A DNA stretch of 64,000 nucleotides from Sandaracinobacteroides saxicola. GTDB taxonomy: Bacteria; Pseudomonadota; Alphaproteobacteria; Sphingomonadales; Sphingomonadaceae. Position numbers and translations under genes: made by a program. The stretch's first letter is position 1. Every line of letters starts with the position of its first letter. Location: assembly GCF_014117445.1 (NCBI RefSeq), contig NZ_CP059851.1, positions 682,001 to 746,000 on the forward strand, in the 5' to 3' direction. The notes under the pieces are model-generated. The model was not told the DNA's origin. It did no database searches and worked only from the letters and a program-made list of their open reading frames with translations. Positions 1 through 64,000 of this stretch are shown piece after piece.

Positions 1-1317
1 GAAGCTGCCGGTGGCGCTCATCACGGTGGCGATGGCCAGCGCGTCGTCCACCACATAGGGGCGTTTTTCGCCGGCGCCGACCGCAAGAATCAACCCTTCC
101 GGCGGGTTGATGACGGCGTCGAACTGTTTGATGCCGAACATGCCCAGGTTGGAGAGGCTGGCGGTGCCGCCGCTGTATTCGGGCGGTTGCAGCTTGCCCT
201 CCTTGGCGCGGGCGGCGAGATCTTTCATTTCGGTGGCGATTGCCGAGAGGCGTTTGTTGCCGGCGTCGCGGATGACGGGGGTGATGAGGCCGCCGGGAAT
301 GGCGACGGCGACGGAGATGTCCGCGCGGTGGAATTTGCGCAGGGAATCGCCGGCGAAGCTGACGTTGGCGTCCGGCACGGCGTGGAGGGCGAGGCCGAGC
401 GCCTTTACGATCAGGTCGTTGACGGAAAGCTTGATGTTCTGCGGTTCGAGCGCCTTGTTCAGGTCGGCGCGGAGTTTGAGGAGGGCGTCGAGCCGGACAT
501 CGACCGTGAGGTAGAAATGCGGGACGGTGGTTTTGGATTCGGTGAGGCGGCGCGCGATGGTCTTGCGCATGTTGCTGAGTTTGAGGGTGTCGTGGGGGAC
601 GTCCGTGGGGGCTGGGGTGGATGCGGTGATAGTGTTGCCCCCTCCGCTCGCCGTTGGCGAGTCGCTCCCCCGTGCCGGGGGAGAGACTGGTGCGGTTTCA
701 GCGGCTTGCTGAGCGCTGACGATAGCAAGGGCCGGGCGGGCGGTGGCGGCTTCGACGTCGGCTTTGATGATGCGGCCGCCCGGGCCGGTGCCGGTGAGGG
801 TGGCGAGGTCGATGTTGCGGACCTGGGCGATGCGGCGGGCGAGGGGGGAGGCGATGGGGCGCGTGCCCCCTCCGTCACTCGCTGCGCTCGTGCCACCTCC
901 CCCGCTGCGCAGGGGAGGAGCGACTGGTGCGCTTGCGGGCGTTGGTTGCTCCACCTTGCTGGGTTCTGTCGAGGTGGGTGTTGGTTGGGGTGGGGGGGCC
1001 TTTGCGGGGAGGGTGACACCCCCTCCGCTCGGCTGCACCGAGTCGCTCCCCCTTGCAGGGGGAGAGCTGTCCTCGCCTTCTTCGGCGAGGGTGGCGATGG
1101 GGGTGTTGACTTTGACCTCCTCGGCGCCTTCCTCGACCAGGAGGGCCGTGACGGTACCTTCGTCCACGGCTTCGACTTCCATGGTCGCCTTGTCGGTTTC
1201 GATCTCGGCGATGATCTGGCCGGATTTGACGCTGTCGCCGGGCTTGATGTGCCATTTGGCGAGCGTGCCCGATTCCATCGTGGGGGACAGGGCGGGCATG
1301 GTGATGGTGATGGGCAT
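1..1317 (-). CDS. pdhC: Pyruvate dehydrogenase E2, dihydrolipoamide acetyltransferase (partial, C terminus beyond window)
   Basis: E2 core of the pyruvate dehydrogenase complex, passing acetyl groups from E1 to CoA. The visible 439 residues hold an N-terminal lipoyl domain (about 1-80, with lipoylated Lys43 in ETDKATME), a peripheral-subunit-binding domain (about 155-192, SPLARRIA and [11 protein letters not shown]) and most of the catalytic domain (from about 235). The catalytic HxxxDG motif lies beyond the left edge. The start ATG follows GGAG, which lies in the end of the upstream small gene, so translation is probably coupled. Oddity: the linkers contain three in-frame copies of a palindromic element (about residues 81-100, 129-152 and 209-227) that read as SPPARGSDS- or LRSGGGG-like peptide. 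Identity is certain from the domain order and operon. Confidence 0.97.
636..690. repeat. Intragenic double-hairpin palindromic element, copy A (in pdhC)
   Basis: Hairpin CTCGCC-GTT-GGCGAG followed by CTCCCCC-GTGC-style loop-GGGGGAG. It lies between the subunit-binding domain and the catalytic domain of E2 and is translated in frame as a Pro/Ser/Gly-rich peptide. Confidence 0.85.
862..930. repeat. Intragenic palindromic element, copy B (in pdhC)
   Basis: Starts with the same CCCCCTCCG core as copies A and C, then has a CCTCCCC...GGGGAGG hairpin near 895-916. The left half has diverged to CACTCGCTGCGCTCGTG. It sits in the linker before the subunit-binding domain and is read in frame. Confidence 0.75.
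1018..1075. repeat. Intragenic double-hairpin palindromic element, copy C (in pdhC)
   Basis: Two adjacent hairpins: CTCGG-CTGCA-CCGAG, then CTCCCCC-TTG-CAGGGGGAG (the outer bases pair). The flanking CCCCCTCCG and GTCGCTCCCCC are shared with the copy at 636-690. It lies in the lipoyl to binding-domain linker and keeps the reading frame. Confidence 0.85.
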
Positions 1318-1321
1318 GGCT

Positions 1322-1672
1322 TTACTCCGGCATTGCTTCAATCGCCGTGCGAATAGCATTCGCGTCTCCCCCCGGCGGCGTTACGGCGGCAACAATCTCG
1401 TCTATGGTATGGGATTTTGAGCGCCTTATACCTGCCAAGACAATCATCAAAAGAATTTCATCTGGAGCATTTCTGAGCTCTTTGACCTGCGTTCGCATGC
1501 CTTCAAACGCTGGCACGCAAAAACTTGTGATTCTCGCCCCTAAATCAACGTCATCACGAAACGGCAAGGTTTTGCAGAAATAGTCCCAGCGGTCGCAAGC
1601 GCGTTCCACCATCGGTCTCATCACTCTGATTGCGTCGTCTGCGTTCGACTTTCGTCTGCGAAATGGCCACAT
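1322..1672 (-). CDS. Hypothetical protein inserted in the pdh operon
   Basis: 116-residue protein I do not recognise. It begins MWPFRRRKS and has no signal peptide or clear membrane segment. The sequence looks helical with Arg/Asp/Glu-rich stretches and two cysteines in [11 protein letters not shown]. The gene starts 9 bases after pdhB and its stop is 4 bases before the pdhC ATG, so it is co-transcribed. Its base composition is visibly more AT-rich than pdhB and pdhC, and it interrupts a normally contiguous pdhB-pdhC pair, which suggests a later insertion. No function is assigned. The clean frame, tight spacing and plausible coupling to pdhC support a real gene. Confidence 0.7.
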
Positions 1673-1681
1673 AGCAGCAGC

Positions 1682-3106
1682 TCAACAGATCGATTTGACG
1701 GCGGCGACCACATCCGCGGCCTTTACCAGGGCGGCTTTTTCGAGGTTGTTGGCGTAGGGGAGGGGGACGTCCTTGTTGGTGACGCGCAGGACGGGGGCGT
1801 CGAGGTCGTCGAAGCCTTGTTCCATGCAGAGGGCGATGATCTCGCTGGCGATGCTGCACGTGGGCCAGTTTTCTTCGACAACGATGAGCCTGTTGGTTTT
1901 TTTGAGCGACGCCAGCACGGCGGCGGTGTCGAGCGGGCGGAGGGTGCGGAGGTCGAGGACTTCGGCTTCGATGCCTTCGGCGCTCAGCGTTTTGGCGGCG
2001 TCCAGCGCGATGCCGACGCCGATCGAATAGCTGACGAGGGTGACGTGCTGGCCCTCGCGCATCAGGCGGGCCTTGCCGATGGGGACCACATGCTCACCTT
2101 CCGGCACTTCGAAGCTGTGGCCGTAGAGGAGTTCATTTTCCAGGAAAACGACCGGGTCTTCGGAGCGGATGGCGCTTTTCAGCAGCCCCTTGGCGTCGGC
2201 GGCGTCATAGGGGGCGATGACGATGAGGCCGGGGACGGAGGCGTACCAGGCGGCATAGTTCTGGCTGTGCTGCGCGGCGACGCGGCTGGCGGCACCGTTC
2301 GGGCCGCGGAAGACGATGGGGCAGCGCATCTGGCCGCCGGACATGTAATTGGTCTTGGCGGCGCTGTTGATGATGTGGTCGATCGCCTGCATGGCGAAGT
2401 TGAAGGTCATGAACTCGACGATGGGTTTGAGGCCGCCCATGGCGGCACCGGCGCCCAGGCCGGCGAAGCCCATCTCTGTGATGGGCGTGTCGACCACGCG
2501 GCGCTCGCCGAATTCGTCGAGCAGGCCCTGGGTGACCTTGTAGGCGCCCTGGTATTGCGCGACTTCCTCCCCCATCACGAAGACGCGGTCGTCGGCGCGC
2601 ATTTCCTCGGCCATGGCGTCGCGGAGCGCCTCGCGGACGGTTTGTTTGCGGGTGGGAGCCCCACCCGCCGCGCTAGCGCGCGAGTCGACCTCCCCGCTCT
2701 CCGCTGCGCGGGGCGGGGAGGTGGCGGCGGATGGTTGGGGCGCGATGTTTGTCGCGAGGCTGGCGGGGCTGTCGGCGGGTTTGGCGTTGACGGAGGTGGC
2801 AACAGGCGTCGCAGCGGCGGGCTCGGGATCCGGGGCGGCTGCCGGTTCTGCGGGTGCTGCCGTCTCGCCTTCTGCCGCCATCCGCGCGATCACGGTGCCG
2901 ACTTTCACGCCGTCGGTGCCGGCTTCGACCAGGATTTCGGTGACGGTGCCGCCTTCGTCCGATTCCAGCTCCATCGTCGCCTTGTCGGTTTCGATTTCGG
3001 CGATGACGGCGCCGGGTTTCACCACGTCGCCCACCTTCACCAGCCAGGTGGCGAGGCTGCCTTCCTCCATGGTGGGGGACATGGCGGGGAGTTTGATGTC
3101 GGCCAT
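1682..3106 (-). CDS. pdhB: Pyruvate dehydrogenase E1 component, beta subunit with N-terminal lipoyl domain
   Basis: Beta subunit of thiamine-diphosphate-dependent pyruvate dehydrogenase. Residues 1-78 form a lipoyl domain (Lys42 in ETDKATME), as is usual for alphaproteobacterial PdhB. An Ala/Pro linker follows, then the transketolase-type pyrimidine-binding and C-terminal domains from about 155 ([47 protein letters not shown]). At 474 residues it is of family length. The start ATG shares one base with the pdhA stop (TGATG), indicating coupled translation. The linker carries one in-frame palindromic element (about residues 127-149). Confidence 0.97.
2658..2722. repeat. Intragenic palindromic element, copy D (in pdhB)
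   Basis: Contains the palindrome GCGCTAGCGC and then a long hairpin with arms ACCTCCCCGC and GCGGGGAGGT. It matches the pdhC elements in architecture (short hairpin, GAGTCG spacer, CTCCCC hairpin). It falls in the linker after the lipoyl domain and is in frame. Confidence 0.8.
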
Positions 3107-4158
3107 CAGTAACGCTCCACCAGCACGTCGGTATAGAGTTCGGCAAGGTCGGGTTCGGGGGCCTGTTCCGCGAAATCGGCGGCTTCAGCGACCTGGGCGC
3201 GGATGACCTTCTCGATCTCCTTCAGCGCCGTTTCATCCGCGAAACCGCGTTTCAATATGTCGGCGCGGGCATTGTCGATGGGGTCGCTCTTGTCGCGCAT
3301 CGCCTGCACCTCGTCCCGACTGCGGTATTTGGCCGGATCGGACATGCTGTGGCCGCGATAGCGGTAGGTCTTCATTTCGAGCAGAATCGGCCCCTTGCCG
3401 CCGCGCACCCATTCGAGCGCGCTGTTCATCGCGCCGCGCACGGCGAGCACGTCCATGCCATCGACCTGCATGCCCTCGATGCGGAAGCTCTCGCCGCGAC
3501 GGTAGAGCTGGTCCTCGGCGCTCGCCCGGTTGACGCTGGTGCCCATGGCGTACTGGTTGTTTTCGATGATGAAGATGACGGGCAGCTTCCACAGCTCTGC
3601 CATGTTGAAGCTTTCATAGACCTGCCCCTGGTTGGCGGCGCCGTCGCCAAAGTAGGTCAGCGCCACGCCGCCATCGGCCTTATACTTGTGGGCGAAACCG
3701 AGGCCGGTGCCGAGCGACACCTGGGCGCCGACAATGCCGTGGCCGCCGTAGAAGCCATGTTCGACGCTGAACATGTGCATGGAGCCGCCCTTGCCGCGGC
3801 TGATGCCGGCGGCGCGGCCCGTCAGTTCGGCCATCACCACCTTCGGGTCGATGTGGCAGGCGAGCATGTGGCCATGGTCGCGGTAGCCGGTGATGACGCT
3901 GTCGCGGCCGGGCTGGATCGCCGATTGCAGCCCGGTGACGACGGCTTCCTGGCCGATGTAGAGGTGGCAGAAACCGCCGATCAGGCCCATGCCGTAGAGC
4001 TGGCCGGCCTTCTCCTCGAAGCGGCGGATCAGCAGCATCATGCGGTAGAATTCGAGATATTCGGCGACGTTGGTCTCGTGGCGGACGGGTTCGGGGAGGG
4101 CATCGAACCGATCCGGTATTGCCTTTGTCGCCGCTTTGACCGGTGAGGCTTTTGGCAC
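3106..4158 (-). CDS. pdhA: Pyruvate dehydrogenase E1 component, alpha subunit
   Basis: Alpha subunit of the E1 decarboxylase, binding thiamine diphosphate with PdhB. The 350-residue protein shows the dehydrogenase E1 domain throughout: the pyrophosphate/Mg motif runs from [12 protein letters not shown] to [11 protein letters not shown] (about residues 170-210), with [10 protein letters not shown] near the start and [14 protein letters not shown] near the C terminus. It is first of the three pdh structural genes and lies 102 bases after ftsB on the same strand, the common alphaproteobacterial arrangement. That 102-base gap may hold the pdh promoter, but I see no clear consensus in it. Confidence 0.97.
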
Positions 4159-4260
4159 GCCATTTACTCCCGAAATGCTTTCCCCCGCTCATGAAGCGGC
4201 GGCGCAGCGATTTCAAGCGCCATGGTGCGGGGTGCGCATACGTAAAACCGGCACGGCATG

Positions 4261-4593
4261 TTACCGGATTGGTTGGCGCTTTTCGGATTCCAGCGGCACG
4301 ATGATCTCGTCGGGGCGGACGACGCCGAGCTGCTGACGCACCAGCTCGTCGGCATAGTCGGGGTCGACCTTGCGCGGGTCGAGCAGGTCGATGCGGCGCT
4401 GCATGGCGTCGCGCTCCGCGGTCAGCTGCTGCTTGCGCGCCTGGAGCGCGGCGCTTTCCTGGCGGATGCTGCCGAGCGACAGCAGGCCGGCGGCGCCGAA
4501 GGTGGCATGGCTGAGGAAATAGGCGGCCACCAGGATGCAGGCCGCCGGCAGGGCGGCGCGCGACAGCAGGTCGAAGAGCGGGTGGCGCGTCAT
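4261..4593 (-). CDS. ftsB: Septum formation initiator FtsB/DivIC family
   Basis: Small bitopic cell-division protein of 110 residues expected to work with FtsL and FtsQ at the septum. After a short cytoplasmic start (MTRHPLFDLLSR) there is one membrane helix (about 15-32, ALPAACILVAAYFLSHATF), then a coiled coil (about 45-75, QESAALQARKQQLTAERDAM) and the family's DPDYADELVRQQLG segment with the trailing DE-I-I-VPLE. I chose the ATG at 4593 because the frame further upstream (to 4698) is basic, lacks family resemblance and runs into the eno 3' end. Its place between eno and pdhA is the standard one. Confidence 0.93.
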   Translation of the reverse strand: MTRHPLFDLLSRAALPAACILVAAYFLSHATFGAAGLLSLGSIRQESAALQARKQQLTAERDAMQRRIDLLDPRKVDPDYADELVRQQLGVVRPDEIIVPLESEKRQPIR

Positions 4594-4651
4594 CACGGCC
4601 ACAGAATCACGGGTGATTCGCCGCGTCAACCGGCAATCATGCAAAATAAGG

Positions 4652-5947
<1,296 letters not shown>

Positions 5948-6430
5948 TCAGGCGCAGTCGTCGAGGACGGGGAGCGCGGGGGTGCCGTCTGGCGCGGGAA
6001 AGGGGGTGCGGAAGCCGAAGGCGTGCGCCGTCGGCCCGTGCCGGTCGAGGTGGGCGATGCGGGCCATGCCCTCGGCGACGGTGGGCAGCGTGCCGGCGGG
6101 GAGCCACCAGAGCGCGACGCGGGTGGAGCCGGGTTCGAACCAGTCCCGCCGGCGGCGCATGATGGCGAGATGGTCGGGCTGGCGATAGGCGTAGGCGGCG
6201 AGCGCGTCGAGGTCGGTCCAGACCGACATGTTGACGATGAGGTTGGGGTCGTTCGGCAGCACTTCGATGTCGGTGGCGTCATTGCCGTCGCCGACCAGGC
6301 GCCAGATGAATCCCGGGGCGGCGTCGGCCTGTGCGTTCACCGGATCGAGCGCGGCGATGAAGTCCGCGTTCGCCGGATGGTCGCGGGACAGGCGGAAGCG
6401 GGCGATGTTGATCTGGGCGAGGTGGAACAT
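5948..6430 (-). CDS. DUF3291 domain-containing protein
   Basis: 160-residue protein matching DUF3291: it begins with the family's FHLAQINIARF, has VNAQADAAPGFIWRL and NMSVWTDLDAL in the middle, and RALWWLP-type sequence near the end. These proteins look like ferredoxin-fold monooxygenase-like proteins, but the role is unknown. The ATG at 6430 is preferred over an upstream TTG because homologues start at this point. It follows the epimerase gene by 20 bases on the same strand and precedes eno. Confidence 0.85.
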   Translation of the reverse strand: MFHLAQINIARFRLSRDHPANADFIAALDPVNAQADAAPGFIWRLVGDGNDATDIEVLPNDPNLIVNMSVWTDLDALAAYAYRQPDHLAIMRRRRDWFEPGSTRVALWWLPAGTLPTVAEGMARIAHLDRHGPTAHAFGFRTPFPAPDGTPALPVLDDCA

Positions 6431-6450
6431 GGCGGCGCGTTGATAGCCGT

Positions 6451-7431
6451 TCAGCCCCAAAGTTCAACTGTCGGGGGCTCGACGTCGCTGCCGCTGAAGC
6501 GCAGGCCATGCGGGCGGTCGGTGGCGAGGAGCAGGGGGCCATCGAGGTCGGCGTGGCTGCCCTGCATCGCGATCATGAAGGCCGGGGCGATGCCGAGCGA
6601 TGTGGAGAGCATGCAGCCGGTCATGACGCCGAGGCCGCGCTGCTTGGCGGCGTGGAGCAGGGCGAGGGCCTCGGTGAGGCCGCCGGCCTTGTCGAGCTTG
6701 ATGTTGATGAAGCGGTAGCGGCCGACGATGGCGTCCAGGCTCTCGCGGGTGTGGCAGCTTTCGTCGGCGGCGAGCGGGATGGCGGGGCGGACGCCATCGA
6801 GCAGATGGTCCTGGCCGGCGGGGACGGGCTGTTCGATCAGCTCGACATGGAAGGCGGCGAGCGCGTGGGTTTCCGCCTCGATGTCGAGCGCTCCCCAGGC
6901 TTCGTTGGCGTCGGCGATCAGGCGGGCGTCGGGGGCGGCGGCGCGGACTGCGGAGACGCGGTCGCGGTCTCCTTCGCCGCCGAGTTTCAGTTTGAGGAGT
7001 TCGCGGTGGCGGGCGGCGTGCGCCGCGGCGGCCATGGCGGCGGGGGTGCCGAGGCTGATGGTGTAGGCGGTGAGGAGCGGCCGGGGCCGGGGGAGGCCGA
7101 GCAGCTGCCAGACGCGGTGGCCGCTCTGTTTGGCTTCGAGGTCCCAGAGGGCGGCATCGATGGCGTTGCGGGCGGCCCCGGGGGGGAGGAGGGTGAGGAG
7201 GTCGGCGCGGGTGGCGCCCGCGGCCAGCGCCGGCGCGGCGGATTGTGCCGTGGCGAGGGCGGCTTCGGCGCTGTCGCCATGGTAATAGATGGCGGTGCCT
7301 TCGCCATGGCCTTGGTGGCGACCGTCGGTGAGGGTGACGGACAGGACGTCGACATGATGCTTGGCGCCGCGGCTGATGGTGAAGGCGGCTTTGGTGGCGA
7401 AGCGGTCGATGCGGGCGGAAAGGATGGGCAT
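6451..7431 (-). CDS. dgcA: Dipeptide epimerase, enolase superfamily (L-Ala-D/L-Glu epimerase type)
   Basis: Member of the muconate-lactonizing subgroup of the enolase superfamily, probably epimerising murein-derived L-Ala-D-Glu during peptidoglycan recycling. In the 326 residues I see the first catalytic Lys in LLKLKLGGEGD (KxK type), metal-binding residues in RLIADANEAWG (Asp), VELIEQPVP (Glu) and PLAADESCHT (Asp-Glu), and the second catalytic Lys in INIKLDKAGGLTEAL. N-terminal MPILSARIDRFATKAAFTISRG is typical. Exact substrate specificity within the subgroup cannot be proven from sequence. Confidence 0.88.
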   Translation of the reverse strand: MPILSARIDRFATKAAFTISRGAKHHVDVLSVTLTDGRHQGHGEGTAIYYHGDSAEAALATAQSAAPALAAGATRADLLTLLPPGAARNAIDAALWDLEAKQSGHRVWQLLGLPRPRPLLTAYTISLGTPAAMAAAAHAARHRELLKLKLGGEGDRDRVSAVRAAAPDARLIADANEAWGALDIEAETHALAAFHVELIEQPVPAGQDHLLDGVRPAIPLAADESCHTRESLDAIVGRYRFINIKLDKAGGLTEALALLHAAKQRGLGVMTGCMLSTSLGIAPAFMIAMQGSHADLDGPLLLATDRPHGLRFSGSDVEPPTVELWG

Positions 7432-7476
7432 CGCGGGTGCCTAGCGGTTGCCGGTTGTGGCCGCTAGACTGCGGGC

Positions 7477-7863
7477 ATGAGCATCAGGGAACGGGTGAGG
7501 GCGGCGGGGCATCGGTTGCGGCGGGACGCGCATGCGCTGTGGATCGCGGCGCGCGATCCGCGCACGCCGCTGATGGCGAAGCTGGTGGGCGGATTCGTGG
7601 CGGCCTATGCGTTCAGCCCGATCGACCTGATCCCGGATTTCGTGCCGGTGCTGGGCTGGCTGGACGACCTGATCATCGTGCCGTTCGGCATCTGGCTGGC
7701 GATGCGGCTGGTGCCGGCGCCGCTGTGGGCGGAGCATCTGGCGGCGGCGGAGGTGGCGACGGCGCGGCCGATCAGCACGGCGGGCGCGGTGATCGTGGGG
7801 TTCCTCTGGCTGCTGATCATCGCCAGTGTGGCCGGGTCGATCTGGGCGATGAGGTATTGGTGA
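7477..7863 (+). CDS. YkvA family (DUF1232) membrane protein
   Basis: 128-residue protein with the DUF1232 core, recognised by MAKLVGGFVAAYAFSPIDLIPDFVPVLGWLDDLII (about residues 33-68; quoted motif pieces YAFSPIDLIPDF and LGWLDDL), followed by a hydrophobic C-terminal segment (VGFLWLLIIASVAGSIWAM) that should span the membrane. Function of the family is not established. It is divergent from the epimerase gene across a 45-base gap, and its stop shares one base with the next ATG. Confidence 0.85.
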   Translation: MSIRERVRAAGHRLRRDAHALWIAARDPRTPLMAKLVGGFVAAYAFSPIDLIPDFVPVLGWLDDLIIVPFGIWLAMRLVPAPLWAEHLAAAEVATARPISTAGAVIVGFLWLLIIASVAGSIWAMRYW

Positions 7864-8177
7864 TGGCGGAGGACGCGGGCGAGGAGATCGAGCTGGACCC
7901 GGTGGTGACGGTGGCGCGCATCACCACGCTGGAGATGCTGGTGCGGCAGATGATGGTGGTGCAGCTGCGGATGCTGGACGAGCGCGGGCATATCAGGCTG
8001 ACGCCGGATTATGTCGCCGAGCTGTCGCGCGCCTATGCCGCGAAGGTGGATGAAAGCCCGATCATCGAGAGCAATTCGCCGGGCGTGAACTATGCCTTCA
8101 AGATGAATGTGCTCAACCAGCTGGAGCGGTTTTTCGACGAGATCACGGCGCATCTGAAGGCGACCGGGACATCTTGA
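7863..8177 (+). CDS. Hypothetical small acidic protein
   Basis: 104 residues starting [11 protein letters not shown] at an ATG that overlaps the stop of the DUF1232 gene by one base, so the two are translationally coupled. The sequence is mostly helical and soluble-looking, without motifs I can name. The middle ([20 protein letters not shown]) could form an amphipathic helix. It ends just before the tRNA-Pro gene on the other strand. Confidence 0.65.
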
Positions 8178-8208
8178 GGCGCCGTGCGGCGACTGGCTTG
8201 CGGCACGG

Positions 8209-8285
8209 TGGTCGGGGAAAGAGGATTCGAACCTCCGGCCCCTGCCTCCCGAAGACAGTGCTCTACCAGGCTGAGCTATTCCCCG
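8209..8285 (-). tRNA. tRNA-Pro (anticodon CGG)
   Basis: 77-base cloverleaf. Acceptor CGGGGAA pairs with TTCCCCG, the D arm has GCTC/GAGC, the anticodon stem CTGTC/GGCAG holds the loop TTCGGGA (anticodon CGG), and the T loop is TTCGAAT. Discriminator A and the CCA end are encoded. Confidence 0.96.
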
Positions 8286-8322
8286 GACCGAAGCGCGGCC
8301 ATACCCACCCCGGTCGGCACAA

Positions 8323-9621
8323 TCAACCCCCCATCGCCGCCGCCATGGCGTCGAGCGTCACGAATTTCTCGCGCGGGGCGCCCGGCCGTGCCCGCGCCAC
8401 CTCCGCGGCGTCGATCCGGCGCCAGCCGTCATAGCCGCTGGCGCGCACGCCGCGCGCCGCCAGGATGGTGTCGAGCATCGCGCCGCCGGGCCGGCCCTCG
8501 CCGGTTTCCGCCGCCATCGCCTCCACCACGGCGAAGGCGTCGGTGCGGTTGGTGCCGATGGTGCCGCTGGGCCCGCGCCGCGCCCAGCCGGTGCACCACA
8601 GCCGGTCGGCGATCCGCCCGTCCCTGTTCATGAACTTTCCGCCCCGGGCATCGAACGGCACGTCCGGGACCGGGCCGGTGCGATAGCCGATGCAGGGGAT
8701 CACCATGCCGCAGGGGATCACCCGCAGCTCCCCGGTGCCGGTCGCGACGCCATCGGCATCCACCCGCGTGCGCTCCACCTGCAACCCTTCCGCCCGGCCT
8801 TCGCCCAGCACGGCGACCGGCCGGCTAAAGAAGTCGAAGCCGATGCGCACCGGCTTGCCGGCGTCCGGGCCGCGGGCGGCGAAGCCCCTGAGGTGGGCGA
8901 GCACCTTGCGCAGGCCCGGCTCCAGCGCGGCGTCGGCCTCCGGTGGCGGGAAGTCCGCGCCATCGACCAGCGGCGTCGCGCGTTCCAGTTCGCCGAGCTC
9001 CCCCAGTTCCTTGGGGGTGAAGCTGACCTGGTGCGGCCCGCGCCGGCCGACCAGGTGCACCGACCGCACCGCGCTGCCCGCGAGCGCGTCCAGCGCATGG
9101 CCGGCGATGTCGCTGTCCGCCAGCTCGGCGCGGGTCTTCGCCAGCACCCGGGCGCAATCGATGGCGACATTGCCGTTGCCGATTACGCAGACCGCGCCGG
9201 CGTCCAGGGGCGGGTTGAGGCCGGCGTGATCGGGATGGCCGTTGTACCAGCCGACGAAGGCCGCCGAGCCGATCACGCCGGGCAGGTCCTCGCCGGGGAT
9301 GCCGAGGGACCGGTCGTGCGGGGCGCCGGTGGCCAGCACCACGGCGTCATAGGCCTCCAGCAGCTCGCCGATGCCGACATCCGTGCCCAGCGTCACGCCG
9401 CCGACATAGCGCAGCTGGCCGCCGCTGGCGGTCGCGTCGTAGCGCCGGCTGACCGCCTTGATCGACTGGTGGTCCGGCGCCACGCCGGCGCGGATCAGCC
9501 CGAAGGGAGTCGGCAGCCGGTCGATCATGTCGATCCGCACCGCGTCGCCGAACCGCTTGATGGCGGCTTCGGCGGCATAGAAACCCGCCGGACCCGATCC
9601 GACGATGGCGATGTTGGGCAT
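8323..9621 (-). CDS. FAD-dependent NADPH:ferredoxin/adrenodoxin-type oxidoreductase
   Basis: 432-residue flavoprotein of the FprA/adrenodoxin reductase family, which moves electrons between NADPH and ferredoxin. It opens with the FAD dinucleotide motif GSGPAGFYAAEA (about 8-19) and family markers DRLPTPFGLIRAGVAPDH (about 35-52). The middle has the NADP-binding region VIGNGNVAIDCARVLAKT, and the end has the TGWARRGPSGTIGTNR signature. I start at 9621 because the FAD motif begins seven residues later. Upstream sequence in this frame is an Arg/Ala-rich shadow of the regulator gene. It follows the regulator by 47 bases on the same strand. Confidence 0.92.
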   Translation of the reverse strand: MPNIAIVGSGPAGFYAAEAAIKRFGDAVRIDMIDRLPTPFGLIRAGVAPDHQSIKAVSRRYDATASGGQLRYVGGVTLGTDVGIGELLEAYDAVVLATGAPHDRSLGIPGEDLPGVIGSAAFVGWYNGHPDHAGLNPPLDAGAVCVIGNGNVAIDCARVLAKTRAELADSDIAGHALDALAGSAVRSVHLVGRRGPHQVSFTPKELGELGELERATPLVDGADFPPPEADAALEPGLRKVLAHLRGFAARGPDAGKPVRIGFDFFSRPVAVLGEGRAEGLQVERTRVDADGVATGTGELRVIPCGMVIPCIGYRTGPVPDVPFDARGGKFMNRDGRIADRLWCTGWARRGPSGTIGTNRTDAFAVVEAMAAETGEGRPGGAMLDTILAARGVRASGYDGWRRIDAAEVARARPGAPREKFVTLDAMAAAMGG

Positions 9622-9668
9622 TGGTCCTCCGCATTCTGCCCGGTCGCTTTGCCGCCGGCGGGCGCGGC

Positions 9669-10469
9669 TTACAAGCCCGTGCCGGTCGCCTCCAGGCAGT
9701 GCATCATGGCGTCCGCGGTCGCCGGCGCCATGACGATGAAGGCGCGCCGCCGGTCGTGCGCATCCTCCTGCCGCAGCAGCAGGCCCTCGTCGCACAGCCG
9801 CTTTACCCAGCGCAGCGCGGTGGTGGTGGGCACGGCGGCGGCGATGCACAGGCTGGACACGCTGACCATGCGCCCCTCCAGCCGCGCGGCGCTGAGGTCC
9901 AGCAGCATGTCCCAGGCGGGGTCGGCGAACAGGTCGGGGGGAAAGAAGCCGGCGCGCACCCGCCGCGCCTTGATCAGCGCGCGGATCGCCGCGGCATCGA
10001 CCGGCACCTTGCGGCCCGCCGGCACCGGTTCCGGCAGCAGCCCGCCGAACATCGCGCCGTGCCCGCGGTCGGCGACGCTGCCGGGGTCGCCGAACCGCCG
10101 CAGGTTGGACCGCACCGTGCCCGGCGTCGCGTCACGCGGCAGGTAGCGCACGGCGGGCATGCCCAGCACCGCCGCCGCGGCGTCCACCGTGGCCGCATCC
10201 ACCAGCAGCAGCGTCGGCTGCGCCTGCCAGGGGGGCGCGGCAAGCAGGCCCGCCAGCGCTTCGTCGATCCGGGCGGCGTCCAGGATCAGCAGGTCGGGCA
10301 TGCTGCGCATCAGCGCGGCGCCCGCCGGCTCGCCCTCCTCCGCCACTTCCACCAGCAGGTCGAGATCGCCCAGCAGCGTCGGGTCCAGCGCGTCGCCCAG
10401 CAGGAGCGCCCGGCGCAGCGGCCTGTCCGAGACATGCCACGCCTGCGGCGAAAGGGATGAAGCGTTCAT
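9669..10469 (-). CDS. Winged-helix regulator, MarR-like, with degenerate receiver-like N terminus
   Basis: 266 residues. The C-terminal part (about 185-260) resembles a MarR-type winged helix: MVSVSSLCIAAAVPTTTALRWVKRL reads as the recognition helix region and RRRAFIVMAPATADAM as the wing plus final helix. The N-terminal 110 residues alternate hydrophobic strands and helices (ALLLGDALD, DLLILDAARID, TLLLVDA) like a response-regulator receiver without the full acidic pocket. It lies upstream of the reductase gene on the same strand and divergent from pdeM, so it may regulate either. Ligand or signal unknown. Confidence 0.72.
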   Translation of the reverse strand: MNASSLSPQAWHVSDRPLRRALLLGDALDPTLLGDLDLLVEVAEEGEPAGAALMRSMPDLLILDAARIDEALAGLLAAPPWQAQPTLLLVDAATVDAAAAVLGMPAVRYLPRDATPGTVRSNLRRFGDPGSVADRGHGAMFGGLLPEPVPAGRKVPVDAAAIRALIKARRVRAGFFPPDLFADPAWDMLLDLSAARLEGRMVSVSSLCIAAAVPTTTALRWVKRLCDEGLLLRQEDAHDRRRAFIVMAPATADAMMHCLEATGTGL

Positions 10470-10586
10470 CGGCGCGCGTCTCCTGGCAGCACCGACCCCG
10501 ATCCCTGTTCGGCGGTTCCGGCGGGAAAATCAATGCCCCCGCATTTCGGCTTGCCGCGCCGGCGCCGCTTGCGATAGAGGGCGACG

Positions 10587-11258
10587 ATGCCCGGTGTTTC
10601 CTTTTCGTTCGCATCGGCCACCATGTATCCGCTGCCCTGCGGCGCGCTGTTCTGGCCGGCGGAATCGGCGTTGCTGGTGGCCGACCTGCACCTGGAAAAG
10701 GCGAGCTGGCTTGCCTCCCACGGCCAGCCGCTGCCACCCTATGACAGCCTGGACACGCTGCAACGGCTGGCGTCCACCCTCGCCGCCACGGCGGCGACGC
10801 GGCTGTTCGCGCTGGGGGACAGTTTCCACGATCCCGATGGTCCCGGCCGCTTGCCGGGGGATGCGGTGATGCTGCTCGACCGGCTGTTGCGGCAGCTGGA
10901 CTGGACCTGGGTCGGCGGCAATCATGACGGCCTGGCGCCCGGCCGGCTGGGGGGACGGGTGGTGGAGGAAGCGCGGCTTGCCGGCGTCAGCCTGCGCCAC
11001 ATCGCCGACCCCGCGGAGGGGGGGGCGGAAATCAGCGGCCACTGGCACCCCAAGGTGCGCATCGCGCTGCGCACCGGGCGGCAGGTGTCGCGCCGCTGTT
11101 TCGCGCTGTCGGCGAACAAGCTGGTATTGCCCGCCTATGGCAGCCTGACGGGGGGCTTGCGGGTGGACGACCGCGCCTTTCGGGCCGCCATGCCCGCTGC
11201 GATCACGGCGATGGTGCCGCTGAAGAAACAGCTTTTGCAGCTGGCGGTCGCGGGTTAG
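10587..11258 (+). CDS. pdeM: Ligase-associated DNA damage response endonuclease PdeM
   Basis: 223-residue metallophosphatase of the PdeM type, predicted to act on DNA. Metal-binding motifs in order: VADLHLEKAS (DxH), ALGDSFHD (GD), VGGNHD (GNHD), SGHWHPK (GHxH). Elsewhere pdeM sits beside a helicase and an ATP-dependent DNA ligase gene; neither is here, so it stands alone. It is followed 8 bases later by the FAA hydrolase gene. Confidence 0.88.
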   Translation: MPGVSFSFASATMYPLPCGALFWPAESALLVADLHLEKASWLASHGQPLPPYDSLDTLQRLASTLAATAATRLFALGDSFHDPDGPGRLPGDAVMLLDRLLRQLDWTWVGGNHDGLAPGRLGGRVVEEARLAGVSLRHIADPAEGGAEISGHWHPKVRIALRTGRQVSRRCFALSANKLVLPAYGSLTGGLRVDDRAFRAAMPAAITAMVPLKKQLLQLAVAG

Positions 11259-11266
11259 GCAGCGCC

Positions 11267-11923
11267 ATGCCCTATTTCCCGCCACCCCATGCCCGCATCT
11301 TCTGCGCCGCCGTCAACTATGGTGACCATCGGGCGGAAATGGGACGGGAGGAAAGCGACACCCATCCCATGCTGTTCCTGCGCACGCCGCAGTCGCTGGT
11401 GCCGGCGGGGAAGCCGCTGATCAAGCCGCCGAACAGCGACCGCTTCGATTATGAGGGCGAGCTGGCGCTGATCATCGGCCGGCCGGGCCGCCATGTGCCG
11501 AGGGCGGAGGCGCTGGCGCATGTCGAGGCCTGGGTGCCGTTCATGGACGGGTCGGTGCGCGACTGGCAGCGCCATACCGCGCAGTTCACGCCGGGCAAGA
11601 ATTTCGACGGCAGCGGCAGCATCGGCGACAGCCCGGTGCCGGCGGCGCTGTTCGGGGATTATCGCCGCCACCGGCTGCTGACCCGCGTCAACGGCGAGGT
11701 GGTGCAGGAAACACCGGTCGACCGCATCCTGTTCGATGTCGAGACGCTGATCGCCTATGTCAGCAGCTTCACCGAATTGCGGACCGGGGACATCATCGCC
11801 ACCGGCACCTGCGGGGGCGTGGGCGACAAGCGGGTGCCGCCGCTGTACCTGTTCCCCGGCGACACGGTCGAAGTCGAGGTTTCCGGCCTGCCAGTCCTGC
11901 GCAACGGGGTGGCGGCCGCGTGA
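11267..11923 (+). CDS. Fumarylacetoacetate hydrolase family protein
   Basis: 218-residue FAH-fold enzyme of the 2-keto-acid hydrolase/isomerase/decarboxylase group. It shows ICAAVNYGDH near the start (FCAAVNYGDHR), PMLFLRTPQSLV and, for the metal site, RFDYEGELALIIG (Glu pair), then GKNFDGSGSIGD and TGTCGGVGDKR. Short FAH members act on oxaloacetate, acylpyruvates or aromatic catabolites; the substrate here cannot be told. Neighbouring genes give no pathway clue. Confidence 0.87.
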   Translation: MPYFPPPHARIFCAAVNYGDHRAEMGREESDTHPMLFLRTPQSLVPAGKPLIKPPNSDRFDYEGELALIIGRPGRHVPRAEALAHVEAWVPFMDGSVRDWQRHTAQFTPGKNFDGSGSIGDSPVPAALFGDYRRHRLLTRVNGEVVQETPVDRILFDVETLIAYVSSFTELRTGDIIATGTCGGVGDKRVPPLYLFPGDTVEVEVSGLPVLRNGVAAA

Positions 11924-11975
11924 TTCGCCGCCGATGATTCACCCTCGATTCACCTTCGCTGGGCGAGAGGAAGCC

Positions 11976-12605
11976 ATGCGCCCTGCCCTCCTCGCCCTGC
12001 TTCTCGCCAGCCCGGCCCTGGCCCAGACGGCGGCGCCCCAGCCGGCAACGCCCGCGCCGGCGGCCGCGCCGGCAGCCCCCGCGGCGGGCGCCGCTGCCGT
12101 TCCGTCCCAACCCGCCGGCAGCGCTGTCTATGAGAAGGACGACATCATCGCCGCGGCCGACGGTGCCTTTGGCAAGGGTGCCAAGGGCGTCGGTGCCGTC
12201 ATCGAGAAGATCTTCATCGATCTCGGCAAGCCCAACGCCTATATCGTCGGGCGGGAGGGCTCGGGCGCGGTCGGGGTCGGCCTGCGCTATGGCAAGGGCA
12301 CGCTCTATTCCAAGGTCGAAGGCGAGCGCACCGTCCACTGGACCGGGCCGAGCCTGGGCTTTGACGTGGGCGGCGATGCCTCGCGCACCTTCACGCTGGT
12401 CTATCACCTCGACGACACCGACGACATCTTCAAGCGTTTCCCGGCGGTCGAGGGGCGCGCCTATCTGATCGGCGGCATCAGTGCCAATTACCACCAGCGC
12501 GGCCGGATCATCGTGGTGCCGGTGCGGCTGGGGGCCGGCTGGCGGCTGGGGGCCAACGTCGGTTATATCCGCTACACCCGCGAAGGACGCATCCTGCCCT
12601 TCTGA
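11976..12605 (+). CDS. eipA: EipA family periplasmic protein (DUF1134)
   Basis: 209 residues: signal peptide (MRPALLALLLASPALAQ, cleavage after AQ), an Ala/Pro linker to about residue 48, then the DUF1134 domain (YEKDDIIAAADGAFG to the C terminus). The conserved stretch GKPNAYIVGREGSGAVGVGLRYGKG is split here into recognisable parts (GREGSGAVGVGLRYG). EipA is a periplasmic envelope-integrity factor in Brucella and Caulobacter. The start is the ATG directly before the signal peptide; an upstream ATG at 11935 would add a non-signal leader. It precedes lptD, an outer-membrane assembly gene. Confidence 0.88.
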   Translation: MRPALLALLLASPALAQTAAPQPATPAPAAAPAAPAAGAAAVPSQPAGSAVYEKDDIIAAADGAFGKGAKGVGAVIEKIFIDLGKPNAYIVGREGSGAVGVGLRYGKGTLYSKVEGERTVHWTGPSLGFDVGGDASRTFTLVYHLDDTDDIFKRFPAVEGRAYLIGGISANYHQRGRIIVVPVRLGAGWRLGANVGYIRYTREGRILPF

Positions 12606-12615
12606 ATTGCGGTTG

Positions 12616-14841
12616 ATGCACCGGATGGGCCTGCCTATGGCTGATGCCGTGATGCGTCCGCTCTTCCTGTCCCTGCTGCTCGCGTGCGCTTCGCCGGGGT
12701 TTTCGCAGGATGCGCCCCCGCCCGCGGCCAACCAGGCCGAGGAGATCGAGTTCAGCGCCAACCTGCTGACCTATGACGAAAATGCCGACCTTGTCACGGC
12801 GACGGGCGATGTCATCCTGACGCGCGACGGCACGCGGTTGACGGCGGATCGGGTGCGCTGGGAGCGGAAGACCGGCCTGGTCGAAGCCGATGGCCGGGTG
12901 CTGATCGTCGACCCCAGCGGCAACCGCGTGGTGGGGGACCGCATCGCGCTGACCGACAGTTTGAAGGACGGGTTCGTCAGCAACATCCTGCTGGTGCTGG
13001 AGGACGGCAGCCGGCTGGCGGCGGTGGATGGCGTTCGCAAGGATGAGGTGACGACGCTGAACCGGGCGGTGTACAGCCCGTGCGCGGTGGTCGATGCCAA
13101 TGGCTGCCCGTTGCGGCCGGTGTGGCAGATCAAGGCACTGCGCATCGTCCATGATCCGGCGCGTGGCCTGGTGTCCTATCAGAAGGCGCGACTGGAGATG
13201 TTCGGCATTCCGCTGGTGGCGCTGCCCGGGCTGTCGCACCCCGACAATTTCGACCGCAACCGGTCGGGCCTGTTGGGACCGGATGTCCGCTTCAACCGTT
13301 TTCTGGGAGCGGAAGTTTCGCTGCCCTATTTCATCAGCTTCGCGCCGAACCGCGACCTGACGCTGACACCCTTTCTTTATACCGGCGTCAACCCGGTGCT
13401 GGGCGCCAGCTATCGCCACCTGTTCGATGCCGGGCCGATCGAGATCGGCGGCCGCATCACCTGGGCGCGCGGGCAGACGCTGGCGCCCGACGGCGTCAGC
13501 CTCCTTGATACCGCCAACCGGATCCGCGGCAATCTCGACATCAAGGGACAGCTGAACCACGGCGACGGCTGGCGCAGCACCTTTTCCAGCCGGCTGGCGA
13601 CCGACGACAATTTCCTGGGGCGCTACCAGATCAGCTATGACGACCGGCTGCGCTCGACCTGGAACCTCGAGCATTTCGGGGGGCAATCCTATCTGTCGGT
13701 GCAGGGCTGGGCGTTCCAGGGGCTGCGTGCCACCGACCGCGCCGACACGACGCCGCTGGCGCTGCCGCTGGTGGATTTCCGCTGGCGGCTGCCGCTGCAA
13801 CCGCTGGGCGGCGCGCTGATGCTGCATGTCAACTCGCTGAACATCCATCGCGCCGCCGGGCAGGACATGACGCGGGCGCTGGCGAGCCTGCAATGGGATC
13901 GCAGTTGGCTGTCCACCGCCGGCCAGCGCCTCACCCTGACCGCGCTGGTGCGCGGCGACGTGTACAACACCCGCAACGGCGAGCTGGCCGACCTGCCGCT
14001 CTATGCCGGGGAGAATGGCTGGAAGGCGCGGGCCATCCCGCTGGTCGCGGCCGACATCGAATGGCCGCTGGCCGGGGCGCTGTGGGGCGGCACGCAGACG
14101 CTGACGCCGCACATCCAGTTCGTGGCCAGCCGGGCGGGCGTGAACAGCGGCATCCCGAACGAGGATGCCCGCGCCATCGACCTTGAAGACATCAACCTGT
14201 TCAGCCTGAACCGCTTCCCCGGCTTCGACCGGTGGGAGGGTGGGGCCCGCATCACCTATGGCGCGACCTGGACCTGGAACGCGCCCGGCCTCGCCGCCAG
14301 CGCGCAGCTGGGGCAGAGCTATCGCTTTTCCAGCGAGGGCAACCTGTATCCGGACGGCACCGGCCTTTCGAACCGTTTTTCCGATCTGGTCGGCCGGTTC
14401 AACATCCGCATCGGCCGCTGGGTGGAGCTGTCGCAGCGGGTGCGCATCGACAATGAGAATCTGGCGATCCGGCGCAACGAGACCGACGTCACCTTCGGCA
14501 CGCGCTCGACTTATGCCACCGTCGGCTATTTCAAGTACAACCGCAACATCAACCTGGAGGACCTGCGCGACCATGAGGAGCTGCGGTTGGGCGGGCGGCT
14601 GCCGGTGGGGCGGTTCTGGGCGGTCTATGGCGCGATCATCGTCGACCTGACGTCACGCGCCGACGATCCGCTGACGGTGAACGACGGCTTCCAGCCGATC
14701 CGGCACCGCGTCGGCGTCACCTACCTCGACGACTGTCTGGAGTTCGGCCTGTCGTGGCGCCGGGATTATGTCAGCAACATCAACATCCGCCGCGGCAACA
14801 GTTTCCTGTTCACGCTGAGCCTGAAGAATCTGGGGATCTGA
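12616..14841 (+). CDS. lptD: LPS-assembly protein LptD (outer-membrane beta-barrel)
   Basis: Inserts lipopolysaccharide into the outer leaflet together with LptE. The signal peptide is MRPLFLSLLLACASPGFSQ; an OstA/LptA-like beta-jellyroll follows (IEFSANLLTYDENADLVTATG, TRLTADRVRWE), then the long barrel ending in the LptD_C region and a terminal LKNLGI. About 740 residues. The start is uncertain: ATGs at 12616, 12637 and 12652 are all in frame, and 12652 gives the cleanest signal peptide. In many alphaproteobacteria lptD is followed by surA-pdxA-rsmA; here those lie 10 kb further on. Confidence 0.94.
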   Translation: MHRMGLPMADAVMRPLFLSLLLACASPGFSQDAPPPAANQAEEIEFSANLLTYDENADLVTATGDVILTRDGTRLTADRVRWERKTGLVEADGRVLIVDPSGNRVVGDRIALTDSLKDGFVSNILLVLEDGSRLAAVDGVRKDEVTTLNRAVYSPCAVVDANGCPLRPVWQIKALRIVHDPARGLVSYQKARLEMFGIPLVALPGLSHPDNFDRNRSGLLGPDVRFNRFLGAEVSLPYFISFAPNRDLTLTPFLYTGVNPVLGASYRHLFDAGPIEIGGRITWARGQTLAPDGVSLLDTANRIRGNLDIKGQLNHGDGWRSTFSSRLATDDNFLGRYQISYDDRLRSTWNLEHFGGQSYLSVQGWAFQGLRATDRADTTPLALPLVDFRWRLPLQPLGGALMLHVNSLNIHRAAGQDMTRALASLQWDRSWLSTAGQRLTLTALVRGDVYNTRNGELADLPLYAGENGWKARAIPLVAADIEWPLAGALWGGTQTLTPHIQFVASRAGVNSGIPNEDARAIDLEDINLFSLNRFPGFDRWEGGARITYGATWTWNAPGLAASAQLGQSYRFSSEGNLYPDGTGLSNRFSDLVGRFNIRIGRWVELSQRVRIDNENLAIRRNETDVTFGTRSTYATVGYFKYNRNINLEDLRDHEELRLGGRLPVGRFWAVYGAIIVDLTSRADDPLTVNDGFQPIRHRVGVTYLDDCLEFGLSWRRDYVSNINIRRGNSFLFTLSLKNLGI

Positions 14842-14848
14842 ACCGCGG

Positions 14849-15595
14849 TCAGGCGCGGACGCCGGCCGCCAGGGCCTTCGCGCCGGCCAGGAGGAAATCA
14901 TGGTCGCTCGCCAGCAGGAACAGGCTGGCGCCCTTGCCGCGCCACAGCGCGGCATCGCCGGGGCGAGGCAGGAACATGCCGATGGCCTTGCCGGCGGCGC
15001 GGCCGGCGGCAAGGATGGCCTCGACGGCGGCGACGACACGCGGGTCGTCCGGCGAGGCGGCGTCGAGGCTGATGGTGAGGTCGGCGCGACCGATGAAGAG
15101 CGCGTCGAGGCCGTCGACGCGCGCGATGGCCTCGATCTCGTCGAGCGCCTCGGCATCCTCGATCTGCGCGATGACGGTGACGTGGGCGGCGTCGGCGCGG
15201 TTCGTGGCCATGGCGCGGGTGCCGAAGCCGGCGCTGCGGGTGGTGCCGGCATAACCACGCCCGCCGGGGCCGAAATGGCAGGCGCGGACGATGGCGCGTG
15301 CTTCCGCGGCGCTGCGGACGTGGGGGACGATGACGCCGGCGGCGCCGTAGTCGAGCGCCTGGAGCAGGTGCGCGGGGGCGGCGCTTTCGGGGCGGATGAG
15401 GACGGGTTTGGCGCCGGCGGCGCGGACGCAGGCGTCGAGCTCGGCGCGGCCGAAGGGGGCGTGCTCGGCATCGAGCACGAGGCAGTCGAGCGGGGAAAGG
15501 GCGAGCACCTCGGCGACGGTCGGATGCGGCGTTTTCAGCCAGGTGCCGACGGTGAGCGCGCCGCCGCGGACCTGCGCCTTGAAGGCGGGGTTCAC
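14849..15595 (-). CDS. HpcH/HpaI family aldolase
   Basis: Class II pyruvate-type aldolase of about 248 residues. It has the family's LDAEHAPF (about 36-43) and the substrate Arg in VLIRPES. The GYAGTTRSAGFG loop, the metal Glu in AQIEDAEAL and Asp in FIGRADLTISL are also present. The GTG at 15595 overlaps the stop of the MetE-like gene as GTGA, so I use it rather than the GTG at 15610. It is the last gene of the HisD-LacI-MetE-aldolase run and convergent with lptD. Likely cleaves a 2-keto-3-deoxy acid to pyruvate plus an aldehyde; substrate unknown. Confidence 0.88.
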   Translation of the reverse strand: MNPAFKAQVRGGALTVGTWLKTPHPTVAEVLALSPLDCLVLDAEHAPFGRAELDACVRAAGAKPVLIRPESAAPAHLLQALDYGAAGVIVPHVRSAAEARAIVRACHFGPGGRGYAGTTRSAGFGTRAMATNRADAAHVTVIAQIEDAEALDEIEAIARVDGLDALFIGRADLTISLDAASPDDPRVVAAVEAILAAGRAAGKAIGMFLPRPGDAALWRGKGASLFLLASDHDFLLAGAKALAAGVRA

Positions 15596-16740
15596 GCGGC
15601 CGCTTTCCACAGGCGGGCGGAGGCGATTTCGGCGCCGTCGGCCAGCGTTTTCAGCTTGGCCCAGACGATCGCGGGATCGACCGCGCCGAAGCCGGCGAAG
15701 GTGGAGAAGCCGCAGTCGGTGCCGGCGATGACGCGGTCGCGGCCGACGATGTGGGCGAAGCGTTCGATGCGCTCGGCGACGACGCGGGGATGTTCGATGA
15801 AGTTGGTGGTGCTGTCGATGACGCCGGGGATCAGGATCTTGTCGTCGGGGATGATCGCGGCCTGTTCGACGAAATAGTTCCAGTCATGCTGGTGGCGGGG
15901 GTTGCTGGTTTCGAACAGCAGCCCGGCCGGTTTGGCGCGCATCAGCGTGGGCAGGATGACGCCCATTTCGACGTCGCAATGGTGGGGGCCTTCGTAATTG
16001 CCCCAGCAGACGTGCATGCGGACACGGTCGGCGGGGACGTTGCGCAGCGCGTGGTTCAGGACATCGACGTGGTGGCCGATGAGGGTGAGATAGTCCGCGT
16101 CCGAGCGGTCCTTGTACATCATGTGGCGGCCGAGGCCGAGATCGGGGCTGTCGAGTTGCAGCAGCAGGCCGGCGGCAACGATCGCTTCATATTCGGGGCG
16201 CATCGCCTCGGCGAGGGCTTCGAGATAGGCATCCTGCGTCGGATAATGGTCGTTGGGCTGAAAGAGGGCGATGACGCCGGGCGACGCGCTGTTCATGAAG
16301 GCGCCGTGGGGTTTGTGGCGTGCCATCGCCGCGGCGAGGTGGGCGAGGTCGTCGTGGAGCGGGGCGAGGGTGAGCGGTTCGACCGGGCCGACGCAGCGCG
16401 GGCGGCGGTAGCTGGGGGTGCCGCCGCCCTTCGCCTGGCGTTCGAGGAAGCTGGGGAAGGCCTCCAGGTCGGCGGGCGGGGTGCGGGGGCTGTCGCCGTC
16501 GAAGCCGGTGATGCGGTCCTTGATGTAGGTGGCGTAGGAAATCTTGCCCATTTCGCCGTCGGAGACGAGGTCGATGCCGGCGGCGACCTGGCGGGCGACG
16601 GCATCGTCCACCGCGGCAGCGATGACGGCATCGAACTGCGCCTTGTCCAGCGCGTCGCCGCGTTCCTGGGCGAAGATCAGGTCGGTGACGGCGGCGCTGC
16701 GCGGCAGGCTGCCGACATGGGTGGTGAGGATCCGGGTCAT
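15592..16740 (-). CDS. MetE-core (cobalamin-independent methionine synthase II-like) protein
   Basis: 382 residues equivalent to the C-terminal catalytic half of MetE. It starts TTHVGSLPRS and has LVSDGEMGK near 55-63. The zinc ligands are complete: HxC in RMHVCWGNYEG, Glu in LLFETSNPR, and Cys in AGTDCGFSTF. It lacks the N-terminal folate-binding half of true MetE, so it is probably a thiol or methyl transferase with another substrate. Its ATG overlaps the LacI-family stop (ATGA), and it lies inside a catabolic operon rather than beside methionine genes, which also argues against a biosynthetic role. Confidence 0.85.
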   Translation of the reverse strand: MTRILTTHVGSLPRSAAVTDLIFAQERGDALDKAQFDAVIAAAVDDAVARQVAAGIDLVSDGEMGKISYATYIKDRITGFDGDSPRTPPADLEAFPSFLERQAKGGGTPSYRRPRCVGPVEPLTLAPLHDDLAHLAAAMARHKPHGAFMNSASPGVIALFQPNDHYPTQDAYLEALAEAMRPEYEAIVAAGLLLQLDSPDLGLGRHMMYKDRSDADYLTLIGHHVDVLNHALRNVPADRVRMHVCWGNYEGPHHCDVEMGVILPTLMRAKPAGLLFETSNPRHQHDWNYFVEQAAIIPDDKILIPGVIDSTTNFIEHPRVVAERIERFAHIVGRDRVIAGTDCGFSTFAGFGAVDPAIVWAKLKTLADGAEIASARLWKAAA

Positions 16741-17756
16741 GCGGTCACTTTCAGGCGGGCGGAGGCGCCGGTGAGGATCTCGCCGGCGAAGAGGCGTTGT
16801 TCCGGGGTTTGCCCCGGGGTTTCGATGCGTTCCATCAGCATGGCAACCGCGGCGTCGGTCATGCGGCGGACGGGCTGGCGGACGGTGGTGACCTGATAGG
16901 CGTGCCAGGTGGCGGGGCCGACGCCGTCGAAGCCGACGACAGACAAGTCACCGGGCACGGCAAGGCCGAAATCGCGGCGCGCCGAATCGATGGCGCCGAT
17001 CGCCATCACGTCGTTGGCGGCGATGACGGCATCGGGCAGGCCGGTGGCGGCCAGGGTGCGGAAGGCAAGCGCGCCGCTGGCATGATCGAAGGTGCCGCGT
17101 TCGAGGCGGGCATCGAAGCCGTGATGGCCGAGGCGGGCGGCCGCAGCGCGGACGCGTTCCTCCCCGACATAGCTGTCGGCGGGGCCGCCGATGATGGCGA
17201 AATCGCGGTGGCCGGCGGCGACCAGGCCATCGACGAGGGCACGGGCGCCACTGCCCGAATCGAAGCAGACGCTGGCGACGGGGGCGGCATCGCCGATGCG
17301 GTTGTAGAGCACGACCGGCACGCCGCGGTCGGCGAACTGCGCCAGCTGCGCGTCCGACAGGCGGGCGGCGACGATGGCGCCATCGACCCGGTAGCGCCAG
17401 ACCTGGTCGAGCATGTCGTCCACGTCCGATTCGGCGGCGAGCGTGAACAGCAGCACGCGCATGCCGCGCGCCGACAGGCGCTGGGTCAGCTCGGCGAGCA
17501 CCTCGGGATAATAGAGGTTGGTGAGGTTGGAGATGATGATCGCGGCAAGGTGGGAGCGTTTGGTGATCAGGCCCGAGGCGATGGCGTTGGGCGCATAGCC
17601 GAGGGCGCGAGCCGCCGCCATGATGCGGTCGCGCGTGTCCGGCGCGACGCTGGCGCCGGGGCGGAAGGCGCGGCTGACGGCGGATTGCGAAACCCCCGCC
17701 CGGCGGGCGACGTCATAGCTGGTGACGCTGCTGCCGGCGGGGGGTTTGGCGCTCAT
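16737..17756 (-). CDS. LacI-family transcriptional regulator
   Basis: 339 residues. N-terminal LacI helix-turn-helix with hinge ([20 protein letters not shown] at about 11-30, then [17 protein letters not shown]), followed by a periplasmic-binding-like sensor domain with family signatures [16 protein letters not shown] and [11 protein letters not shown] start at 17756, where the ATG overlaps the dehydrogenase stop by four bases (ATGA). Encoded in the middle of the operon it presumably controls. It belongs to the subgroup binding sugars or small acids; inducer unknown. Confidence 0.92.
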
Positions 17757-19069
17757 GCCGCTTCGGCGCGGCCGGCGTAGGGGATGTTGCGGCCACCGAA
17801 GCGGCGGACGCGGATGTTGGCCTGCTCGCCATGGCCGGCGAAGCCTTCGAGCGCGCACAGACGGCTGCAATATTCACCCACCAGCGTCGAGGCTTCGTCG
17901 GTCAGCACCTTCTGGTAGGTGCAGGTCTTGATGAACTTGCCCACCCACAGCCCGCCGGTGTAGCGCGCCGCCTTCTTGGTGGGCAGCGTGTGGTTGGTGC
18001 CGATCACCTTGTCGCCATAGCTGACATTGGTGCGCGCGCCCAGGAAGAGCGCGCCGTAATTGGTCATGTTGGCCAGGAAATAATCCGGGTCGCGGGTCAT
18101 GACCTGAACATGCTCCGATGCGATGGCGTCCGCAATGCGCACCATTTCGGCATCGTCCTCCGCCACGATCACCTGGCCATAGACGTCCCAGGCGCGGCGC
18201 GCGATGTCGGCGGTGGGAAGGATGGTGAGCAGGCGGTCGATCTCCCGCATCGTGTCCCGCGCGAGCGCTTCGGAGGTGGTGAGCAGGATGGCGGGCGAAT
18301 CGGGGCCATGTTCGGCCTGGCCCAAGAGGTCGGTGGCGCAGAGTTCGCCGTCGGCGCCGATCTCGTCCGCGATGACCAGGGTTTCGGTGGGGCCGGCGAA
18401 CAGGTCGATGCCGACGCGGCCGAACAGCTGGCGCTTGGCTTCGGCGACGAAGGCGTTGCCGGGGCCGACCAGCATGTCGACCGGAGCCATGGACTGTGTG
18501 CCGATGGCCATGGCACCGACCGCCTGGATGCCGCCCAGGCACCAGATCTCGTCGGCACCCGCCAGCGCCTGCGCGGCGACGATGGCCGGCGCGGGCTTGC
18601 CCATGAAGGGCGGCGCGCAGGTGACGACGCGGGGGACGCCGGCCACCTTTGCCGTGATCACCGACATGTGGGCGCTGGCGAGCAGCGGATATTTGCCGCC
18701 GGGGACATAACAGCCGGCGGCGTTCACGGGCAGGTGCTTGTGGCCAAGGATGACGCCGGGCAGCGTTTCAACCTCGACATCCTTCATCGAATCACGCTGG
18801 AACCGCGCGAAATTGCGCACCTGCGTTTGGGCGAACTCGATGTCGTGGATGTCCTGCTTCGTCAGCTGGTCGAGGCAGGCCTGGATTTCCGACGGGCTGA
18901 GGCGATAATCCTCGCGGTCCCACTTGTCGAAGCGGATGGAGAGGTCCCGGACGGCGGCGTCACCCCGCGCGGCGATGTCGTCAAGGATCGTTTCGACGGT
19001 GGCACGCACATTGGCGTCCACCGCGGCGGCGGCACTATCGTCTATTCCGGTCTTCAGATATCGGGCCAT
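17753..19069 (-). CDS. HisD-family (histidinol dehydrogenase-like) dehydrogenase, catabolic type
   Basis: 438-residue NAD-dependent enzyme of the histidinol dehydrogenase family. Zn and catalytic residues are conserved: Gln/His in [11 protein letters not shown], the catalytic Glu-His in [10 protein letters not shown], Asp in [15 protein letters not shown], and the last His in FAGHGEQA. It begins MARYLKTG behind a strong AGGAGG (19075-19080). The context (LacI regulator, MetE-core protein, aldolase, divergent SDR) is catabolic. Related HisD paralogues oxidise compounds such as sulfopropanediol, so I do not call it histidine biosynthesis. Substrate unproven. Confidence 0.86.
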
Positions 19070-19100
19070 GGGAACCTCCTGTGGGAAAGGATAACCGCGG

Positions 19101-19853
19101 ATGACTGCGGATGCAACGCGCCATTTTTCCGTCGATCTCCAGGGCCGGGTCGCGGTCGTCACCGGCGCCTCGCGCGGGCTGGGGGCGGCGATCGTGCGAT
19201 TGCTGGCGCACTGTGGCGCGACGGTGCACGCCGTGGCGCGCGGGGCGGAGGAGCTGGCAGCGCTGGCGGCGGACTCCGCCAATATCCGCCCTTGGGTGGC
19301 GGATGCGGCGGATGCGGGGTTCCATGCGGCGCTGGCGGCGATGGAGGTGGACCTGCTGGTGAATAACGCCGGGACCAATGCGCCAATGCCGATGGCCGAC
19401 GTGCCGGACGATGTGCTGGACCGGGTAATGGGGTTGAACCTGCGCGCGGCCTATCTGGTGGCGCAGGCGGCGGTGCGATCGATGCTGCGGCACGGGCGCG
19501 GCGGCGCGATCGTCAACATCACCAGCCAGATGGGGCATGTCGGGTCGCCCGGGCGCACCGTCTATTGCATGACGAAGCATGGCCTGGAGGGGTTGACGAA
19601 GGCGATGGCGGTGGAGCTGGCCCCGAACGGCATCCGGGTGAACAGCGTGGCGCCGACCTTCATCGAAACGCCGCTGACGGCGCCGATGCTGGCGGACCCG
19701 GCGTTCCGGGCGTTCGTGACCGAGATGATCCCGCTGGGCCGGATCGGCAAGCCGGAGGATGTGGCGGCGGCGGTGGCCTATCTGCTGTCCGACGCCGCGG
19801 GGATGGTGACGGGGACCAGCCTGCTGGTGGATGGGGGGTGGACGGCGCGGTAG
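19101..19853 (+). CDS. SDR family oxidoreductase
   Basis: 250-residue classical short-chain dehydrogenase. It has the coenzyme motif TGASRGLG (about 21-28), NNAG, an active-site Ser in NITSQMG, Tyr-x3-Lys in YCMTKHG, and PxxIxT-like FIETPLTAP, ending with the usual [11 protein letters not shown]. Divergent from the HisD-family gene across only 31 bases, so they probably share a regulatory region under the LacI-type regulator. Likely oxidises or reduces an intermediate of the same pathway. Confidence 0.9.
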
Positions 19854-19868
19854 GCGCGCGCATGCAGC

Positions 19869-20054
19869 CGTCGGCAAGGCCGACGAGTCTGCCGGGGGAA
19901 GTGAAGAAAGAAATTGCGGGCAAAGCCCGCTCGTCGGGCGTGTCGCTTTTGTGGCTTCGCCGCAAAAGCGCACGCCGGCCGCGCACTGCGCAGAGTCTTG
20001 GCGCTTCAGAAAATCGCTTCGCAATTTTCTTCCACCGCCAAGCCTGCTTGGCGG
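19869..20054. repeat. Cluster of intergenic hairpins between SDR gene and tRNA-Ala
   Basis: About 185 bases made almost wholly of short inverted repeats: CGTCGGC-AAG-GCCGACG (19869-19885), GCGGGC-AAA-GCCCGC (near 19916), GCTTTTGTGGC-TTC-GCCGCAAAAGC (near 19944-19968), GAAAATCGC-TTC-GCAATTTTC (near 20009-20029) and CACCGCCAAG-CCTG-CTTGGCGGTG (20033-20056). The last borders the tRNA 3' end and could end its transcription, although no T-run follows. No gene is seen here. Confidence 0.75.
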
Positions 20055-20130
<76 letters not shown>

Positions 20131-20319
20131 GAACCAACAAACCGCCTGGGGGCGGGAGGCGCCGGTTACGCGGGATCGACACCCGAATCAAGCCGGATTC
20201 TGCGAAATGCGCACCGGTGCCAGCCGCGCCGTGCTGTCGGAAAAAGGCCTGATGACTGTTAAATGCTGTTCTTCTATGGTTGTCCGGTTCGGCCGTGTTG
20301 CGGCTTTCGGGGACATGGC

Positions 20320-21297
20320 ATGGAGGTCTCGGCCCGTATCGAAGCGACGATCGAGGGTGCCGATTGCAGTTTTCCGCTGACCGCCGGACGCCTGTTCCGG
20401 ATCGGTCGCCATGCCGACAATGATGTCGTGCTGAAAACCCATGCGGCGTCGCGCCACCATGCCACGATCCAAGGTGATGGCGTGGGCCATTTCCACCTGT
20501 TCGATGCCCGCAGCAGTAACGGCACGCTGCTGAACGGCCGGGTGCTGACCGGCGGCGAGCGGCTGAGGGACGGCGACCTGGTGGAGATCGGCGGGCAGCA
20601 GTTCTGCTTCCGGCAGTCCGCCCTGGAAGTCGGAAAGCGCGACGACTCCGCCTCCGAACATACCCAGTTCCTGGTCTCGCGCGACCTGGTGACGGTGATG
20701 GTGGTGGATATCTGCGATTTCACCGGCCTGTCGCGGCGCATCGGCGAGACGCGCATCGGCGGGTTGGTGAGCGACCTGTTCCGCACCTCGGGCGAGGTGC
20801 TGGACGGCAATGGCTGCTGGGCGAAGAAATATATCGGCGATGCGGTGATGGCGGTGTGGCGCCACCGCGAGCCGGTGCTAGAACCGATGCACCTGGCACT
20901 GTTGCTGCGGATTTTCGCGGAGTTCCTGCTGCTGTCACGCGACCTGGTGGTTCGGCATGCGCTGGGGGAGCCGATCCGCATGCGCATGGCGCTGAACGCC
21001 GGTTATGCCGCCACCGGCAACATGGGCAGCGCCGGCACCGCCGACTTCACCGCGATGGGCGATACGGTGAACAAGGCTTTCCGGCTGGAAGGCGGGGCGA
21101 AGGCGCTGGGCGCCGATGTGCTGATCGCCGCTGACATGATCGGCCTCATCCACCCGCGCCTGCCGGCGGGGTCGATCCCGGACAGCATCGACCTGCCGCT
21201 GAAAGGCTATGACGCACCGGAGCCGGTGCATGTCATGAGCTATGCCCAGGCGGGCGCGCTGGCGCGCGCCATCCTGGCCTCGGGCAGAGGCGATTAA
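20320..21297 (+). CDS. FHA domain-class III adenylate/guanylate cyclase fusion
   Basis: 325-residue soluble cyclase. The N terminus (about 1-105) is a forkhead-associated phosphothreonine-binding domain: RIGRHADNDVVL, SRHHATI and SSNGTLLNG. The cyclase domain (about 125-300) keeps both metal Asp residues (VVDICDFTG and YIGDAVMAVW), the purine-selecting Asp in TADFTAMGD and the transition-state Asn/Arg in VNKAFRLEG, so it should be active, probably making cAMP. I use the ATG at 20320; an in-frame ATG at 20263 would add a Cys-rich leader. Its end overlaps the convergent FYDLN gene by four bases. Expected to link Ser/Thr kinase signalling to cyclic nucleotide production. Confidence 0.88.
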   Translation: MEVSARIEATIEGADCSFPLTAGRLFRIGRHADNDVVLKTHAASRHHATIQGDGVGHFHLFDARSSNGTLLNGRVLTGGERLRDGDLVEIGGQQFCFRQSALEVGKRDDSASEHTQFLVSRDLVTVMVVDICDFTGLSRRIGETRIGGLVSDLFRTSGEVLDGNGCWAKKYIGDAVMAVWRHREPVLEPMHLALLLRIFAEFLLLSRDLVVRHALGEPIRMRMALNAGYAATGNMGSAGTADFTAMGDTVNKAFRLEGGAKALGADVLIAADMIGLIHPRLPAGSIPDSIDLPLKGYDAPEPVHVMSYAQAGALARAILASGRGD

Positions 21298-21614
21298 CGC
21301 TCCTCGTCGTCGTTGTCGCTGACCACCTCGGACAGGTCGTCGTCCCCGCCGATGTCCACGGCATGCTCGTCCGAGGGTTCCTCGTTGTCGGCATCGAGGT
21401 CCAGATCGTCGGTCGACAGGTCGGCGCCTTCGGCGGCCACGGCCTCGGGCTTCGCCGCCTCGAACGGCAGCGTCTGCTTCGATTTCAGGATGGGTTCGGG
21501 CACCCAGGCATGGCCGCAATTGATGCAGGTGACCGGATCGGCCACCGTCAGATCATAGAATCGGGTGCCACATTTCGGGCAGTTGCGCTTGCTGCCCCAT
21601 TCCGCCTTGACCAA
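21294..21614 (-). CDS. TIGR02300 (FYDLN acid) family protein
   Basis: 106 residues. The N-terminal zinc-ribbon-like part has [11 protein letters not shown] and CINCGHAW (about 12-40), with the FYDL motif that names the family. The C terminus is a strongly acidic tail ([16 protein letters not shown]). Function unknown. It starts at a TTG with GGAG seven bases upstream; no ATG is available in frame. Divergent from aroA, the typical alphaproteobacterial neighbour. Confidence 0.9.
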
Positions 21615-21712
21615 GGTTTCGCTCCAGACATGCGTGGACCGGCCGGGCCCTGCCCGCCGGAAAGAGGGCGCGCCTTGCCATAGGCCGCACCCGCTGTCAA
21701 AGCCTTGCGCCC

Positions 21713-23044
21713 ATGCACGCCGCCCCCCGCCCCCTGACGCTTGCCGCGGACGGTCCGTTGAGCGGGCATGTCCGCGTGCCCGGCGACAAGAGCATTTCGC
21801 ATCGCGCGCTGATGCTGTCCGCGCTGGCGGTCGGCACCAGCCGGGTGTCCGGCCTGCTGGAAGGGGAGGATGTGCTGGCGACGGCGGCGGCGCTCCGCGC
21901 CTGCGGTGCGGGGATTGACCGGCAGGCCGATGGCGACTGGCTGATCGATGGTGTTGGCGTCGGCGGGCTGCTGCAACCGCTGAACGCGCTGGACATGGGC
22001 AACAGCGGCACCTCGACCCGCCTGCTGATGGGGCTGTTCGCCTCGCATGCGCTGACCGTGACCTTCGTGGGCGATGCCTCGCTCAGCCGGCGGCCGATGC
22101 AGCGCGTGATCGATCCGTTGCGGCGGATGGGGGCGGACATCAGCGCCTCGCCGGGCGGGCGGCTGCCGTTGATGCAGCGCGGCCTGTGCCCGGCGATTCC
22201 GATCGTCCATGACCTGCCGGTGGCGTCGGCGCAGGTGAAGTCCGCGGTGCTGCTGGCCGGGCTGAACGCGCCCGGGGCCACCACGGTCATCGAACGCACG
22301 CCGACGCGCGACCACAGCGAGCGCATGCTGGCGGGATTCGGCGCCGAGGTGACGGTGGAGCCGGTGCCGGGCGGCAGCGCCATCACGGTTCGCGGGGGCG
22401 CGGAACTGCGGCCGCGGGATATCGTCGTGCCCGGCGATCCGTCCTCGGCGGCGTTTCCCGCGGTGGCCGCGCTGATCGTCCCGGGCAGCGAGGTGCTGAT
22501 CGAGGGGGTCGGCCTCAATCCGACGCGCGACGGCCTGTATCGCGTACTGGCGATGATGGGGGCGGACATTGCGCGCGAGAATTCCCGCCTGGTGGGCGGC
22601 GAGCCGGTGGCGGACCTGCGGGTGCGGGCGGGTCCCCTGATCGGCATCGAGGTGCCGCCGGAGGTGGCGCCCAGCATGATCGACGAATATCCGATCCTGT
22701 TCGTGGCGGCCGCGCTGGCGAGCGGCCGTACGGTGATGCGCGGCATCGAGGAGCTGCGCGTCAAGGAGAGCGACCGGATCGCGACGATGGCGGCGGGCCT
22801 GCGCGCCTGCGGGGTTGAATGCGAGGAAGTGCCGGACGGGCTGATCGTGACGGGGCGGGATGGCGCGCCGGTGCCGGGCGGCGCGACGGTCGCCTCGATG
22901 CTGGACCATCGGATTGCCATGAGTTTCGCGGTGCTGGGGCTGCGCGCGGATCAGCCGGTCATCGTCGACGATGCCGCGCCCATCGCCACCAGCTTTCCCG
23001 ATTTCCTGCCGTTGATGACCGGTCTGGGCGCCCGCGTCGGCTGA
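21713..23044 (+). CDS. aroA: 3-phosphoshikimate 1-carboxyvinyltransferase (EPSP synthase), class II
   Basis: Shikimate-pathway enzyme joining shikimate-3-phosphate and PEP. 443 residues with [14 protein letters not shown] near the start, [36 protein letters not shown] and RVKESDRI at the expected places. The sequence follows the alphaproteobacterial class II (CP4-like) pattern, but the PEP-site motif reads [11 protein letters not shown], keeping Gly where the glyphosate-tolerant CP4 enzyme has Ala, so tolerance is not predicted. Its 3' end overlaps the convergent epimerase gene by 94 bases. cmk and rpsA, frequent followers of aroA, are absent. Confidence 0.96.
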
Positions 23045-24210
23045 GCGCGGTGCAGCCAGCGCTCGATGACGGCGGCGATGCGGTGGCTGGCCCGGCCGTC
23101 GCCATAAGGGAAACAGGGGTCGAGCGGGGGCAGCGCGAGGGCGGCGTGCACCGCGCGGATGATGGCGTGGGTATCGGTTCCGACCAGCTGCGCGGCGCCC
23201 ATGTCCACCCCTTCCGGCCGCTCGGTCGCTTCCCGCAGGATCAGCACGCGACGGCCCAGCGCCGGCGCTTCCTCCTGCAGGCCGCCGCTGTCGGTCAGCA
23301 CCAGCGCGGTCTGGCCGATGAGCCAGACAAGCGCGGCATGGTCCTGCGGCGCGCACAGCAGGATGCCGGGGACATGGCCGAGAAGCGCCGTCGTCCGCTG
23401 TTGCACCGCTGGGGTGGGATGGACGGGCACGATCAGCCGGGCGCCGCCGCCGCGGGCAAGGGCGGCGAAGGCGGCGAGAATCGATGACAGGCGTTCGCCC
23501 TGATTCTCGCGGCGGTGGACGGTGGCCAGCAGCCAGGGCGGACCCGGTGTGGCGAGCAGCGGAAAGCGGGCGCGGAGGTCGGCGGCAAGGGCGGCCTGCC
23601 CGGCAAGCATCGCCGAGGTGGCGAGCACGGCATCGATGCCGCTGTTGCCGGTGACATGGATCCGACCGGCGGGAATGCCTTCGGCCCTGAGCGCGGCAGC
23701 CGCCGAGGCGGTGGGCGCGAAGTGCAGGCAGGCGAGCGGCGCGATCAGGCGGCGATGCATTTCCTCGGGAAAGGGGTCGGTCGGGTGCCCGGCGCGCAGG
23801 CCGGCCTCCACATGCGCCAGGGGCAGTTGCGCATAGGTCGCCGCGAGCGCGGCGCCGAAGGCCGAGGTGGTATCGCCCTGCACCAGGGTCAGCCGGGGCG
23901 CGTGTTGCCGGAACAGCGTTGGCAGGTGCGCGACCAGGGCGCCGACCAGGTCCGGCGGGGTGATGCCGGGGCGATGCAGGCCAAGGTCGATATCGGCCTG
24001 CAGGCCGGCCTGTTGCAGCATCGCTGGCGCGAGATGCGGATGCTGGCCGGTGGCGACGATCAGGGTGGGAATGGCGCGGGATCGCAAGGCGGTGACGACC
24101 GGGGCCAGCTTGATCGCTTCGGGACGGGTGCCGAACACGAGCATGACGGGAGCTTGGGCGAGCAGCAGTGACGCTTTCAACCGACCCTTCGATTGAACCA
24201 GCCCAGCCAT
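22951..24210 (-). CDS. wecB: UDP-N-acetylglucosamine 2-epimerase (non-hydrolysing)
   Basis: 419-residue GT-B-fold enzyme making UDP-ManNAc for surface polysaccharides. Signatures: [15 protein letters not shown] at the N terminus, [27 protein letters not shown], and the UDP-binding [15 protein letters not shown] with [11 protein letters not shown]. The ATG at 24210 gives a 22-residue leader; the ATG at 24144 just before LVFGTRPEA is an alternative. The last 31 residues ([13 protein letters not shown]...) run antisense to the aroA 3' end and extend past the usual family end. No other polysaccharide gene is nearby. Confidence 0.92.
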
Positions 24211-24276
24211 CCTAGCGAAGCGGCAGGGCCGGTGCCAGCATAATTGCTGTTTTTGCGAGGCGCTTGCATCTGGGAT

Positions 24277-24303
24277 CGTTGTTGCGTATCAATCGCAGCA
24301 ACG
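24277..24303 (+). promoter_or_regulatory. Fur-box-like inverted repeat upstream of bfd
   Basis: Arms CGTTGTTGCG and CGCAGCAACG (9 of 10 pairs) around TATCAAT. The core TTGCGTATCAATCGCA looks like an alphaproteobacterial Fur/iron-response site. It is 18 bases before the bfd start, a sensible place for iron repression. Confidence 0.45.
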
Positions 24304-24320
24304 AATCGCTGGAGGGCCGT

Positions 24321-24488
24321 TTGATCGTCTGTTCATGCAATGCGCTGCGCGAACGCCAGGTGCGGGAGGTCGGCCGGTCCGGCATTCGCTGCGAGCGTGA
24401 GGCGTATCGCGCGCTCGGTTGCCGGCCGCAGTGTGGGCAGTGCCTGCCGTTCGCCCGGCAATTGCTGCGCGATGAGGCCCGCGGCTGA
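24321..24488 (+). CDS. bfd: Bacterioferritin-associated ferredoxin-like (2Fe-2S) protein
   Basis: 55-residue Bfd-type [2Fe-2S] protein, which helps release iron from bacterioferritin. All four cysteines are in place: CSC near the start (IVCSCNALRE) and CGQC near the end (GCRPQCGQCLPFA). The TTG at 24321 is preferred because GGAGGG (24311-24316) lies four bases before it and homologues begin at this point; an ATG at 24264 would add 19 unrelated residues and cover the Fur-like site. No bacterioferritin gene is in the window. Confidence 0.85.
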   Translation: MIVCSCNALRERQVREVGRSGIRCEREAYRALGCRPQCGQCLPFARQLLRDEARG

Positions 24489-24624
24489 CCCCGTCGGCGC
24501 CCACCTTTTCATTCGTTTTTCTTCCGGCCGTGCTCACCCCGCGTTCAGGCACGCATGAATAGGGGATGGCGATTGGGCGGCCGCTGCGATAGAGCGGCGC
24601 CGATAGCAAGGGCATGACAGGACG

Positions 24625-25956
24625 ATGACAGTGAAATGGGTTGGCGCGGCCTTACTGGCCCTGGTCTCCGCCACCGCGGGTGCGCAGGAGGTGGCGGCGC
24701 TGAGTTCGCCGCGCAATTCGATCATGCAGCTGCCGGAACTGCGGGTGCTGGGCACGATCGATCCCAACGTGCGCAAGGCGACCGCCATCGTCAATGGCGA
24801 TATCATCACCGATACCGACATCGAGCAGCGGTTGAACCTGGTGCTGATCGCCAACCAGGGCAAGGTGGACGCCGAGGAGCGGGAGCGGCTTCGCCTGCAG
24901 GTGATGCGCAACCTGATCGACGAGAAATTGCAGATCCAGGAAGCGGCGACGCATGACGTCAAGGTGTCCGACGCCGAGGTGAACAACGCCTACAACCGCG
25001 TCGCCGCCAATTTCCGCCAGTCGATGGAGGCGTTCGAGGCCTTCCTGCGCGCCGGCGGATCGAGCCCGCAATCGATCAGGCAGCAGATTCGCGGCGAAAT
25101 CGCCTGGTCGCGCCTGTTGCGGAAGCGGGTGGAGCCGTTCATCAATGTGGGCGACGACGAGGTCCAGGGCGTCATCAAGCGGCTGGAGTCGGCGAAGGGC
25201 AAGCAGGAGTATCGCGTCGGCGAAATCTTCCTGTCGGCGACCCCGGAAACCCAGGCCGCGGTGCTGGCCGATGCCGGCCGCATCGTGCAGCAGATCCGTG
25301 GCGGCGCCAGCTTTGTGGCCTATGCCCGGCAATTTTCCGAAAGCTCGACCGCGCCGGTCGGCGGCGACCTGGGCTGGGTGCGCGCGGAACAGCTGTCGCC
25401 GGAGCTGGCGGCGATCGTGCCGAACCTGGCGCGGGGCGCGGTTTCCGACCCCGCCATCGTCAAGGGCGGCGTCACCATCGTCGCGCTCATTGACCAGCGG
25501 CAGGTGCTGTCGGCGGACCCGCTGGACGCGATGCTGTCGTTGAAGCAGCTGTCCATCCCGCTGAAGCCCGACACCAGCGAGGCCGAGGCGCGGGCGATGG
25601 TGACGGATATCCAGGCCAAGACCCAGTCGATGGGCGGCTGCGGCCGGGCCGAAGCGGTCGCGAAGGACATCGGGGCGAGCGTCACTGCCAACGACCAGCT
25701 CCGCATCCGCGACCTGCCGCCGCCGTTGCAGGAAATCCTGAAGACCCTGCCCGTCGGTGGCGCGACGCCGCCGTTCGGTTCGCAGCGGGATGGCCTGCGC
25801 GTGCTGGTGCTGTGCGGCCGCGACGATTCGCAGACGGCATCGAAACTTCCCAGTTTCGATGAGGTTTATGGACAGATGAACGAGGAACGGGTCAGCATGG
25901 CGGCGCGGCGCTATTTGCGCGATCTTCGGCGCGACGCGATCATTGACTATCAGTGA
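24625..25956 (+). CDS. surA: Periplasmic peptidyl-prolyl isomerase/chaperone SurA
   Basis: 443-residue chaperone for outer-membrane proteins. Signal peptide (VKWVGAALLALVSATAGAQ), SurA N-terminal domain (about 50-180, TAIVNGDIITDTDIEQRL, RNLIDEKLQIQEA), and a rotamase-type domain (about 185-290, VGEIFLSATPE, ARQFSESSTAPVGGDLGWV), followed by a second, degenerate PPIase-like region. First of surA-pdxA-rsmA, a conserved operon that normally follows lptD. Confidence 0.94.
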   Translation: MTVKWVGAALLALVSATAGAQEVAALSSPRNSIMQLPELRVLGTIDPNVRKATAIVNGDIITDTDIEQRLNLVLIANQGKVDAEERERLRLQVMRNLIDEKLQIQEAATHDVKVSDAEVNNAYNRVAANFRQSMEAFEAFLRAGGSSPQSIRQQIRGEIAWSRLLRKRVEPFINVGDDEVQGVIKRLESAKGKQEYRVGEIFLSATPETQAAVLADAGRIVQQIRGGASFVAYARQFSESSTAPVGGDLGWVRAEQLSPELAAIVPNLARGAVSDPAIVKGGVTIVALIDQRQVLSADPLDAMLSLKQLSIPLKPDTSEAEARAMVTDIQAKTQSMGGCGRAEAVAKDIGASVTANDQLRIRDLPPPLQEILKTLPVGGATPPFGSQRDGLRVLVLCGRDDSQTASKLPSFDEVYGQMNEERVSMAARRYLRDLRRDAIIDYQ

Positions 25957-25963
25957 CGGCGCG

Positions 25964-26947
25964 ATGAGCGGGGCGCTCGCCGTTTCCCTGGGCGATCCGG
26001 CGGGGGTTGGGCCTGAAATCGTCGCCAAGGCCTGGGCGTTGCGGGAGGCCTATGGCCTGCCGCCCTTCTTCGCCATCGGCGATCGCCGCAGCCTGTCGGC
26101 GGTCAGCAATGTGCCGGTGGAGAGCATCGCCCATCCCGCCGACGCCACGGACATGTTCGCCGCAGCCCTGCCGCTGCTGCAGGTGGACGATCCCGGCGAT
26201 ATCGTTCCCGGGGAACCCAACCTGGCCGGCGCCCGCTGCGCGCTCGATTCGGTGGAACTGGCGGTCGGGCTGGCCCGCAGCGGCGCCGCCGCCGCGCTGG
26301 TGACCGGCCCCGTTGCCAAGGCACAGCTCTACGCCATCGGCTTTGTGCATCCCGGGCAAACGGAATTCATCGCGGAACGCTGCGGCGTGGCGGACGGCAA
26401 TGTGGCGATGATGCTGGCCGGGCCCGGATTGCGCACCGTGCCCGTGACCATCCACCGCGCCCTAGCCGACGTGCCGACAGCCCTGACGGTGGAACTGATC
26501 GTCTCGCGCGCGCGGGCGACGGTGCGCGGCCTGCAGCGCGATTTCGGCATCGCGGAGCCGCGGCTGGCGGTTGCCGGATTGAACCCGCATGCCGGTGAGG
26601 GCGGCGCCATCGGCCGGGAGGAAATCGAGGTGATCGCGCCCGCCATCGCGACGCTGATGGCCGAGGGGATCAATGCCTGGGGGCCATTGGCACCTGACAC
26701 GATGTTCCACGCCGGGGTGCGCGAAACCTATGACGCCGCCATCTGCATGTATCATGACCAGGCGCTGATCCCGCTGAAAACCCTGTATTTCGACGAGGGC
26801 GTCAACGTCAGCCTGGGCCTGCCGATCATCCGCACCGCGCCCGATCATGGCACCGCGTTCAACATCGCCGGGCAGGGCAAGGCCAATCCGCGCGCGATGA
26901 TCGCCGCCATCGCGCTGGCCGGCCAGTGCGTCCGCAACCGGGGGTGA
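25964..26947 (+). CDS. pdxA: 4-hydroxythreonine-4-phosphate dehydrogenase
   Basis: Vitamin B6 biosynthesis enzyme oxidising 4-phosphohydroxy-L-threonine. 327 residues. It has VSLGDPAGVGPEI at the start and metal-binding histidines in GFVHPGQTEF, GLNPHAGEGGAIG and DTMFHAGVRE. The end has CMYHDQALIPLKTL and GTAFNIAGQGKA. The ATG at 25964 lies eight bases after the surA stop and is preferred over a TTG at 25943. Confidence 0.96.
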   Translation: MSGALAVSLGDPAGVGPEIVAKAWALREAYGLPPFFAIGDRRSLSAVSNVPVESIAHPADATDMFAAALPLLQVDDPGDIVPGEPNLAGARCALDSVELAVGLARSGAAAALVTGPVAKAQLYAIGFVHPGQTEFIAERCGVADGNVAMMLAGPGLRTVPVTIHRALADVPTALTVELIVSRARATVRGLQRDFGIAEPRLAVAGLNPHAGEGGAIGREEIEVIAPAIATLMAEGINAWGPLAPDTMFHAGVRETYDAAICMYHDQALIPLKTLYFDEGVNVSLGLPIIRTAPDHGTAFNIAGQGKANPRAMIAAIALAGQCVRNRG

Positions 26948-27774
26948 CCGCCGCGATTGCCGCGCTGCCCCCGATGCGGCAGGTGATCGAGGCGGCGGGA
27001 CTGCGGGCATCAAAGGCGCTGGGGCAGAATTTCCTGCTCGACCTGAACCTGCTGGACAGCATCGTGCGCGCCATGCCCATCCAGCCCGGCGACGCGGTGT
27101 ATGAAGTCGGCCCCGGCCCGGGCGGGCTGACGCGCGCGCTGCTGAAGGCGGGGGCGCGCGTCACCGCCGTGGAGCGCGATGCCCGCGCGCTGCCGATCCT
27201 GGGCGATCTGGCCGCGGTCGCGCCGCTGACCGTGATCGAGGGCGATGCCCTGAAGCAGCAGCCGGCCGCGCTGTTTCCGGGCGGCGCGCACATCGCCGCC
27301 AACCTGCCCTACAACATCGGCACCGCGCTGCTGGTCGGCTGGCTGTCCGAAGCGCAATGGCTGCCCTGGTGGCGCAGCGCGACCCTGATGTTTCAGCGTG
27401 AGGTGGCCGAGCGGATTGTCGCCCTGCCGGGCAGCGCGGCTTATGGCCGGCTGGCGGTGCTGGCGGGATGGCGCAGCCGGGCGCGGATCGTCACCACGCT
27501 GCCGCCCGCCGCCTTCGTGCCGCCGCCCAAGGTGAGCAGTGCCGTGGTGCAGCTGCTGCCCAAAGACCCCGCGGATGGGGTCGCGCCAGGTGATCTGGCG
27601 CGCGTGACGGCTGCGGCCTTCGGCCAGCGCCGCAAGATGCTGCGCGCCGCGATGAAAAGCCTGCCCGGTGGCGTGGAGGCCATCGAAGCGGCGGGGCTGG
27701 ACGGCACGCGCCGCGCGGAAACGCTGGACATCGCGGAGTTCGTCACGCTGACAAAGGCGTGGCAGAAGGGTTAG
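26944..27774 (+). CDS. rsmA: 16S rRNA dimethyladenosine transferase RsmA (KsgA)
   Basis: Dimethylates two adenosines near the 3' end of 16S rRNA. About 276 residues. It has [12 protein letters not shown], the SAM motif [26 protein letters not shown], the catalytic [11 protein letters not shown] and [12 protein letters not shown]. The GTG at 26944 overlaps the pdxA stop as GTGA; another GTG at 26926 is possible but less usual. The stop overlaps convergent cobT by four bases. Confidence 0.95.
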
Positions 27775-29618
27775 CGCTTGCCCTTGCGGTCCTCGTCAAA
27801 CAGCGTGGCGAGCTGGTCGACGATGGCGCCGCCCAGCTGCTCGGCATCCATGATGGTGACGGCGCGACGGTAATAGCGCGTGACGTCGTGGCCGATGCCG
27901 ATGGCGATCAGTTCCACGGGCGAGCGGCTTTCGACCCAGCCGATCACCTGGCGCAGGTGGCGTTCGAGATAGCTGCCGCTGTTGACGCTGAGCGTCGAAT
28001 CATCGACTGGTGCGCCATCGGAGATGACCATCAGGATGCGGCGGTCTTCGGGGCGGGCGAGCAGCCGGTTGTGTGCCCAGAGCAGCGCCTCGCCGTCGAT
28101 ATTTTCCTTCAGCAGCCCCTCGCGCATCATCAGGCCCAGGTTGCGGCGGGCGCGGCGCCAAGGGGCGTCGGCGGCCTTGTAAACGATGTGCCTGAGGTCG
28201 TTGAGGCGGCCGGGTTTCGCCGGGCGGCCCTCGGCGAGCCATTTCTCGCGGCTCTGGCCGCCTTTCCAGGCGCGGGTGGTGAAGCCCAGGATTTCGGTTT
28301 TCACGGCGCAGCGTTCCAACGTGCGGGCGAGAATGTCGGCGCTGATCGCGGCGATGCTGATCGGCCGGCCGCGCATCGAGCCGCTGTTGTCGATCAAAAG
28401 CGTGACCACGGTGTCGCGGAAATCGGTGTCGCGTTCGACCTTGTAGCTGAGCGCATGTTCCGGGCTGACGACAACGCGCGTGAGGCGCGCCGGATCGAGC
28501 AGGCCTTCCTCCTGGTCGAAATCCCAGGCGCGGTTCTGCTGCGCCATCAGCCGGCGTTGCAGGCGGTTGGCGAGTTTCGTGACCGCGCCCTGAAGGGTCA
28601 GCAGCTGCTGGTCGAGGTAACCGCGCAGGCGGGTCAGTTCCTCGGCGTCGCACAGATCCTCAGCGGTGACGACCTCGTCGAACGCCGTGGTCCACGGTTT
28701 ATAGTCGAAATCCGGCGGAAGTTTCGATTCGGGCAGGTTGGGGCGCCAGGGCATCATGCCCTCCTGCCCGTCCTCGCCGTCATCCGCTTCGGACACCATC
28801 TCGGTGTCCATCTCGACCTCGCGGGTCTCGCCCTCGCCATCGGCGTCGTCCGATTGTTCGGAGCGGGATTCGACGCTGCTGTCGGCGCTGCTGCCGTCCT
28901 GCTGCTCCTCCTCGCCTTCTTCGCCCGCCTGTTCCTGTTCGGCGTCGTCGCTGTCGTCGGCGTCGGTCGCTTCCTGGTCGGCATCGGGATCGTCGCCCAG
29001 GCCGAGGTCGGAGAGGACGCGGCGGAAGGCGTCGGCGAAGGCACCCTGGTCGGTCATCACCGCGCCCAGGGCATCGAGATGGCCGGCAGCGGCGCTTTCC
29101 ACCCGGTCCCGCACCAGGGCGACGCCGGCGCTGGCGCTGGCGGGTGGGGCCTCGCCGGTCAGGCGTTCGCGCACGATCAGCTGGACGGCGGTGGCGAGCG
29201 GCACTTCGTCAGCGGTGCGGGCGCGGGCGATGGGGTCCGTGCGCATGCGGGTTTCGGTCATGCGGGTGAGATTGGCGGCGACGCCTGCCATGTCGGCGCC
29301 ACCGGCGGCCTCGATGCGCGCCTGTTCGGCGGCATTGAACAGCTCGCGGGCAAGGCCGGGGGCGACATCGGCGGCGGCATGGGCGCGGGCGTCGTGCAGG
29401 CGGCGTTTGAGGGCGAAGCTGTCGGCCCAGCCGCGCGCTTCGGCGACCTGTTCCGCGGACAGGCTGCGGGCGGGTTGCGGCACCCGCGCCTGGGTGCCGT
29501 GGCAGGCGGGTTTGTCGGCGGTGTAGGCGAGTTCGAATTCCGGCGTGCGGCCGAGCGCGCGCATGCCGGCGGCGAGCGCCTGGCGAAAATCTTCGAGCGG
29601 GTTGTCGGGTTGCGCCAT
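27771..29618 (-). CDS. cobT: Aerobic cobaltochelatase subunit CobT
   Basis: 615-residue subunit of the CobNST cobaltochelatase that inserts cobalt into hydrogenobyrinic acid diamide. The N-terminal helical part (about 1-200) is followed by a long acidic linker (about 210-300, rich in [11 protein letters not shown] and similar) and a C-terminal VWA domain with the metal-site motif [13 protein letters not shown] (about 405-417) and [12 protein letters not shown]. The ATG at 29618 starts [12 protein letters not shown], as in homologues. cobS lies 3 kb away on the same strand, separated by an opposite-strand gene; cobN is not present. Confidence 0.94.
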
Positions 29619-29714
29619 GGGATGCTCTGTCCAAAGCGGCGGGCGCGCTGTCAATGTGGCAATTGAGATGGGGGGCCCGAAGCGCTACGCAAACGCCAAC
29701 GGGGAGATTCGGGC

Positions 29715-32075
29715 ATGATCTGGACGAAGCGGGCAGGCAGGGGGCTGGTGTGGCTGCTGCTGGCGGTTGTGGTGTTGCTGGTGCTGCTGTGCGCGTTCCT
29801 GTGGTGGCGCATGGAGGCGAGCGTACCCCAGTTGGAGGGGGAGCTGACGGGTGTGGCCGTGTCGGCGCCGGTGACGGTGGCGCGCGATGCGGCGGGCATG
29901 CCGACGATCACGGCGGCGACGCGGGCGGATGCCGCCTGGGCGCTGGGCTTCCTGCACGGGCAGGAGCGGTTTTTCCAGATGGACACGCTGCGGCGGGCGG
30001 CGGCCGGTGAGTTGGGCGGGCTGGTGGGGGCGAACGGCCTGAAGCTGGACCGGGTGACGCGGGTGCACCGGTTCCGGGCGCGGGCGCGCCTGATCGTGGC
30101 CGGGATGGCGCCGGAAGAGCGCGCGCTGCTGAACGCCTATGTCGCGGGGGTGAACCGGGGGTTGGGGAGCCTGAAGGCGGCGCCGTTCGAATATGCGCTG
30201 CTGTTCCGGACGCCGGCGGCGTGGCGGGACGAGGACACGATCCTGACGGTGTTCGCGATGTACATGAACCTGCAACCGGCGCTGCCGATGCGGGAGATGG
30301 ACCGGGCGCGGGCGATGGCGAAGGGGGGCGTGGCGCTGGCCGACCTGCTCTATCCGCTGGCCGGCAGCCTGGATGCGCCGATCGACGGCAGCCGCCTGCC
30401 CGAGGTGCCGTTGCCGGCGGCGTTGAAGCCGCTGCTGGCGGCCGATCTGGATGAGGTTGCGGAGGGTGCGCCGGAGGCGGTGGTGACCGGCAGCAACAAT
30501 TGGGCGGTCGCCGGCCGGCTGAGCAGCAGCGGCGCGGCGCTGGTGGCGAACGACATGCATCTGGGGCTGGGGGTGCCCAGCATCTGGTATCGCGCGCGGC
30601 TGGTGGTGAACGGGCGGCCGGCGGTGACCGGCGTGACGCTGCCCGGCGCGCCGCTGGTAGTGGCGGGCAGCAACGGCCGGATCGCCTGGGGCTATACCAA
30701 CAGCTATATCGATACCGCCGATGCCGTGGTGGTGCAGCCGGACCCGGATTTCGCCGACCGTTACCGCACGCCGGACGGTGGCGAGACCATCGTGCGGGTG
30801 GAGGACCAGTTGTGTGCGCGGGATGTCTGCGAGCCGTTCGTGATCGAGGAGACGATCTGGGGGCCGGTGGTTGGCACCGATGCATTCGGTCGCAAGCTGG
30901 CGATGCGCTGGACCGCGCATGAGCGCGACGCCATCCGGCTGTCGCCCAGCCTGGCGCTGGAGACGGCGGGTAGCGTGGCGGAAGCGGTGGCGATTGCCCA
31001 CAAGGCGCGGATTCCCCAGCAGAATTTCACGGTGGGGGACAGCGCGGGGAATATCGCCTGGACGATCATCGGCGCCATCCCGGCGCGCTATGGCTTCAAC
31101 GGGCAGGATGCGGTGAGCTTTGCCGACGGCAGCCGGGGCTGGCGCGGGATCCTGCCGCCGGAGGCCACGCCGGTGGTGATGAACCCGGCGAACGGGCGGA
31201 TCTGGACGGCGAACAGCCGCGTGGTGGGGGGTGCGGCCCATGCCCTGCTGGGCGATGGCGGCTATGACACCGGCGCGCGGGCGGGGCGCATTCGCGACCG
31301 TTTGCTGATGAAACAGCGTTTCACCCCTGAAGACTTTCTGTCGATCCAGCTGGACGATGTGAATGTGAAGCATCGCTGGTGGCAGGCGCTGCTGCTGCGT
31401 GAGCTGGAGAAGCGCAAGGGCGATGCAAAGCTGGCGGCGCTGATCGCTCCGGTCAGGGACTGGGGCGAGCGGGCGGTGCCGGCGGCGACGGGGTATCGTT
31501 TCATTGGTGTATTCCGCGATGCAGCAGTGAAACGCTATTATCGCGCGTGGGTGGGCGAGCCGGAAAAGGGTGGCATGCGCAAGAGCTATGCGCCGTCGAT
31601 GGGGGAGGTGACGCTGCGCCGGGTGCTGGAGGCGCGGACGCCCGCGCTGCTGCCGGCCGGGGACGTGAGCTGGGACCAGTTCATCGACCGGGCGCTGGCG
31701 GAAGCGATGGCGGAGCTGGACGCGAAGGCCGGGGGCGACATCACGCGCTTCACCTGGGGCGCGGTGGGCAGGGCCGGCGTGCAGCATCCGCTGGCGAAGG
31801 TGATCGCGCCGCTGGGCTGGGTGACCGACCCGCGCGACGTGGCGGTGCCGGGCGACCGGGCGACGGTGCGGGCGCAGGCGCCGGGCTTCGGCGCCAGCGA
31901 GCGCTTCGCGGTGTCACCGGGGCATGAGACGCAAGCGCTGTTCCAGATGGGCGGCGGGCAGGCGGGCAACCCCCGCGCGCCCTATTATCTGGCGGGGCAT
32001 GAGGCGTGGGTGAAGGGCACGCCGGCCCCGTTCCTGCCGGGACCGGCGAGGTGGACGCTCACCCTGCAACGATAG
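29715..32075 (+). CDS. Penicillin acylase family protein (Ntn hydrolase)
   Basis: 786-residue exported Ntn hydrolase. It has an N-terminal membrane anchor or signal (about 10-32, LVWLLLAVVVLLVLLCAFLW), an alpha region (RDAAGMPTITA, ALGFLHGQERFFQMD), and the autocatalytic junction TGSNNWAV (about 258-265), whose Ser becomes the N terminus of the beta chain. Further signs are NDMHLGL and GRIAWGYTN. The C terminus keeps the VSPGHETQALFQMGGGQ pattern. Family members hydrolyse penicillins, acyl-homoserine lactones or related amides; which one is unknown. It stands between cobT and cobS. Confidence 0.92.
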   Translation: MIWTKRAGRGLVWLLLAVVVLLVLLCAFLWWRMEASVPQLEGELTGVAVSAPVTVARDAAGMPTITAATRADAAWALGFLHGQERFFQMDTLRRAAAGELGGLVGANGLKLDRVTRVHRFRARARLIVAGMAPEERALLNAYVAGVNRGLGSLKAAPFEYALLFRTPAAWRDEDTILTVFAMYMNLQPALPMREMDRARAMAKGGVALADLLYPLAGSLDAPIDGSRLPEVPLPAALKPLLAADLDEVAEGAPEAVVTGSNNWAVAGRLSSSGAALVANDMHLGLGVPSIWYRARLVVNGRPAVTGVTLPGAPLVVAGSNGRIAWGYTNSYIDTADAVVVQPDPDFADRYRTPDGGETIVRVEDQLCARDVCEPFVIEETIWGPVVGTDAFGRKLAMRWTAHERDAIRLSPSLALETAGSVAEAVAIAHKARIPQQNFTVGDSAGNIAWTIIGAIPARYGFNGQDAVSFADGSRGWRGILPPEATPVVMNPANGRIWTANSRVVGGAAHALLGDGGYDTGARAGRIRDRLLMKQRFTPEDFLSIQLDDVNVKHRWWQALLLRELEKRKGDAKLAALIAPVRDWGERAVPAATGYRFIGVFRDAAVKRYYRAWVGEPEKGGMRKSYAPSMGEVTLRRVLEARTPALLPAGDVSWDQFIDRALAEAMAELDAKAGGDITRFTWGAVGRAGVQHPLAKVIAPLGWVTDPRDVAVPGDRATVRAQAPGFGASERFAVSPGHETQALFQMGGGQAGNPRAPYYLAGHEAWVKGTPAPFLPGPARWTLTLQR

Positions 32076-32078
32076 GGT

Positions 32079-32609
32079 TCAGGCCCGCGCGCGCACCATG
32101 GAGGGCTGCCGGGAGCGGCGCAGCGAAAGCCCGATCGCGCCGAAGCCGAGGATCATGGTGGCCCATGTGCCGGGCTCTGGCACCGCGCCCAGAACCGGCG
32201 CCGACATAGCCGTGACGAAGGAGGAGGAGCCGGGGCTGAACGTGTTCACGCGATAGCGGCCCACGCTGTCCTGGAAGAAGAAGCGGATGTCATTGCCCGC
32301 GGCGGTGAAGAAGCGCAGGCCGCTGCCGTCGAGGAAGGTGCCGCCGGTGGTGAAGTAGTTGCCATAGTTGCCGGTGGGGGCTGCGATGGCCGAGCCGTTG
32401 ACCATGCCGGTGATCGAGGTGACGGCGAAAGCGGTTTCGCCACCGACGGTCATGGGCGTGTCCGATGTGGTGAAGATGCCCGAGCCGTCCACGGGGCCGC
32501 CGAAGAGCGGCTGATTGGTGACGAAGCTGAAGCTGTATTCGGCGGCGACGACCGGCGCCGCGCACAGGAAAAACGCCATCGAAGTGAATATTGTTGCCGA
32601 TTTACGCAT
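32079..32609 (-). CDS. PEPxxWA-CTERM sorting domain protein
   Basis: 176-residue secreted protein: signal peptide (MRKSATIFTSMAFFLCAAPVVAA), a beta-rich middle (PMTVGGETAFAVTSITG, YGNYFTTGGTFLDGSG), and a C-terminal sorting signal VPEPGTWATMILGFGAIGLS followed by RRSRQ. The signal deviates from the usual PATWAMMI form (G for A, T for M) and has an unusually long basic tail. It should be anchored or processed by an exosortase or archaeosortase-like system, none of which is in the window. Convergent with the penicillin acylase gene. Confidence 0.85.
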   Translation of the reverse strand: MRKSATIFTSMAFFLCAAPVVAAEYSFSFVTNQPLFGGPVDGSGIFTTSDTPMTVGGETAFAVTSITGMVNGSAIAAPTGNYGNYFTTGGTFLDGSGLRFFTAAGNDIRFFFQDSVGRYRVNTFSPGSSSFVTAMSAPVLGAVPEPGTWATMILGFGAIGLSLRRSRQPSMVRARA

Positions 32610-32711
32610 GATTGCACCCTTTGGTTCCGGGCATCGCCGATGGCGATGGGACGAAAGCCGGCGTGGCTTTCGGTCAGGATACGCGGGCCGGGGGGTGACG
32701 GTTTCAGGCGA

Positions 32712-33725
32712 TTATCGTTTGGCCTTGCTGGCGACGCTTTCGGGGAGGTCTTCGCCAAACACGCGCTGGTAATATTCGGCGACCAGGGGGCGTTCGGCTT
32801 CGTCGCAGCGGTTGAGGAAGCTGACGCGGAAGGCGAAGCCGAGGTTGCCGAAAATCGCCGCGTTCTGCGCCCAGGTCAGCACCGTGCGCGGCGACATGAC
32901 GGTGGAGATGTCGCCGGCGATGAAGCCGGCGCGCGTCATGTCCGCCACCTTCACCATGTTGGCGACGGTCTTTTTCCCCGCCTCATTGGCATATTGCGGC
33001 GATTTGGCGAGGATGATCGACGCCTCGGTGGCGGCGGGCAGATAGTTGAGCGTGGTGACGATGCTCCAGCGGTCCATCTGGCCCTGGTTGATCTGCTGCG
33101 TGCCGTGGTAGAGGCCCGAGGTGTCGCCGAGGCCGACGGTGTTGGCGGTGGCGAACAGGCGGAACCAGGGGTTGGGCCGGATGACGCGGTTCTGGTCGAG
33201 CAGGGTCAGCTTGCCCTCGACCTCCAGCACGCGCTGGATCACGAACATCACGTCGGGGCGTCCGGCGTCATATTCGTCGAACACCAGCGCGGTGGGGGTT
33301 TGCAGCGCCCAGGGGAGGAGACCCTCGCGGAACTCCGTCACCTGCTTGCCGTCGCGCAGCACGATGGCGTCCTTCCCCACCAGGTCGATGCGGCTGATGT
33401 GGCTGTCGAGGTTGATGCGGATGCACGGCCAGTTGAGGCGGGCGGCGACCTGTTCGATGTGGGTGGATTTGCCGGTGCCGTGATAGCCCTGCACCATGAC
33501 GCGGCGGTTGTGGGCGAAGCCGGCGAGGATGGCGAGCGTGGTTTCGGGATCGAAGACATAGGCCGGGTCGAGGTCGGGCACGCGCTCGTCGGCGATGCTG
33601 AAGGCGGGAACGGCCATGTCGATGTCGACGCCGAAGGTGGCGCGAGCATCGACGGTGATGTCGGGCGCGGCGAGCGCGGCGGGCGCGTGACGGTCGGTAT
33701 CGGCGGACAGGTTCAGGCTGGTCAT
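32712..33725 (-). CDS. cobS: Aerobic cobaltochelatase subunit CobS (AAA+ ATPase)
   Basis: 337-residue MoxR-type AAA+ ATPase that powers cobalt insertion with CobT and CobN. Walker A is [13 protein letters not shown] (about 80-92), Walker B is [13 protein letters not shown], and the sensor region [18 protein letters not shown] is as in CobS. C-terminal helical domain includes [11 protein letters not shown]. Upstream of it (33726-33812) lies the edge of the AT-rich island. Confidence 0.95.
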
Positions 33726-33812
33726 GGTGGGGGTGGGTTAGGGGGGTGGCGAGTGGTTTGCAACCGCCTCGGCGTCGCGGGCAGGCTGGGGGTTTTGAGG
33801 GGGGATGAAAGT

Positions 33813-35330
33813 CTATGGGGGGGTGCCACGATTCTTTCGCTTGTTATCACGTCCCTCGACAAATAACTCATGAAAGTATAGCAAACCGCGAATAATTATA
33901 GCTATTAGAATGGCTGATCCATATGCCCATTTTGCTTCTTCTTGATGAGATGTACTATAAATGGATAGATATACCTTCTCGATCAAACTGCCGCCGTAAT
34001 AGCATGCTGCTATATAACCGATGACCTCTGCACCATTCTGTAGATTGATTAAGGTGTCAGTTTGGCTGCGATCGAGTGCATTTTCAACAAGATTTGACAA
34101 CTCGTCAATACGCAGCCGCAGCGAATCGTAACGCCTGCCTACCCCGACCATGGCGCGCGCCGATCGGTTGAACCGTCGCGCGAGAAAGTCGCGTAGATTG
34201 AGGTAACCAGGAATGTTGCGGTGGTCAATACGTTCTAGAATGCGCTCCAAGGCTTCGGTCGCGTGTTCCACGGATCGCGCACGATGTGATATACCACCAC
34301 CCACCATTTCGTTAAGAATAGTCAATTTTAATGTGGCGTTCTGGAGATCTGTGATGAACTCCTTATCTCTCAGCTGCTGCTTAATACTTTTGTCATTGGA
34401 GTTCCATTTCTGCACGGCATCCTGCACATCGGAATGGAGGTCGTTAAGGCAATGCTGCAACAATCGGAATTGTGGCAGAGCAAGCATAGTCAAGACGCGT
34501 TGTGTCGAAAAGGCAAACAGGTTTTCAAGTAATCGTCCTCGCTGGAAGGCATTCAGCCCACAATCGATAATGACAGTACGCGTAAATAATGGTCCCACAC
34601 CTCGCTGGTCCATCTCTACGTTTGAGAACAAGACGGCGCGACCTCCCATTACGGATGCCGCTACGAACTCATGATCGCTGCGCTGCGCTGCGGTGGGGCC
34701 ATGGCCAAACATGTGCTGGATCAGCGGCAATGCTAGTTGGCAAACGGTGCTAGCTAGTTGAGGGCGTTGCCGTGCATTGTCTGAGTGGATTGCACGACGC
34801 ATAGATTGTTGGAACTGAGTTGGGCGAGTTTTGGCGTTTATTAGTTCAATCCAGGACGGACCAGGATCGACATCTTCCTTGGCTGGCTTCGGTGCATGCT
34901 CGAACGCATCTGCCCTTTGTTGTGCAGCATAGCGCACGTAAGTGGTCTCGAGCAACCAAAAGCATGGAATGACTACATATGTTGCACCTTGCGCGAAATT
35001 GCCGATGATGATGTCGGACCAAGCTGGAATCGCGCCACCAGCTGGCAAGCCGTCAAACGCCGATGACCAACGGAACTCGACTTTTGCGTTGGATGGCTTT
35101 TCGATGAATTCGCGAATAGCGCGATAAATGCGATCCGCCCCCGGTTCTGGTAGGCCAATGATAGATTGTGGTCGATGGTTTGCAGGGTCACGACGCTCGT
35201 CAATGCCAGTCCAGGTCTGATAGCCGCTGTCATGCCGAATCCACCTAAAGGCTGGTGAAGTATTTGCCGCGTTCGCCCGTTGTCGGTTGGTCGGCGTGCA
35301 AGAACAGACGCCGCATGTTGCTGGCGGCAT
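33813..35330 (-). CDS. Unknown membrane-anchored protein, DUF3422-like in its C-terminal half
   Basis: Up to 505 residues in a stretch clearly AT-richer than all neighbours. I do not recognise the N-terminal 200 residues. From about 220 on the pattern recalls DUF3422 proteins: ASVMGGRAVLFSNVEM, then a long helical part (LENLFAFSTQRVLTMLALPQ, YLNLRDFLARRFNRSARAM), then two hydrophobic segments near the C terminus (GYIAACYYGGSLI and YGSAILIAIIIRGLLYF) that look like membrane helices. The likeness is from memory and moderate. The listed ATG overlaps the preceding gene by 86 bases, and no better ATG exists for over 150 codons. Translation may instead enter by a +1 shift from the upstream frame at 35245-35250. 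Confidence 0.6.
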   Translation of the reverse strand: MPPATCGVCSCTPTNRQRANAANTSPAFRWIRHDSGYQTWTGIDERRDPANHRPQSIIGLPEPGADRIYRAIREFIEKPSNAKVEFRWSSAFDGLPAGGAIPAWSDIIIGNFAQGATYVVIPCFWLLETTYVRYAAQQRADAFEHAPKPAKEDVDPGPSWIELINAKTRPTQFQQSMRRAIHSDNARQRPQLASTVCQLALPLIQHMFGHGPTAAQRSDHEFVAASVMGGRAVLFSNVEMDQRGVGPLFTRTVIIDCGLNAFQRGRLLENLFAFSTQRVLTMLALPQFRLLQHCLNDLHSDVQDAVQKWNSNDKSIKQQLRDKEFITDLQNATLKLTILNEMVGGGISHRARSVEHATEALERILERIDHRNIPGYLNLRDFLARRFNRSARAMVGVGRRYDSLRLRIDELSNLVENALDRSQTDTLINLQNGAEVIGYIAACYYGGSLIEKVYLSIYSTSHQEEAKWAYGSAILIAIIIRGLLYFHELFVEGRDNKRKNRGTPP

Positions 35331-36075
35331 TGCTGCTTCCAGCCCTCAGGCAAGTTAGCAAAACGTCCACATTCTTGGCTTCCACATGCTCGTTCAGAAC
35401 GGCTGCATCACGCCAGTCCAGCCATAGCTTCGTCAGCAGGCGACGTGTTGTCACATAGGGTTCTGAAAAGTCCCAGTGCGTTGTCATCGCGTTGATTACA
35501 CGGTCTTTGCCGCCTTTGAGCGGTGAGGTGCCGGGTTCAAGCTGGTGAATAGCACGCCTCCTCATTTTCACCAACATGTCATATGAAGATTCAGAAAGAA
35601 GGCGTGGTCGAATGGGCCGGATTTCGTTTTTTTCTTCCTTCTCAAAGCCACCGGACTTCGCCTCGCCTGGAGTCATGCGAGGCGCATAGGCCGGCAGCAT
35701 GGAAAAATGACTTGCAAGACAAAATGACTCTAATGGTTCGAATGCTGAAAAATTGAATTCGCTGTGCACGTATGCAGTACCGATAGATAATTGTCGAGGG
35801 CTGTTATCCACATTACGCAGCATTTCATCCTCATCACCAATGCTGGGATGCTCACGCGCAGTCTGTCGCAAAATTGTTTTCCATTTTTGCAGTCGATCAA
35901 ACAACGAAGCTGTATTCAATTCAATACCATGCTCGCGAAAATTGGCTTGCACGTCAGCCCGCAAAGCGCGCAGCTGATCATTAAGGCAGCGACCACCATT
36001 CGTGTTTTCGGACCAAGGTCCATACTGGACGGACTGTAGCATTGGCATGCGCCTTTTCGACTCAACGACATTCAT
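35245..36075 (-). CDS. Unknown protein, first gene of the AT-rich island
   Basis: 276 residues with no family I can name. It starts MNVVESKRRMPML, is soluble-looking, and contains QLRALRADVQANFREHGIEL (helical), a Ser/Phe-rich middle and a basic C-terminal part (KMRRRAIHQLEPGTSPLKGG, THWDFSEPYVTTRRLLTKLW). Base composition matches the following gene and differs sharply from the flanks, so both arrived together. The stop sits in CTT-TAG-G: a one-base forward slip there would continue straight into the next frame and give a single protein of about 750 residues. Whether this is two genes, a frameshifted gene or recoding is open. Confidence 0.6.
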   Translation of the reverse strand: MNVVESKRRMPMLQSVQYGPWSENTNGGRCLNDQLRALRADVQANFREHGIELNTASLFDRLQKWKTILRQTAREHPSIGDEDEMLRNVDNSPRQLSIGTAYVHSEFNFSAFEPLESFCLASHFSMLPAYAPRMTPGEAKSGGFEKEEKNEIRPIRPRLLSESSYDMLVKMRRRAIHQLEPGTSPLKGGKDRVINAMTTHWDFSEPYVTTRRLLTKLWLDWRDAAVLNEHVEAKNVDVLLTCLRAGSSNAASNMRRLFLHADQPTTGERGKYFTSL

Positions 36076-36099
36076 CGTGCCATTATTGTGGCGGACTTG

Positions 36100-37209
36100 C
36101 TAGCGCAGCCTTGGGCAGGGGGGGAGCTGGTTGCGGCGGGGGGCTTTGGTTTCGGATTCGGGGGGTGGGGAGAGGGTGGGGGGCTCGCCGAGGAGGGACT
36201 GGAGGGCGATCGTCACCGGTTTGCGGGTGCGGTTTTCGGAAGGGGCGGGGAGGCCGGCGAAGGCGGCGCGGAGGCTGAGGGGACAGACGGTGGTGACGGT
36301 GCCGGCGAGGCGGAGGGTGGTGACCCCCTCCGTCTCGCTGGGCGAGACACCTCCCCCGCGAGCGGGTGAGGGGCTGGCGGAGACAGTGTCGCTCGCTGCG
36401 CTCGCGCCCACCCCCGCTCGGCTGTCGCCGAGTCGCCCCTCCCGTGAACGGGAGGGGAGTTGCGTGGGGATGGCAGTGGCGGTGAGCGACAGGATTTCGC
36501 CGCTTTTGTCGGCGAGGGTCAGCGAGGTGAGTTCGGCGGTGCCGAGGGCGCGCCAGGCAGTGAAGCTGGTGATCGGCTGGTTCGCGGTGAGGTCCAGGTT
36601 GGCGGCCAGTGTCAGTGGCGCGCCTTCGCCCAGGCGGACGGCGGTGCCCGACAGGACGAGTTGGGCTTGCCGGGGCGGGGTGGGGCCGCGGTTGGTGGGC
36701 GTGGTGGTGGGCGTTTCGCGCAGGTGGGCTTCGAACGCCGCGGCGCGGACGGGGACGGGGAGCAGCGTGGTGGTGAGCTGCGCGTCGCTCCAGACGATGG
36801 ACAGGCGGGCGATGATCGGGCGCGCGGTGCCGGGAACCAGGTGCAGGCTGGCCTGGGCCGCGGGCGCGCGGATGCTGGCCTGCACCAGCGGCAACGCAGG
36901 GATCGCGACGCGGGCCAGCGGGGCGGTCAGGTTGAACACGCTGTGCTCGGGGCGCCAGGGCTGGCGGTTGATGACCGCTTTTTCCGCCTCCGCGCCGGCG
37001 GCGAGGCCGGGGCCGTCGAAGCCGATGCGCGGGCGCTCGACGGTCGCCTCCAGCCGGTAGGGGAAGCCGGCGATGCCGACCGCGGCGCCGGGTTGCAGGC
37101 GGGCGACGTCGGCGGCGAGGGTGTCTGCGTAGCCGCTCCAGACATGATACCAGCCGGCGATGCCGGCGGCCAACGGGATGAGCGTGACCCAGAGCGGGAT
37201 GCGCCTCAT
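36100..37209 (-). CDS. DUF2125 family protein with two in-frame palindromic inserts
   Basis: 369-residue envelope protein. An N-terminal membrane anchor (RRIPLWVTLIPLAAGIAGWY) is followed by DUF2125-type repeats of beta structure (VGIAGFPYRLEATVERPRI, FDGPGLAAGAEAEKAV). Its ATG overlaps the plsC stop by four bases, so it ends a ydcF-plsC-DUF2125 operon. Residues about 250-297 are not family-like: they are encoded by two tandem palindromic elements (36318-36376, 36384-36461) and read as Ser/Arg/Gly-rich peptide (SRSREGRLGDSRAGVG). The C-terminal tail (PPPESETKAPRRNQLPP) is also low in complexity and may be frame drift. Function unknown. Confidence 0.8.
   Translation of the reverse strand: MRRIPLWVTLIPLAAGIAGWYHVWSGYADTLAADVARLQPGAAVGIAGFPYRLEATVERPRIGFDGPGLAAGAEAEKAVINRQPWRPEHSVFNLTAPLARVAIPALPLVQASIRAPAAQASLHLVPGTARPIIARLSIVWSDAQLTTTLLPVPVRAAAFEAHLRETPTTTPTNRGPTPPRQAQLVLSGTAVRLGEGAPLTLAANLDLTANQPITSFTAWRALGTAELTSLTLADKSGEILSLTATAIPTQLPSRSREGRLGDSRAGVGASAASDTVSASPSPARGGGVSPSETEGVTTLRLAGTVTTVCPLSLRAAFAGLPAPSENRTRKPVTIALQSLLGEPPTLSPPPESETKAPRRNQLPPCPRLR
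36318..36376. repeat. Intragenic palindromic element, copy E (in DUF2125 gene)
   Basis: CCCCCTCC followed by the perfect hairpin GTCTCGC-TGG-GCGAGAC, then ACCTCCCCCGC...GGGTGAGGGG. Same CCCCTCCG start and two-hairpin layout as the pdhC copies, over 35 kb away. Confidence 0.82.
36384..36461. repeat. Intragenic palindromic element, copy F (in DUF2125 gene)
   Basis: CCCCCGCTCGGC-TGTC-GCCGAG hairpin followed by the perfect CCCCTCCCGT-GA-ACGGGAGGGG hairpin. It follows copy E directly and is translated in frame. Confidence 0.85.
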
Positions 37210-37901
37210 ACCGGTGCCGTGCGCGGATCGGCGTTGATGGCGGCGTGGACGGCGGCCTCCATCTCGGCGCGGGACAGGCCGGGCGGCACGGGCGGGCCGA
37301 AGGCGGCGGTGACGGTGCCGGGATATTTGGCGATCCCCTTGGGCCAGACGCGCCCGGCGTCGACCGCCATGGGGACAATGGGCAGTTCGAGCGCGCCGTA
37401 CAGCGCGGAGAGGCCGGATTTCAGTTTCGGCGCCTCGCCGACGGGGACGCGCGTGCCTTCGGGGAAGATCAGCACCGGGCGGTCGGGGCCGCCGCGTTCC
37501 AGCGCGGCGCGCAGCAGTTCCCGCAGGGCCACGCCGTGCTTGCCGCGCTGCACCGCGATGCTGCCATGCTTGCGCACGACATAGCCGAAGACCGGGATGC
37601 GCAGCAGTTCCGCCTTCAGCACGACGACGGGCGCCTTGAACAGGTAGAGGGTGAGGAGCGCGTCATAGAAGCTCTGGTGCTTCATGGCGACGATGTGCCC
37701 GCCGCCGGGGATGGTGCCGCGCACCACCAGGCGGATGCCCAGGATCCAGCGGGCGAGCCAGAAGCACCAGGCCGACCAGAGGTGGCTGCCGTGCATCATC
37801 GCGGCACGGGAGAAGGGGGAGAGCAGCGCGGTGGTGACGACGATCGGCACCGAGCCAAGGTAGAAGAGGAGGGCGAACAGCAACCCGCGCAGCGTGGCCA
37901 T
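37206..37901 (-). CDS. plsC: 1-acyl-sn-glycerol-3-phosphate acyltransferase
   Basis: 231-residue membrane acyltransferase converting lysophosphatidate to phosphatidate. Hydrophobic N terminus (LRGLLFALLFYLGSVPIVVTTALL), the family catalytic motif here reading VAMKHQSFYDALL (HxxxxD), and the substrate motif FPEGTRVPVG. The ATG overlaps the ydcF stop by one base. Central gene of the operon. Confidence 0.93.
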   Translation of the reverse strand: MATLRGLLFALLFYLGSVPIVVTTALLSPFSRAAMMHGSHLWSAWCFWLARWILGIRLVVRGTIPGGGHIVAMKHQSFYDALLTLYLFKAPVVVLKAELLRIPVFGYVVRKHGSIAVQRGKHGVALRELLRAALERGGPDRPVLIFPEGTRVPVGEAPKLKSGLSALYGALELPIVPMAVDAGRVWPKGIAKYPGTVTAAFGPPVPPGLSRAEMEAAVHAAINADPRTAPV

Positions 37902-38473
37902 CAGCGCAGCCCCATTTGCAGCATCGGCCAGCGGACGATGAATTTCGAATATTCGCGCGCCAGCGGCAGCAGGGGAAGCCCGGCCGGGACGCCATCGGGG
38001 ACGACGCGGACATCGGGGCCGAGCTTGGCCGCCAGTTCGGCATTGGCGCGCGGCAGGTGATAGGCGGCGGTGATCAGCCGGACGCTGCGCCAGCGGTGGC
38101 GGATCACCCAGGCCTCGGCCTCATCAGCGTTGCCGCGCGTGTCATCGGCAACGAAGCCGAGATCGATGCAGCAGGCGAGCAGGCGCGGCGGCACGCCGGC
38201 CTTTTCGGTGAGCACCGGGCGGGTGACGCGGTCCCCCACGCCGGAGATGAGCAGGCGTTTGGCGAGGCCGTCTTCGAGCACCTGCACGCCGCGCGCGACG
38301 CGGCCGGGGCCGCCCGTCAGCACGATGGCGGCATCGGTGCGGGTGCCGGGCAGCGCGGGGGCCGGCAGGGTGGCGATGAAGGCGACGAAGCCGCCGAGCC
38401 AGGCAAGCATCGCCAGGGCCGCGAGGCGCAGCAGGGTGGCGAAGGGCGCGGCACGGCGTTTGCGGCGGGGCAC
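37901..38473 (-). CDS. YdcF family (DUF218/ElyC-SanA type) membrane protein
   Basis: 190 residues: basic start (MPRRKRRAAPF), one membrane helix (LAMLAWLGGFVAFIATLP), then the DUF218 Rossmann-like domain with AAIVLTGGPGRVARGVQVLEDG, LLISGVGD and ADDTRGNADEAEAWV and RSVRLITAAYHLPRA. Start is GTG. Relatives influence envelope polysaccharide or peptidoglycan precursor metabolism. In related genomes ftsE-ftsX often precede this operon; here the zinc-ribbon gene is directly divergent instead. Confidence 0.87.
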   Translation of the reverse strand: MPRRKRRAAPFATLLRLAALAMLAWLGGFVAFIATLPAPALPGTRTDAAIVLTGGPGRVARGVQVLEDGLAKRLLISGVGDRVTRPVLTEKAGVPPRLLACCIDLGFVADDTRGNADEAEAWVIRHRWRSVRLITAAYHLPRANAELAAKLGPDVRVVPDGVPAGLPLLPLAREYSKFIVRWPMLQMGLR

Positions 38474-38561
38474 TGCGTCTGCTTAACCGGGCGCTCGGAT
38501 GGGCGCAATCGGCGTGGCTGCGGTCTTGCGACACGGGCGGCGACTGTGCTTTGTGGGCGCC

Positions 38562-39248
38562 ATGATCCTGACATGCCCCAGCTGCGGCGCGCGGTACAAT
38601 GTGCGCGCCGATGCCATTCCCGCCGCCGGCCGCAAGGTGCGCTGCAAGGCCTGCGCGCACGAATGGCTGGCGCTGCCCGAGGTGTGGGAGCTGCCCGAGG
38701 CGCTGCCGGCGGGGAGTGCGGAGCCGGCGCGGGAACCGGAGCCGGCACCGGCTCCGGCGCCGGCGGCCGCGCCCGAGGCGCCGGCCCGGCGCTGGCCGTG
38801 GCTGCTGGTGCTGGCGCTGCTGCTGCTGGGCGGCGGGGGCGCGCTGGGCTGGGCGGTGGGCGAGGGGCGGATCGATCCGGCGCGCATTCCCGGCTGGCAA
38901 TGGCTGATCAGCCGGGAGATCCCCGGCGTGCGGTTGCCGGCGCCGCCGCCGACGGCGCTGACGCTGAGCGCCACGGTGACCAACCGCCAGGTGCCAGGCG
39001 GCGGGAACGTGTGGGAGGTGACCGGGCGGGTGGTGAACGACACGCGCACGGTGCGGCCGGTGCCGCCCATTGAGGTCATCCTCTATGGCCGGGGCAACCG
39101 CGAGCTGTATCGCTGGCAGGTGGCGCCGCCGCGGCCGACGCTGGGGCCGGGGATGGCGGTGCGGTTCGATACCGCCACGGTGAACACGCCCGATGAGGCG
39201 AGCCATGTGCGGGTGACGCTGCGCCCGGCAGCGCTGGGGCGCGGTTGA
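38562..39248 (+). CDS. MJ0042-type zinc-ribbon protein with membrane segment and DUF3426-like domain
   Basis: 228 residues. N-terminal zinc ribbon with paired cysteines (MILTCPSCGARYNV, KVRCKACAHEW), a Pro/Ala/Glu linker, a membrane helix (PWLLVLALLLLGGGGALGWAVG, about 85-106), then a beta-rich extracytoplasmic domain with ATVTNRQVPGGGNVWEVTG. The ATG at 38562 starts right before the first Cys pair; an upstream ATG adds an unrelated leader. Divergent from ydcF. Role unknown. Confidence 0.86.
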   Translation: MILTCPSCGARYNVRADAIPAAGRKVRCKACAHEWLALPEVWELPEALPAGSAEPAREPEPAPAPAPAAAPEAPARRWPWLLVLALLLLGGGGALGWAVGEGRIDPARIPGWQWLISREIPGVRLPAPPPTALTLSATVTNRQVPGGGNVWEVTGRVVNDTRTVRPVPPIEVILYGRGNRELYRWQVAPPRPTLGPGMAVRFDTATVNTPDEASHVRVTLRPAALGRG

Positions 39249-39264
39249 CCGGGGTGGGGGGTGG

Positions 39265-39285
39265 CCTTATCATGTGATGATAAGG
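39265..39285 (+). promoter_or_regulatory. Perfect inverted repeat, probable operator of the small-gene operon
   Basis: CCTTATCAT-GTG-ATGATAAGG: nine-base arms matching without error and only three bases apart. The right arm runs into the ribosome-binding AAGGAG (39282-39287) of the next gene. A repressor bound here would block transcription and initiation; the ribbon-helix-helix-like protein next to it is the obvious candidate. Confidence 0.65.
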
Positions 39286-39293
39286 AGCATGAT

Positions 39294-39575
39294 ATGCAGA
39301 CCGAGCGTGTGACGGTGTTGATGGCGCCGGAGGCGAAATCCGCGATGGCGATGCGCGCGGCGGGCATGGGGCTGTCTACCGGCGAATTCGTGCGGCTGGC
39401 GGTGGACAATTTTGCTGGCGACCGGGGGACGGAGGCCGAGCTGGAAGCGCTTACCGCCGAGTTGCAGGCGGCACTGCCGAAGATGGAGCGGCAGTTCGAT
39501 GCCATGCGGCAGGCGGTCAACGAGGCGCGGGCGGCCATCGACCTGGCATTGCGCGCGAGTGGCGCCCGGGCATGA
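39294..39575 (+). CDS. Small ribbon-helix-helix-like DNA-binding protein
   Basis: 93 residues. The first half (MQTERVTVLMAPEAKSAM, then MGLSTGEFVRLAVDNF) follows the strand-helix-helix pattern of Arc/CopG/antitoxin regulators; the second half (EAELEALTAELQAALPKMER) is a predicted coiled coil. The ATG at 39294 is chosen for AAGGAG seven bases upstream. The operator-like palindrome just before the gene fits autoregulation. Its stop overlaps the next ATG (ATGA). It could be an antitoxin-type protein, but no recognisable toxin follows. Confidence 0.62.
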   Translation: MQTERVTVLMAPEAKSAMAMRAAGMGLSTGEFVRLAVDNFAGDRGTEAELEALTAELQAALPKMERQFDAMRQAVNEARAAIDLALRASGARA

Positions 39576-39793
39576 GCGCGGTGGAGGCGGCGGTGCGCGC
39601 GGTGCGTGACGTGCTGTTGCTGGGCAAGCGGATCGACGACCTGGAAGGCGATGTGACGGCGCTGTCGCGCGATATCCAGGCGCTGGCGGCGGATCATGCG
39701 CTGCTGGCGCAGCGCGTGGCGCGGATCGAGGGCTTTGTGGAAGGGGCGGCCGCCGCAAATGTCGCGCGGCGGGCGCGGCTGCCAAAAGCGTGA
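39572..39793 (+). CDS. Small coiled-coil protein
   Basis: 73 residues. Almost all of it is heptad-like helix (LLLGKRIDDLEGDVTALSRD, ALLAQRVARIEGFVEG), so it likely forms a coiled-coil dimer or pairs with the coiled-coil half of the preceding protein. The start overlaps that gene by four bases. I find no known domain. Confidence 0.6.
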   Translation: MSAVEAAVRAVRDVLLLGKRIDDLEGDVTALSRDIQALAADHALLAQRVARIEGFVEGAAAANVARRARLPKA

Positions 39794-39841
39794 GGGCGGG
39801 CGGGTTGACTTGGCGGGGTGGCAGACGCCACGACGAATGCC

Positions 39842-40075
39842 ATGCCGACCGTGCTTCGCATTGGTGCCTTTCGCTTTTACTTTTACAGCCATGAGCCGAA
39901 TGAGCCGCCGCATGTGCATGTCGACCGCGGCGGCGCGACCATCAAGATCTGGCTGGATGGTCTTGACGTGGCGCTGAACCGGGGGTTCAGGGCACATGAG
40001 ATCGGCGAAGTGGTGGCGATGGTGCGGGCGAACCGCGCGCGTCTGACGGAGGCATGGCATGGCTTCTTTGGCTAG
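39842..40075 (+). CDS. DUF4160 domain protein
   Basis: 77 residues matching DUF4160: MPTVLRIGAFRFYFYSHE at the start, then EPPHVHVDRGGATIKIWL. The ATG at 39842 is used rather than a GTG at 39818 because homologues start MPT. Usually encoded beside a DUF2442 gene, as here (17-base overlap). The pair resembles toxin-antitoxin modules, but activity is unproven. Confidence 0.87.
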   Translation: MPTVLRIGAFRFYFYSHEPNEPPHVHVDRGGATIKIWLDGLDVALNRGFRAHEIGEVVAMVRANRARLTEAWHGFFG

Positions 40076-40319
40076 GGTGGCGGATGAGCGGGTGCTGGAC
40101 GTGCGCTGCGACGCGCACAGCCTGATCGTGGACCTGATGGACGGGCGGACAATCAGTGCACCGCTGGCCTGGTATCCGCGATTGCTGCGGGCGACGGCGG
40201 AGCAGCGTGCCCGCTGGGAGCGGGCGGGGGCCGGGTACGGCATCCACTGGCCGGAGATCGATGAGGATTTGAGCACGGAGGGGTTGTTGCGGGGGGTGCC
40301 CGCCAAAGGCACCACGTGA
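40059..40319 (+). CDS. DUF2442 domain protein
   Basis: 86 residues with the DUF2442 pattern (LIVDLMDGRTISAPLAWYPR, then GIHWPEIDEDLSTEGLL). GGAGG at 40048-40052 precedes the ATG. Partner of the DUF4160 gene. Its stop overlaps the GTG start of the following microprotein gene (GTGA). Confidence 0.88.
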   Translation: MASLARVADERVLDVRCDAHSLIVDLMDGRTISAPLAWYPRLLRATAEQRARWERAGAGYGIHWPEIDEDLSTEGLLRGVPAKGTT

Positions 40320-40408
40320 CGAGGGGCGCTGCGGTTTTCGGGCTGGTGGTCCTGACGATTGTTCTGATTGCAATGTTCTATTCCGGCATGTTCATGCACG
40401 GGGACTAG
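40316..40408 (+). CDS. Putative 30-residue single-pass membrane microprotein
   Basis: Reads MTRGAAVFGLVVLTIVLIAM then FYSGMFMHGD. A basic start, one hydrophobic helix of about 20 residues and a short polar end make a clean single-span membrane protein. The GTG start overlaps the DUF2442 stop as GTGA, and the carboxylase gene begins ten bases after the stop, so it is placed exactly where a coupled gene would be. Too short to identify by family. Confidence 0.5.
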   Translation: MTRGAAVFGLVVLTIVLIAMFYSGMFMHGD

Positions 40409-40417
40409 GGAGCCGGA

Positions 40418-42409
40418 ATGTTCAAGAAAATCCTGATTGCCAATCGTGGGGAAATCGCCTGCCGGGTCGTCCGGACGGCGCGGCGCATGGGGATCGCCAC
40501 GGTCGCCGTCTATTCCGATGCCGATGCGGCGGCGCTGCATGTGGAGATGGCGGACGAAGCCGTGCATCTGGGGCCGCCGCCGGCGGCGCAATCCTATCTG
40601 CTGGCGGACCGGATCATCGCGGCGTGCAAGGCGACGGGGGCCGAGGCGGTGCATCCGGGATACGGGTTCCTGAGCGAGCGGGCTTCGTTCGTGGAGACGC
40701 TCGACGCGGCGGGGATCGCGTTTATCGGCCCGCCGGCAAGCGCCATCGCCGCGATGGGCGACAAGATCGAATCGAAGAAGCTGGCGAAGGCCGCCGGTGT
40801 GAACGTGGTGCCTGGCTTTGTGGGAGAGATTGCCGACACCGACCATGCGGCGCGGATCGCCGGCGAGATCGGCTATCCGGTGATGATGAAGGCAAGCGCG
40901 GGCGGCGGCGGCAAGGGGATGCGGCTGGCCTTCAGCGAGGCCGATGTGCGCGAGGGGTTCGATGCTGTGCGGCGGGAGGCGCTGGCGAGTTTCGGCGACG
41001 ACCGGGTGTTCATCGAGAAATTCGTGGAGCAGCCGCGGCATATCGAAATCCAGCTGCTGGGCGATAGGCACGGCACCATCCTCTATCTGAACGAGCGCGA
41101 CTGTTCGATCCAGCGGCGGCACCAGAAGGTGGTGGAGGAAGCGCCGAGCCCGTTCGTGACGCCCGAGATGCGGCGCGCGATGGGCGAGCAGGCGGTCGCG
41201 CTCGCGCGCAATGTCGGTTATTTCAGCGCGGGGACGGTGGAGTTCATCGCCGGCGCCGACCGCAGTTTCTATTTTCTGGAGATGAACACGCGGCTCCAGG
41301 TGGAGCATCCGGTGACCGAGTGCATCACCGGGCTGGACCTGGTGGAACAGATGATCCGCGTGGCGGCGGGCGAGCGGCTGGCGCTGAGCCAGGGCGACAT
41401 CGGCATCAACGGCCATGCCATCGAGACGCGATTCTATGCCGAGGACCCCTATCGCGGGTTCCTGCCCTCGATCGGCCGGCTGACACGCTATCTGCCGCCG
41501 ACGGAGGAAGGGGGCGTGCGGGTGGACAGCGGCGTGGTGGAGGGCAGCGAGATTTCGATGTTCTATGATCCGATGATCGCCAAGCTGATCACGCATGCGC
41601 CGACCCGGCTGCAAGCGGCGGATGCGCAGGTGGCGGCGCTGGATCGCTATGTCGTGCGCGGCATCAGCCACAACGCCGATTTCCTGTCGGCGCTGATGCA
41701 GCATCCGCGTTTTCGGGCCGGCGAGGCGGTGACGACGGCGTTCATCGCGGAGGAATATCCCGACGGGTTCAAGGGCCATCCGGCCACGGCGGACGTGCGG
41801 GCGCGGTTGGTGGCGGCAGCGGCGGTGGTGAACGCGATTCTCGCCGACCGGGCGCAGATGATCGACGGTCAGCTGAACGGGCATGGCGCCGCCTGGGGGA
41901 CGGACTGGGTGGTGGAGCTGGACGGCGAGCGCACGCCGGTGACGGTGGTGGACCATGGCGGGCTGTGGGATGTGGCCGTCGGGGGTGCGCAGTTGCGGGT
42001 GCGGGGCCAGTGGCGGCCGGGCGAGCCGCTGTTCGAGGCCGAGATCGACGATGTGGCGATGGCGATCCAGCTCGACCGGCTGGGCGTGGGCTGGCGGATG
42101 ACGCATGGCGGCGCGCAGCACGCCATGCGGGTGCTGAGCCCGCGCGCCGCGGAGCTGGCGGGGCACATGATCGCCAAGGTCGCGCCGGACCTGAGCCGCT
42201 TCCTGCTGTGCCCGATGCCGGGGCTGGTGGTGAGCATCGCGGTGGCCGAGGGGGATCGGGTGGAGGCCGGGCAGGCGCTGGCGACGGTGGAGGCGATGAA
42301 GATGGAGAATATCCTGCGCGCCGAGAAAGCCGGCACGGTGGCGCGGCTGCACGCCAAGGCCGGGGACAGCCTGGCGGTGGATGCCGTGATCCTGGAGTTC
42401 GCGGCGTGA
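40418..42409 (+). CDS. pccA: Propionyl-CoA carboxylase-type alpha subunit (biotin carboxylase plus biotin carrier)
   Basis: 663-residue acyl-CoA carboxylase alpha subunit that carboxylates its own biotin with ATP and bicarbonate for transfer by a beta subunit. Biotin carboxylase domain about 1-445 (FKKILIANRGEIACRVVRT, KASAGGGGKGMR, FLEMNTRLQVEHPVTE), a linker or BT-type domain about 500-590, and a C-terminal biotinyl domain with the lysine in VEAMKMEN (about 627). Full length resembles PccA more than the short AccC. No beta subunit is in the window, so the acyl-CoA is inferred. Confidence 0.92.
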   Translation: MFKKILIANRGEIACRVVRTARRMGIATVAVYSDADAAALHVEMADEAVHLGPPPAAQSYLLADRIIAACKATGAEAVHPGYGFLSERASFVETLDAAGIAFIGPPASAIAAMGDKIESKKLAKAAGVNVVPGFVGEIADTDHAARIAGEIGYPVMMKASAGGGGKGMRLAFSEADVREGFDAVRREALASFGDDRVFIEKFVEQPRHIEIQLLGDRHGTILYLNERDCSIQRRHQKVVEEAPSPFVTPEMRRAMGEQAVALARNVGYFSAGTVEFIAGADRSFYFLEMNTRLQVEHPVTECITGLDLVEQMIRVAAGERLALSQGDIGINGHAIETRFYAEDPYRGFLPSIGRLTRYLPPTEEGGVRVDSGVVEGSEISMFYDPMIAKLITHAPTRLQAADAQVAALDRYVVRGISHNADFLSALMQHPRFRAGEAVTTAFIAEEYPDGFKGHPATADVRARLVAAAAVVNAILADRAQMIDGQLNGHGAAWGTDWVVELDGERTPVTVVDHGGLWDVAVGGAQLRVRGQWRPGEPLFEAEIDDVAMAIQLDRLGVGWRMTHGGAQHAMRVLSPRAAELAGHMIAKVAPDLSRFLLCPMPGLVVSIAVAEGDRVEAGQALATVEAMKMENILRAEKAGTVARLHAKAGDSLAVDAVILEFAA

Positions 42410-42840
42410 TGCTGGCGGCGCTGATCGTGGCGTTGCCGGGCGTGCCGGAACGGTCGTTCGATCCCGCGGCGCTGGACGCGCTGCCGCAGGTGGAGGCGGT
42501 TTCGACCTTTCACGGCATGACCTTGCGCTGCACCGGACCACGACTGGATGTCGTGCTGGCGGCGGCGGGGATGCCGGCGGGCGAGGCTTTGCGCGGGGCG
42601 GCGCTGCGACAGGTGGCGCTGGCGCGCGGCGCGGACGGTTATGTGGTGGGCTTTACCCCGGCCGAGCTGGACCCGCTGCTGGGCAATCGTGCCGTGGTGG
42701 TGACGGCGCGCTGCGGTGGCAAGGCGCTGGATGCGTCCGATGGCCCGCTGCGGCTGCTGGTGGATGGAGACCGGCGCGGCGCGCGCAGCGTTCGGCAATT
42801 GACGCGGATCGAGGTGGTGACGCTGCCGGATCGGCCTTGA
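42409..42840 (+). CDS. Molybdopterin-dependent oxidoreductase-like domain protein
   Basis: 143 residues resembling the single sulfite-oxidase/YedY-fold domain found in small proteins: SFDPAALDALPQVEAVSTFHG, LDVVLAAAGMP, and DGYVVGFTPAELDPLLGNR. A Cys lies in TLRCTGP where the cofactor-binding Cys might be, but a second conserved feature set is not evident, so cofactor binding is unclear. The ATG overlaps the carboxylase stop by one base, so it is in the same operon. There is no obvious signal peptide. Confidence 0.68.
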   Translation: MLAALIVALPGVPERSFDPAALDALPQVEAVSTFHGMTLRCTGPRLDVVLAAAGMPAGEALRGAALRQVALARGADGYVVGFTPAELDPLLGNRAVVVTARCGGKALDASDGPLRLLVDGDRRGARSVRQLTRIEVVTLPDRP

Positions 42841-42889
42841 CGAGGCGTCGTGCGGCGGCAAACTGCACGACGGATGACAGGAGGTCGTG

Positions 42890-43174
42890 ATGGGTCGTGC
42901 GGGCGTGATGATGGTGGCGGCGCTGGTGCTGGCGGGGTGCAGCCAGGGGCCGAGCGGGCGCTATGAGGACCGGTCGGGGCTGGTGTTCGTGGATTTCATG
43001 GGCGATGGCGAGGCGATGGTCGGCGGGCTGGGGATGGCCGGCCGCGCGCAGTGGAAGGCGCAGGGGGACGTCGTCTATCTGGTGACCGGCGCCGATGGCA
43101 GCGCGTTGCAGCTGAAGAAGCGGGCCGACGGTTGTTATGAATGGACGCTGGGCGTACTCTGCAAGACCGTCTGA
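42890..43174 (+). CDS. Small lipoprotein
   Basis: 94 residues: MGRAGVMMVAALVLAGC is a lipoprotein signal with lipobox LAGC (Cys17), then a small beta-rich domain (GRYEDRSGLVFVDFMGDG, YEWTLGVLCKTV). CAGGAGG (42878-42884) supports the ATG at 42890; a GTG at 42887 is next to it. Last gene of the operon. Its final codons and stop are formed by the stem-loop element that follows. Confidence 0.75.
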   Translation: MGRAGVMMVAALVLAGCSQGPSGRYEDRSGLVFVDFMGDGEAMVGGLGMAGRAQWKAQGDVVYLVTGADGSALQLKKRADGCYEWTLGVLCKTV

Positions 43175-43306
43175 TAAATCGCCCATGCCGGGCTGCGAAC
43201 GCCGATTTGCTGCGCTCCGATGCTCACGCTACCCAAAAGTGCGCTGCGCTTCGGTGCTCTCAAATCAACGTTCTCGCCGTCGGCCTGGGCGATTTCTCAA
43301 ACGGTC
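43165..43306. repeat. Intergenic stem-loop element, copy 1 (between lipoprotein gene and rnd)
   Basis: Outer arms 43165-43185 and 43286-43306 pair over 21 bases with three mismatches (GACCGT..AAATCGCCCA). The inside contains CCGGGCTGCGAA, GCTGCGCTCCG and GCGCTGCGCTTCGG-like parts that also occur in the copy at 47982-48126. It overlaps the lipoprotein stop and ends two bases before the rnd stop, so it probably serves as a two-way terminator. Confidence 0.85.
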
Positions 43307-43308
43307 TT

Positions 43309-44469
43309 TCAAAGCGGCCGGACCTTCGCGCGGCCGTTTTCGACGACGAAGGCGAGGCGGCCTTCGCACAGCGCCAGGGCATCGGCGCCGAAGGTGTCCC
43401 GGCGCCAGCCGTCGAGCAGGCTGAGGCCGTCGCGCGTGCCGGCGGCGAGGGCTTCCAGCTCCTCCGCGCGGGCGACCAGCTTGGGGGCGACGCCGGCCTC
43501 TTTCGCCCGGACTTTCAGCAGCAGTTTCAGGAGGTCGGCGACCAGCGCGGCGTCGGTGGAGAGGCCGGGCCGGCTGGCTTCGCGGGCGGGCATGTCCTCG
43601 GGCGACAGCGGCTGCGCCTCTGCAATCACGGCCATCAGGCGGCCGCCGATGGCGTTGTTGGCCCAGGCCTGCGACAGGCCGCGGATGCGCGCCAGGTCGG
43701 CCTGTGACCGGGGCGGCGAGGCGGCGAGGTCGGCGAGCGTTTCATCCTTCACGATGCGGCCGCGCGGCACGTCCTTGTCCTGCGCCTCCAGCTCCCGCCA
43801 TTTCGCCAGCGCCTTCAGCCGGCCGAGCACGTCGGGCTTGCGGCTGGGCAGGCGGAGGCGCTTCCAGGCCTCCTCGGGATCATTGGCGTAATTGGCCGGG
43901 TCGCTGACGCGCGCCATCTCCTCGTCCAGCCAGATGCCGCGGCCGTTGCGGCGCAGCTTGTCGAGCATTTTCGGGAACAGCGCGGCCAAATAGGTGACAT
44001 CGCCGATGGCATAGTCGATCTGGCGGTCGGACAGCGGCCGGCGCGCCCAGTCGGTGAAGCGGGCGCCCTTGTCGATCTGCGTGCCGGTGTAATGGGCGAC
44101 GAGGTTGGCGTAGCTGACCTGCTCGCCCATGCCGAGCGCCATGGCGGCGACCTGCGTATCGAACAGCGGGAAGGGCACCTTGCCGGTGAGGTTCCAGAAG
44201 ATTTCCAGGTCCTGCCCGCCGGCGTGGAGGACTTTCAGCAGCGACTCGTCGGTGAGGAGGGCGAGGAAGGGGGCGAGGTCGAGGCCGGGGGCGAGCGGGT
44301 CGACGGCGAAGGCCTCCGTCGGGCTGGCCAGCTGGATCAGGCAAAGCTGTGGATAATAAGTGCTTTCGCGCATGAATTCGGTGTCGATGCAGAGGAAGTC
44401 CGCGCGGGCGAGGCGGGCGCAGTGCGCGGCGAGGGTGGCGGTATCGGCAACCAGCGGATGAATTTCCAT
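43309..44469 (-). CDS. rnd: Ribonuclease D
   Basis: 386-residue 3'-5' exoribonuclease for tRNA and small-RNA ends. DEDD residues: DFLCIDTEFMRE (Asp/Glu), FWNLTGKVPFPLFDTQVAA (Asp), IDYAIGDVTYL (Tyr and Asp). HRDC domains follow (about 210-380, RLKALAKWRELEAQ, LSQAWANNAIGG). The ATG at 44469 (MEIHPLVAD) is used; the extension upstream is shadow sequence. Divergent from aspS. Confidence 0.94.
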   Translation of the reverse strand: MEIHPLVADTATLAAHCARLARADFLCIDTEFMRESTYYPQLCLIQLASPTEAFAVDPLAPGLDLAPFLALLTDESLLKVLHAGGQDLEIFWNLTGKVPFPLFDTQVAAMALGMGEQVSYANLVAHYTGTQIDKGARFTDWARRPLSDRQIDYAIGDVTYLAALFPKMLDKLRRNGRGIWLDEEMARVSDPANYANDPEEAWKRLRLPSRKPDVLGRLKALAKWRELEAQDKDVPRGRIVKDETLADLAASPPRSQADLARIRGLSQAWANNAIGGRLMAVIAEAQPLSPEDMPAREASRPGLSTDAALVADLLKLLLKVRAKEAGVAPKLVARAEELEALAAGTRDGLSLLDGWRRDTFGADALALCEGRLAFVVENGRAKVRPL

Positions 44470-44534
44470 CGCGCGGCCATAGCGGGAAGGTGGCGACTTG
44501 ACAAAAAGCGTTTTGGGCGCCCCAAGCGCGCGCC

Positions 44535-46343
44535 ATGACCGAGACCGCACTTCACCCCTATCGCACCCATCATTGCGCCGCGCTGCGCGTTTCCGACGTG
44601 GGCACGCCGGTGCGCCTGTCGGGCTGGATCCACCGCAAGCGCGACCATGGCGGCGTGCTGTTCGTGGATTTGCGCGACCATCACGGGCTGACGCAGCTGG
44701 TGGTGGGGCCGTCCTCGCCCGCGTTCGCGGTGCTGGAGCGGCTGCGGGTGGAATCGGTGGTGACGGTGGATGGCGAGGTGGTGGCGCGCGAGGCCGGCAC
44801 GGTGAACGCCAACCTGCCGACGGGCGCGATCGAGGTGCGGGCGCGCGGCGTCAGCGTGCAATCGGAAGCCGCGGAACTGCCGCTGCCGGTGGCGGGCGAG
44901 GCGGAGTATCCGGAGGAGATCCGGCTGAAATACCGCTTCCTGGATTTGCGGCGGGAGCGGCTGCATCGCAACATCATGCTGCGGTCCGGCGTGATCGCCT
45001 CGCTGCGGCGGCGGATGATCGAGCAGGGCTTCACCGAGTTCCAGACGCCGATCCTGACCGCCAGCAGCCCGGAGGGCGCGCGCGACTATCTGGTGCCGAG
45101 CCGAGTGCATCCGGGCAAATTCTATGCGCTGCCGCAGGCGCCGCAGATGTTCAAGCAACTGCTGATGGTGGCCGGCTTCGACCGTTATTTCCAGATCGCG
45201 CCCTGTTTCCGCGACGAGGATGCACGGGCGGATCGCTCACCGGGCGAATTCTATCAGCTCGATTTCGAGATGAGCTTCGTGACGCAGGACGATGTGTTCG
45301 CCGCGATCGAGCCTGTGCTGGCGGGCGTGTTCGAGGAGTTTGCCGGGTTCGCCAGGGAGGCGCCCTGGGGGGTGACGAAGCCGCCGTTCCCGCGCATTCC
45401 CTTCGCCGAATCCATGCTTCGCTATGGCAATGACAAGCCGGATTTGCGCAATCCGCTGATCATCAGTGATGTCTCCGCGCATTTTGCGCAGTCCGGCTTT
45501 GGGCTGTTCGAGCGCATCGTGGCCGGCGGCGGCGTGGTGCGGGCGATCCCGGCACCCGGCACGGCGGCGATGAGCCGCAAATTCTTCGACGACATGAACG
45601 AATGGGCGCGGGGCGAGGGGCATGCGGGCCTTGGCTATGTGACGCGCAAGGGCGGCGAATTTGGCGGGCCGATTGCCAAGAACCATGGTGAGGCCGGAAT
45701 GGTGGCGCTGTATGACGCGCTGGGACTGGGCCCGGATGATGGCTGTTTCTTCGCGGCGGGCAAGGAAGCGGCGGCGGCGAAGCTGGCGGGCCACGCGAGG
45801 ACGCGGGTGGGCGAGCAGCTGGGACTGATCGCGCAGGGCGAGTTTCGCTTTTGCTGGATCGTCGATTTTCCGATGTTCGAATATGATGAGGAGGCGAAGA
45901 AGATCGACTTCAGCCACAATCCGTTCAGCATGCCGCAGGGCGAGCTGGCGGCGCTGGAGAATGAGGATCCGCTGAGCATCAAGGCGTATCAGTATGACAT
46001 CGTCTGCAACGGCGTGGAGCTGTCGAGCGGCGCGATCCGGAATCACCGCCCGGAGATCATGTACAAGGCGTTCGAGATCGCCGGCTATACGCGCGATCAG
46101 GTGGACGCCAATTTCAGCGGCATGATCAACGCCTTCAAATATGGCGCACCGCCGCACGGCGGCAGCGCGCCCGGCGTGGACCGGATCGTGATGCTGCTGG
46201 CGGATGAGCCGAACATCCGCGAGGTGGTGCTGTTCCCGATGAACCAGAAGGCCGAGGACCTGATGATGAACGCCCCGGCACCGGTGAGCGACAGGCAGCT
46301 GCGCGATCTGAGCATCCGGCTGAACCTGCCGGCGAAGGGGTGA
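44535..46343 (+). CDS. aspS: Aspartyl-tRNA synthetase
   Basis: 602 residues, bacterial class IIb type. Anticodon-binding OB domain (about 1-115, [23 protein letters not shown]), class II catalytic motifs including [40 protein letters not shown] and the C-terminal GVDRIVMLL, and the inserted GAD domain about 300-420 (VVRAIPAPG). ATG follows TTGACA-like -35 sequence (44498-44503) 32 bases earlier, but no -10 is clear. No Asn-specific hints can be read from sequence. Confidence 0.97.
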
Positions 46344-46457
46344 GAATTGGCCGGCGACCTGCCGAAACTTAACATGTGTTAACGATGTTTACAGCAAGAC
46401 ATTGGGCATGCTGATAGTTCGCCGGTCAAATCCTTGAAAAAAGGGTCATGCCGGGCC

Positions 46458-46473
46458 TGGCACGCAACCTGCA
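46458..46473 (+). promoter_or_regulatory. Sigma-54-type promoter of PEP-CTERM gene
   Basis: TGGCACG-CAAC-CTGCA fits the -24/-12 consensus TGGCACR-N4-TTGCW with one mismatch. It lies 49 bases before the start codon. PEP-CTERM genes in other bacteria depend on RpoN with the PrsK/PrsR pair. Confidence 0.6.
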
Positions 46474-46521
46474 TGGCGATGACTGGCCGTTCGTGCGGCG
46501 GTCGCCAACAGGAGAGTAGTG

Positions 46522-47022
46522 ATGCGTAAGCTTTTGATGGCAGCCCTTCTTGCCGGTGTCGCCTCCGCGGCTTCGGCAACCGTCCTCATTCCCGGCACCG
46601 GCTGGCAATCGGACCAGGTCGATGCCGCGAATACCGATTCGATCAATTCGCCCTGGACCTTCACGCTGACCAATCCCGGTGTGTTCCGCCTGACCGATGC
46701 CTTCATCGTCGGCGACATCTATACCGTCTCGGGCAGCTTCAACGTGGCCTCGACCTTCTTTGCCGGGCCGGCAATCCCGCTCAGCAATCCGACGGCCGAC
46801 GCGGCGTGGCTGAGCGCCGACTTCAGCCATATCCTGGTGCCGCTGCCGGCCGGGGTCTATTCGATCACCATCCAGGGCAATGGCGCCGGCGGACTTCCCG
46901 CGGGCTTCTTCGTGCAGCTGACCCAGGTTCCCGAGCCGGCAACCTGGGCGATGATGATCGCCGGTTTCGGTCTGGTGGGCCTGGGGCTGCGCCGTCGTCG
47001 CCAGCCGGTGGTCGGCGCCTGA
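46522..47022 (+). CDS. PEPxxWA-CTERM sorting domain protein
   Basis: 166-residue secreted protein: signal peptide (MRKLLMAALLAGVASAASA), a Thr/Ser/Asn-rich beta domain (FTLTNPGVFRLTDAFIVGD, FNVASTFFAGP), then the sorting signal VPEPATWAMMIAGFGLVG and RRRR. GGAG at 46511 precedes the ATG at 46522. A sigma-54-like promoter lies upstream, and TTAACA-TG-TGTTAA with GTTAACGATG (46369-46387) lies further up, possibly an enhancer-protein site. A strong terminator follows at 47052. Confidence 0.88.
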   Translation: MRKLLMAALLAGVASAASATVLIPGTGWQSDQVDAANTDSINSPWTFTLTNPGVFRLTDAFIVGDIYTVSGSFNVASTFFAGPAIPLSNPTADAAWLSADFSHILVPLPAGVYSITIQGNGAGGLPAGFFVQLTQVPEPATWAMMIAGFGLVGLGLRRRRQPVVGA

Positions 47023-47051
47023 ATCGATTGACGGGCCACGGCGAATAGGGG

Positions 47052-47085
47052 AGGGCGGTTCACCGGATGGGAGCCGCCCTTTTCC
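47052..47085 (+). terminator. Rho-independent terminator after PEP-CTERM gene
   Basis: AGGGCGGTTC pairs with GAGCCGCCCT (one wobble), followed at once by TTTTCC. It lies 30 bases after the stop. Confidence 0.8.
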
Positions 47086-47103
47086 TTTGTGACGGAGAGC
47101 AGC

Positions 47104-47979
47104 ATGGCAGAGCTGGGCAGCGCGCAGGGGTGGGTGACGACGGGCACCGCGACGATCGCGGCCATCGCGGGCATCGTTTCCGGCATCAATTCCGACCAGG
47201 CGAAGACCCGTGCCGCCGCGGCGGAGGCGCAGTCGCGCGCGACATCGGCGCAGCTGGCGCAGCAGGCGGAGGCGCGGCAGTTGAGCAGTGCCAACCGGGA
47301 CTATCAGCTGGCGGTGACGCGGATGGTGCTGGATGCCATCGGCAAGGATGACCGGCGGCTGCAGGGCGCGCTCGTTGGGCTGGTGGCGACGCTGCCCGAG
47401 GAAAGCCTGGCGAAATCGCTGACCGAGGCGCTGGCATCCTCCGGCGACGCCGCGGTGGCGGGCCGCGCCAATGCCAACCTGTCCGCGCTGGAAAGCTATG
47501 TCGGGCAGAATGAATCGGATGGGCGGGAGGTGCTGGCGGGGCCGACGATCGCGCCGACCAGGCTGGGGACGGCGAGCGCGACGCGCACGATCGCCGCCGA
47601 CGCATCGCCGGTGGGGACGACGCGGCAGCTGACGCCCAAGAAGGCCGGCGCCTGGGATGTCGACATCTTCTGGTGCCAGGGGGATGGCGACGCGGCGCGG
47701 CGCGTGCGGGCGGAGGCGCTGGCGGGGGCGTTGCGCGGGGAGACGGGCTTTGCGCTGGGGCGCCTGCGCATCCGGCCGCTGCCCTACATCACCAACAGCC
47801 GCCCCGGTTATCGCCTGTCGGCGGACGTGATCCGGCCGGAGGCGGGCAAGCGCGACGAGGCCGATGTTGCCGCGGCGATTCAGCGGGTGGCGGCGGCGCT
47901 GCCGCAGCCGGTCAGGCTGACGGTGCAGCCGGCGACCTCGCCGACACCCTCCTATGTCAGCACTTTCATGTGCGCCTGA
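47104..47979 (+). CDS. Hypothetical protein with N-terminal hydrophobic helix
   Basis: 291 residues, no family recognised. Starts MAELGSAQGWVTTGTATIAAIAGIVSG: a hydrophobic helix (about 12-27) that may anchor it. A long Ala/Gln/Arg coiled-coil-like helix follows (KTRAAAAEAQSRATSAQLAQ), then helical repeats, and a C-terminal globular part beginning WDVDIFWCQGDGDAARRVRA that looks like a small alpha/beta domain. GGAGAG at 47094 supports the ATG at 47104. Only gene between a terminator and the second stem-loop element. Confidence 0.72.
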   Translation: MAELGSAQGWVTTGTATIAAIAGIVSGINSDQAKTRAAAAEAQSRATSAQLAQQAEARQLSSANRDYQLAVTRMVLDAIGKDDRRLQGALVGLVATLPEESLAKSLTEALASSGDAAVAGRANANLSALESYVGQNESDGREVLAGPTIAPTRLGTASATRTIAADASPVGTTRQLTPKKAGAWDVDIFWCQGDGDAARRVRAEALAGALRGETGFALGRLRIRPLPYITNSRPGYRLSADVIRPEAGKRDEADVAAAIQRVAAALPQPVRLTVQPATSPTPSYVSTFMCA

Positions 47980-47981
47980 GC

Positions 47982-48126
47982 GAGAGACCGTTTGCAAATC
48001 GTCCAGACCGGGCTGCAAATGTCGATTTTCTGCGCTCCGTTGCTCACGTGCCTTAAGCACGCTGCGCTACGATGCTCGAAAATCACCATTTTCGCCACGG
48101 CCTGAACGATTTTCAAACGGTCTCTC
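47982..48126. repeat. Intergenic stem-loop element, copy 2 (between hypothetical gene and ABC exporter)
   Basis: Outer arms 47982-48006 and 48102-48126 pair over 25 bases with two mismatches (GAGAGACCGTTTG.AAATCGT.CAG). The interior is homologous to copy 1 at 43165-43306. The right arm overlaps the stop codon of the exporter gene. Likely a bidirectional terminator and member of a dispersed family. Confidence 0.88.
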
Positions 48127-49900
48127 AGGCATCCTCGAATTGCAGGCGCGCGAGGCGGGCGTAGAGCGCGTCGGCGCTGAGGAGCTGGGCGTGGGTGCCG
48201 GTTTCGACGATCGCGCCTTCGTCCATCACGATGATGCGGTCGGCATCGCGCACGGTGGCGAGTCGATGGGCGATGACCAGCGTGGTGCGGCCGACCATCA
48301 GCCGTTCCAGCGCCTCCTGCACGGCGCGTTCGCTTTCGGCGTCCAGCGCGCTGGTGGCTTCATCCAGCAGCAGCAGCGGTGCGTCCTTCAGCAGCGCGCG
48401 GGCGATGGCGAGGCGCTGGCGCTGGCCGCCCGACAGGCGGGCGCCGGATTCGCCCATGAAACTGTCGAGGCCGTCCGGAAGCGCGCGCAGGAAATCGGCG
48501 GCATTGGCGGCGTCGGCGGCGGCCCATAATTCCGCCTCGGTGGCGTCAGGCCGGCCGTAGCGGATATTGTCCCGCGCGCTGGCGGCGAACACGGTCGCTT
48601 CCTGCGGCACGACGGCGATGCGGGCGCGCAGGTCCGCCGGGTCGGCATCGCGCAGGTCGACACCGTCGAGGCGGATGGTGCCGGCGGCGGGGTCGTAGAA
48701 ACGCTGGACGAGCTGGAAGATGGTGGTCTTGCCGGCGCCCGACGGGCCGACAAGGGCAATGCGCTCGCCGGGCGCGATGCTGAGCGAGAGATCGCGGATG
48801 GCGGAGACGTCCGGGCGGGTGGGATAGCGGAAGCTGACGTGATCGAAGACCAGCGCGCCGCGCGCCGGGACGGGGAGCGGCACGGGATGGGCCGGCGCGG
48901 CGATGGCGGGGGTTTCGGCAAGCAGCTCGCGGATGCGGCCGGAGGCGCCGGCGGCGCGCATGAAATCGCCATAGACCTCGGTCAGCGCGCCGAAGGCGCC
49001 GGCGACGATCGCGGCGGCGAGCACGAAGGCGGTGATGGTGCCGCCGGTCATCCGCCCGGCGATGACATCGACCGCGCCCTGCCACAGCACCAGCGTGATG
49101 GCGCCGAAGATCAGCATGATGACGAGCGCGGTCATGCCCGACCGCACGCGGATGCGCCGCTTGGCGGTGGCGAAGGCGCTTTCGACGGCGCTGCCGAAGC
49201 GGTTGGCTTCGCGGGTTTCGGCGCCGAAGGCCTGCACCACCTTGATGGCGCGCAGCACTTCGGAGACGATGCTGCCGACGTCGGCGATGCGGTCCTGGCT
49301 GCTGCGGCTGAGCGCGCGGACACGGCGGCCGAGCAGCACGATGGGGCCGATGACGAGCGGGATGACGAGCAGCATCATCGCGGTGAGTTTCGGCGACTGC
49401 ACGAACAGATAGCCGATGCCGCCGATCCCCATGAACAGGTTGCGCAGCGCGATGGAGGCGCTGGAGCTGACCACCTGTTCGATGACCGCGGTGTCGCTGG
49501 TGAGGCGGCTGGCGATCTCGCTGGGGCGGTTCTCTTCGAAAAATCCGGGGTGCAGGCCGAGCAGGTGGCGATGGACGGTGCGGCGCAGGTCGGCGACGAC
49601 GCGCTCTCCGATCCAGCTGACATAATAGAAGCGGATGGCGGTGGAGATGCCCATCACCAGGACGATGGCGAGGAGCGCGTAGAAATAGGGGGCGATGTCG
49701 GCGCCGGAGGCCGCGCCGAAGCCCTGGTCGACGATGGCCTTGAAGCCCTGCGGGATGGCAAGCGTGGCGCCGGCGGCGACCACGAGCGCGGCGAGCGCGG
49801 CCGCGATCTGCGCCGGATAGGCGCGGGCGAAGGTCCAGAGCAGGGACAGGTTGGAGAATTTGCGCGAGGGCGGGGCATCGTCGGGGGTGGGGGTGGCCAT
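48125..49900 (-). CDS. ABC transporter, fused permease/ATP-binding (lipid or multidrug exporter type)
   Basis: 591 residues. Six-helix exporter domain (about 20-330; LWTFARAYPAQIAAALAALV, VSWIGERVVADLRRTVHRHL), then the ATPase with Walker A VGPSGAGKTTIF, signature LSGGQRQRLAIARALL and Walker B LLLLDEATSALDAE, and the H-loop in VIAHRLATVRDADRI. Organisation as in MsbA-like exporters. I start at MATPTPDDAPPSRKF (49900), since upstream sequence is a shadow of the divergent leuC-like gene. Substrate unknown. Confidence 0.93.
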   Translation of the reverse strand: MATPTPDDAPPSRKFSNLSLLWTFARAYPAQIAAALAALVVAAGATLAIPQGFKAIVDQGFGAASGADIAPYFYALLAIVLVMGISTAIRFYYVSWIGERVVADLRRTVHRHLLGLHPGFFEENRPSEIASRLTSDTAVIEQVVSSSASIALRNLFMGIGGIGYLFVQSPKLTAMMLLVIPLVIGPIVLLGRRVRALSRSSQDRIADVGSIVSEVLRAIKVVQAFGAETREANRFGSAVESAFATAKRRIRVRSGMTALVIMLIFGAITLVLWQGAVDVIAGRMTGGTITAFVLAAAIVAGAFGALTEVYGDFMRAAGASGRIRELLAETPAIAAPAHPVPLPVPARGALVFDHVSFRYPTRPDVSAIRDLSLSIAPGERIALVGPSGAGKTTIFQLVQRFYDPAAGTIRLDGVDLRDADPADLRARIAVVPQEATVFAASARDNIRYGRPDATEAELWAAADAANAADFLRALPDGLDSFMGESGARLSGGQRQRLAIARALLKDAPLLLLDEATSALDAESERAVQEALERLMVGRTTLVIAHRLATVRDADRIIVMDEGAIVETGTHAQLLSADALYARLARLQFEDA

Positions 49901-49993
49901 GCGGGCGCTTCTACAGCGGTTTTGAGGCGCACTCAAAGCCGTTTCGGTTCTGGCGAGCCTGTTCAAACGCGGTGCGGACGCTACATCGGGGCC

Positions 49994-51370
49994 ATGGCGA
50001 GCCTGTTCGAGAAAATCTGGAGCCATCATGTGGTGGCGGCGATCGATGATGCGACCGCGCTGATCGCCATCGACCGGGTGTTCCTGCACGAGCGGACGGG
50101 ATCGGTGGCGCTGAAATCGCTGGCGGAGGCGGGGCGGCCGGTGGTGGATCCGGGGCGGGTGTTCGCCACCATGGACCATATCGTCAGCACCAGGCCGGGG
50201 CGGGGGGATGCGACCGAGATGCCGGGCGGCACGGCGTTCATCACCGAGACAAGGGACGCGGCGCGGGCGGCGGGGATCAACCTGTTCGATGTGACCGACC
50301 GCGACCAGGGGATCGTGCATGTGGTGTCGCCGGAGCTGGGGATCGTGCTGCCGGGGCTGACCCTGGTGTGCCCGGACAGCCATACGTGCACGCAGGGCGC
50401 GATGGGGGCGCTGGCCTGGGGGATCGGCAGCACCGAGGCGGAGCATGCGCTGGCGACGGGGACGCTGCGGGTGACGAAGCCGAAAACCATGCGCGTGACG
50501 GTGGAGGGCCGGCTGGCGCCCGGCGTGACGGCGAAGGATCTGGCGCTGCATCTGATCGCGCGCTTCGGCGCGGCGGGCGGGGTGGACCATGCGGTGGAAT
50601 ATGCCGGCGAGGCAGTGCGGGCGCTGCCGATGGAGGCGCGGCTGACGCTGTGCAACATGGCGACGGAGTTCGGCGCCTTTACCGGGCTGATCGCGCCGGA
50701 CGCGGTGACGTTCGACTATCTGAAGGGTCGGCGACATGCGCCCGCGGGGGCGGTCTGGGATGCGGCGGTGGCACAGTGGCAGGGTCTGGTTAGCGATAAT
50801 GGTTCGATGTTCCACGTGGAACATGCCATATCGGCAAATGAGGTGGTACCGATGGTGAGCTGGGGCACCAGCGTGCAGCAGAGCGTGGCGGTGGACGGGC
50901 GGGTGCCGGATGACGCGGCAACGCGGTCATTGGAGTATATGGGGCTGGAAGCCGGGCAGGCAGTGGCGGGATTGCCGGTGACCGGGGCTTTCATTGGTAG
51001 CTGTACCAACAGCCGATTGTCCGATCTGGAACGCGCCGCGGCGATCGTGCGGGGTCGGCGGGTGGCGGACGGGGTGCGGGCGCTGGTGGTGCCGGGGAGC
51101 CAGGCGGTGAAGCGGGCCGCGGAAGCGGCGGGGCTGGACCGGGTGTTCGTGGAGGCCGGGTTCGAGTGGCGGGAATCCGGCTGCTCGCTGTGCTTCTATG
51201 CGGGTGGCGAGAGTTTCGGACCGCGGGAGCGTGTGATCAGCAGCACCAACCGCAATTTCGAAAGCCGGCAGGGGCCGGGGACGCGCACGCACATCGCCAG
51301 CCCCGAGACCGTCGCGGCGAGCGCGATCGCGGGGAAGATCGCCGACGCCCGGGACTATGCCCGTGGCTGA
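49994..51370 (+). CDS. leuC: 3-isopropylmalate dehydratase large subunit family (LeuC-like, variant C terminus)
   Basis: 458-residue aconitase-superfamily hydro-lyase. N terminus reads like LeuC (LFEKIWSHHVV, IDRVFLHERT, FATMDHIVSTR, LVCPDSHTCTQGAMGALAWG). Cluster ligands: Cys in SHTCTQGA, in GSCTNSRL and in GCSLCFYAGGE. In common LeuC the last motif reads PGCSMCL.MN; here it is SGCSLCFYAGGESFG, so this may be a paralogue acting on another substituted malate. No leuB or leuA lies nearby. GTACC-rich region near 50815-50830 (FHVEHAISA) looks normal. Confidence 0.85.
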   Translation: MASLFEKIWSHHVVAAIDDATALIAIDRVFLHERTGSVALKSLAEAGRPVVDPGRVFATMDHIVSTRPGRGDATEMPGGTAFITETRDAARAAGINLFDVTDRDQGIVHVVSPELGIVLPGLTLVCPDSHTCTQGAMGALAWGIGSTEAEHALATGTLRVTKPKTMRVTVEGRLAPGVTAKDLALHLIARFGAAGGVDHAVEYAGEAVRALPMEARLTLCNMATEFGAFTGLIAPDAVTFDYLKGRRHAPAGAVWDAAVAQWQGLVSDNGSMFHVEHAISANEVVPMVSWGTSVQQSVAVDGRVPDDAATRSLEYMGLEAGQAVAGLPVTGAFIGSCTNSRLSDLERAAAIVRGRRVADGVRALVVPGSQAVKRAAEAAGLDRVFVEAGFEWRESGCSLCFYAGGESFGPRERVISSTNRNFESRQGPGTRTHIASPETVAASAIAGKIADARDYARG

Positions 51371-51959
51371 GCCGCTGGTGCGGTTGACGGCGGTGGCGGC
51401 GCCGTTGCTGCGGGACAATATCGATACCGACATCATCATCCCGAGCCGGGAGATGAAGACGGTGGGCAAGACCGGGCTGGCGGACGGGCTGTTCGCCGGC
51501 TGGCGCTATCAGGCTCCCGGGAGCCGGGAGCCGGATCCGGATTTTGTGTTGAACCAGCCAGCGTATCGGCACGCTCGGGTGTTGTTGACGGGTGCCAATG
51601 TGGGGTGCGGGTCGAGCCGGGAGCATGCCGCCTGGGCGCTGGCGGAATGGGGGTTCCGGGCGGTGGTGGCGCCAAGTTTCAACCCGATCTTCCTGGGCAA
51701 TGTCGTGCGAAACGGCATTGCACCGGTGAAACTGCCGATGGAGGTGGTGGCGACGCTGGCAGGGACGGTGACGCTGGACCTGGAGGCGATGACGCTGACC
51801 GGGCCGGACGGGGCGGTGCATCGCTTCGCGCTGGACGCCGAGGCGCGGGCGATGCTGCTGGAGGGGCTGGACGCCATCGACCTGACGCTGAAGCTGCGGC
51901 CGGCGATCGAGGCATGGCGGGAGGCCGACAGGGGACAGCGGCCTTGGGTTTATGGGTGA
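51357..51959 (+). CDS. leuD: 3-isopropylmalate dehydratase small subunit family (LeuD-like)
   Basis: 200-residue small swivel subunit partnering the preceding gene, which it overlaps by 14 bases. It has RDNIDTDIIIPSREMKTVG (DTDxIIP), PDFVLNQPAY, the phosphate-/substrate-site GCGSSREHAAWALAEWGFR and APSFNPIFLGNVVRNGIAP. Length fits LeuD. Same uncertainty about substrate as the large subunit. Confidence 0.88.
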   Translation: MPVAEPLVRLTAVAAPLLRDNIDTDIIIPSREMKTVGKTGLADGLFAGWRYQAPGSREPDPDFVLNQPAYRHARVLLTGANVGCGSSREHAAWALAEWGFRAVVAPSFNPIFLGNVVRNGIAPVKLPMEVVATLAGTVTLDLEAMTLTGPDGAVHRFALDAEARAMLLEGLDAIDLTLKLRPAIEAWREADRGQRPWVYG

Positions 51960-51978
51960 AGCGGCGATGCGCCCATGA

Positions 51979-52010
51979 AAAGGGCCCCGCGCGGGTGCGC
52001 GGGGCCCTTT
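51979..52010. terminator. Bidirectional intrinsic terminator between leuD and PEP-CTERM gene
   Basis: AAAGGGCCCCGCGC-GGGT-GCGCGGGGCCCTTT: a perfect 14-base stem with A and T runs at the ends, so it should stop transcription from both convergent genes. Confidence 0.88.
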
Positions 52011-52026
52011 CCGACGAAGACCGATG

Positions 52027-52596
52027 TCAGGCGGCGACGCTGCGGCGGCGGCGCAGGGCGCCCCCCACCAGGCCGAAGCCGCTGATCAGCATGGCCCAAG
52101 TGGCGGGTTCGGGCACGACCGCGCCGCGCACCAGCCAGGTTTCGGAGAAGCCGGGGTTCTGGCCGCCGGGCACGAAGATGACGCCGGCGACGCCATCGCC
52201 GAAATCGCAATGCCGCCAGACGGTGCTGAAATAGGCGGCGGCGCAGGCGCCGTCGCTGCCGACGCTGATCGGCGTGTCGTTGCCAGCACCGAAGCGCGAC
52301 AGGCTGATCGGATCGAAGCCGCCGTCGGGGACGTTGGCGCCGCGGAACAGGAAGTCGCTGGCCTGCGGGCGGCCGGCGAGTTCGCCGACGGTCGGCAGGC
52401 GCCAGCCCTGCGTGCCCTGATAGGTCAGGTCGATGTCACCGCAGCCGCCGGTGGCGTCGCAGGGGTTGGCCCAGGCCCAGTCCAGCCCGCCGAAGACGAT
52501 GTAGGCGTTGGTGGGCACGGGGGCGTTGATGATGGCCTGCGCCGGGACGGCGGCAAGCGCGGCAGCCGCGACGGCGGCAAGCATGGCGTATTTCAT
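52027..52596 (-). CDS. PEPxxWA-CTERM sorting domain protein
   Basis: 189 residues: signal peptide (MKYAMLAAVAAAALAAVPAQA), a middle with TQGWRLPTVGEL of the DUF1566-like kind found in secreted proteins and several cysteines (NPCDATGGCGDID, WRHCDFGDG), and the sorting signal VPEPATWAMLISGFGLVGG with [12 protein letters not shown] precedes the ATG at 52596. A sigma-54-like promoter (52631-52646) is upstream. Convergent with leuD across the terminator. Confidence 0.88.
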   Translation of the reverse strand: MKYAMLAAVAAAALAAVPAQAIINAPVPTNAYIVFGGLDWAWANPCDATGGCGDIDLTYQGTQGWRLPTVGELAGRPQASDFLFRGANVPDGGFDPISLSRFGAGNDTPISVGSDGACAAAYFSTVWRHCDFGDGVAGVIFVPGGQNPGFSETWLVRGAVVPEPATWAMLISGFGLVGGALRRRRSVAA

Positions 52597-52630
52597 GACA
52601 TTCCCTCCCTGTTGTGGGTAATGAGGGATG

Positions 52631-52646
52631 AGCAATGTTCATGCCA
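52631..52646 (-). promoter_or_regulatory. Sigma-54-type promoter of PEP-CTERM gene
   Basis: On the minus strand TGGCATG-AACA-TTGCT: full -12 element and one mismatch in the -24 element of TGGCACR-N4-TTGCW. It ends 35 bases before the start codon. Same arrangement as at 46458. Confidence 0.6.
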
Positions 52647-52737
52647 AGTGGCAGATGATGCAGAATCAAAAGGTTAACGATGCTGCGACGCACAAATCTG
52701 TAAAATGCGGCGTCACGCGGCGTGATAGTGGCAATTG

Positions 52738-54114
52738 TTATGCCGATTTTTCAACCTGTCTGGCGGCATCGCCGCGCAACTGCGCTTCGGTGAGGCGGTA
52801 GCCGAGCAGCAGGACGATGGCGAGCGCGCCCATGGCGACCGGGATATAGACCATGCCGAGCAGCAGCGCCTGTTCGACCCGCGGCGTGACGGCGGCGGCG
52901 ACATTGCCTTTTTCGAAACCGGCGAGGCTGAGCGCGAAGCCGATGACCAGAGGGCCAAAGGCGGCGGCGCCATTTTCGACGAAGCTGTACACCGCGGCAT
53001 AGACGCCTTCCCGCCGGACGCCGGTGCGGCGGGCATCCCATTCGATGATGTCGGTGAGCATCGACATGGCGAGGATGACATTGCCGCCGGCGGCGACGCC
53101 CACCACCAGCCCGCGCAGCACCAGTGCCCAGACCGGCTCGCCAGGCGAGGCCAGCAGCCAGGAGAGCGAATAGAGGATGTAGGCCGAGCCGGCGACGATA
53201 TAGGCCTCGCGCTTCCCATACCGCTTGCTGAAGCGGACGAGGAGCGGCGCGGTGGCGATGGTGGAGACGGTCATGGCGGCGCCGAAGGCGCCGAGGATGG
53301 AGAGGTCCAGCTTCAGCGCGTTCACCAGGAAGAAGATCATGGCGGCCTGGGTGGCGAAGACGCCGATCAGCTGGGCGAGCTTCACCGAGATCAGGCGGAG
53401 GAAATATTTGTTGGCCCAGAGCGCGCCCAGTTCGCCGGCGATGCCGACCACCGCCGGGCCACGATCGATGCTGCGGGCGCGGCCGGTGAGCAACACGGTG
53501 GCCATGGTGGTGGCGAGGATCAGCGTGCCGCCGATGACGCCGACGGTGGCGTAGCTGCTGCGTTCGCCCTTCCCCAGCGCCTCCAGCAGCACCGGCGCCA
53601 TGGCGGCGGCGAGGAAGCCGCCCAAGGAGACGAAGACGATGCGCCAGGCGTGGATGCTGCTGCGTTCATGGTAGCTGTCGGTCATTTCCGCCGGCATCGC
53701 CATGTAGGGCACGTTGAACAGGCTGTAGCCCAGCGTGTAGGCGACGAGCGCGCCGGCGGCCCACAGCGTGAGCAGGGCCGGCGTGTCGAGGCCGGCAGGG
53801 GGCGCGAAGAAGGCCAGGAAGCTGAGCGCGGAGAGCAGCGCGCCGACGAACAGCCAGGGGCGGCGGCGGCCGAAGCGGCTGCGGGTGCGGTCGCTGGCCA
53901 TGCCGATGGCGGGGTCGATGAGCATGTCGAGGATCTTGGTGGCGAAGATCAGGCCGCCGGCGATGGCGGGTTCGATGCCGAGGATCGACACCATGTAGAA
54001 GAGCGAGAGCGCGCCGATGCCATTCAAGAGGATGGCGACGCCGAGCGCGCCGACGGCCCAGCCGGCCTTCAGCGAGACCGGCAGCGCTTCGACGCGGGGC
54101 GGGGGGGCATTCAT
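52738..54114 (-). CDS. GPH (glycoside-pentoside-hexuronide):cation symporter-like MFS transporter
   Basis: 458 residues with about 12 hydrophobic segments. Starts MNAPPPRVEALPVSLKAGWA and has the GPH-type loop motifs LIFATKILDMLIDPAIGMAS, DRTRSRFGRRRPWLFVGA (about 70-87) and YSLFNVPYMAMPAEMT. Start at 54114, since the earlier ATG in frame adds a Trp/Arg-rich leader. GPH members take up sugars or glycosides with Na+ or H+; no catabolic gene is adjacent to name the substrate. An AT-rich 142-base gap separates it from the PEP-CTERM gene. Confidence 0.9.
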   Translation of the reverse strand: MNAPPPRVEALPVSLKAGWAVGALGVAILLNGIGALSLFYMVSILGIEPAIAGGLIFATKILDMLIDPAIGMASDRTRSRFGRRRPWLFVGALLSALSFLAFFAPPAGLDTPALLTLWAAGALVAYTLGYSLFNVPYMAMPAEMTDSYHERSSIHAWRIVFVSLGGFLAAAMAPVLLEALGKGERSSYATVGVIGGTLILATTMATVLLTGRARSIDRGPAVVGIAGELGALWANKYFLRLISVKLAQLIGVFATQAAMIFFLVNALKLDLSILGAFGAAMTVSTIATAPLLVRFSKRYGKREAYIVAGSAYILYSLSWLLASPGEPVWALVLRGLVVGVAAGGNVILAMSMLTDIIEWDARRTGVRREGVYAAVYSFVENGAAAFGPLVIGFALSLAGFEKGNVAAAVTPRVEQALLLGMVYIPVAMGALAIVLLLGYRLTEAQLRGDAARQVEKSA

Positions 54115-54269
54115 CGTGCTGTCACGCCACAGGCTTTGGCAAGAGGCTTGTGCCGCGCGGCGATGCTCCACCCTGCGGTCAGAGATCCTGCGCCGGCGGG
54201 CTAAACGGTAAGCCTAACGCGCCGTCTTTTCCGGCAGCAGCGCGGTTCGCGCGAACGGAGGATCGGCCC

Positions 54270-56375
54270 ATGCGTCCCACAGGTTTCACACCCAAGACCC
54301 TTGCCCTGTTGCTGGCGACGACGATGCTGGCCGCGTGCGGCGGCAGCGATGGCGGCAGCAGCGGGCCGCGCACCATCCCGGCGCCGCCGATCGCGCCGGG
54401 CAGCGTCACGCCTTCGCCGCCGCCGCCGCCCGCGGTGACCGATCCGGCGCCGCCGCCATCCGAGAACAATACGCTGGAGTATCGCAGCTCCACCGGCGCC
54501 ACCTCCATGAAGGCGATCGCCGCCTATGACCGCTCCGCCTTCGGGCAGGGCGTGACGGTGGGGGTGATCGACACCGGGCTGGGGTTGCTGGCGCGCGGGC
54601 TGTTCGAGGAGCGGATCCACACCGCCTCCACCGACATCGCCGGCATCCGCGGGCTGGAGGATCCGACCGGGCACGGCAGCGCGGTGGCCGCGATCATCGG
54701 CGCGGCGCGCGACGGCCGCGACATCCAGGGCGGCGCCTATCGATCGCAGCTGATGGTGCTGCGGACGGACACGCCGGACAGCTGCGTGACCAGCTGCGCC
54801 TTCAGCGGCGCCAACATCGCGCGGGCGCTGGACCATGCCCGGGTGAACGGCGCGAAGGTGGTGAACATCTCGCTGGGCGGCAGCCTGAGTTCGCAGGTGA
54901 TCGATGCGGTGGACCGGGCGACGGCGGCGGGCATGCTGGTGGTGGTGGCCGCCGGCAACAGCAGCGCGGCGAGCCCCAACAGCTTCGCGCAGATCGCGGC
55001 GACCGATGTGGCGCGCGGGCAGGTGATCATCGCGGGTGCGCTGGACGAGCGCGGGGCAATCGCGGATTTTTCCGACCGCGCCGGGGGCTTCGGACGCTGG
55101 TTCCTGGCGACGGCGGGCGAGAATGTCCGCAGTTACGACCAATATGGCAATCAGGCGCGGGTGAGCGGCACGTCCTTTGCGGCGCCGAACGTGGCGGCGG
55201 CGGCGGCGCTGGTGGCGTCGGCCTTTCCCAACCTCAATGGCCGGGAGATCGCCGACCTGTTGCTGGACAGCGCGCGGGATTATGGCGCGAGCGGCACGGA
55301 CGAGGTCTATGGCCGGGGCATCCTGGACCTGGAGCGGGCGTTCGCGCCGAAGGGCAGCGTGACGGTGCTGGGGACGGTGCAACCGATGGCGGCGACGCTG
55401 GTGGTGGACCCGGTGCTGGGCAACAGCGGCGCCATCGCGGGGGCGCTGGGCCGCGTGGTGGGGCTGGACAGCCTGAAGCGCGCCTATGTGATGACGCCCG
55501 AGGTGCGCCGGCTGGAGCGGCGGGCGACGCTGCTGTCCACGATGGCGCAGCCGGCGCGGTGGGCCGGGCAGGGCGGGATGAGCGCCGCGGTGCTGCCGGG
55601 GCCGGCGTTTCGCACCAGCGATGTCGGCAACCAGCCGCAGACGGGGTTCCGGCTTTCGGGCGCGCGGATGGTGACGCAGGTGGGCGCGGCGCAGCTGGCG
55701 GTGGGGCTGGGCCAGGGCGGGGGCTTTGCCCTCACGCCGGCCGATCCGACACGGCGGATGGCGGGCGGCATCGACATGAGCCTGTCGCTGGGCCGGCTGA
55801 GCATCGGGGCGGAGCGGGGGGAGGGCTATCATGCGCTGAACGCGGCGCGGCGTTTTGCGCTGGCCGGTGGGGAGGCGACGGTGGGCCTGCGCTATACGCG
55901 GCAGGCGGCGCGGGGCTCGGCGCTGCTGGGGGTGCGGACCGTCCATGGCGTGGCGCTGAACGCGGGGGCGGCGCTGCCGCTGGGCGCGGGCGTGACGCTG
56001 GAGCCGGCGCTGAGCATGGAGGCGCGGCGTTTTTCGCTGAACGGGGGGCTGGCGGCATCGGCGACGACGTCGCTGGCGTCTGCCTGGTCGGTGAGTTTGG
56101 CGGGGGAGGGCCGGCGGTTGGGCTGGCGGATGACGCTGTTGCAGCCGCTGACGGTGGAGGGGGGCAGCATCGCCTTCGACCTGCCGCGGGATTATGATTA
56201 TGCCACCGAAAGCGCGCGGTTCGAGCGGACGCGGGCGGGCCTGCGCGAGGCGCGGCGGGTGATGGCGATGGCGGACGTGAGCGCGCCGGTGGGGCCGTTC
56301 GCGCTGTCCTTGCGGGGGTTTGCCGGGGGTGAGGCCGGGGTGGGGGCGATGGTGGCGGTGGGAACGGGGTTTTGA
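54270..56375 (+). CDS. Subtilisin-like (S8) serine protease with lipobox and C-terminal barrel-like domain
   Basis: 701 residues. N terminus is a lipoprotein-type signal (LALLLATTMLAAC, Cys at about 23) followed by a Gly/Ser/Pro linker (about 24-70). Peptidase S8 domain about 75-365 with catalytic Asp in GVIDTGLG (about 101), His in PTGHGSAVAA (about 133) and Ser in SGTSFAAPNV (about 300). The remainder (about 380-701) is Gly/Ala-rich with alternating strands and ends in VAVGTGF, as in autotransporter barrels. GGAGGA precedes the ATG at 54270. A lipid anchor together with a barrel is unusual; the protease may sit on the surface. Confidence 0.85.
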   Translation: MRPTGFTPKTLALLLATTMLAACGGSDGGSSGPRTIPAPPIAPGSVTPSPPPPPAVTDPAPPPSENNTLEYRSSTGATSMKAIAAYDRSAFGQGVTVGVIDTGLGLLARGLFEERIHTASTDIAGIRGLEDPTGHGSAVAAIIGAARDGRDIQGGAYRSQLMVLRTDTPDSCVTSCAFSGANIARALDHARVNGAKVVNISLGGSLSSQVIDAVDRATAAGMLVVVAAGNSSAASPNSFAQIAATDVARGQVIIAGALDERGAIADFSDRAGGFGRWFLATAGENVRSYDQYGNQARVSGTSFAAPNVAAAAALVASAFPNLNGREIADLLLDSARDYGASGTDEVYGRGILDLERAFAPKGSVTVLGTVQPMAATLVVDPVLGNSGAIAGALGRVVGLDSLKRAYVMTPEVRRLERRATLLSTMAQPARWAGQGGMSAAVLPGPAFRTSDVGNQPQTGFRLSGARMVTQVGAAQLAVGLGQGGGFALTPADPTRRMAGGIDMSLSLGRLSIGAERGEGYHALNAARRFALAGGEATVGLRYTRQAARGSALLGVRTVHGVALNAGAALPLGAGVTLEPALSMEARRFSLNGGLAASATTSLASAWSVSLAGEGRRLGWRMTLLQPLTVEGGSIAFDLPRDYDYATESARFERTRAGLREARRVMAMADVSAPVGPFALSLRGFAGGEAGVGAMVAVGTGF

Positions 56376-56516
56376 GCCGGAAGGGGCGGGGTTCAGGTGG
56401 CATCGATGAGCGGCGGCGGGGCTTCGGTGCAGCGGACGCCGTGCTTCCACGACATCCGCCGCCATGACATGACAAGGGGCGGCATCATTGCCGCGCCGGA
56501 TTCATGCGCCGTTTGG

Positions 56517-57170
56517 TCAGGCGGCCACCGGGTTTCGGCGGCGGGCGGCGAAGCCGACCAGACCGAAACCAGCGATCATCATCGCCCAAGTGGCCGGCTC
56601 CGGAACGGCAGCGTTGGCCGCCACCGAGCCGACGGGATCGTTGAGGCGGATCTCGCTGACGGTATAATAATGCCCAGGTGTCGAAATCGAAAAATAGGCG
56701 ATGCCAGGACCGCTGTAGGTGAAGAATGTAGGACCACTTACGGCCGCGAACCATTCATTGTCGACCACCGCGAGAACGTTCATGCTGGTGTCGTATAATG
56801 TAAGCTTCAGTGAACTGAACCAGCTCGCGTTCGCCTCAACATAAAAATAATCCGTCGTGGCGCCCGTCAGCGTGCCGGGTAGCACGATGCGACCATCGAT
56901 GTTCGACAAATTGTCGAGCATGCCCGATGCGTTAACGCCAGCGAAACTACCCTTCCCAAAAATGTCATAGTAAGCACCCTCGACACCACCCCAAGTGAAG
57001 TCAACACCGAAATCTTTAAACTTGTCCCCAAGATCGCCATTTGGCGCCAGTCCATTGCGAAACCATGACGGCGGTACCGGAACGCTGTTCGGGTTGAAGC
57101 TGATAACGGCGTTGGCGCCATCAGTTAAAGAAGCGGCTGCGAGCGCTGCGACGATCAGATTGCGAAGCAT
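56517..57170 (-). CDS. PEPxxWA-CTERM sorting domain protein
   Basis: 217 residues: signal peptide (MLRNLIVAALAAASLTDGANA), a beta domain (SFNPNSVPVPPSWFRNGLAP, YFYVEANASWFSSLKLTLYD), and the sorting signal VPEPATWAMMIAGFGLVGFA plus RRR. Composition is noticeably more AT-rich than its neighbours, so it may be a recent arrival. A good sigma-70 promoter is upstream; unlike two of the other PEP-CTERM genes it has no sigma-54 site. Confidence 0.87.
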   Translation of the reverse strand: MLRNLIVAALAAASLTDGANAVISFNPNSVPVPPSWFRNGLAPNGDLGDKFKDFGVDFTWGGVEGAYYDIFGKGSFAGVNASGMLDNLSNIDGRIVLPGTLTGATTDYFYVEANASWFSSLKLTLYDTSMNVLAVVDNEWFAAVSGPTFFTYSGPGIAYFSISTPGHYYTVSEIRLNDPVGSVAANAAVPEPATWAMMIAGFGLVGFAARRRNPVAA

Positions 57171-57188
57171 ATTAGCTCTCCATTACAC

Positions 57189-57198
57189 GACAATTGTC
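57189..57198 (-). promoter_or_regulatory. Palindrome in 5' leader of PEP-CTERM gene
   Basis: GACAATTGTC, a perfect ten-base palindrome between the predicted start of transcription and the ATG. Possible operator. Confidence 0.35.
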
Positions 57199-57223
57199 AC
57201 TTGACATGAAAATTTATGGACTA

Positions 57224-57252
57224 ACTATAGCGCCATATGGGGGATGAAACAA
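57224..57252 (-). promoter_or_regulatory. Sigma-70-type promoter of PEP-CTERM gene
   Basis: Minus strand TTGTTT (57247-57252), 17 bases, TATAGT (57224-57229). Transcription would start about 47 bases before the ATG. The 168-base gap that holds it is AT-rich and otherwise empty. Confidence 0.55.
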
Positions 57253-57337
57253 TGTTTGCTTCTTAAAAAATTTCTGAGCAATCCCATATGAATTATGCAA
57301 AAAATAGCAACGATCTTACATCGCGATTCTGGTCAAT

Positions 57338-58567
57338 TCAGCCGATGCCTTCGGTGGTCATGGCGGTTTCGAGGGATTTGCGGACTTCCTCGAAGAACAT
57401 TTCGGTGGTGAGCCAGGCCTGGTCGGGGCCGATGAGGAGGGCGAGGTCTTTGGTCATGTGGCCGGCCTCCACCGTCTCGATGCAGACGCGTTCGAGGATT
57501 TCGGCGAACTGCGTGACCTGCGGCGTGGCGTCGAGCTTGCCGCGGTGTTTGAGGCCGCCGGTCCAGGCGAAGATGCTGGCGATGGGGTTGGTGCTGGTGG
57601 ATTTGCCGGCCTGGTGCTGGCGGTAATGGCGGGTGACGGTGCCGTGGGCGGCTTCGGCCTCCACCACCTTGCCATCGGGCGTCATCAAGACGGAGGACAT
57701 GAGGCCCAATGAGCCGAAGCCCTGCGCGACCATGTCCGACTGCACGTCGCCATCGTAATTCTTGCAGGCCCAGATGAACTTGCCGCTCCATTTCAGCGCG
57801 CTGGCGACGAGGTCGTCGATCAGGCGGTGTTCGTAGACGAGGCCGGTTTTGCCGTAGGCGGATTTGAACTCGCGGTCGAACACGTCCTGGAACAGGTCCT
57901 TGAACTGGCCGTCATAGGCCTTGAGGATGGTGTTCTTGGTGCTGAGATAGACCGGCCACTGCCGGGCGAGGCCGTAGTTGAGGCAGGCGCGGGCGAAATC
58001 GCGGATGCTGTCGTCGAGGTTGTACATCCCCATGGCGACGCCGGACGAGGGATAGTGGAAGACCTCATATTCGGTGGGCGCGCCGCCGTCGTCCGGCGTG
58101 AAGGTCATGGTGAGCTTGCCGGGGCCGGGGACGCGGAAATCGGTGGCGCGATACTGGTCGCCGAAGGCGTGGCGGCCGACGACGATGGGGTCGGTCCAGC
58201 CGGGGACGAGGCGGGGGACGGACTTGATCACGATGGGTTCGCGGAAGACGACGCCGCCCAGGATGTTGCGGATGGTGCCGTTGGGGGATTTCCACATGCG
58301 CTTGAGGTTGAACTCCTCGACGCGCGCCTCGTCCGGCGTGATGGTGGCGCATTTCACGCCGACGCCATGTTGCCGAATCGCGTTGGCGGCATCGACGGTG
58401 ATCTTGTCGTTGGTGCGGTCGCGCTCCTCGATGCCGAGGTCGTAATAGTGGAGGTCGACGTCGAGATAGGGCTTGATCAGGCGTTCGCGGATCCATTGCC
58501 AGATGATCCGGGTCATCTCGTCGCCGTCCAGTTCGACAACCGGGCCCACCACCTTGATCTTGCTCAT
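57338..58567 (-). CDS. icd: NADP-dependent isocitrate dehydrogenase
   Basis: 409-residue homodimeric type, converting isocitrate to 2-oxoglutarate in the TCA cycle. Signatures: [18 protein letters not shown] at the start, [33 protein letters not shown] (substrate serine region), [20 protein letters not shown], and [17 protein letters not shown] (metal Asp). The ATG at 58567 begins MSKIKV. Located 40 bases after the LOG gene on the same strand. Confidence 0.97.
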
Positions 58568-58607
58568 GTCCGCTTCACTGCCTTCGCAAACCGCTGTTGC
58601 TGCCGGG

Positions 58608-59201
58608 TTAGCGGAGGGGCAAGCGGGCGGCAAGCGCCGAGACATCGGGCAGGGTCTCGAAATGGCCGGCGGTGGCGGAACCGCTGAAGCCGCTGCTGAC
58701 CAGATGATCGATGAGGGCGGTGAAGGGCGCCCAGAAGCCATCGTCGCCGAGCAGCCAGACCGGCTTGGCGTGGAGGCGGAGGTTGCGCCAGCTGAGGATT
58801 TCGGCGAGCTCGTCGAGCGTGCCATGGCCGCCGGGGAGGCAGAGGACGGCGTCGGCGGCGTCGAACATCAGCGCCTTGCGGGCGTGCAGCGTGTCGACGA
58901 CGATGGTTTCGGTGAGGCCGGGGAGGCAGACTTCCCAATCGACCAGGAAGCGCGGGATGATGCCGGTGACGGCGCCGCCGGCGGCGAGCGTGGCACGGCC
59001 GAGGACACCCATCAGGCCGAGCGAGCCGGCGCCGTAGATCAGGCGGACGCCGCGCGTCGCCAGCAAGGTGCCGACGGTTTCGGCAAGCGCGCGGTGGCGC
59101 GGGTCGGTGCCGTCGCGGGAGCCGCAGAAGACGAGGAGCGAGCGGATGTCGGGCGTCTGGGTGGCATCGTCCGGCCGGTCGAGGGGGTGCATGTCAGCCA
59201 T
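58608..59201 (-). CDS. LOG family protein (TIGR00730, cytokinin riboside phosphoribohydrolase-like)
   Basis: 197 residues, Rossmann fold. It has [29 protein letters not shown], the LOG motif [14 protein letters not shown] and HARKALMF with the conserved Arg and Lys. Bacterial members cleave nucleoside 5'-monophosphates. The ATG at 59201 overlaps the preceding gene by eight bases; a second ATG at 59192 is possible. Confidence 0.9.
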
Positions 59202-60951
59202 GGGTGACGTCGAAGGCGGCGGTGAGGCGTTCGCCGGCGGCGAAAGGGCGGGTGCCGTGCCAGAGGAAGCTGGGGAACAGGGCGACGGTCCCTTCGACGG
59301 GTTCAAGGGTGGCGAGCGGGGGGAGGGGCAGGGCGAGTTCGGACGGGGGTTCGCCGAGCGTGAGCCAGCCGGATTGCGCCTGCCCGCCCATGGTTTCGGG
59401 AAGCGACAGGTAGATGGCGCTGCTGATCCAGCCCTCGGGGTGGACATGGGGGACATGGAACCCCTGGCCGGCGAGACGGACGGACCAGCTGCCGGTGAAG
59501 CGCCAGCCGGCGCGGGGTTGGGCGAGGAGCGGGTGGCCCTCGACCGGGGGCGGGAGCTGCGCGAGATAGGCGTCGACGGCGGCCTCTGCGGCGCGGCGGA
59601 GGCGGACGATCTCGGGCGCGGTGCGCAGGAACAGGGTGCCCACCGTTTGCGTGCCGCCGCGCAGCGATTGATCCAGTGGAGCGCGCTGCTGCGAGTGCAG
59701 GCCGCGCAGGTGATCGGCGATGGTGGCGAGGTCGGCGGGGGACAGGCCGAGGTCGAAGCGGCCCCAGAGATTGGCGCCGCCAAGCAGCCAGTCGGCGTGG
59801 GGGTTGCCGGCGAGGCGCCAGGCGGTGGCAAGGAGCGCCCACAGCAGGCGATTGTGCGGGGTGGTGGCGAGCAGGGGTTCGAGGAGGGCGGCGGCGGCGG
59901 CGCCGTCCCCCTGGCGCAGGCGGACGCGGGCGAGCGCGGCGCTGCGGTCGGCATCGTCGGGCAGCGTCAGCAGCAGCGTCTCGGCGGCGGGCGTGTTTCC
60001 GGCGGCGAGCTGCGCCTCGGCTTCGATCAGGGTGATGGCGGGCAGCGGGCCGACCGCGGCGCGGGCGCGGTCAGCAAGCGGCGGGACGGGTTCGCCGGCG
60101 GCCTGGGCGAGGCGGAGGCGGGCTTCCCAGAGCGGGCCGTCGGCAGGGTGGGCGGCCAGCGCGGCATCGAGGCCGCGGAGTGAATGGGCGCCTTCGCCGG
60201 CTTCCCAGCGGAGTTTGGCAAGGGCGAGCTGGCCTTCGGCCCAGGTGGGATCGGCGGCGACGGCGGCGGCGAGGGGATCGAGCCGGGCCGGGTCGCCTTC
60301 GGCCACGCGGGCCTGGGTTTCGGCGAGCAGGAGTGCGCGGTCGGCGGGGTTGAGCGCGCGGGCGCGGGCGTAGAGCGCCAGCGATGGCCGGCCGCGCTCG
60401 GCCTCCACCTGGGCGCGGGCGCTGGCGGCGAGCGGATGGTCGGGTTTCAGTTTCAGCGCGGTGTCGAGGATGTCGGCGGCCTTGTCATGCTCGCCGCGCT
60501 CGCGCAGCAGCAGGCCGAGCGAGGTCCAGACGCGATGGTCGTTGGGGGCGAGGCGGTGCGCCTGGGCCAGCGCCTCGCCGGCGAGGTCGAGGTTGCCCAT
60601 GTCCTGCGCGGTGATCGCCATGTTGCGCCAGGGGTCGGCGAAATCCTTTTTCAGGCTGGTGGCACGGCGGTAGGCGAGGATGGCGCCGGCAGGGTCGCCT
60701 TCCGCAGCGAGGAAATTGCCCCAGTTGTTGGCGAGCTGATGGTCGCCGGGGATGAGCCGGTTGGCGGCGACGAACGCCGCGCGGGCAGCGGCGGGGTCAC
60801 CGCGGCGGCGTTCGACAAGGGCGAGGAGATGCTGCGCCGGGCCGGTGTTGGGCGCGGTGCGCAGCAGCGACAGCAGGTCGGCGCGCGCGGCATCGAACGC
60901 GCCGGCGTTGAATTTCTGCAGGGCCTGGTTGAGCAGCATCGGGGCGGTCAT
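59194..60951 (-). CDS. Tetratricopeptide repeat protein fused to a 2OG-Fe(II) oxygenase-like domain
   Basis: 585 residues. The first 380 are TPR repeats (LLALVERRRGDPAAARAAFV, NWGNFLAAEGDPAGAILAYR and more). The C-terminal 190 form a double-stranded beta helix like putative 2-oxoglutarate/Fe(II) oxygenases: VPHVHPEGWISSAIYLSLP with HxH, FPSFLWHGTRPF with the distal His, and a following Arg-containing strand. TPR should bind a protein substrate; target unknown. Precedes the LOG and icd genes on the same strand. Confidence 0.85.
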   Translation of the reverse strand: MTAPMLLNQALQKFNAGAFDAARADLLSLLRTAPNTGPAQHLLALVERRRGDPAAARAAFVAANRLIPGDHQLANNWGNFLAAEGDPAGAILAYRRATSLKKDFADPWRNMAITAQDMGNLDLAGEALAQAHRLAPNDHRVWTSLGLLLRERGEHDKAADILDTALKLKPDHPLAASARAQVEAERGRPSLALYARARALNPADRALLLAETQARVAEGDPARLDPLAAAVAADPTWAEGQLALAKLRWEAGEGAHSLRGLDAALAAHPADGPLWEARLRLAQAAGEPVPPLADRARAAVGPLPAITLIEAEAQLAAGNTPAAETLLLTLPDDADRSAALARVRLRQGDGAAAAALLEPLLATTPHNRLLWALLATAWRLAGNPHADWLLGGANLWGRFDLGLSPADLATIADHLRGLHSQQRAPLDQSLRGGTQTVGTLFLRTAPEIVRLRRAAEAAVDAYLAQLPPPVEGHPLLAQPRAGWRFTGSWSVRLAGQGFHVPHVHPEGWISSAIYLSLPETMGGQAQSGWLTLGEPPSELALPLPPLATLEPVEGTVALFPSFLWHGTRPFAAGERLTAAFDVTHG

Positions 60952-60978
60952 GCGCGCCCGATGCGGCAGGCGCGGCGA

Positions 60979-63552
60979 TTATTCAACCTTCAGGATGAGC
61001 GCGCCGTCGCCGTCGTCGATGTGGATGCGGCTGCCGTCGGGGGCCTCGCCCGACAGGATCAGGTCGGCGAGCGGGTCGGCGAGATGTTTCTGCACCGCGC
61101 GTTTCAGCGGCCGGGCGCCATAGACCGGGTCATAGCCGACGCGGGCGAGCCAGCGGCGGGCGTCCTCGGTCAGGTCGAGGCTGATCTTGCGGTCCTTCAG
61201 CATGGCTGCGACGCGGGCGACCTGGATGTCGACGATGGCGCCCATATGCTCGGGCGCGAGGCGGTGGAACAGGATGATCTCGTCGAGCCGGTTAAGGAAT
61301 TCCGGGCGGAAATGGCCGCGCACCACCTCCATCACCGCGGGTTCGGCGAGCTTCACGTCGGCGCCGTCGGGCAGCGCGGCGATGGCGGCGCTCCCCAGAT
61401 TGCTGGTGAGGATGATGAGGGTGTTGGCGAAATCGACGGTGCGGCCCTGGCCGTCGGTGAGCCGGCCGTCGTCCAGCACCTGGAGCAGGATGTTGAAGAC
61501 ATCGCCATGGGCTTTTTCGACCTCGTCGAACAGCAGCACCTGATAGGGGCGGCGGCGGACGGCTTCGGTCAAGGCACCGCCTTCGTCATAGCCGACATAG
61601 CCCGGCGGCGCGCCGATCAGGCGGGCGACGCTGTGCTTTTCCATATATTCGCTCATGTCGATGCGGGTCATGGCGCCGGGATCGTCGAACAGGAAGGCGG
61701 CGAGCGATTTCGTCAGCTCGGTCTTGCCGACGCCGGTGGGGCCGAGGAAGAGGAAGCTGCCGAGCGGCCGGCCAGGGTCCTGCAGGCCGGCGCGGCTGCG
61801 GCGGACGGCGGCACTGACCGCGGCGACGGCTTCGGCCTGGCCGATGACGCGCTTCCCCAGTTCGCCTTCCATGGCGAGCAATTTGGCGCGTTCGCCTTCG
61901 AGCATTCGGGCGGCGGGGATGCCGGTCCAGCGGCTGACGACTCCGGCGATGTCGTCGGCGGTGACTTCCTCCCGCACCATGGCGGCGCCGGTGGCGGCTT
62001 CGGCGTCTGCCAGCTGCCGTTCGAGTTCGGGGATGCGGCCGTAGGTGAGTTCGCCGGCGCGGGCGTAATCGCCGCGGCGCTGCGCCTGTTCGACCTCGAT
62101 CCGGGCGGAGTCCAGCGCTTCCTTCAGCCGGGTGGAGCCGGCGAGCTTTTCCTTCTCGGTGGACCAGCGCAGGGTGAGGTCGGCGGATTGCGCTTCGAGG
62201 CGGGCGAGCTCGTCCTCCAGCGCGGCGAGGCGGTCGCGGCTGGCGGCGTCGCTTTCGCGCTTCAGCGCCTCGCGCTCGATCTTCAATTGGACGATGCGGC
62301 GGTCGAGGTTTTCGATTTCCTCGGGCTTGCTTTCCACCTCCATGCGCAGGCGGCTGGCGGCCTCGTCCATCAGGTCGATGGCCTTGTCGGGCAGGAAGCG
62401 GTCGGCGATGTAGCGGTTGCTGAGCGTCGCTGCGGCGACCAGCGCGCCGTCGGTGATGCGGACGCCGTGATGGAGTTCGTACTTCTCCTTCAGGCCGCGC
62501 AGGATGCTGATCGTGTCCTCGACCGTGGGTTCGCCGACATAGACGGGCTGGAAGCGGCGTTCCAAGGCCGCATCCTTCTCCACATATTTGCGATATTCAT
62601 TGAGGGTGGTGGCGCCGATGGCGTGGAGCTCGCCGCGGGCGAGCGCGGGTTTCAGGAGGTTCCCGGCGTCCATCGCGCCTTCGGATTTGCCGGCGCCGAC
62701 CAGGGTGTGCATCTCGTCGATGAAGAGGATGATGTTGCCGTCCGCGGCCTTCACCTCGTCGAGCACGCCTTTCAGCCGCTCCTCGAACTCCCCGCGATAT
62801 TTGGCGCCGGCGATCAGGGCGCCCATGTCGAGCGCGAACAGGCTTTTGTCCTTGATGCCTTCGGGCACGTCGCCGTTGGCGATGCGCAGCGCGAGGCCTT
62901 CGGCGATGGCGGTCTTGCCGACGCCGGGTTCGCCGATCAGGACGGGGTTGTTCTTGGTGCGGCGGGCGAGCACCTGGATGGTGCGGCGGATTTCCTCATC
63001 GCGGCCGATGACGGGGTCGAGCTTGCCGGCGCGGGCGACCTCGGTAAGGTCCCGGGCGTATTTTTTGAGGGCGTCATAGGCGTTTTCCGCGCTGGCATTG
63101 TCCGCGGTGCGGCCCTTGCGCAGGCCCTCGATGGCGGTGTTGAGGGATCGGGGTGTCACGCCGGCGGCGGCGAGTGCCTTGCCGGCGTCGGTGGTGGTGG
63201 CGAGCGCGAGCGCGGTCAAGAGCCGTTCGACGGTGACGAAACTGTCCTTGGCCTTCGTGGCCAGTTGCTCGGCGCTGTCCAGCACGCGGACGGCGGCCTG
63301 GTCCCAGGCCATCTGGCCGTTGCCGCCGGTGACTTTCGGCAGTTTGGCGAGCGCGGCGTCGACGGCGGCGGTGGCGGCCTGCGGCTGGCCGCCGGCGGCG
63401 CGGATCAGGCCGGCGGCCATGCCCTGCTCGTCCTCCAGGAGCGCCTTCAGCAGATGCTCTGCGGTGACGCGGGGGTGGTCTTGGCGGAGCGCGACGGTCT
63501 GCGCGGCTTGCAGAAAGCCCTTGGCGCGGTCGGAAAATTGTTCGATGTTCAT
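60979..63552 (-). CDS. clpB: ATP-dependent chaperone ClpB
   Basis: 857-residue Hsp100 disaggregase working with DnaK. N-terminal Clp repeat domain ([37 protein letters not shown]), first AAA+ domain with [15 protein letters not shown] (about 200-210), a long coiled-coil middle domain (about 400-530, [12 protein letters not shown]), second AAA+ domain with [15 protein letters not shown], and a C-terminal region. Start at 63552, MNIEQF; the 76-codon extension upstream is unlike the family. A heat-shock-type promoter sits just before it and no ribosome-binding site is visible. Confidence 0.97.
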
Positions 63553-63560
63553 GGGTGGGG

Positions 63561-63588
63561 AGATAGTGTGGCTTTTGGGCAACACAAG
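63561..63588 (-). promoter_or_regulatory. Sigma-32-like promoter of clpB
   Basis: Minus strand CTTG (63585-63588), 17 bases, ACTATCT (63561-63567), close to the alphaproteobacterial heat-shock form CTTG-N17-CYTATnT (one mismatch). Transcription would begin almost at the ATG, giving a leaderless message, which agrees with the absence of a Shine-Dalgarno sequence. Confidence 0.5.
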
Positions 63589-63609
63589 GGCTTTGGAAGG
63601 CGGCGGTGC

Positions 63610-63783
63610 GTGACCAGTGATTTGAAGGCCATCCTCAGCGACGCCGACCATGCGGCGGCGATGTCTGAAGTTGCGCGGTTGTGGGGCAGCAAGAGAGACA
63701 GTGTCGAAGGCGAGCGCCTGGATGCGTTGGCCACGCTGATCGATGCTTATGAGGCGCAGTATCACGGCATGATCGATCAATGA
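63610..63783 (+). CDS. Truncated HigA-like (antitoxin N-terminal) small protein
   Basis: 57 residues from a GTG start: VTSDLKAILSDADHAAAMSE, then RLWGSK, EGERLDALATLIDAYEAQY, ending HGMIDQ. This matches the N-terminal helical part of HigA/YgjM antitoxins, which normally continues into a helix-turn-helix domain; here the frame ends where that domain would begin. Its stop overlaps the ATG of the methyltransferase (ATGA), so the two are coupled. No HigB toxin gene precedes it. It could be a remnant or a reduced gene serving the methyltransferase. Confidence 0.65.
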   Translation: MTSDLKAILSDADHAAAMSEVARLWGSKRDSVEGERLDALATLIDAYEAQYHGMIDQ

Positions 63784-64000
63784 GCGGCGCCATGAACCGG
63801 CTTTATTATGGCGACAACCTTCCCGTGCTGCGCGAGCATATCGCGGATGAAAGTGTTGATCTGATCTACCTTGATCCGCCGTTCAATTCGAACGCCGGCT
63901 ATAACGTGCTGTTCAAGGCGGCTTCGGGAATGGGCGCCGACGCCAGTATCGAAGCGTTCGACGACACTTGGGCTTGGGGCACCGCGAGCAAACACGCACT
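63780..64000 (+). CDS. Site-specific DNA methyltransferase (partial, N terminus only)
   Basis: The first 73 residues of a beta-class (N6-adenine or N4-cytosine) methyltransferase: MNRLYYGDNLPVLREHIADE, then the catalytic motif DLIYLDPPFNSN (DPPF). The protein continues past the right edge. It resembles the modification subunit of restriction systems or an orphan methylase. ATG overlaps the previous gene by four bases; an alternative ATG lies four codons in. Confidence 0.85.
   Translation, partial: MSGAMNRLYYGDNLPVLREHIADESVDLIYLDPPFNSNAGYNVLFKAASGMGADASIEAFDDTWAWGTASKHA

Follow-up and report, generated by a model that had tools for sequence, protein, structure and literature searches.

A compositionally foreign island between cobS and a DUF2125 gene in Sandaracinobacteroides saxicola probably represents one acquired DUF3422-family gene split by a frame change

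The locus under study lies in the single-contig, 3.36-Mb genome of S. saxicola, within a 64-kb window (the whole stretch of DNA that was analysed, positions 682001-746000), and coordinates given below refer to this window unless a contig or locus is named. Two open reading frames (ORFs) occupy positions 33813-36075, both on the minus strand, as are all genes from 38473 to 32079. ORF1 (35245..36075, -) specifies 276 aa and begins with an ATG located 24 bp past the stop codon of its upstream neighbour, the DUF2125 gene (36100-37209, -). ORF2 (33813..35330, -), 505 aa as listed and showing a coding signal from about residue 29, encodes a divergent DUF3422 protein and is followed downstream by cobS (32712-33725, -). 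The two ORFs overlap by 86 bp (35245..35330, -). A previous sequence-only reading had placed an island between cobS and the DUF2125 operon, and its bounds proved to be exact. The DUF2125 protein obtained no Pfam match in this analysis, and its name is the label given by that reading. As far as they were identified by means of Pfam, the flanking genes are ordinary, and neither defence nor mobility genes were observed among them. Screening for transposon-like ends and flanking direct repeats returned short, chance-like pairs only, and the search for promoters and terminators yielded nothing above chance, with none upstream of ORF1.

Within the DUF2125 gene, a palindrome-rich segment (36321-36475) was found to lie in frame. 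The DUF2125 proteins of four out of five relatives align on either side of this segment, but their alignments leave out the segment itself (query residues ~250-297). Part of it, 33 bp long, has a copy of 94% identity elsewhere in the same genome (L148:12088-12119). The segment has the appearance of a repeat element inserted into the coding region.

The GC content amounts to 49-55% within 33813-36075 vs. about 69% (65-74%) in the flanks, with the drop from 0.65-0.74 down to 0.49-0.55 extending from ~33750 to 36075. Foreign composition is common to both ORFs: GC3 values were 0.53 for ORF1 and 0.50 for ORF2, compared to a mean of 0.873 (sd 0.030, minimum 0.81) for the predicted window genes of more than 150 aa. 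Moreover, a host codon model scored ORF1 at -73 and ORF2 at -222, while predicted host genes ranged from +26 to +659. This contrast is far beyond chance, and the base composition and codon use unlike those of the GC-rich flanks, as described previously, were confirmed by all three measures.

ORF2 passes the Pfam family DUF3422 (PF11902) with 60.5 bits (E 2e-16) at a curated gathering score of 25 bits. The product joined across both ORFs scored 59.9 bits, and ORF1 alone obtained no score. The match comprises the C-terminal two thirds of the family (ORF2 residues 216-479, 33894..34685, -; profile positions 141-405 of 418), leaving the first 140 profile positions unmatched; by means of a profile built from relatives, the alignment was found to reach ORF2 residues 163-479. 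No full-length DUF3422 match was obtained, the N-terminal regions H/E-x-H-A-R-P and E-R-H-T-E-F remaining uncovered. Among positions at least 85% conserved in canonical DUF3422 members, G-R, T-x-R, F-x-x-R-R, Q-x-x-x-E and Y-Y are kept in the C-terminal half of ORF2, whereas those at A-Y and P-A have not been retained. As deduced from hydropathy and alignment, ORF2 ends like the family, with two hydrophobic segments predicted to form a C-terminal two-helix membrane hairpin, followed by a basic tail (33876..34022, -; ORF2 residues ~437-485). What had been described as a membrane-anchored gene with a distant DUF3422 look thus represents a genuine family match.

A canonical DUF3422 gene is present in the same genome (G000:C1:1162018-1163250; reported as 429 aa, 477 bits), neighboured by cytochrome-c-like, pyrG-like and proS-like genes (named by eye). 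ORF2 shares with this paralogue the helical core positions and the C-terminal membrane hairpin. It differs from the DUF3422 members found in showing only ~25% identity to them and, if ORF1 is joined to it, from canonical proteins in carrying ~470 extra residues upstream. No solved structure was matched for DUF3422, and neither this name nor PF11902 is mentioned in the literature searched. A possible likeness to RMND1/DUF155 was unsupported by hhalign.

ORF1 is an orphan. No family match was obtained for it in Pfam, NCBIfam, PADLOC or PHROGs, and no relative was met anywhere searched, in keeping with its previous description as an unrecognised gene. Likewise, comparisons with the N-termini of canonical and long-form DUF3422 proteins by means of HMMER, hhalign and a motif matrix around E-R-H-T-E-F revealed no significant similarity. 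The H-S-E-F motif of ORF1 resembles the invariant H-x-E-F of the family (shuffle p 0.009, for a motif chosen after the fact), and may serve as a lead only.

Long-form DUF3422 proteins exist as intact genes. Two of them, encoded at L005:1156-2976 (-; 606 aa, genome G167) and L061:547-2364 (+; 607 aa, genome G603), are single ORFs featuring an N-terminus of 320-355 aa unmatched by Pfam and, subsequently, the DUF3422 core. They are 28% identical to each other, have H-[SN]-E-Y-F-T in common, occur in a scattered manner and are solitary among ordinary genes, accompanied by no partner ORF. The joined ORF1-ORF2 product has the same layout of a long, Pfam-unmatched N-terminus preceding a DUF3422 core. 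It differs in being divided between two ORFs and in its N-terminus, for which no significant similarity was detected: comparison of ORF1 with a profile of both long forms (hhalign) returned a probability of 0.6%, and architecture is all that is shared.

In order to trace the island in other genomes, both ORFs were searched against several collections, which contain no other genome of the genus. Among 299 family genomes, ORF1 was detected in its own genome only, plus one interrupted, chance-level match, and ORF2 retrieved no close relative, but merely ordinary DUF3422 proteins of 23-28% identity. Close relatives were likewise absent from 385 class, 299 phylum and 198 order genomes, and a search of the 198 order genomes with the fused product was equally without a close match. 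A peptide-pattern search for close relatives covering 84,980 species genomes and viral contigs returned none, and none were present in phages and viral contigs. Matches of ORF1 in plasmids and phages, considered up to E = 10, were chance matches only. Relatives of ORF1 and ORF2 were thus encountered neither together nor apart elsewhere, and a full-length homologue of the joined product in a single frame was not found.

The plasmid matches to ORF2, on replicons of Rhizobium and Burkholderia, were DUF3422 genes of the ordinary type. One of them (L013:5009-7200) is located beside hutI/H/G and a HutD-family gene, another (L011:3573-8355) beside genes for an electron-transfer flavoprotein and a GABA symporter. 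These amino-acid catabolism neighbours are a possible clue to the role of DUF3422.

Concerning the insertion site, ten relatives possess cobS with varied neighbours and without the island, and in five relatives the YdcF-PlsC-DUF2125 operon likewise lacks it, in most cases facing a prephenate-dehydrogenase-like gene in convergent orientation. The island is therefore not a universal feature of this site in Sphingomonadales. The cobS and DUF2125 blocks are adjacent in none of the compared relatives. Since their junction is peculiar to this genome, no clean empty site can be demonstrated: relatives do lack the island, but their flanks are rearranged. Recent acquisition, as proposed before, is supported by the composition, by the absence of close relatives from family and order genomes, and by the absence of the pair from the relatives' cobS and DUF2125 sites.

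The interval between cobS and cobT also differs between genomes. In this genome (29715-32609) it contains a penicillin-amidase gene and a gene for a PEP-CTERM protein, and at L122:8692-9353 and L124:10481-11141 it holds Phd/PIN-like toxin-antitoxin pairs (named by eye). This spot looks variable between relatives.

To evaluate the relation between the two ORFs, a codon model was trained on the island's own unambiguous parts (~720 codons) and applied, cross-validated, in 27-codon windows. Within the overlap, the ORF1 frame scored +1.0 and the ORF2 frame -6.8. True in-frame island windows scored at or above -5.5 in 75 of 75 cases, i.e., all above the overlap's ORF2-frame value. Furthermore, GC2 in the ORF2 frame is 0.78 in the overlap vs. 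0.44 elsewhere in either ORF, and the overlap has a coding look in the ORF1 frame only. The best-fitting point for a switch of the coding frame is located 6-45 nt upstream of the ORF1 stop. The first 27 codons of ORF2 are not coding-like, and codons 29-95 read as coding. The latter stretch has no start of its own, because the next ATG, GTG or TTG in the ORF2 frame after the ATG at 35330 is only met at codon 95. Apart from a single +1 step, both frames are open and decay is not otherwise visible. This step can be taken at CTT TAG G (35244..35250, -), which comprises the last sense codon and the stop of ORF1, and it yields a joined product of 753 aa with KYFTSL before and RWIRHDSG after the junction. 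Structure prediction for this product, performed without an alignment, reached a pLDDT of 36, which is too low for use. Judged from the codon signal, ORF1 and ORF2 probably belong to a single gene read in two frames. Of the two overlapping genes described previously, the same-strand ORFs and their 86-bp overlap stand, but their separateness is doubtful, since the frame-wise signal points to one gene.

The main rival is an acquired operon of two true overlapping genes, namely a soluble orphan (ORF1) and a DUF3422 membrane protein (ORF2) working as a pair. Both ORFs are open, an ATG is available for ORF2 at 35330, and true overlaps account for roughly one in three frame transitions of orphans (PMC3711429). 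The overlap of 86 bp is long, however, the initial 27 codons of ORF2 lack a coding character, and relatives of the two ORFs were met neither jointly nor singly elsewhere. This interpretation is accordingly regarded as tentative and rather doubtful. An accessory anti-phage or contact-dependent module, as favoured by the sequence-only reading, would agree with the foreign composition and the patchy distribution. This proposal was not borne out: no match to PADLOC (PADLOC-DB up to E = 10), PHROGs or NCBIfam was obtained, close relatives are carried by no phage, plasmid or viral contig searched, the Pfam-identified flanks are ordinary, and the family of the defining domain has an ordinary chromosomal member as well. 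Such a module is hence considered extremely unlikely, and nothing was found that would indicate defence.

Alternatively, programmed +1 frameshifting at CTT-TAG-G might produce a truncated soluble protein as well as a full-length anchored DUF3422 protein from one gene. The end of ORF1 resembles the prfB (RF2) site in its CTT codon before the stop, its slippery CTTT tetramer, the last base of which opens the stop codon (35250-35244, -), and the +1 direction of the step (PMC12421855), and CTT accounts for just 1.4% of the island codons. The prfB site also requires a Shine-Dalgarno-like AGGGGG three nt upstream and the weak stop TGAC (PMC12421855). In contrast, the island has the bases TTCACCAGC upstream, which contain no such element, and its stop is TAG followed by G instead of TGA followed by C. 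Moreover, the RNA downstream shows no excess of structure over shuffled sequences (z +0.87), and there is no homologue in which conservation of the site could be displayed. Programmed frameshifting is therefore deemed very unlikely, and its more specific form, in which an acquired long-form DUF3422 gene yields soluble short and full-length anchored forms from one mRNA, marginally more so.

The explanation preferred here, and considered probable, is that the island represents a single gene, acquired horizontally, coding for a divergent DUF3422 family protein of the long form and split by a +1 frame change. ORF1 together with the initial ~200 residues of ORF2 would constitute a large N-terminal cytoplasmic part, followed by the DUF3422 helical core, a two-helix hairpin anchoring the C-terminus in the inner membrane and a basic tail inside the cell. 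A frame change at or just before the ORF1 stop (CTT TAG G) would have divided this gene into the overlapping ORFs. Most likely, this change stems from a recent indel or from an error in the sequence; for orphan singleton frame transitions, ~67% were attributed to indels or sequencing errors and 33% to true overlaps (PMC3711429).

Taking the sequence as read, the locus would specify a soluble orphan fragment, and the full-length anchored protein would arise only if ribosomes shift frame. Because no anchored full-length protein is obtained without such a shift, a broken or mis-sequenced locus is more likely than a working system, which suggests loss of function. Were the true sequence intact, its product would act as a membrane-anchored protein, a paralogue of the canonical DUF3422 protein of this genome.

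Where a compositional island holds two ORFs that look like orphans and share a long overlap out of phase, these results imply that a frame change should be checked before a gene pair is called. In S. saxicola, the candidate for an undescribed two-gene defence system is replaced by a probable split, acquired, long-form paralogue of DUF3422, a family that is widespread in Pseudomonadota.
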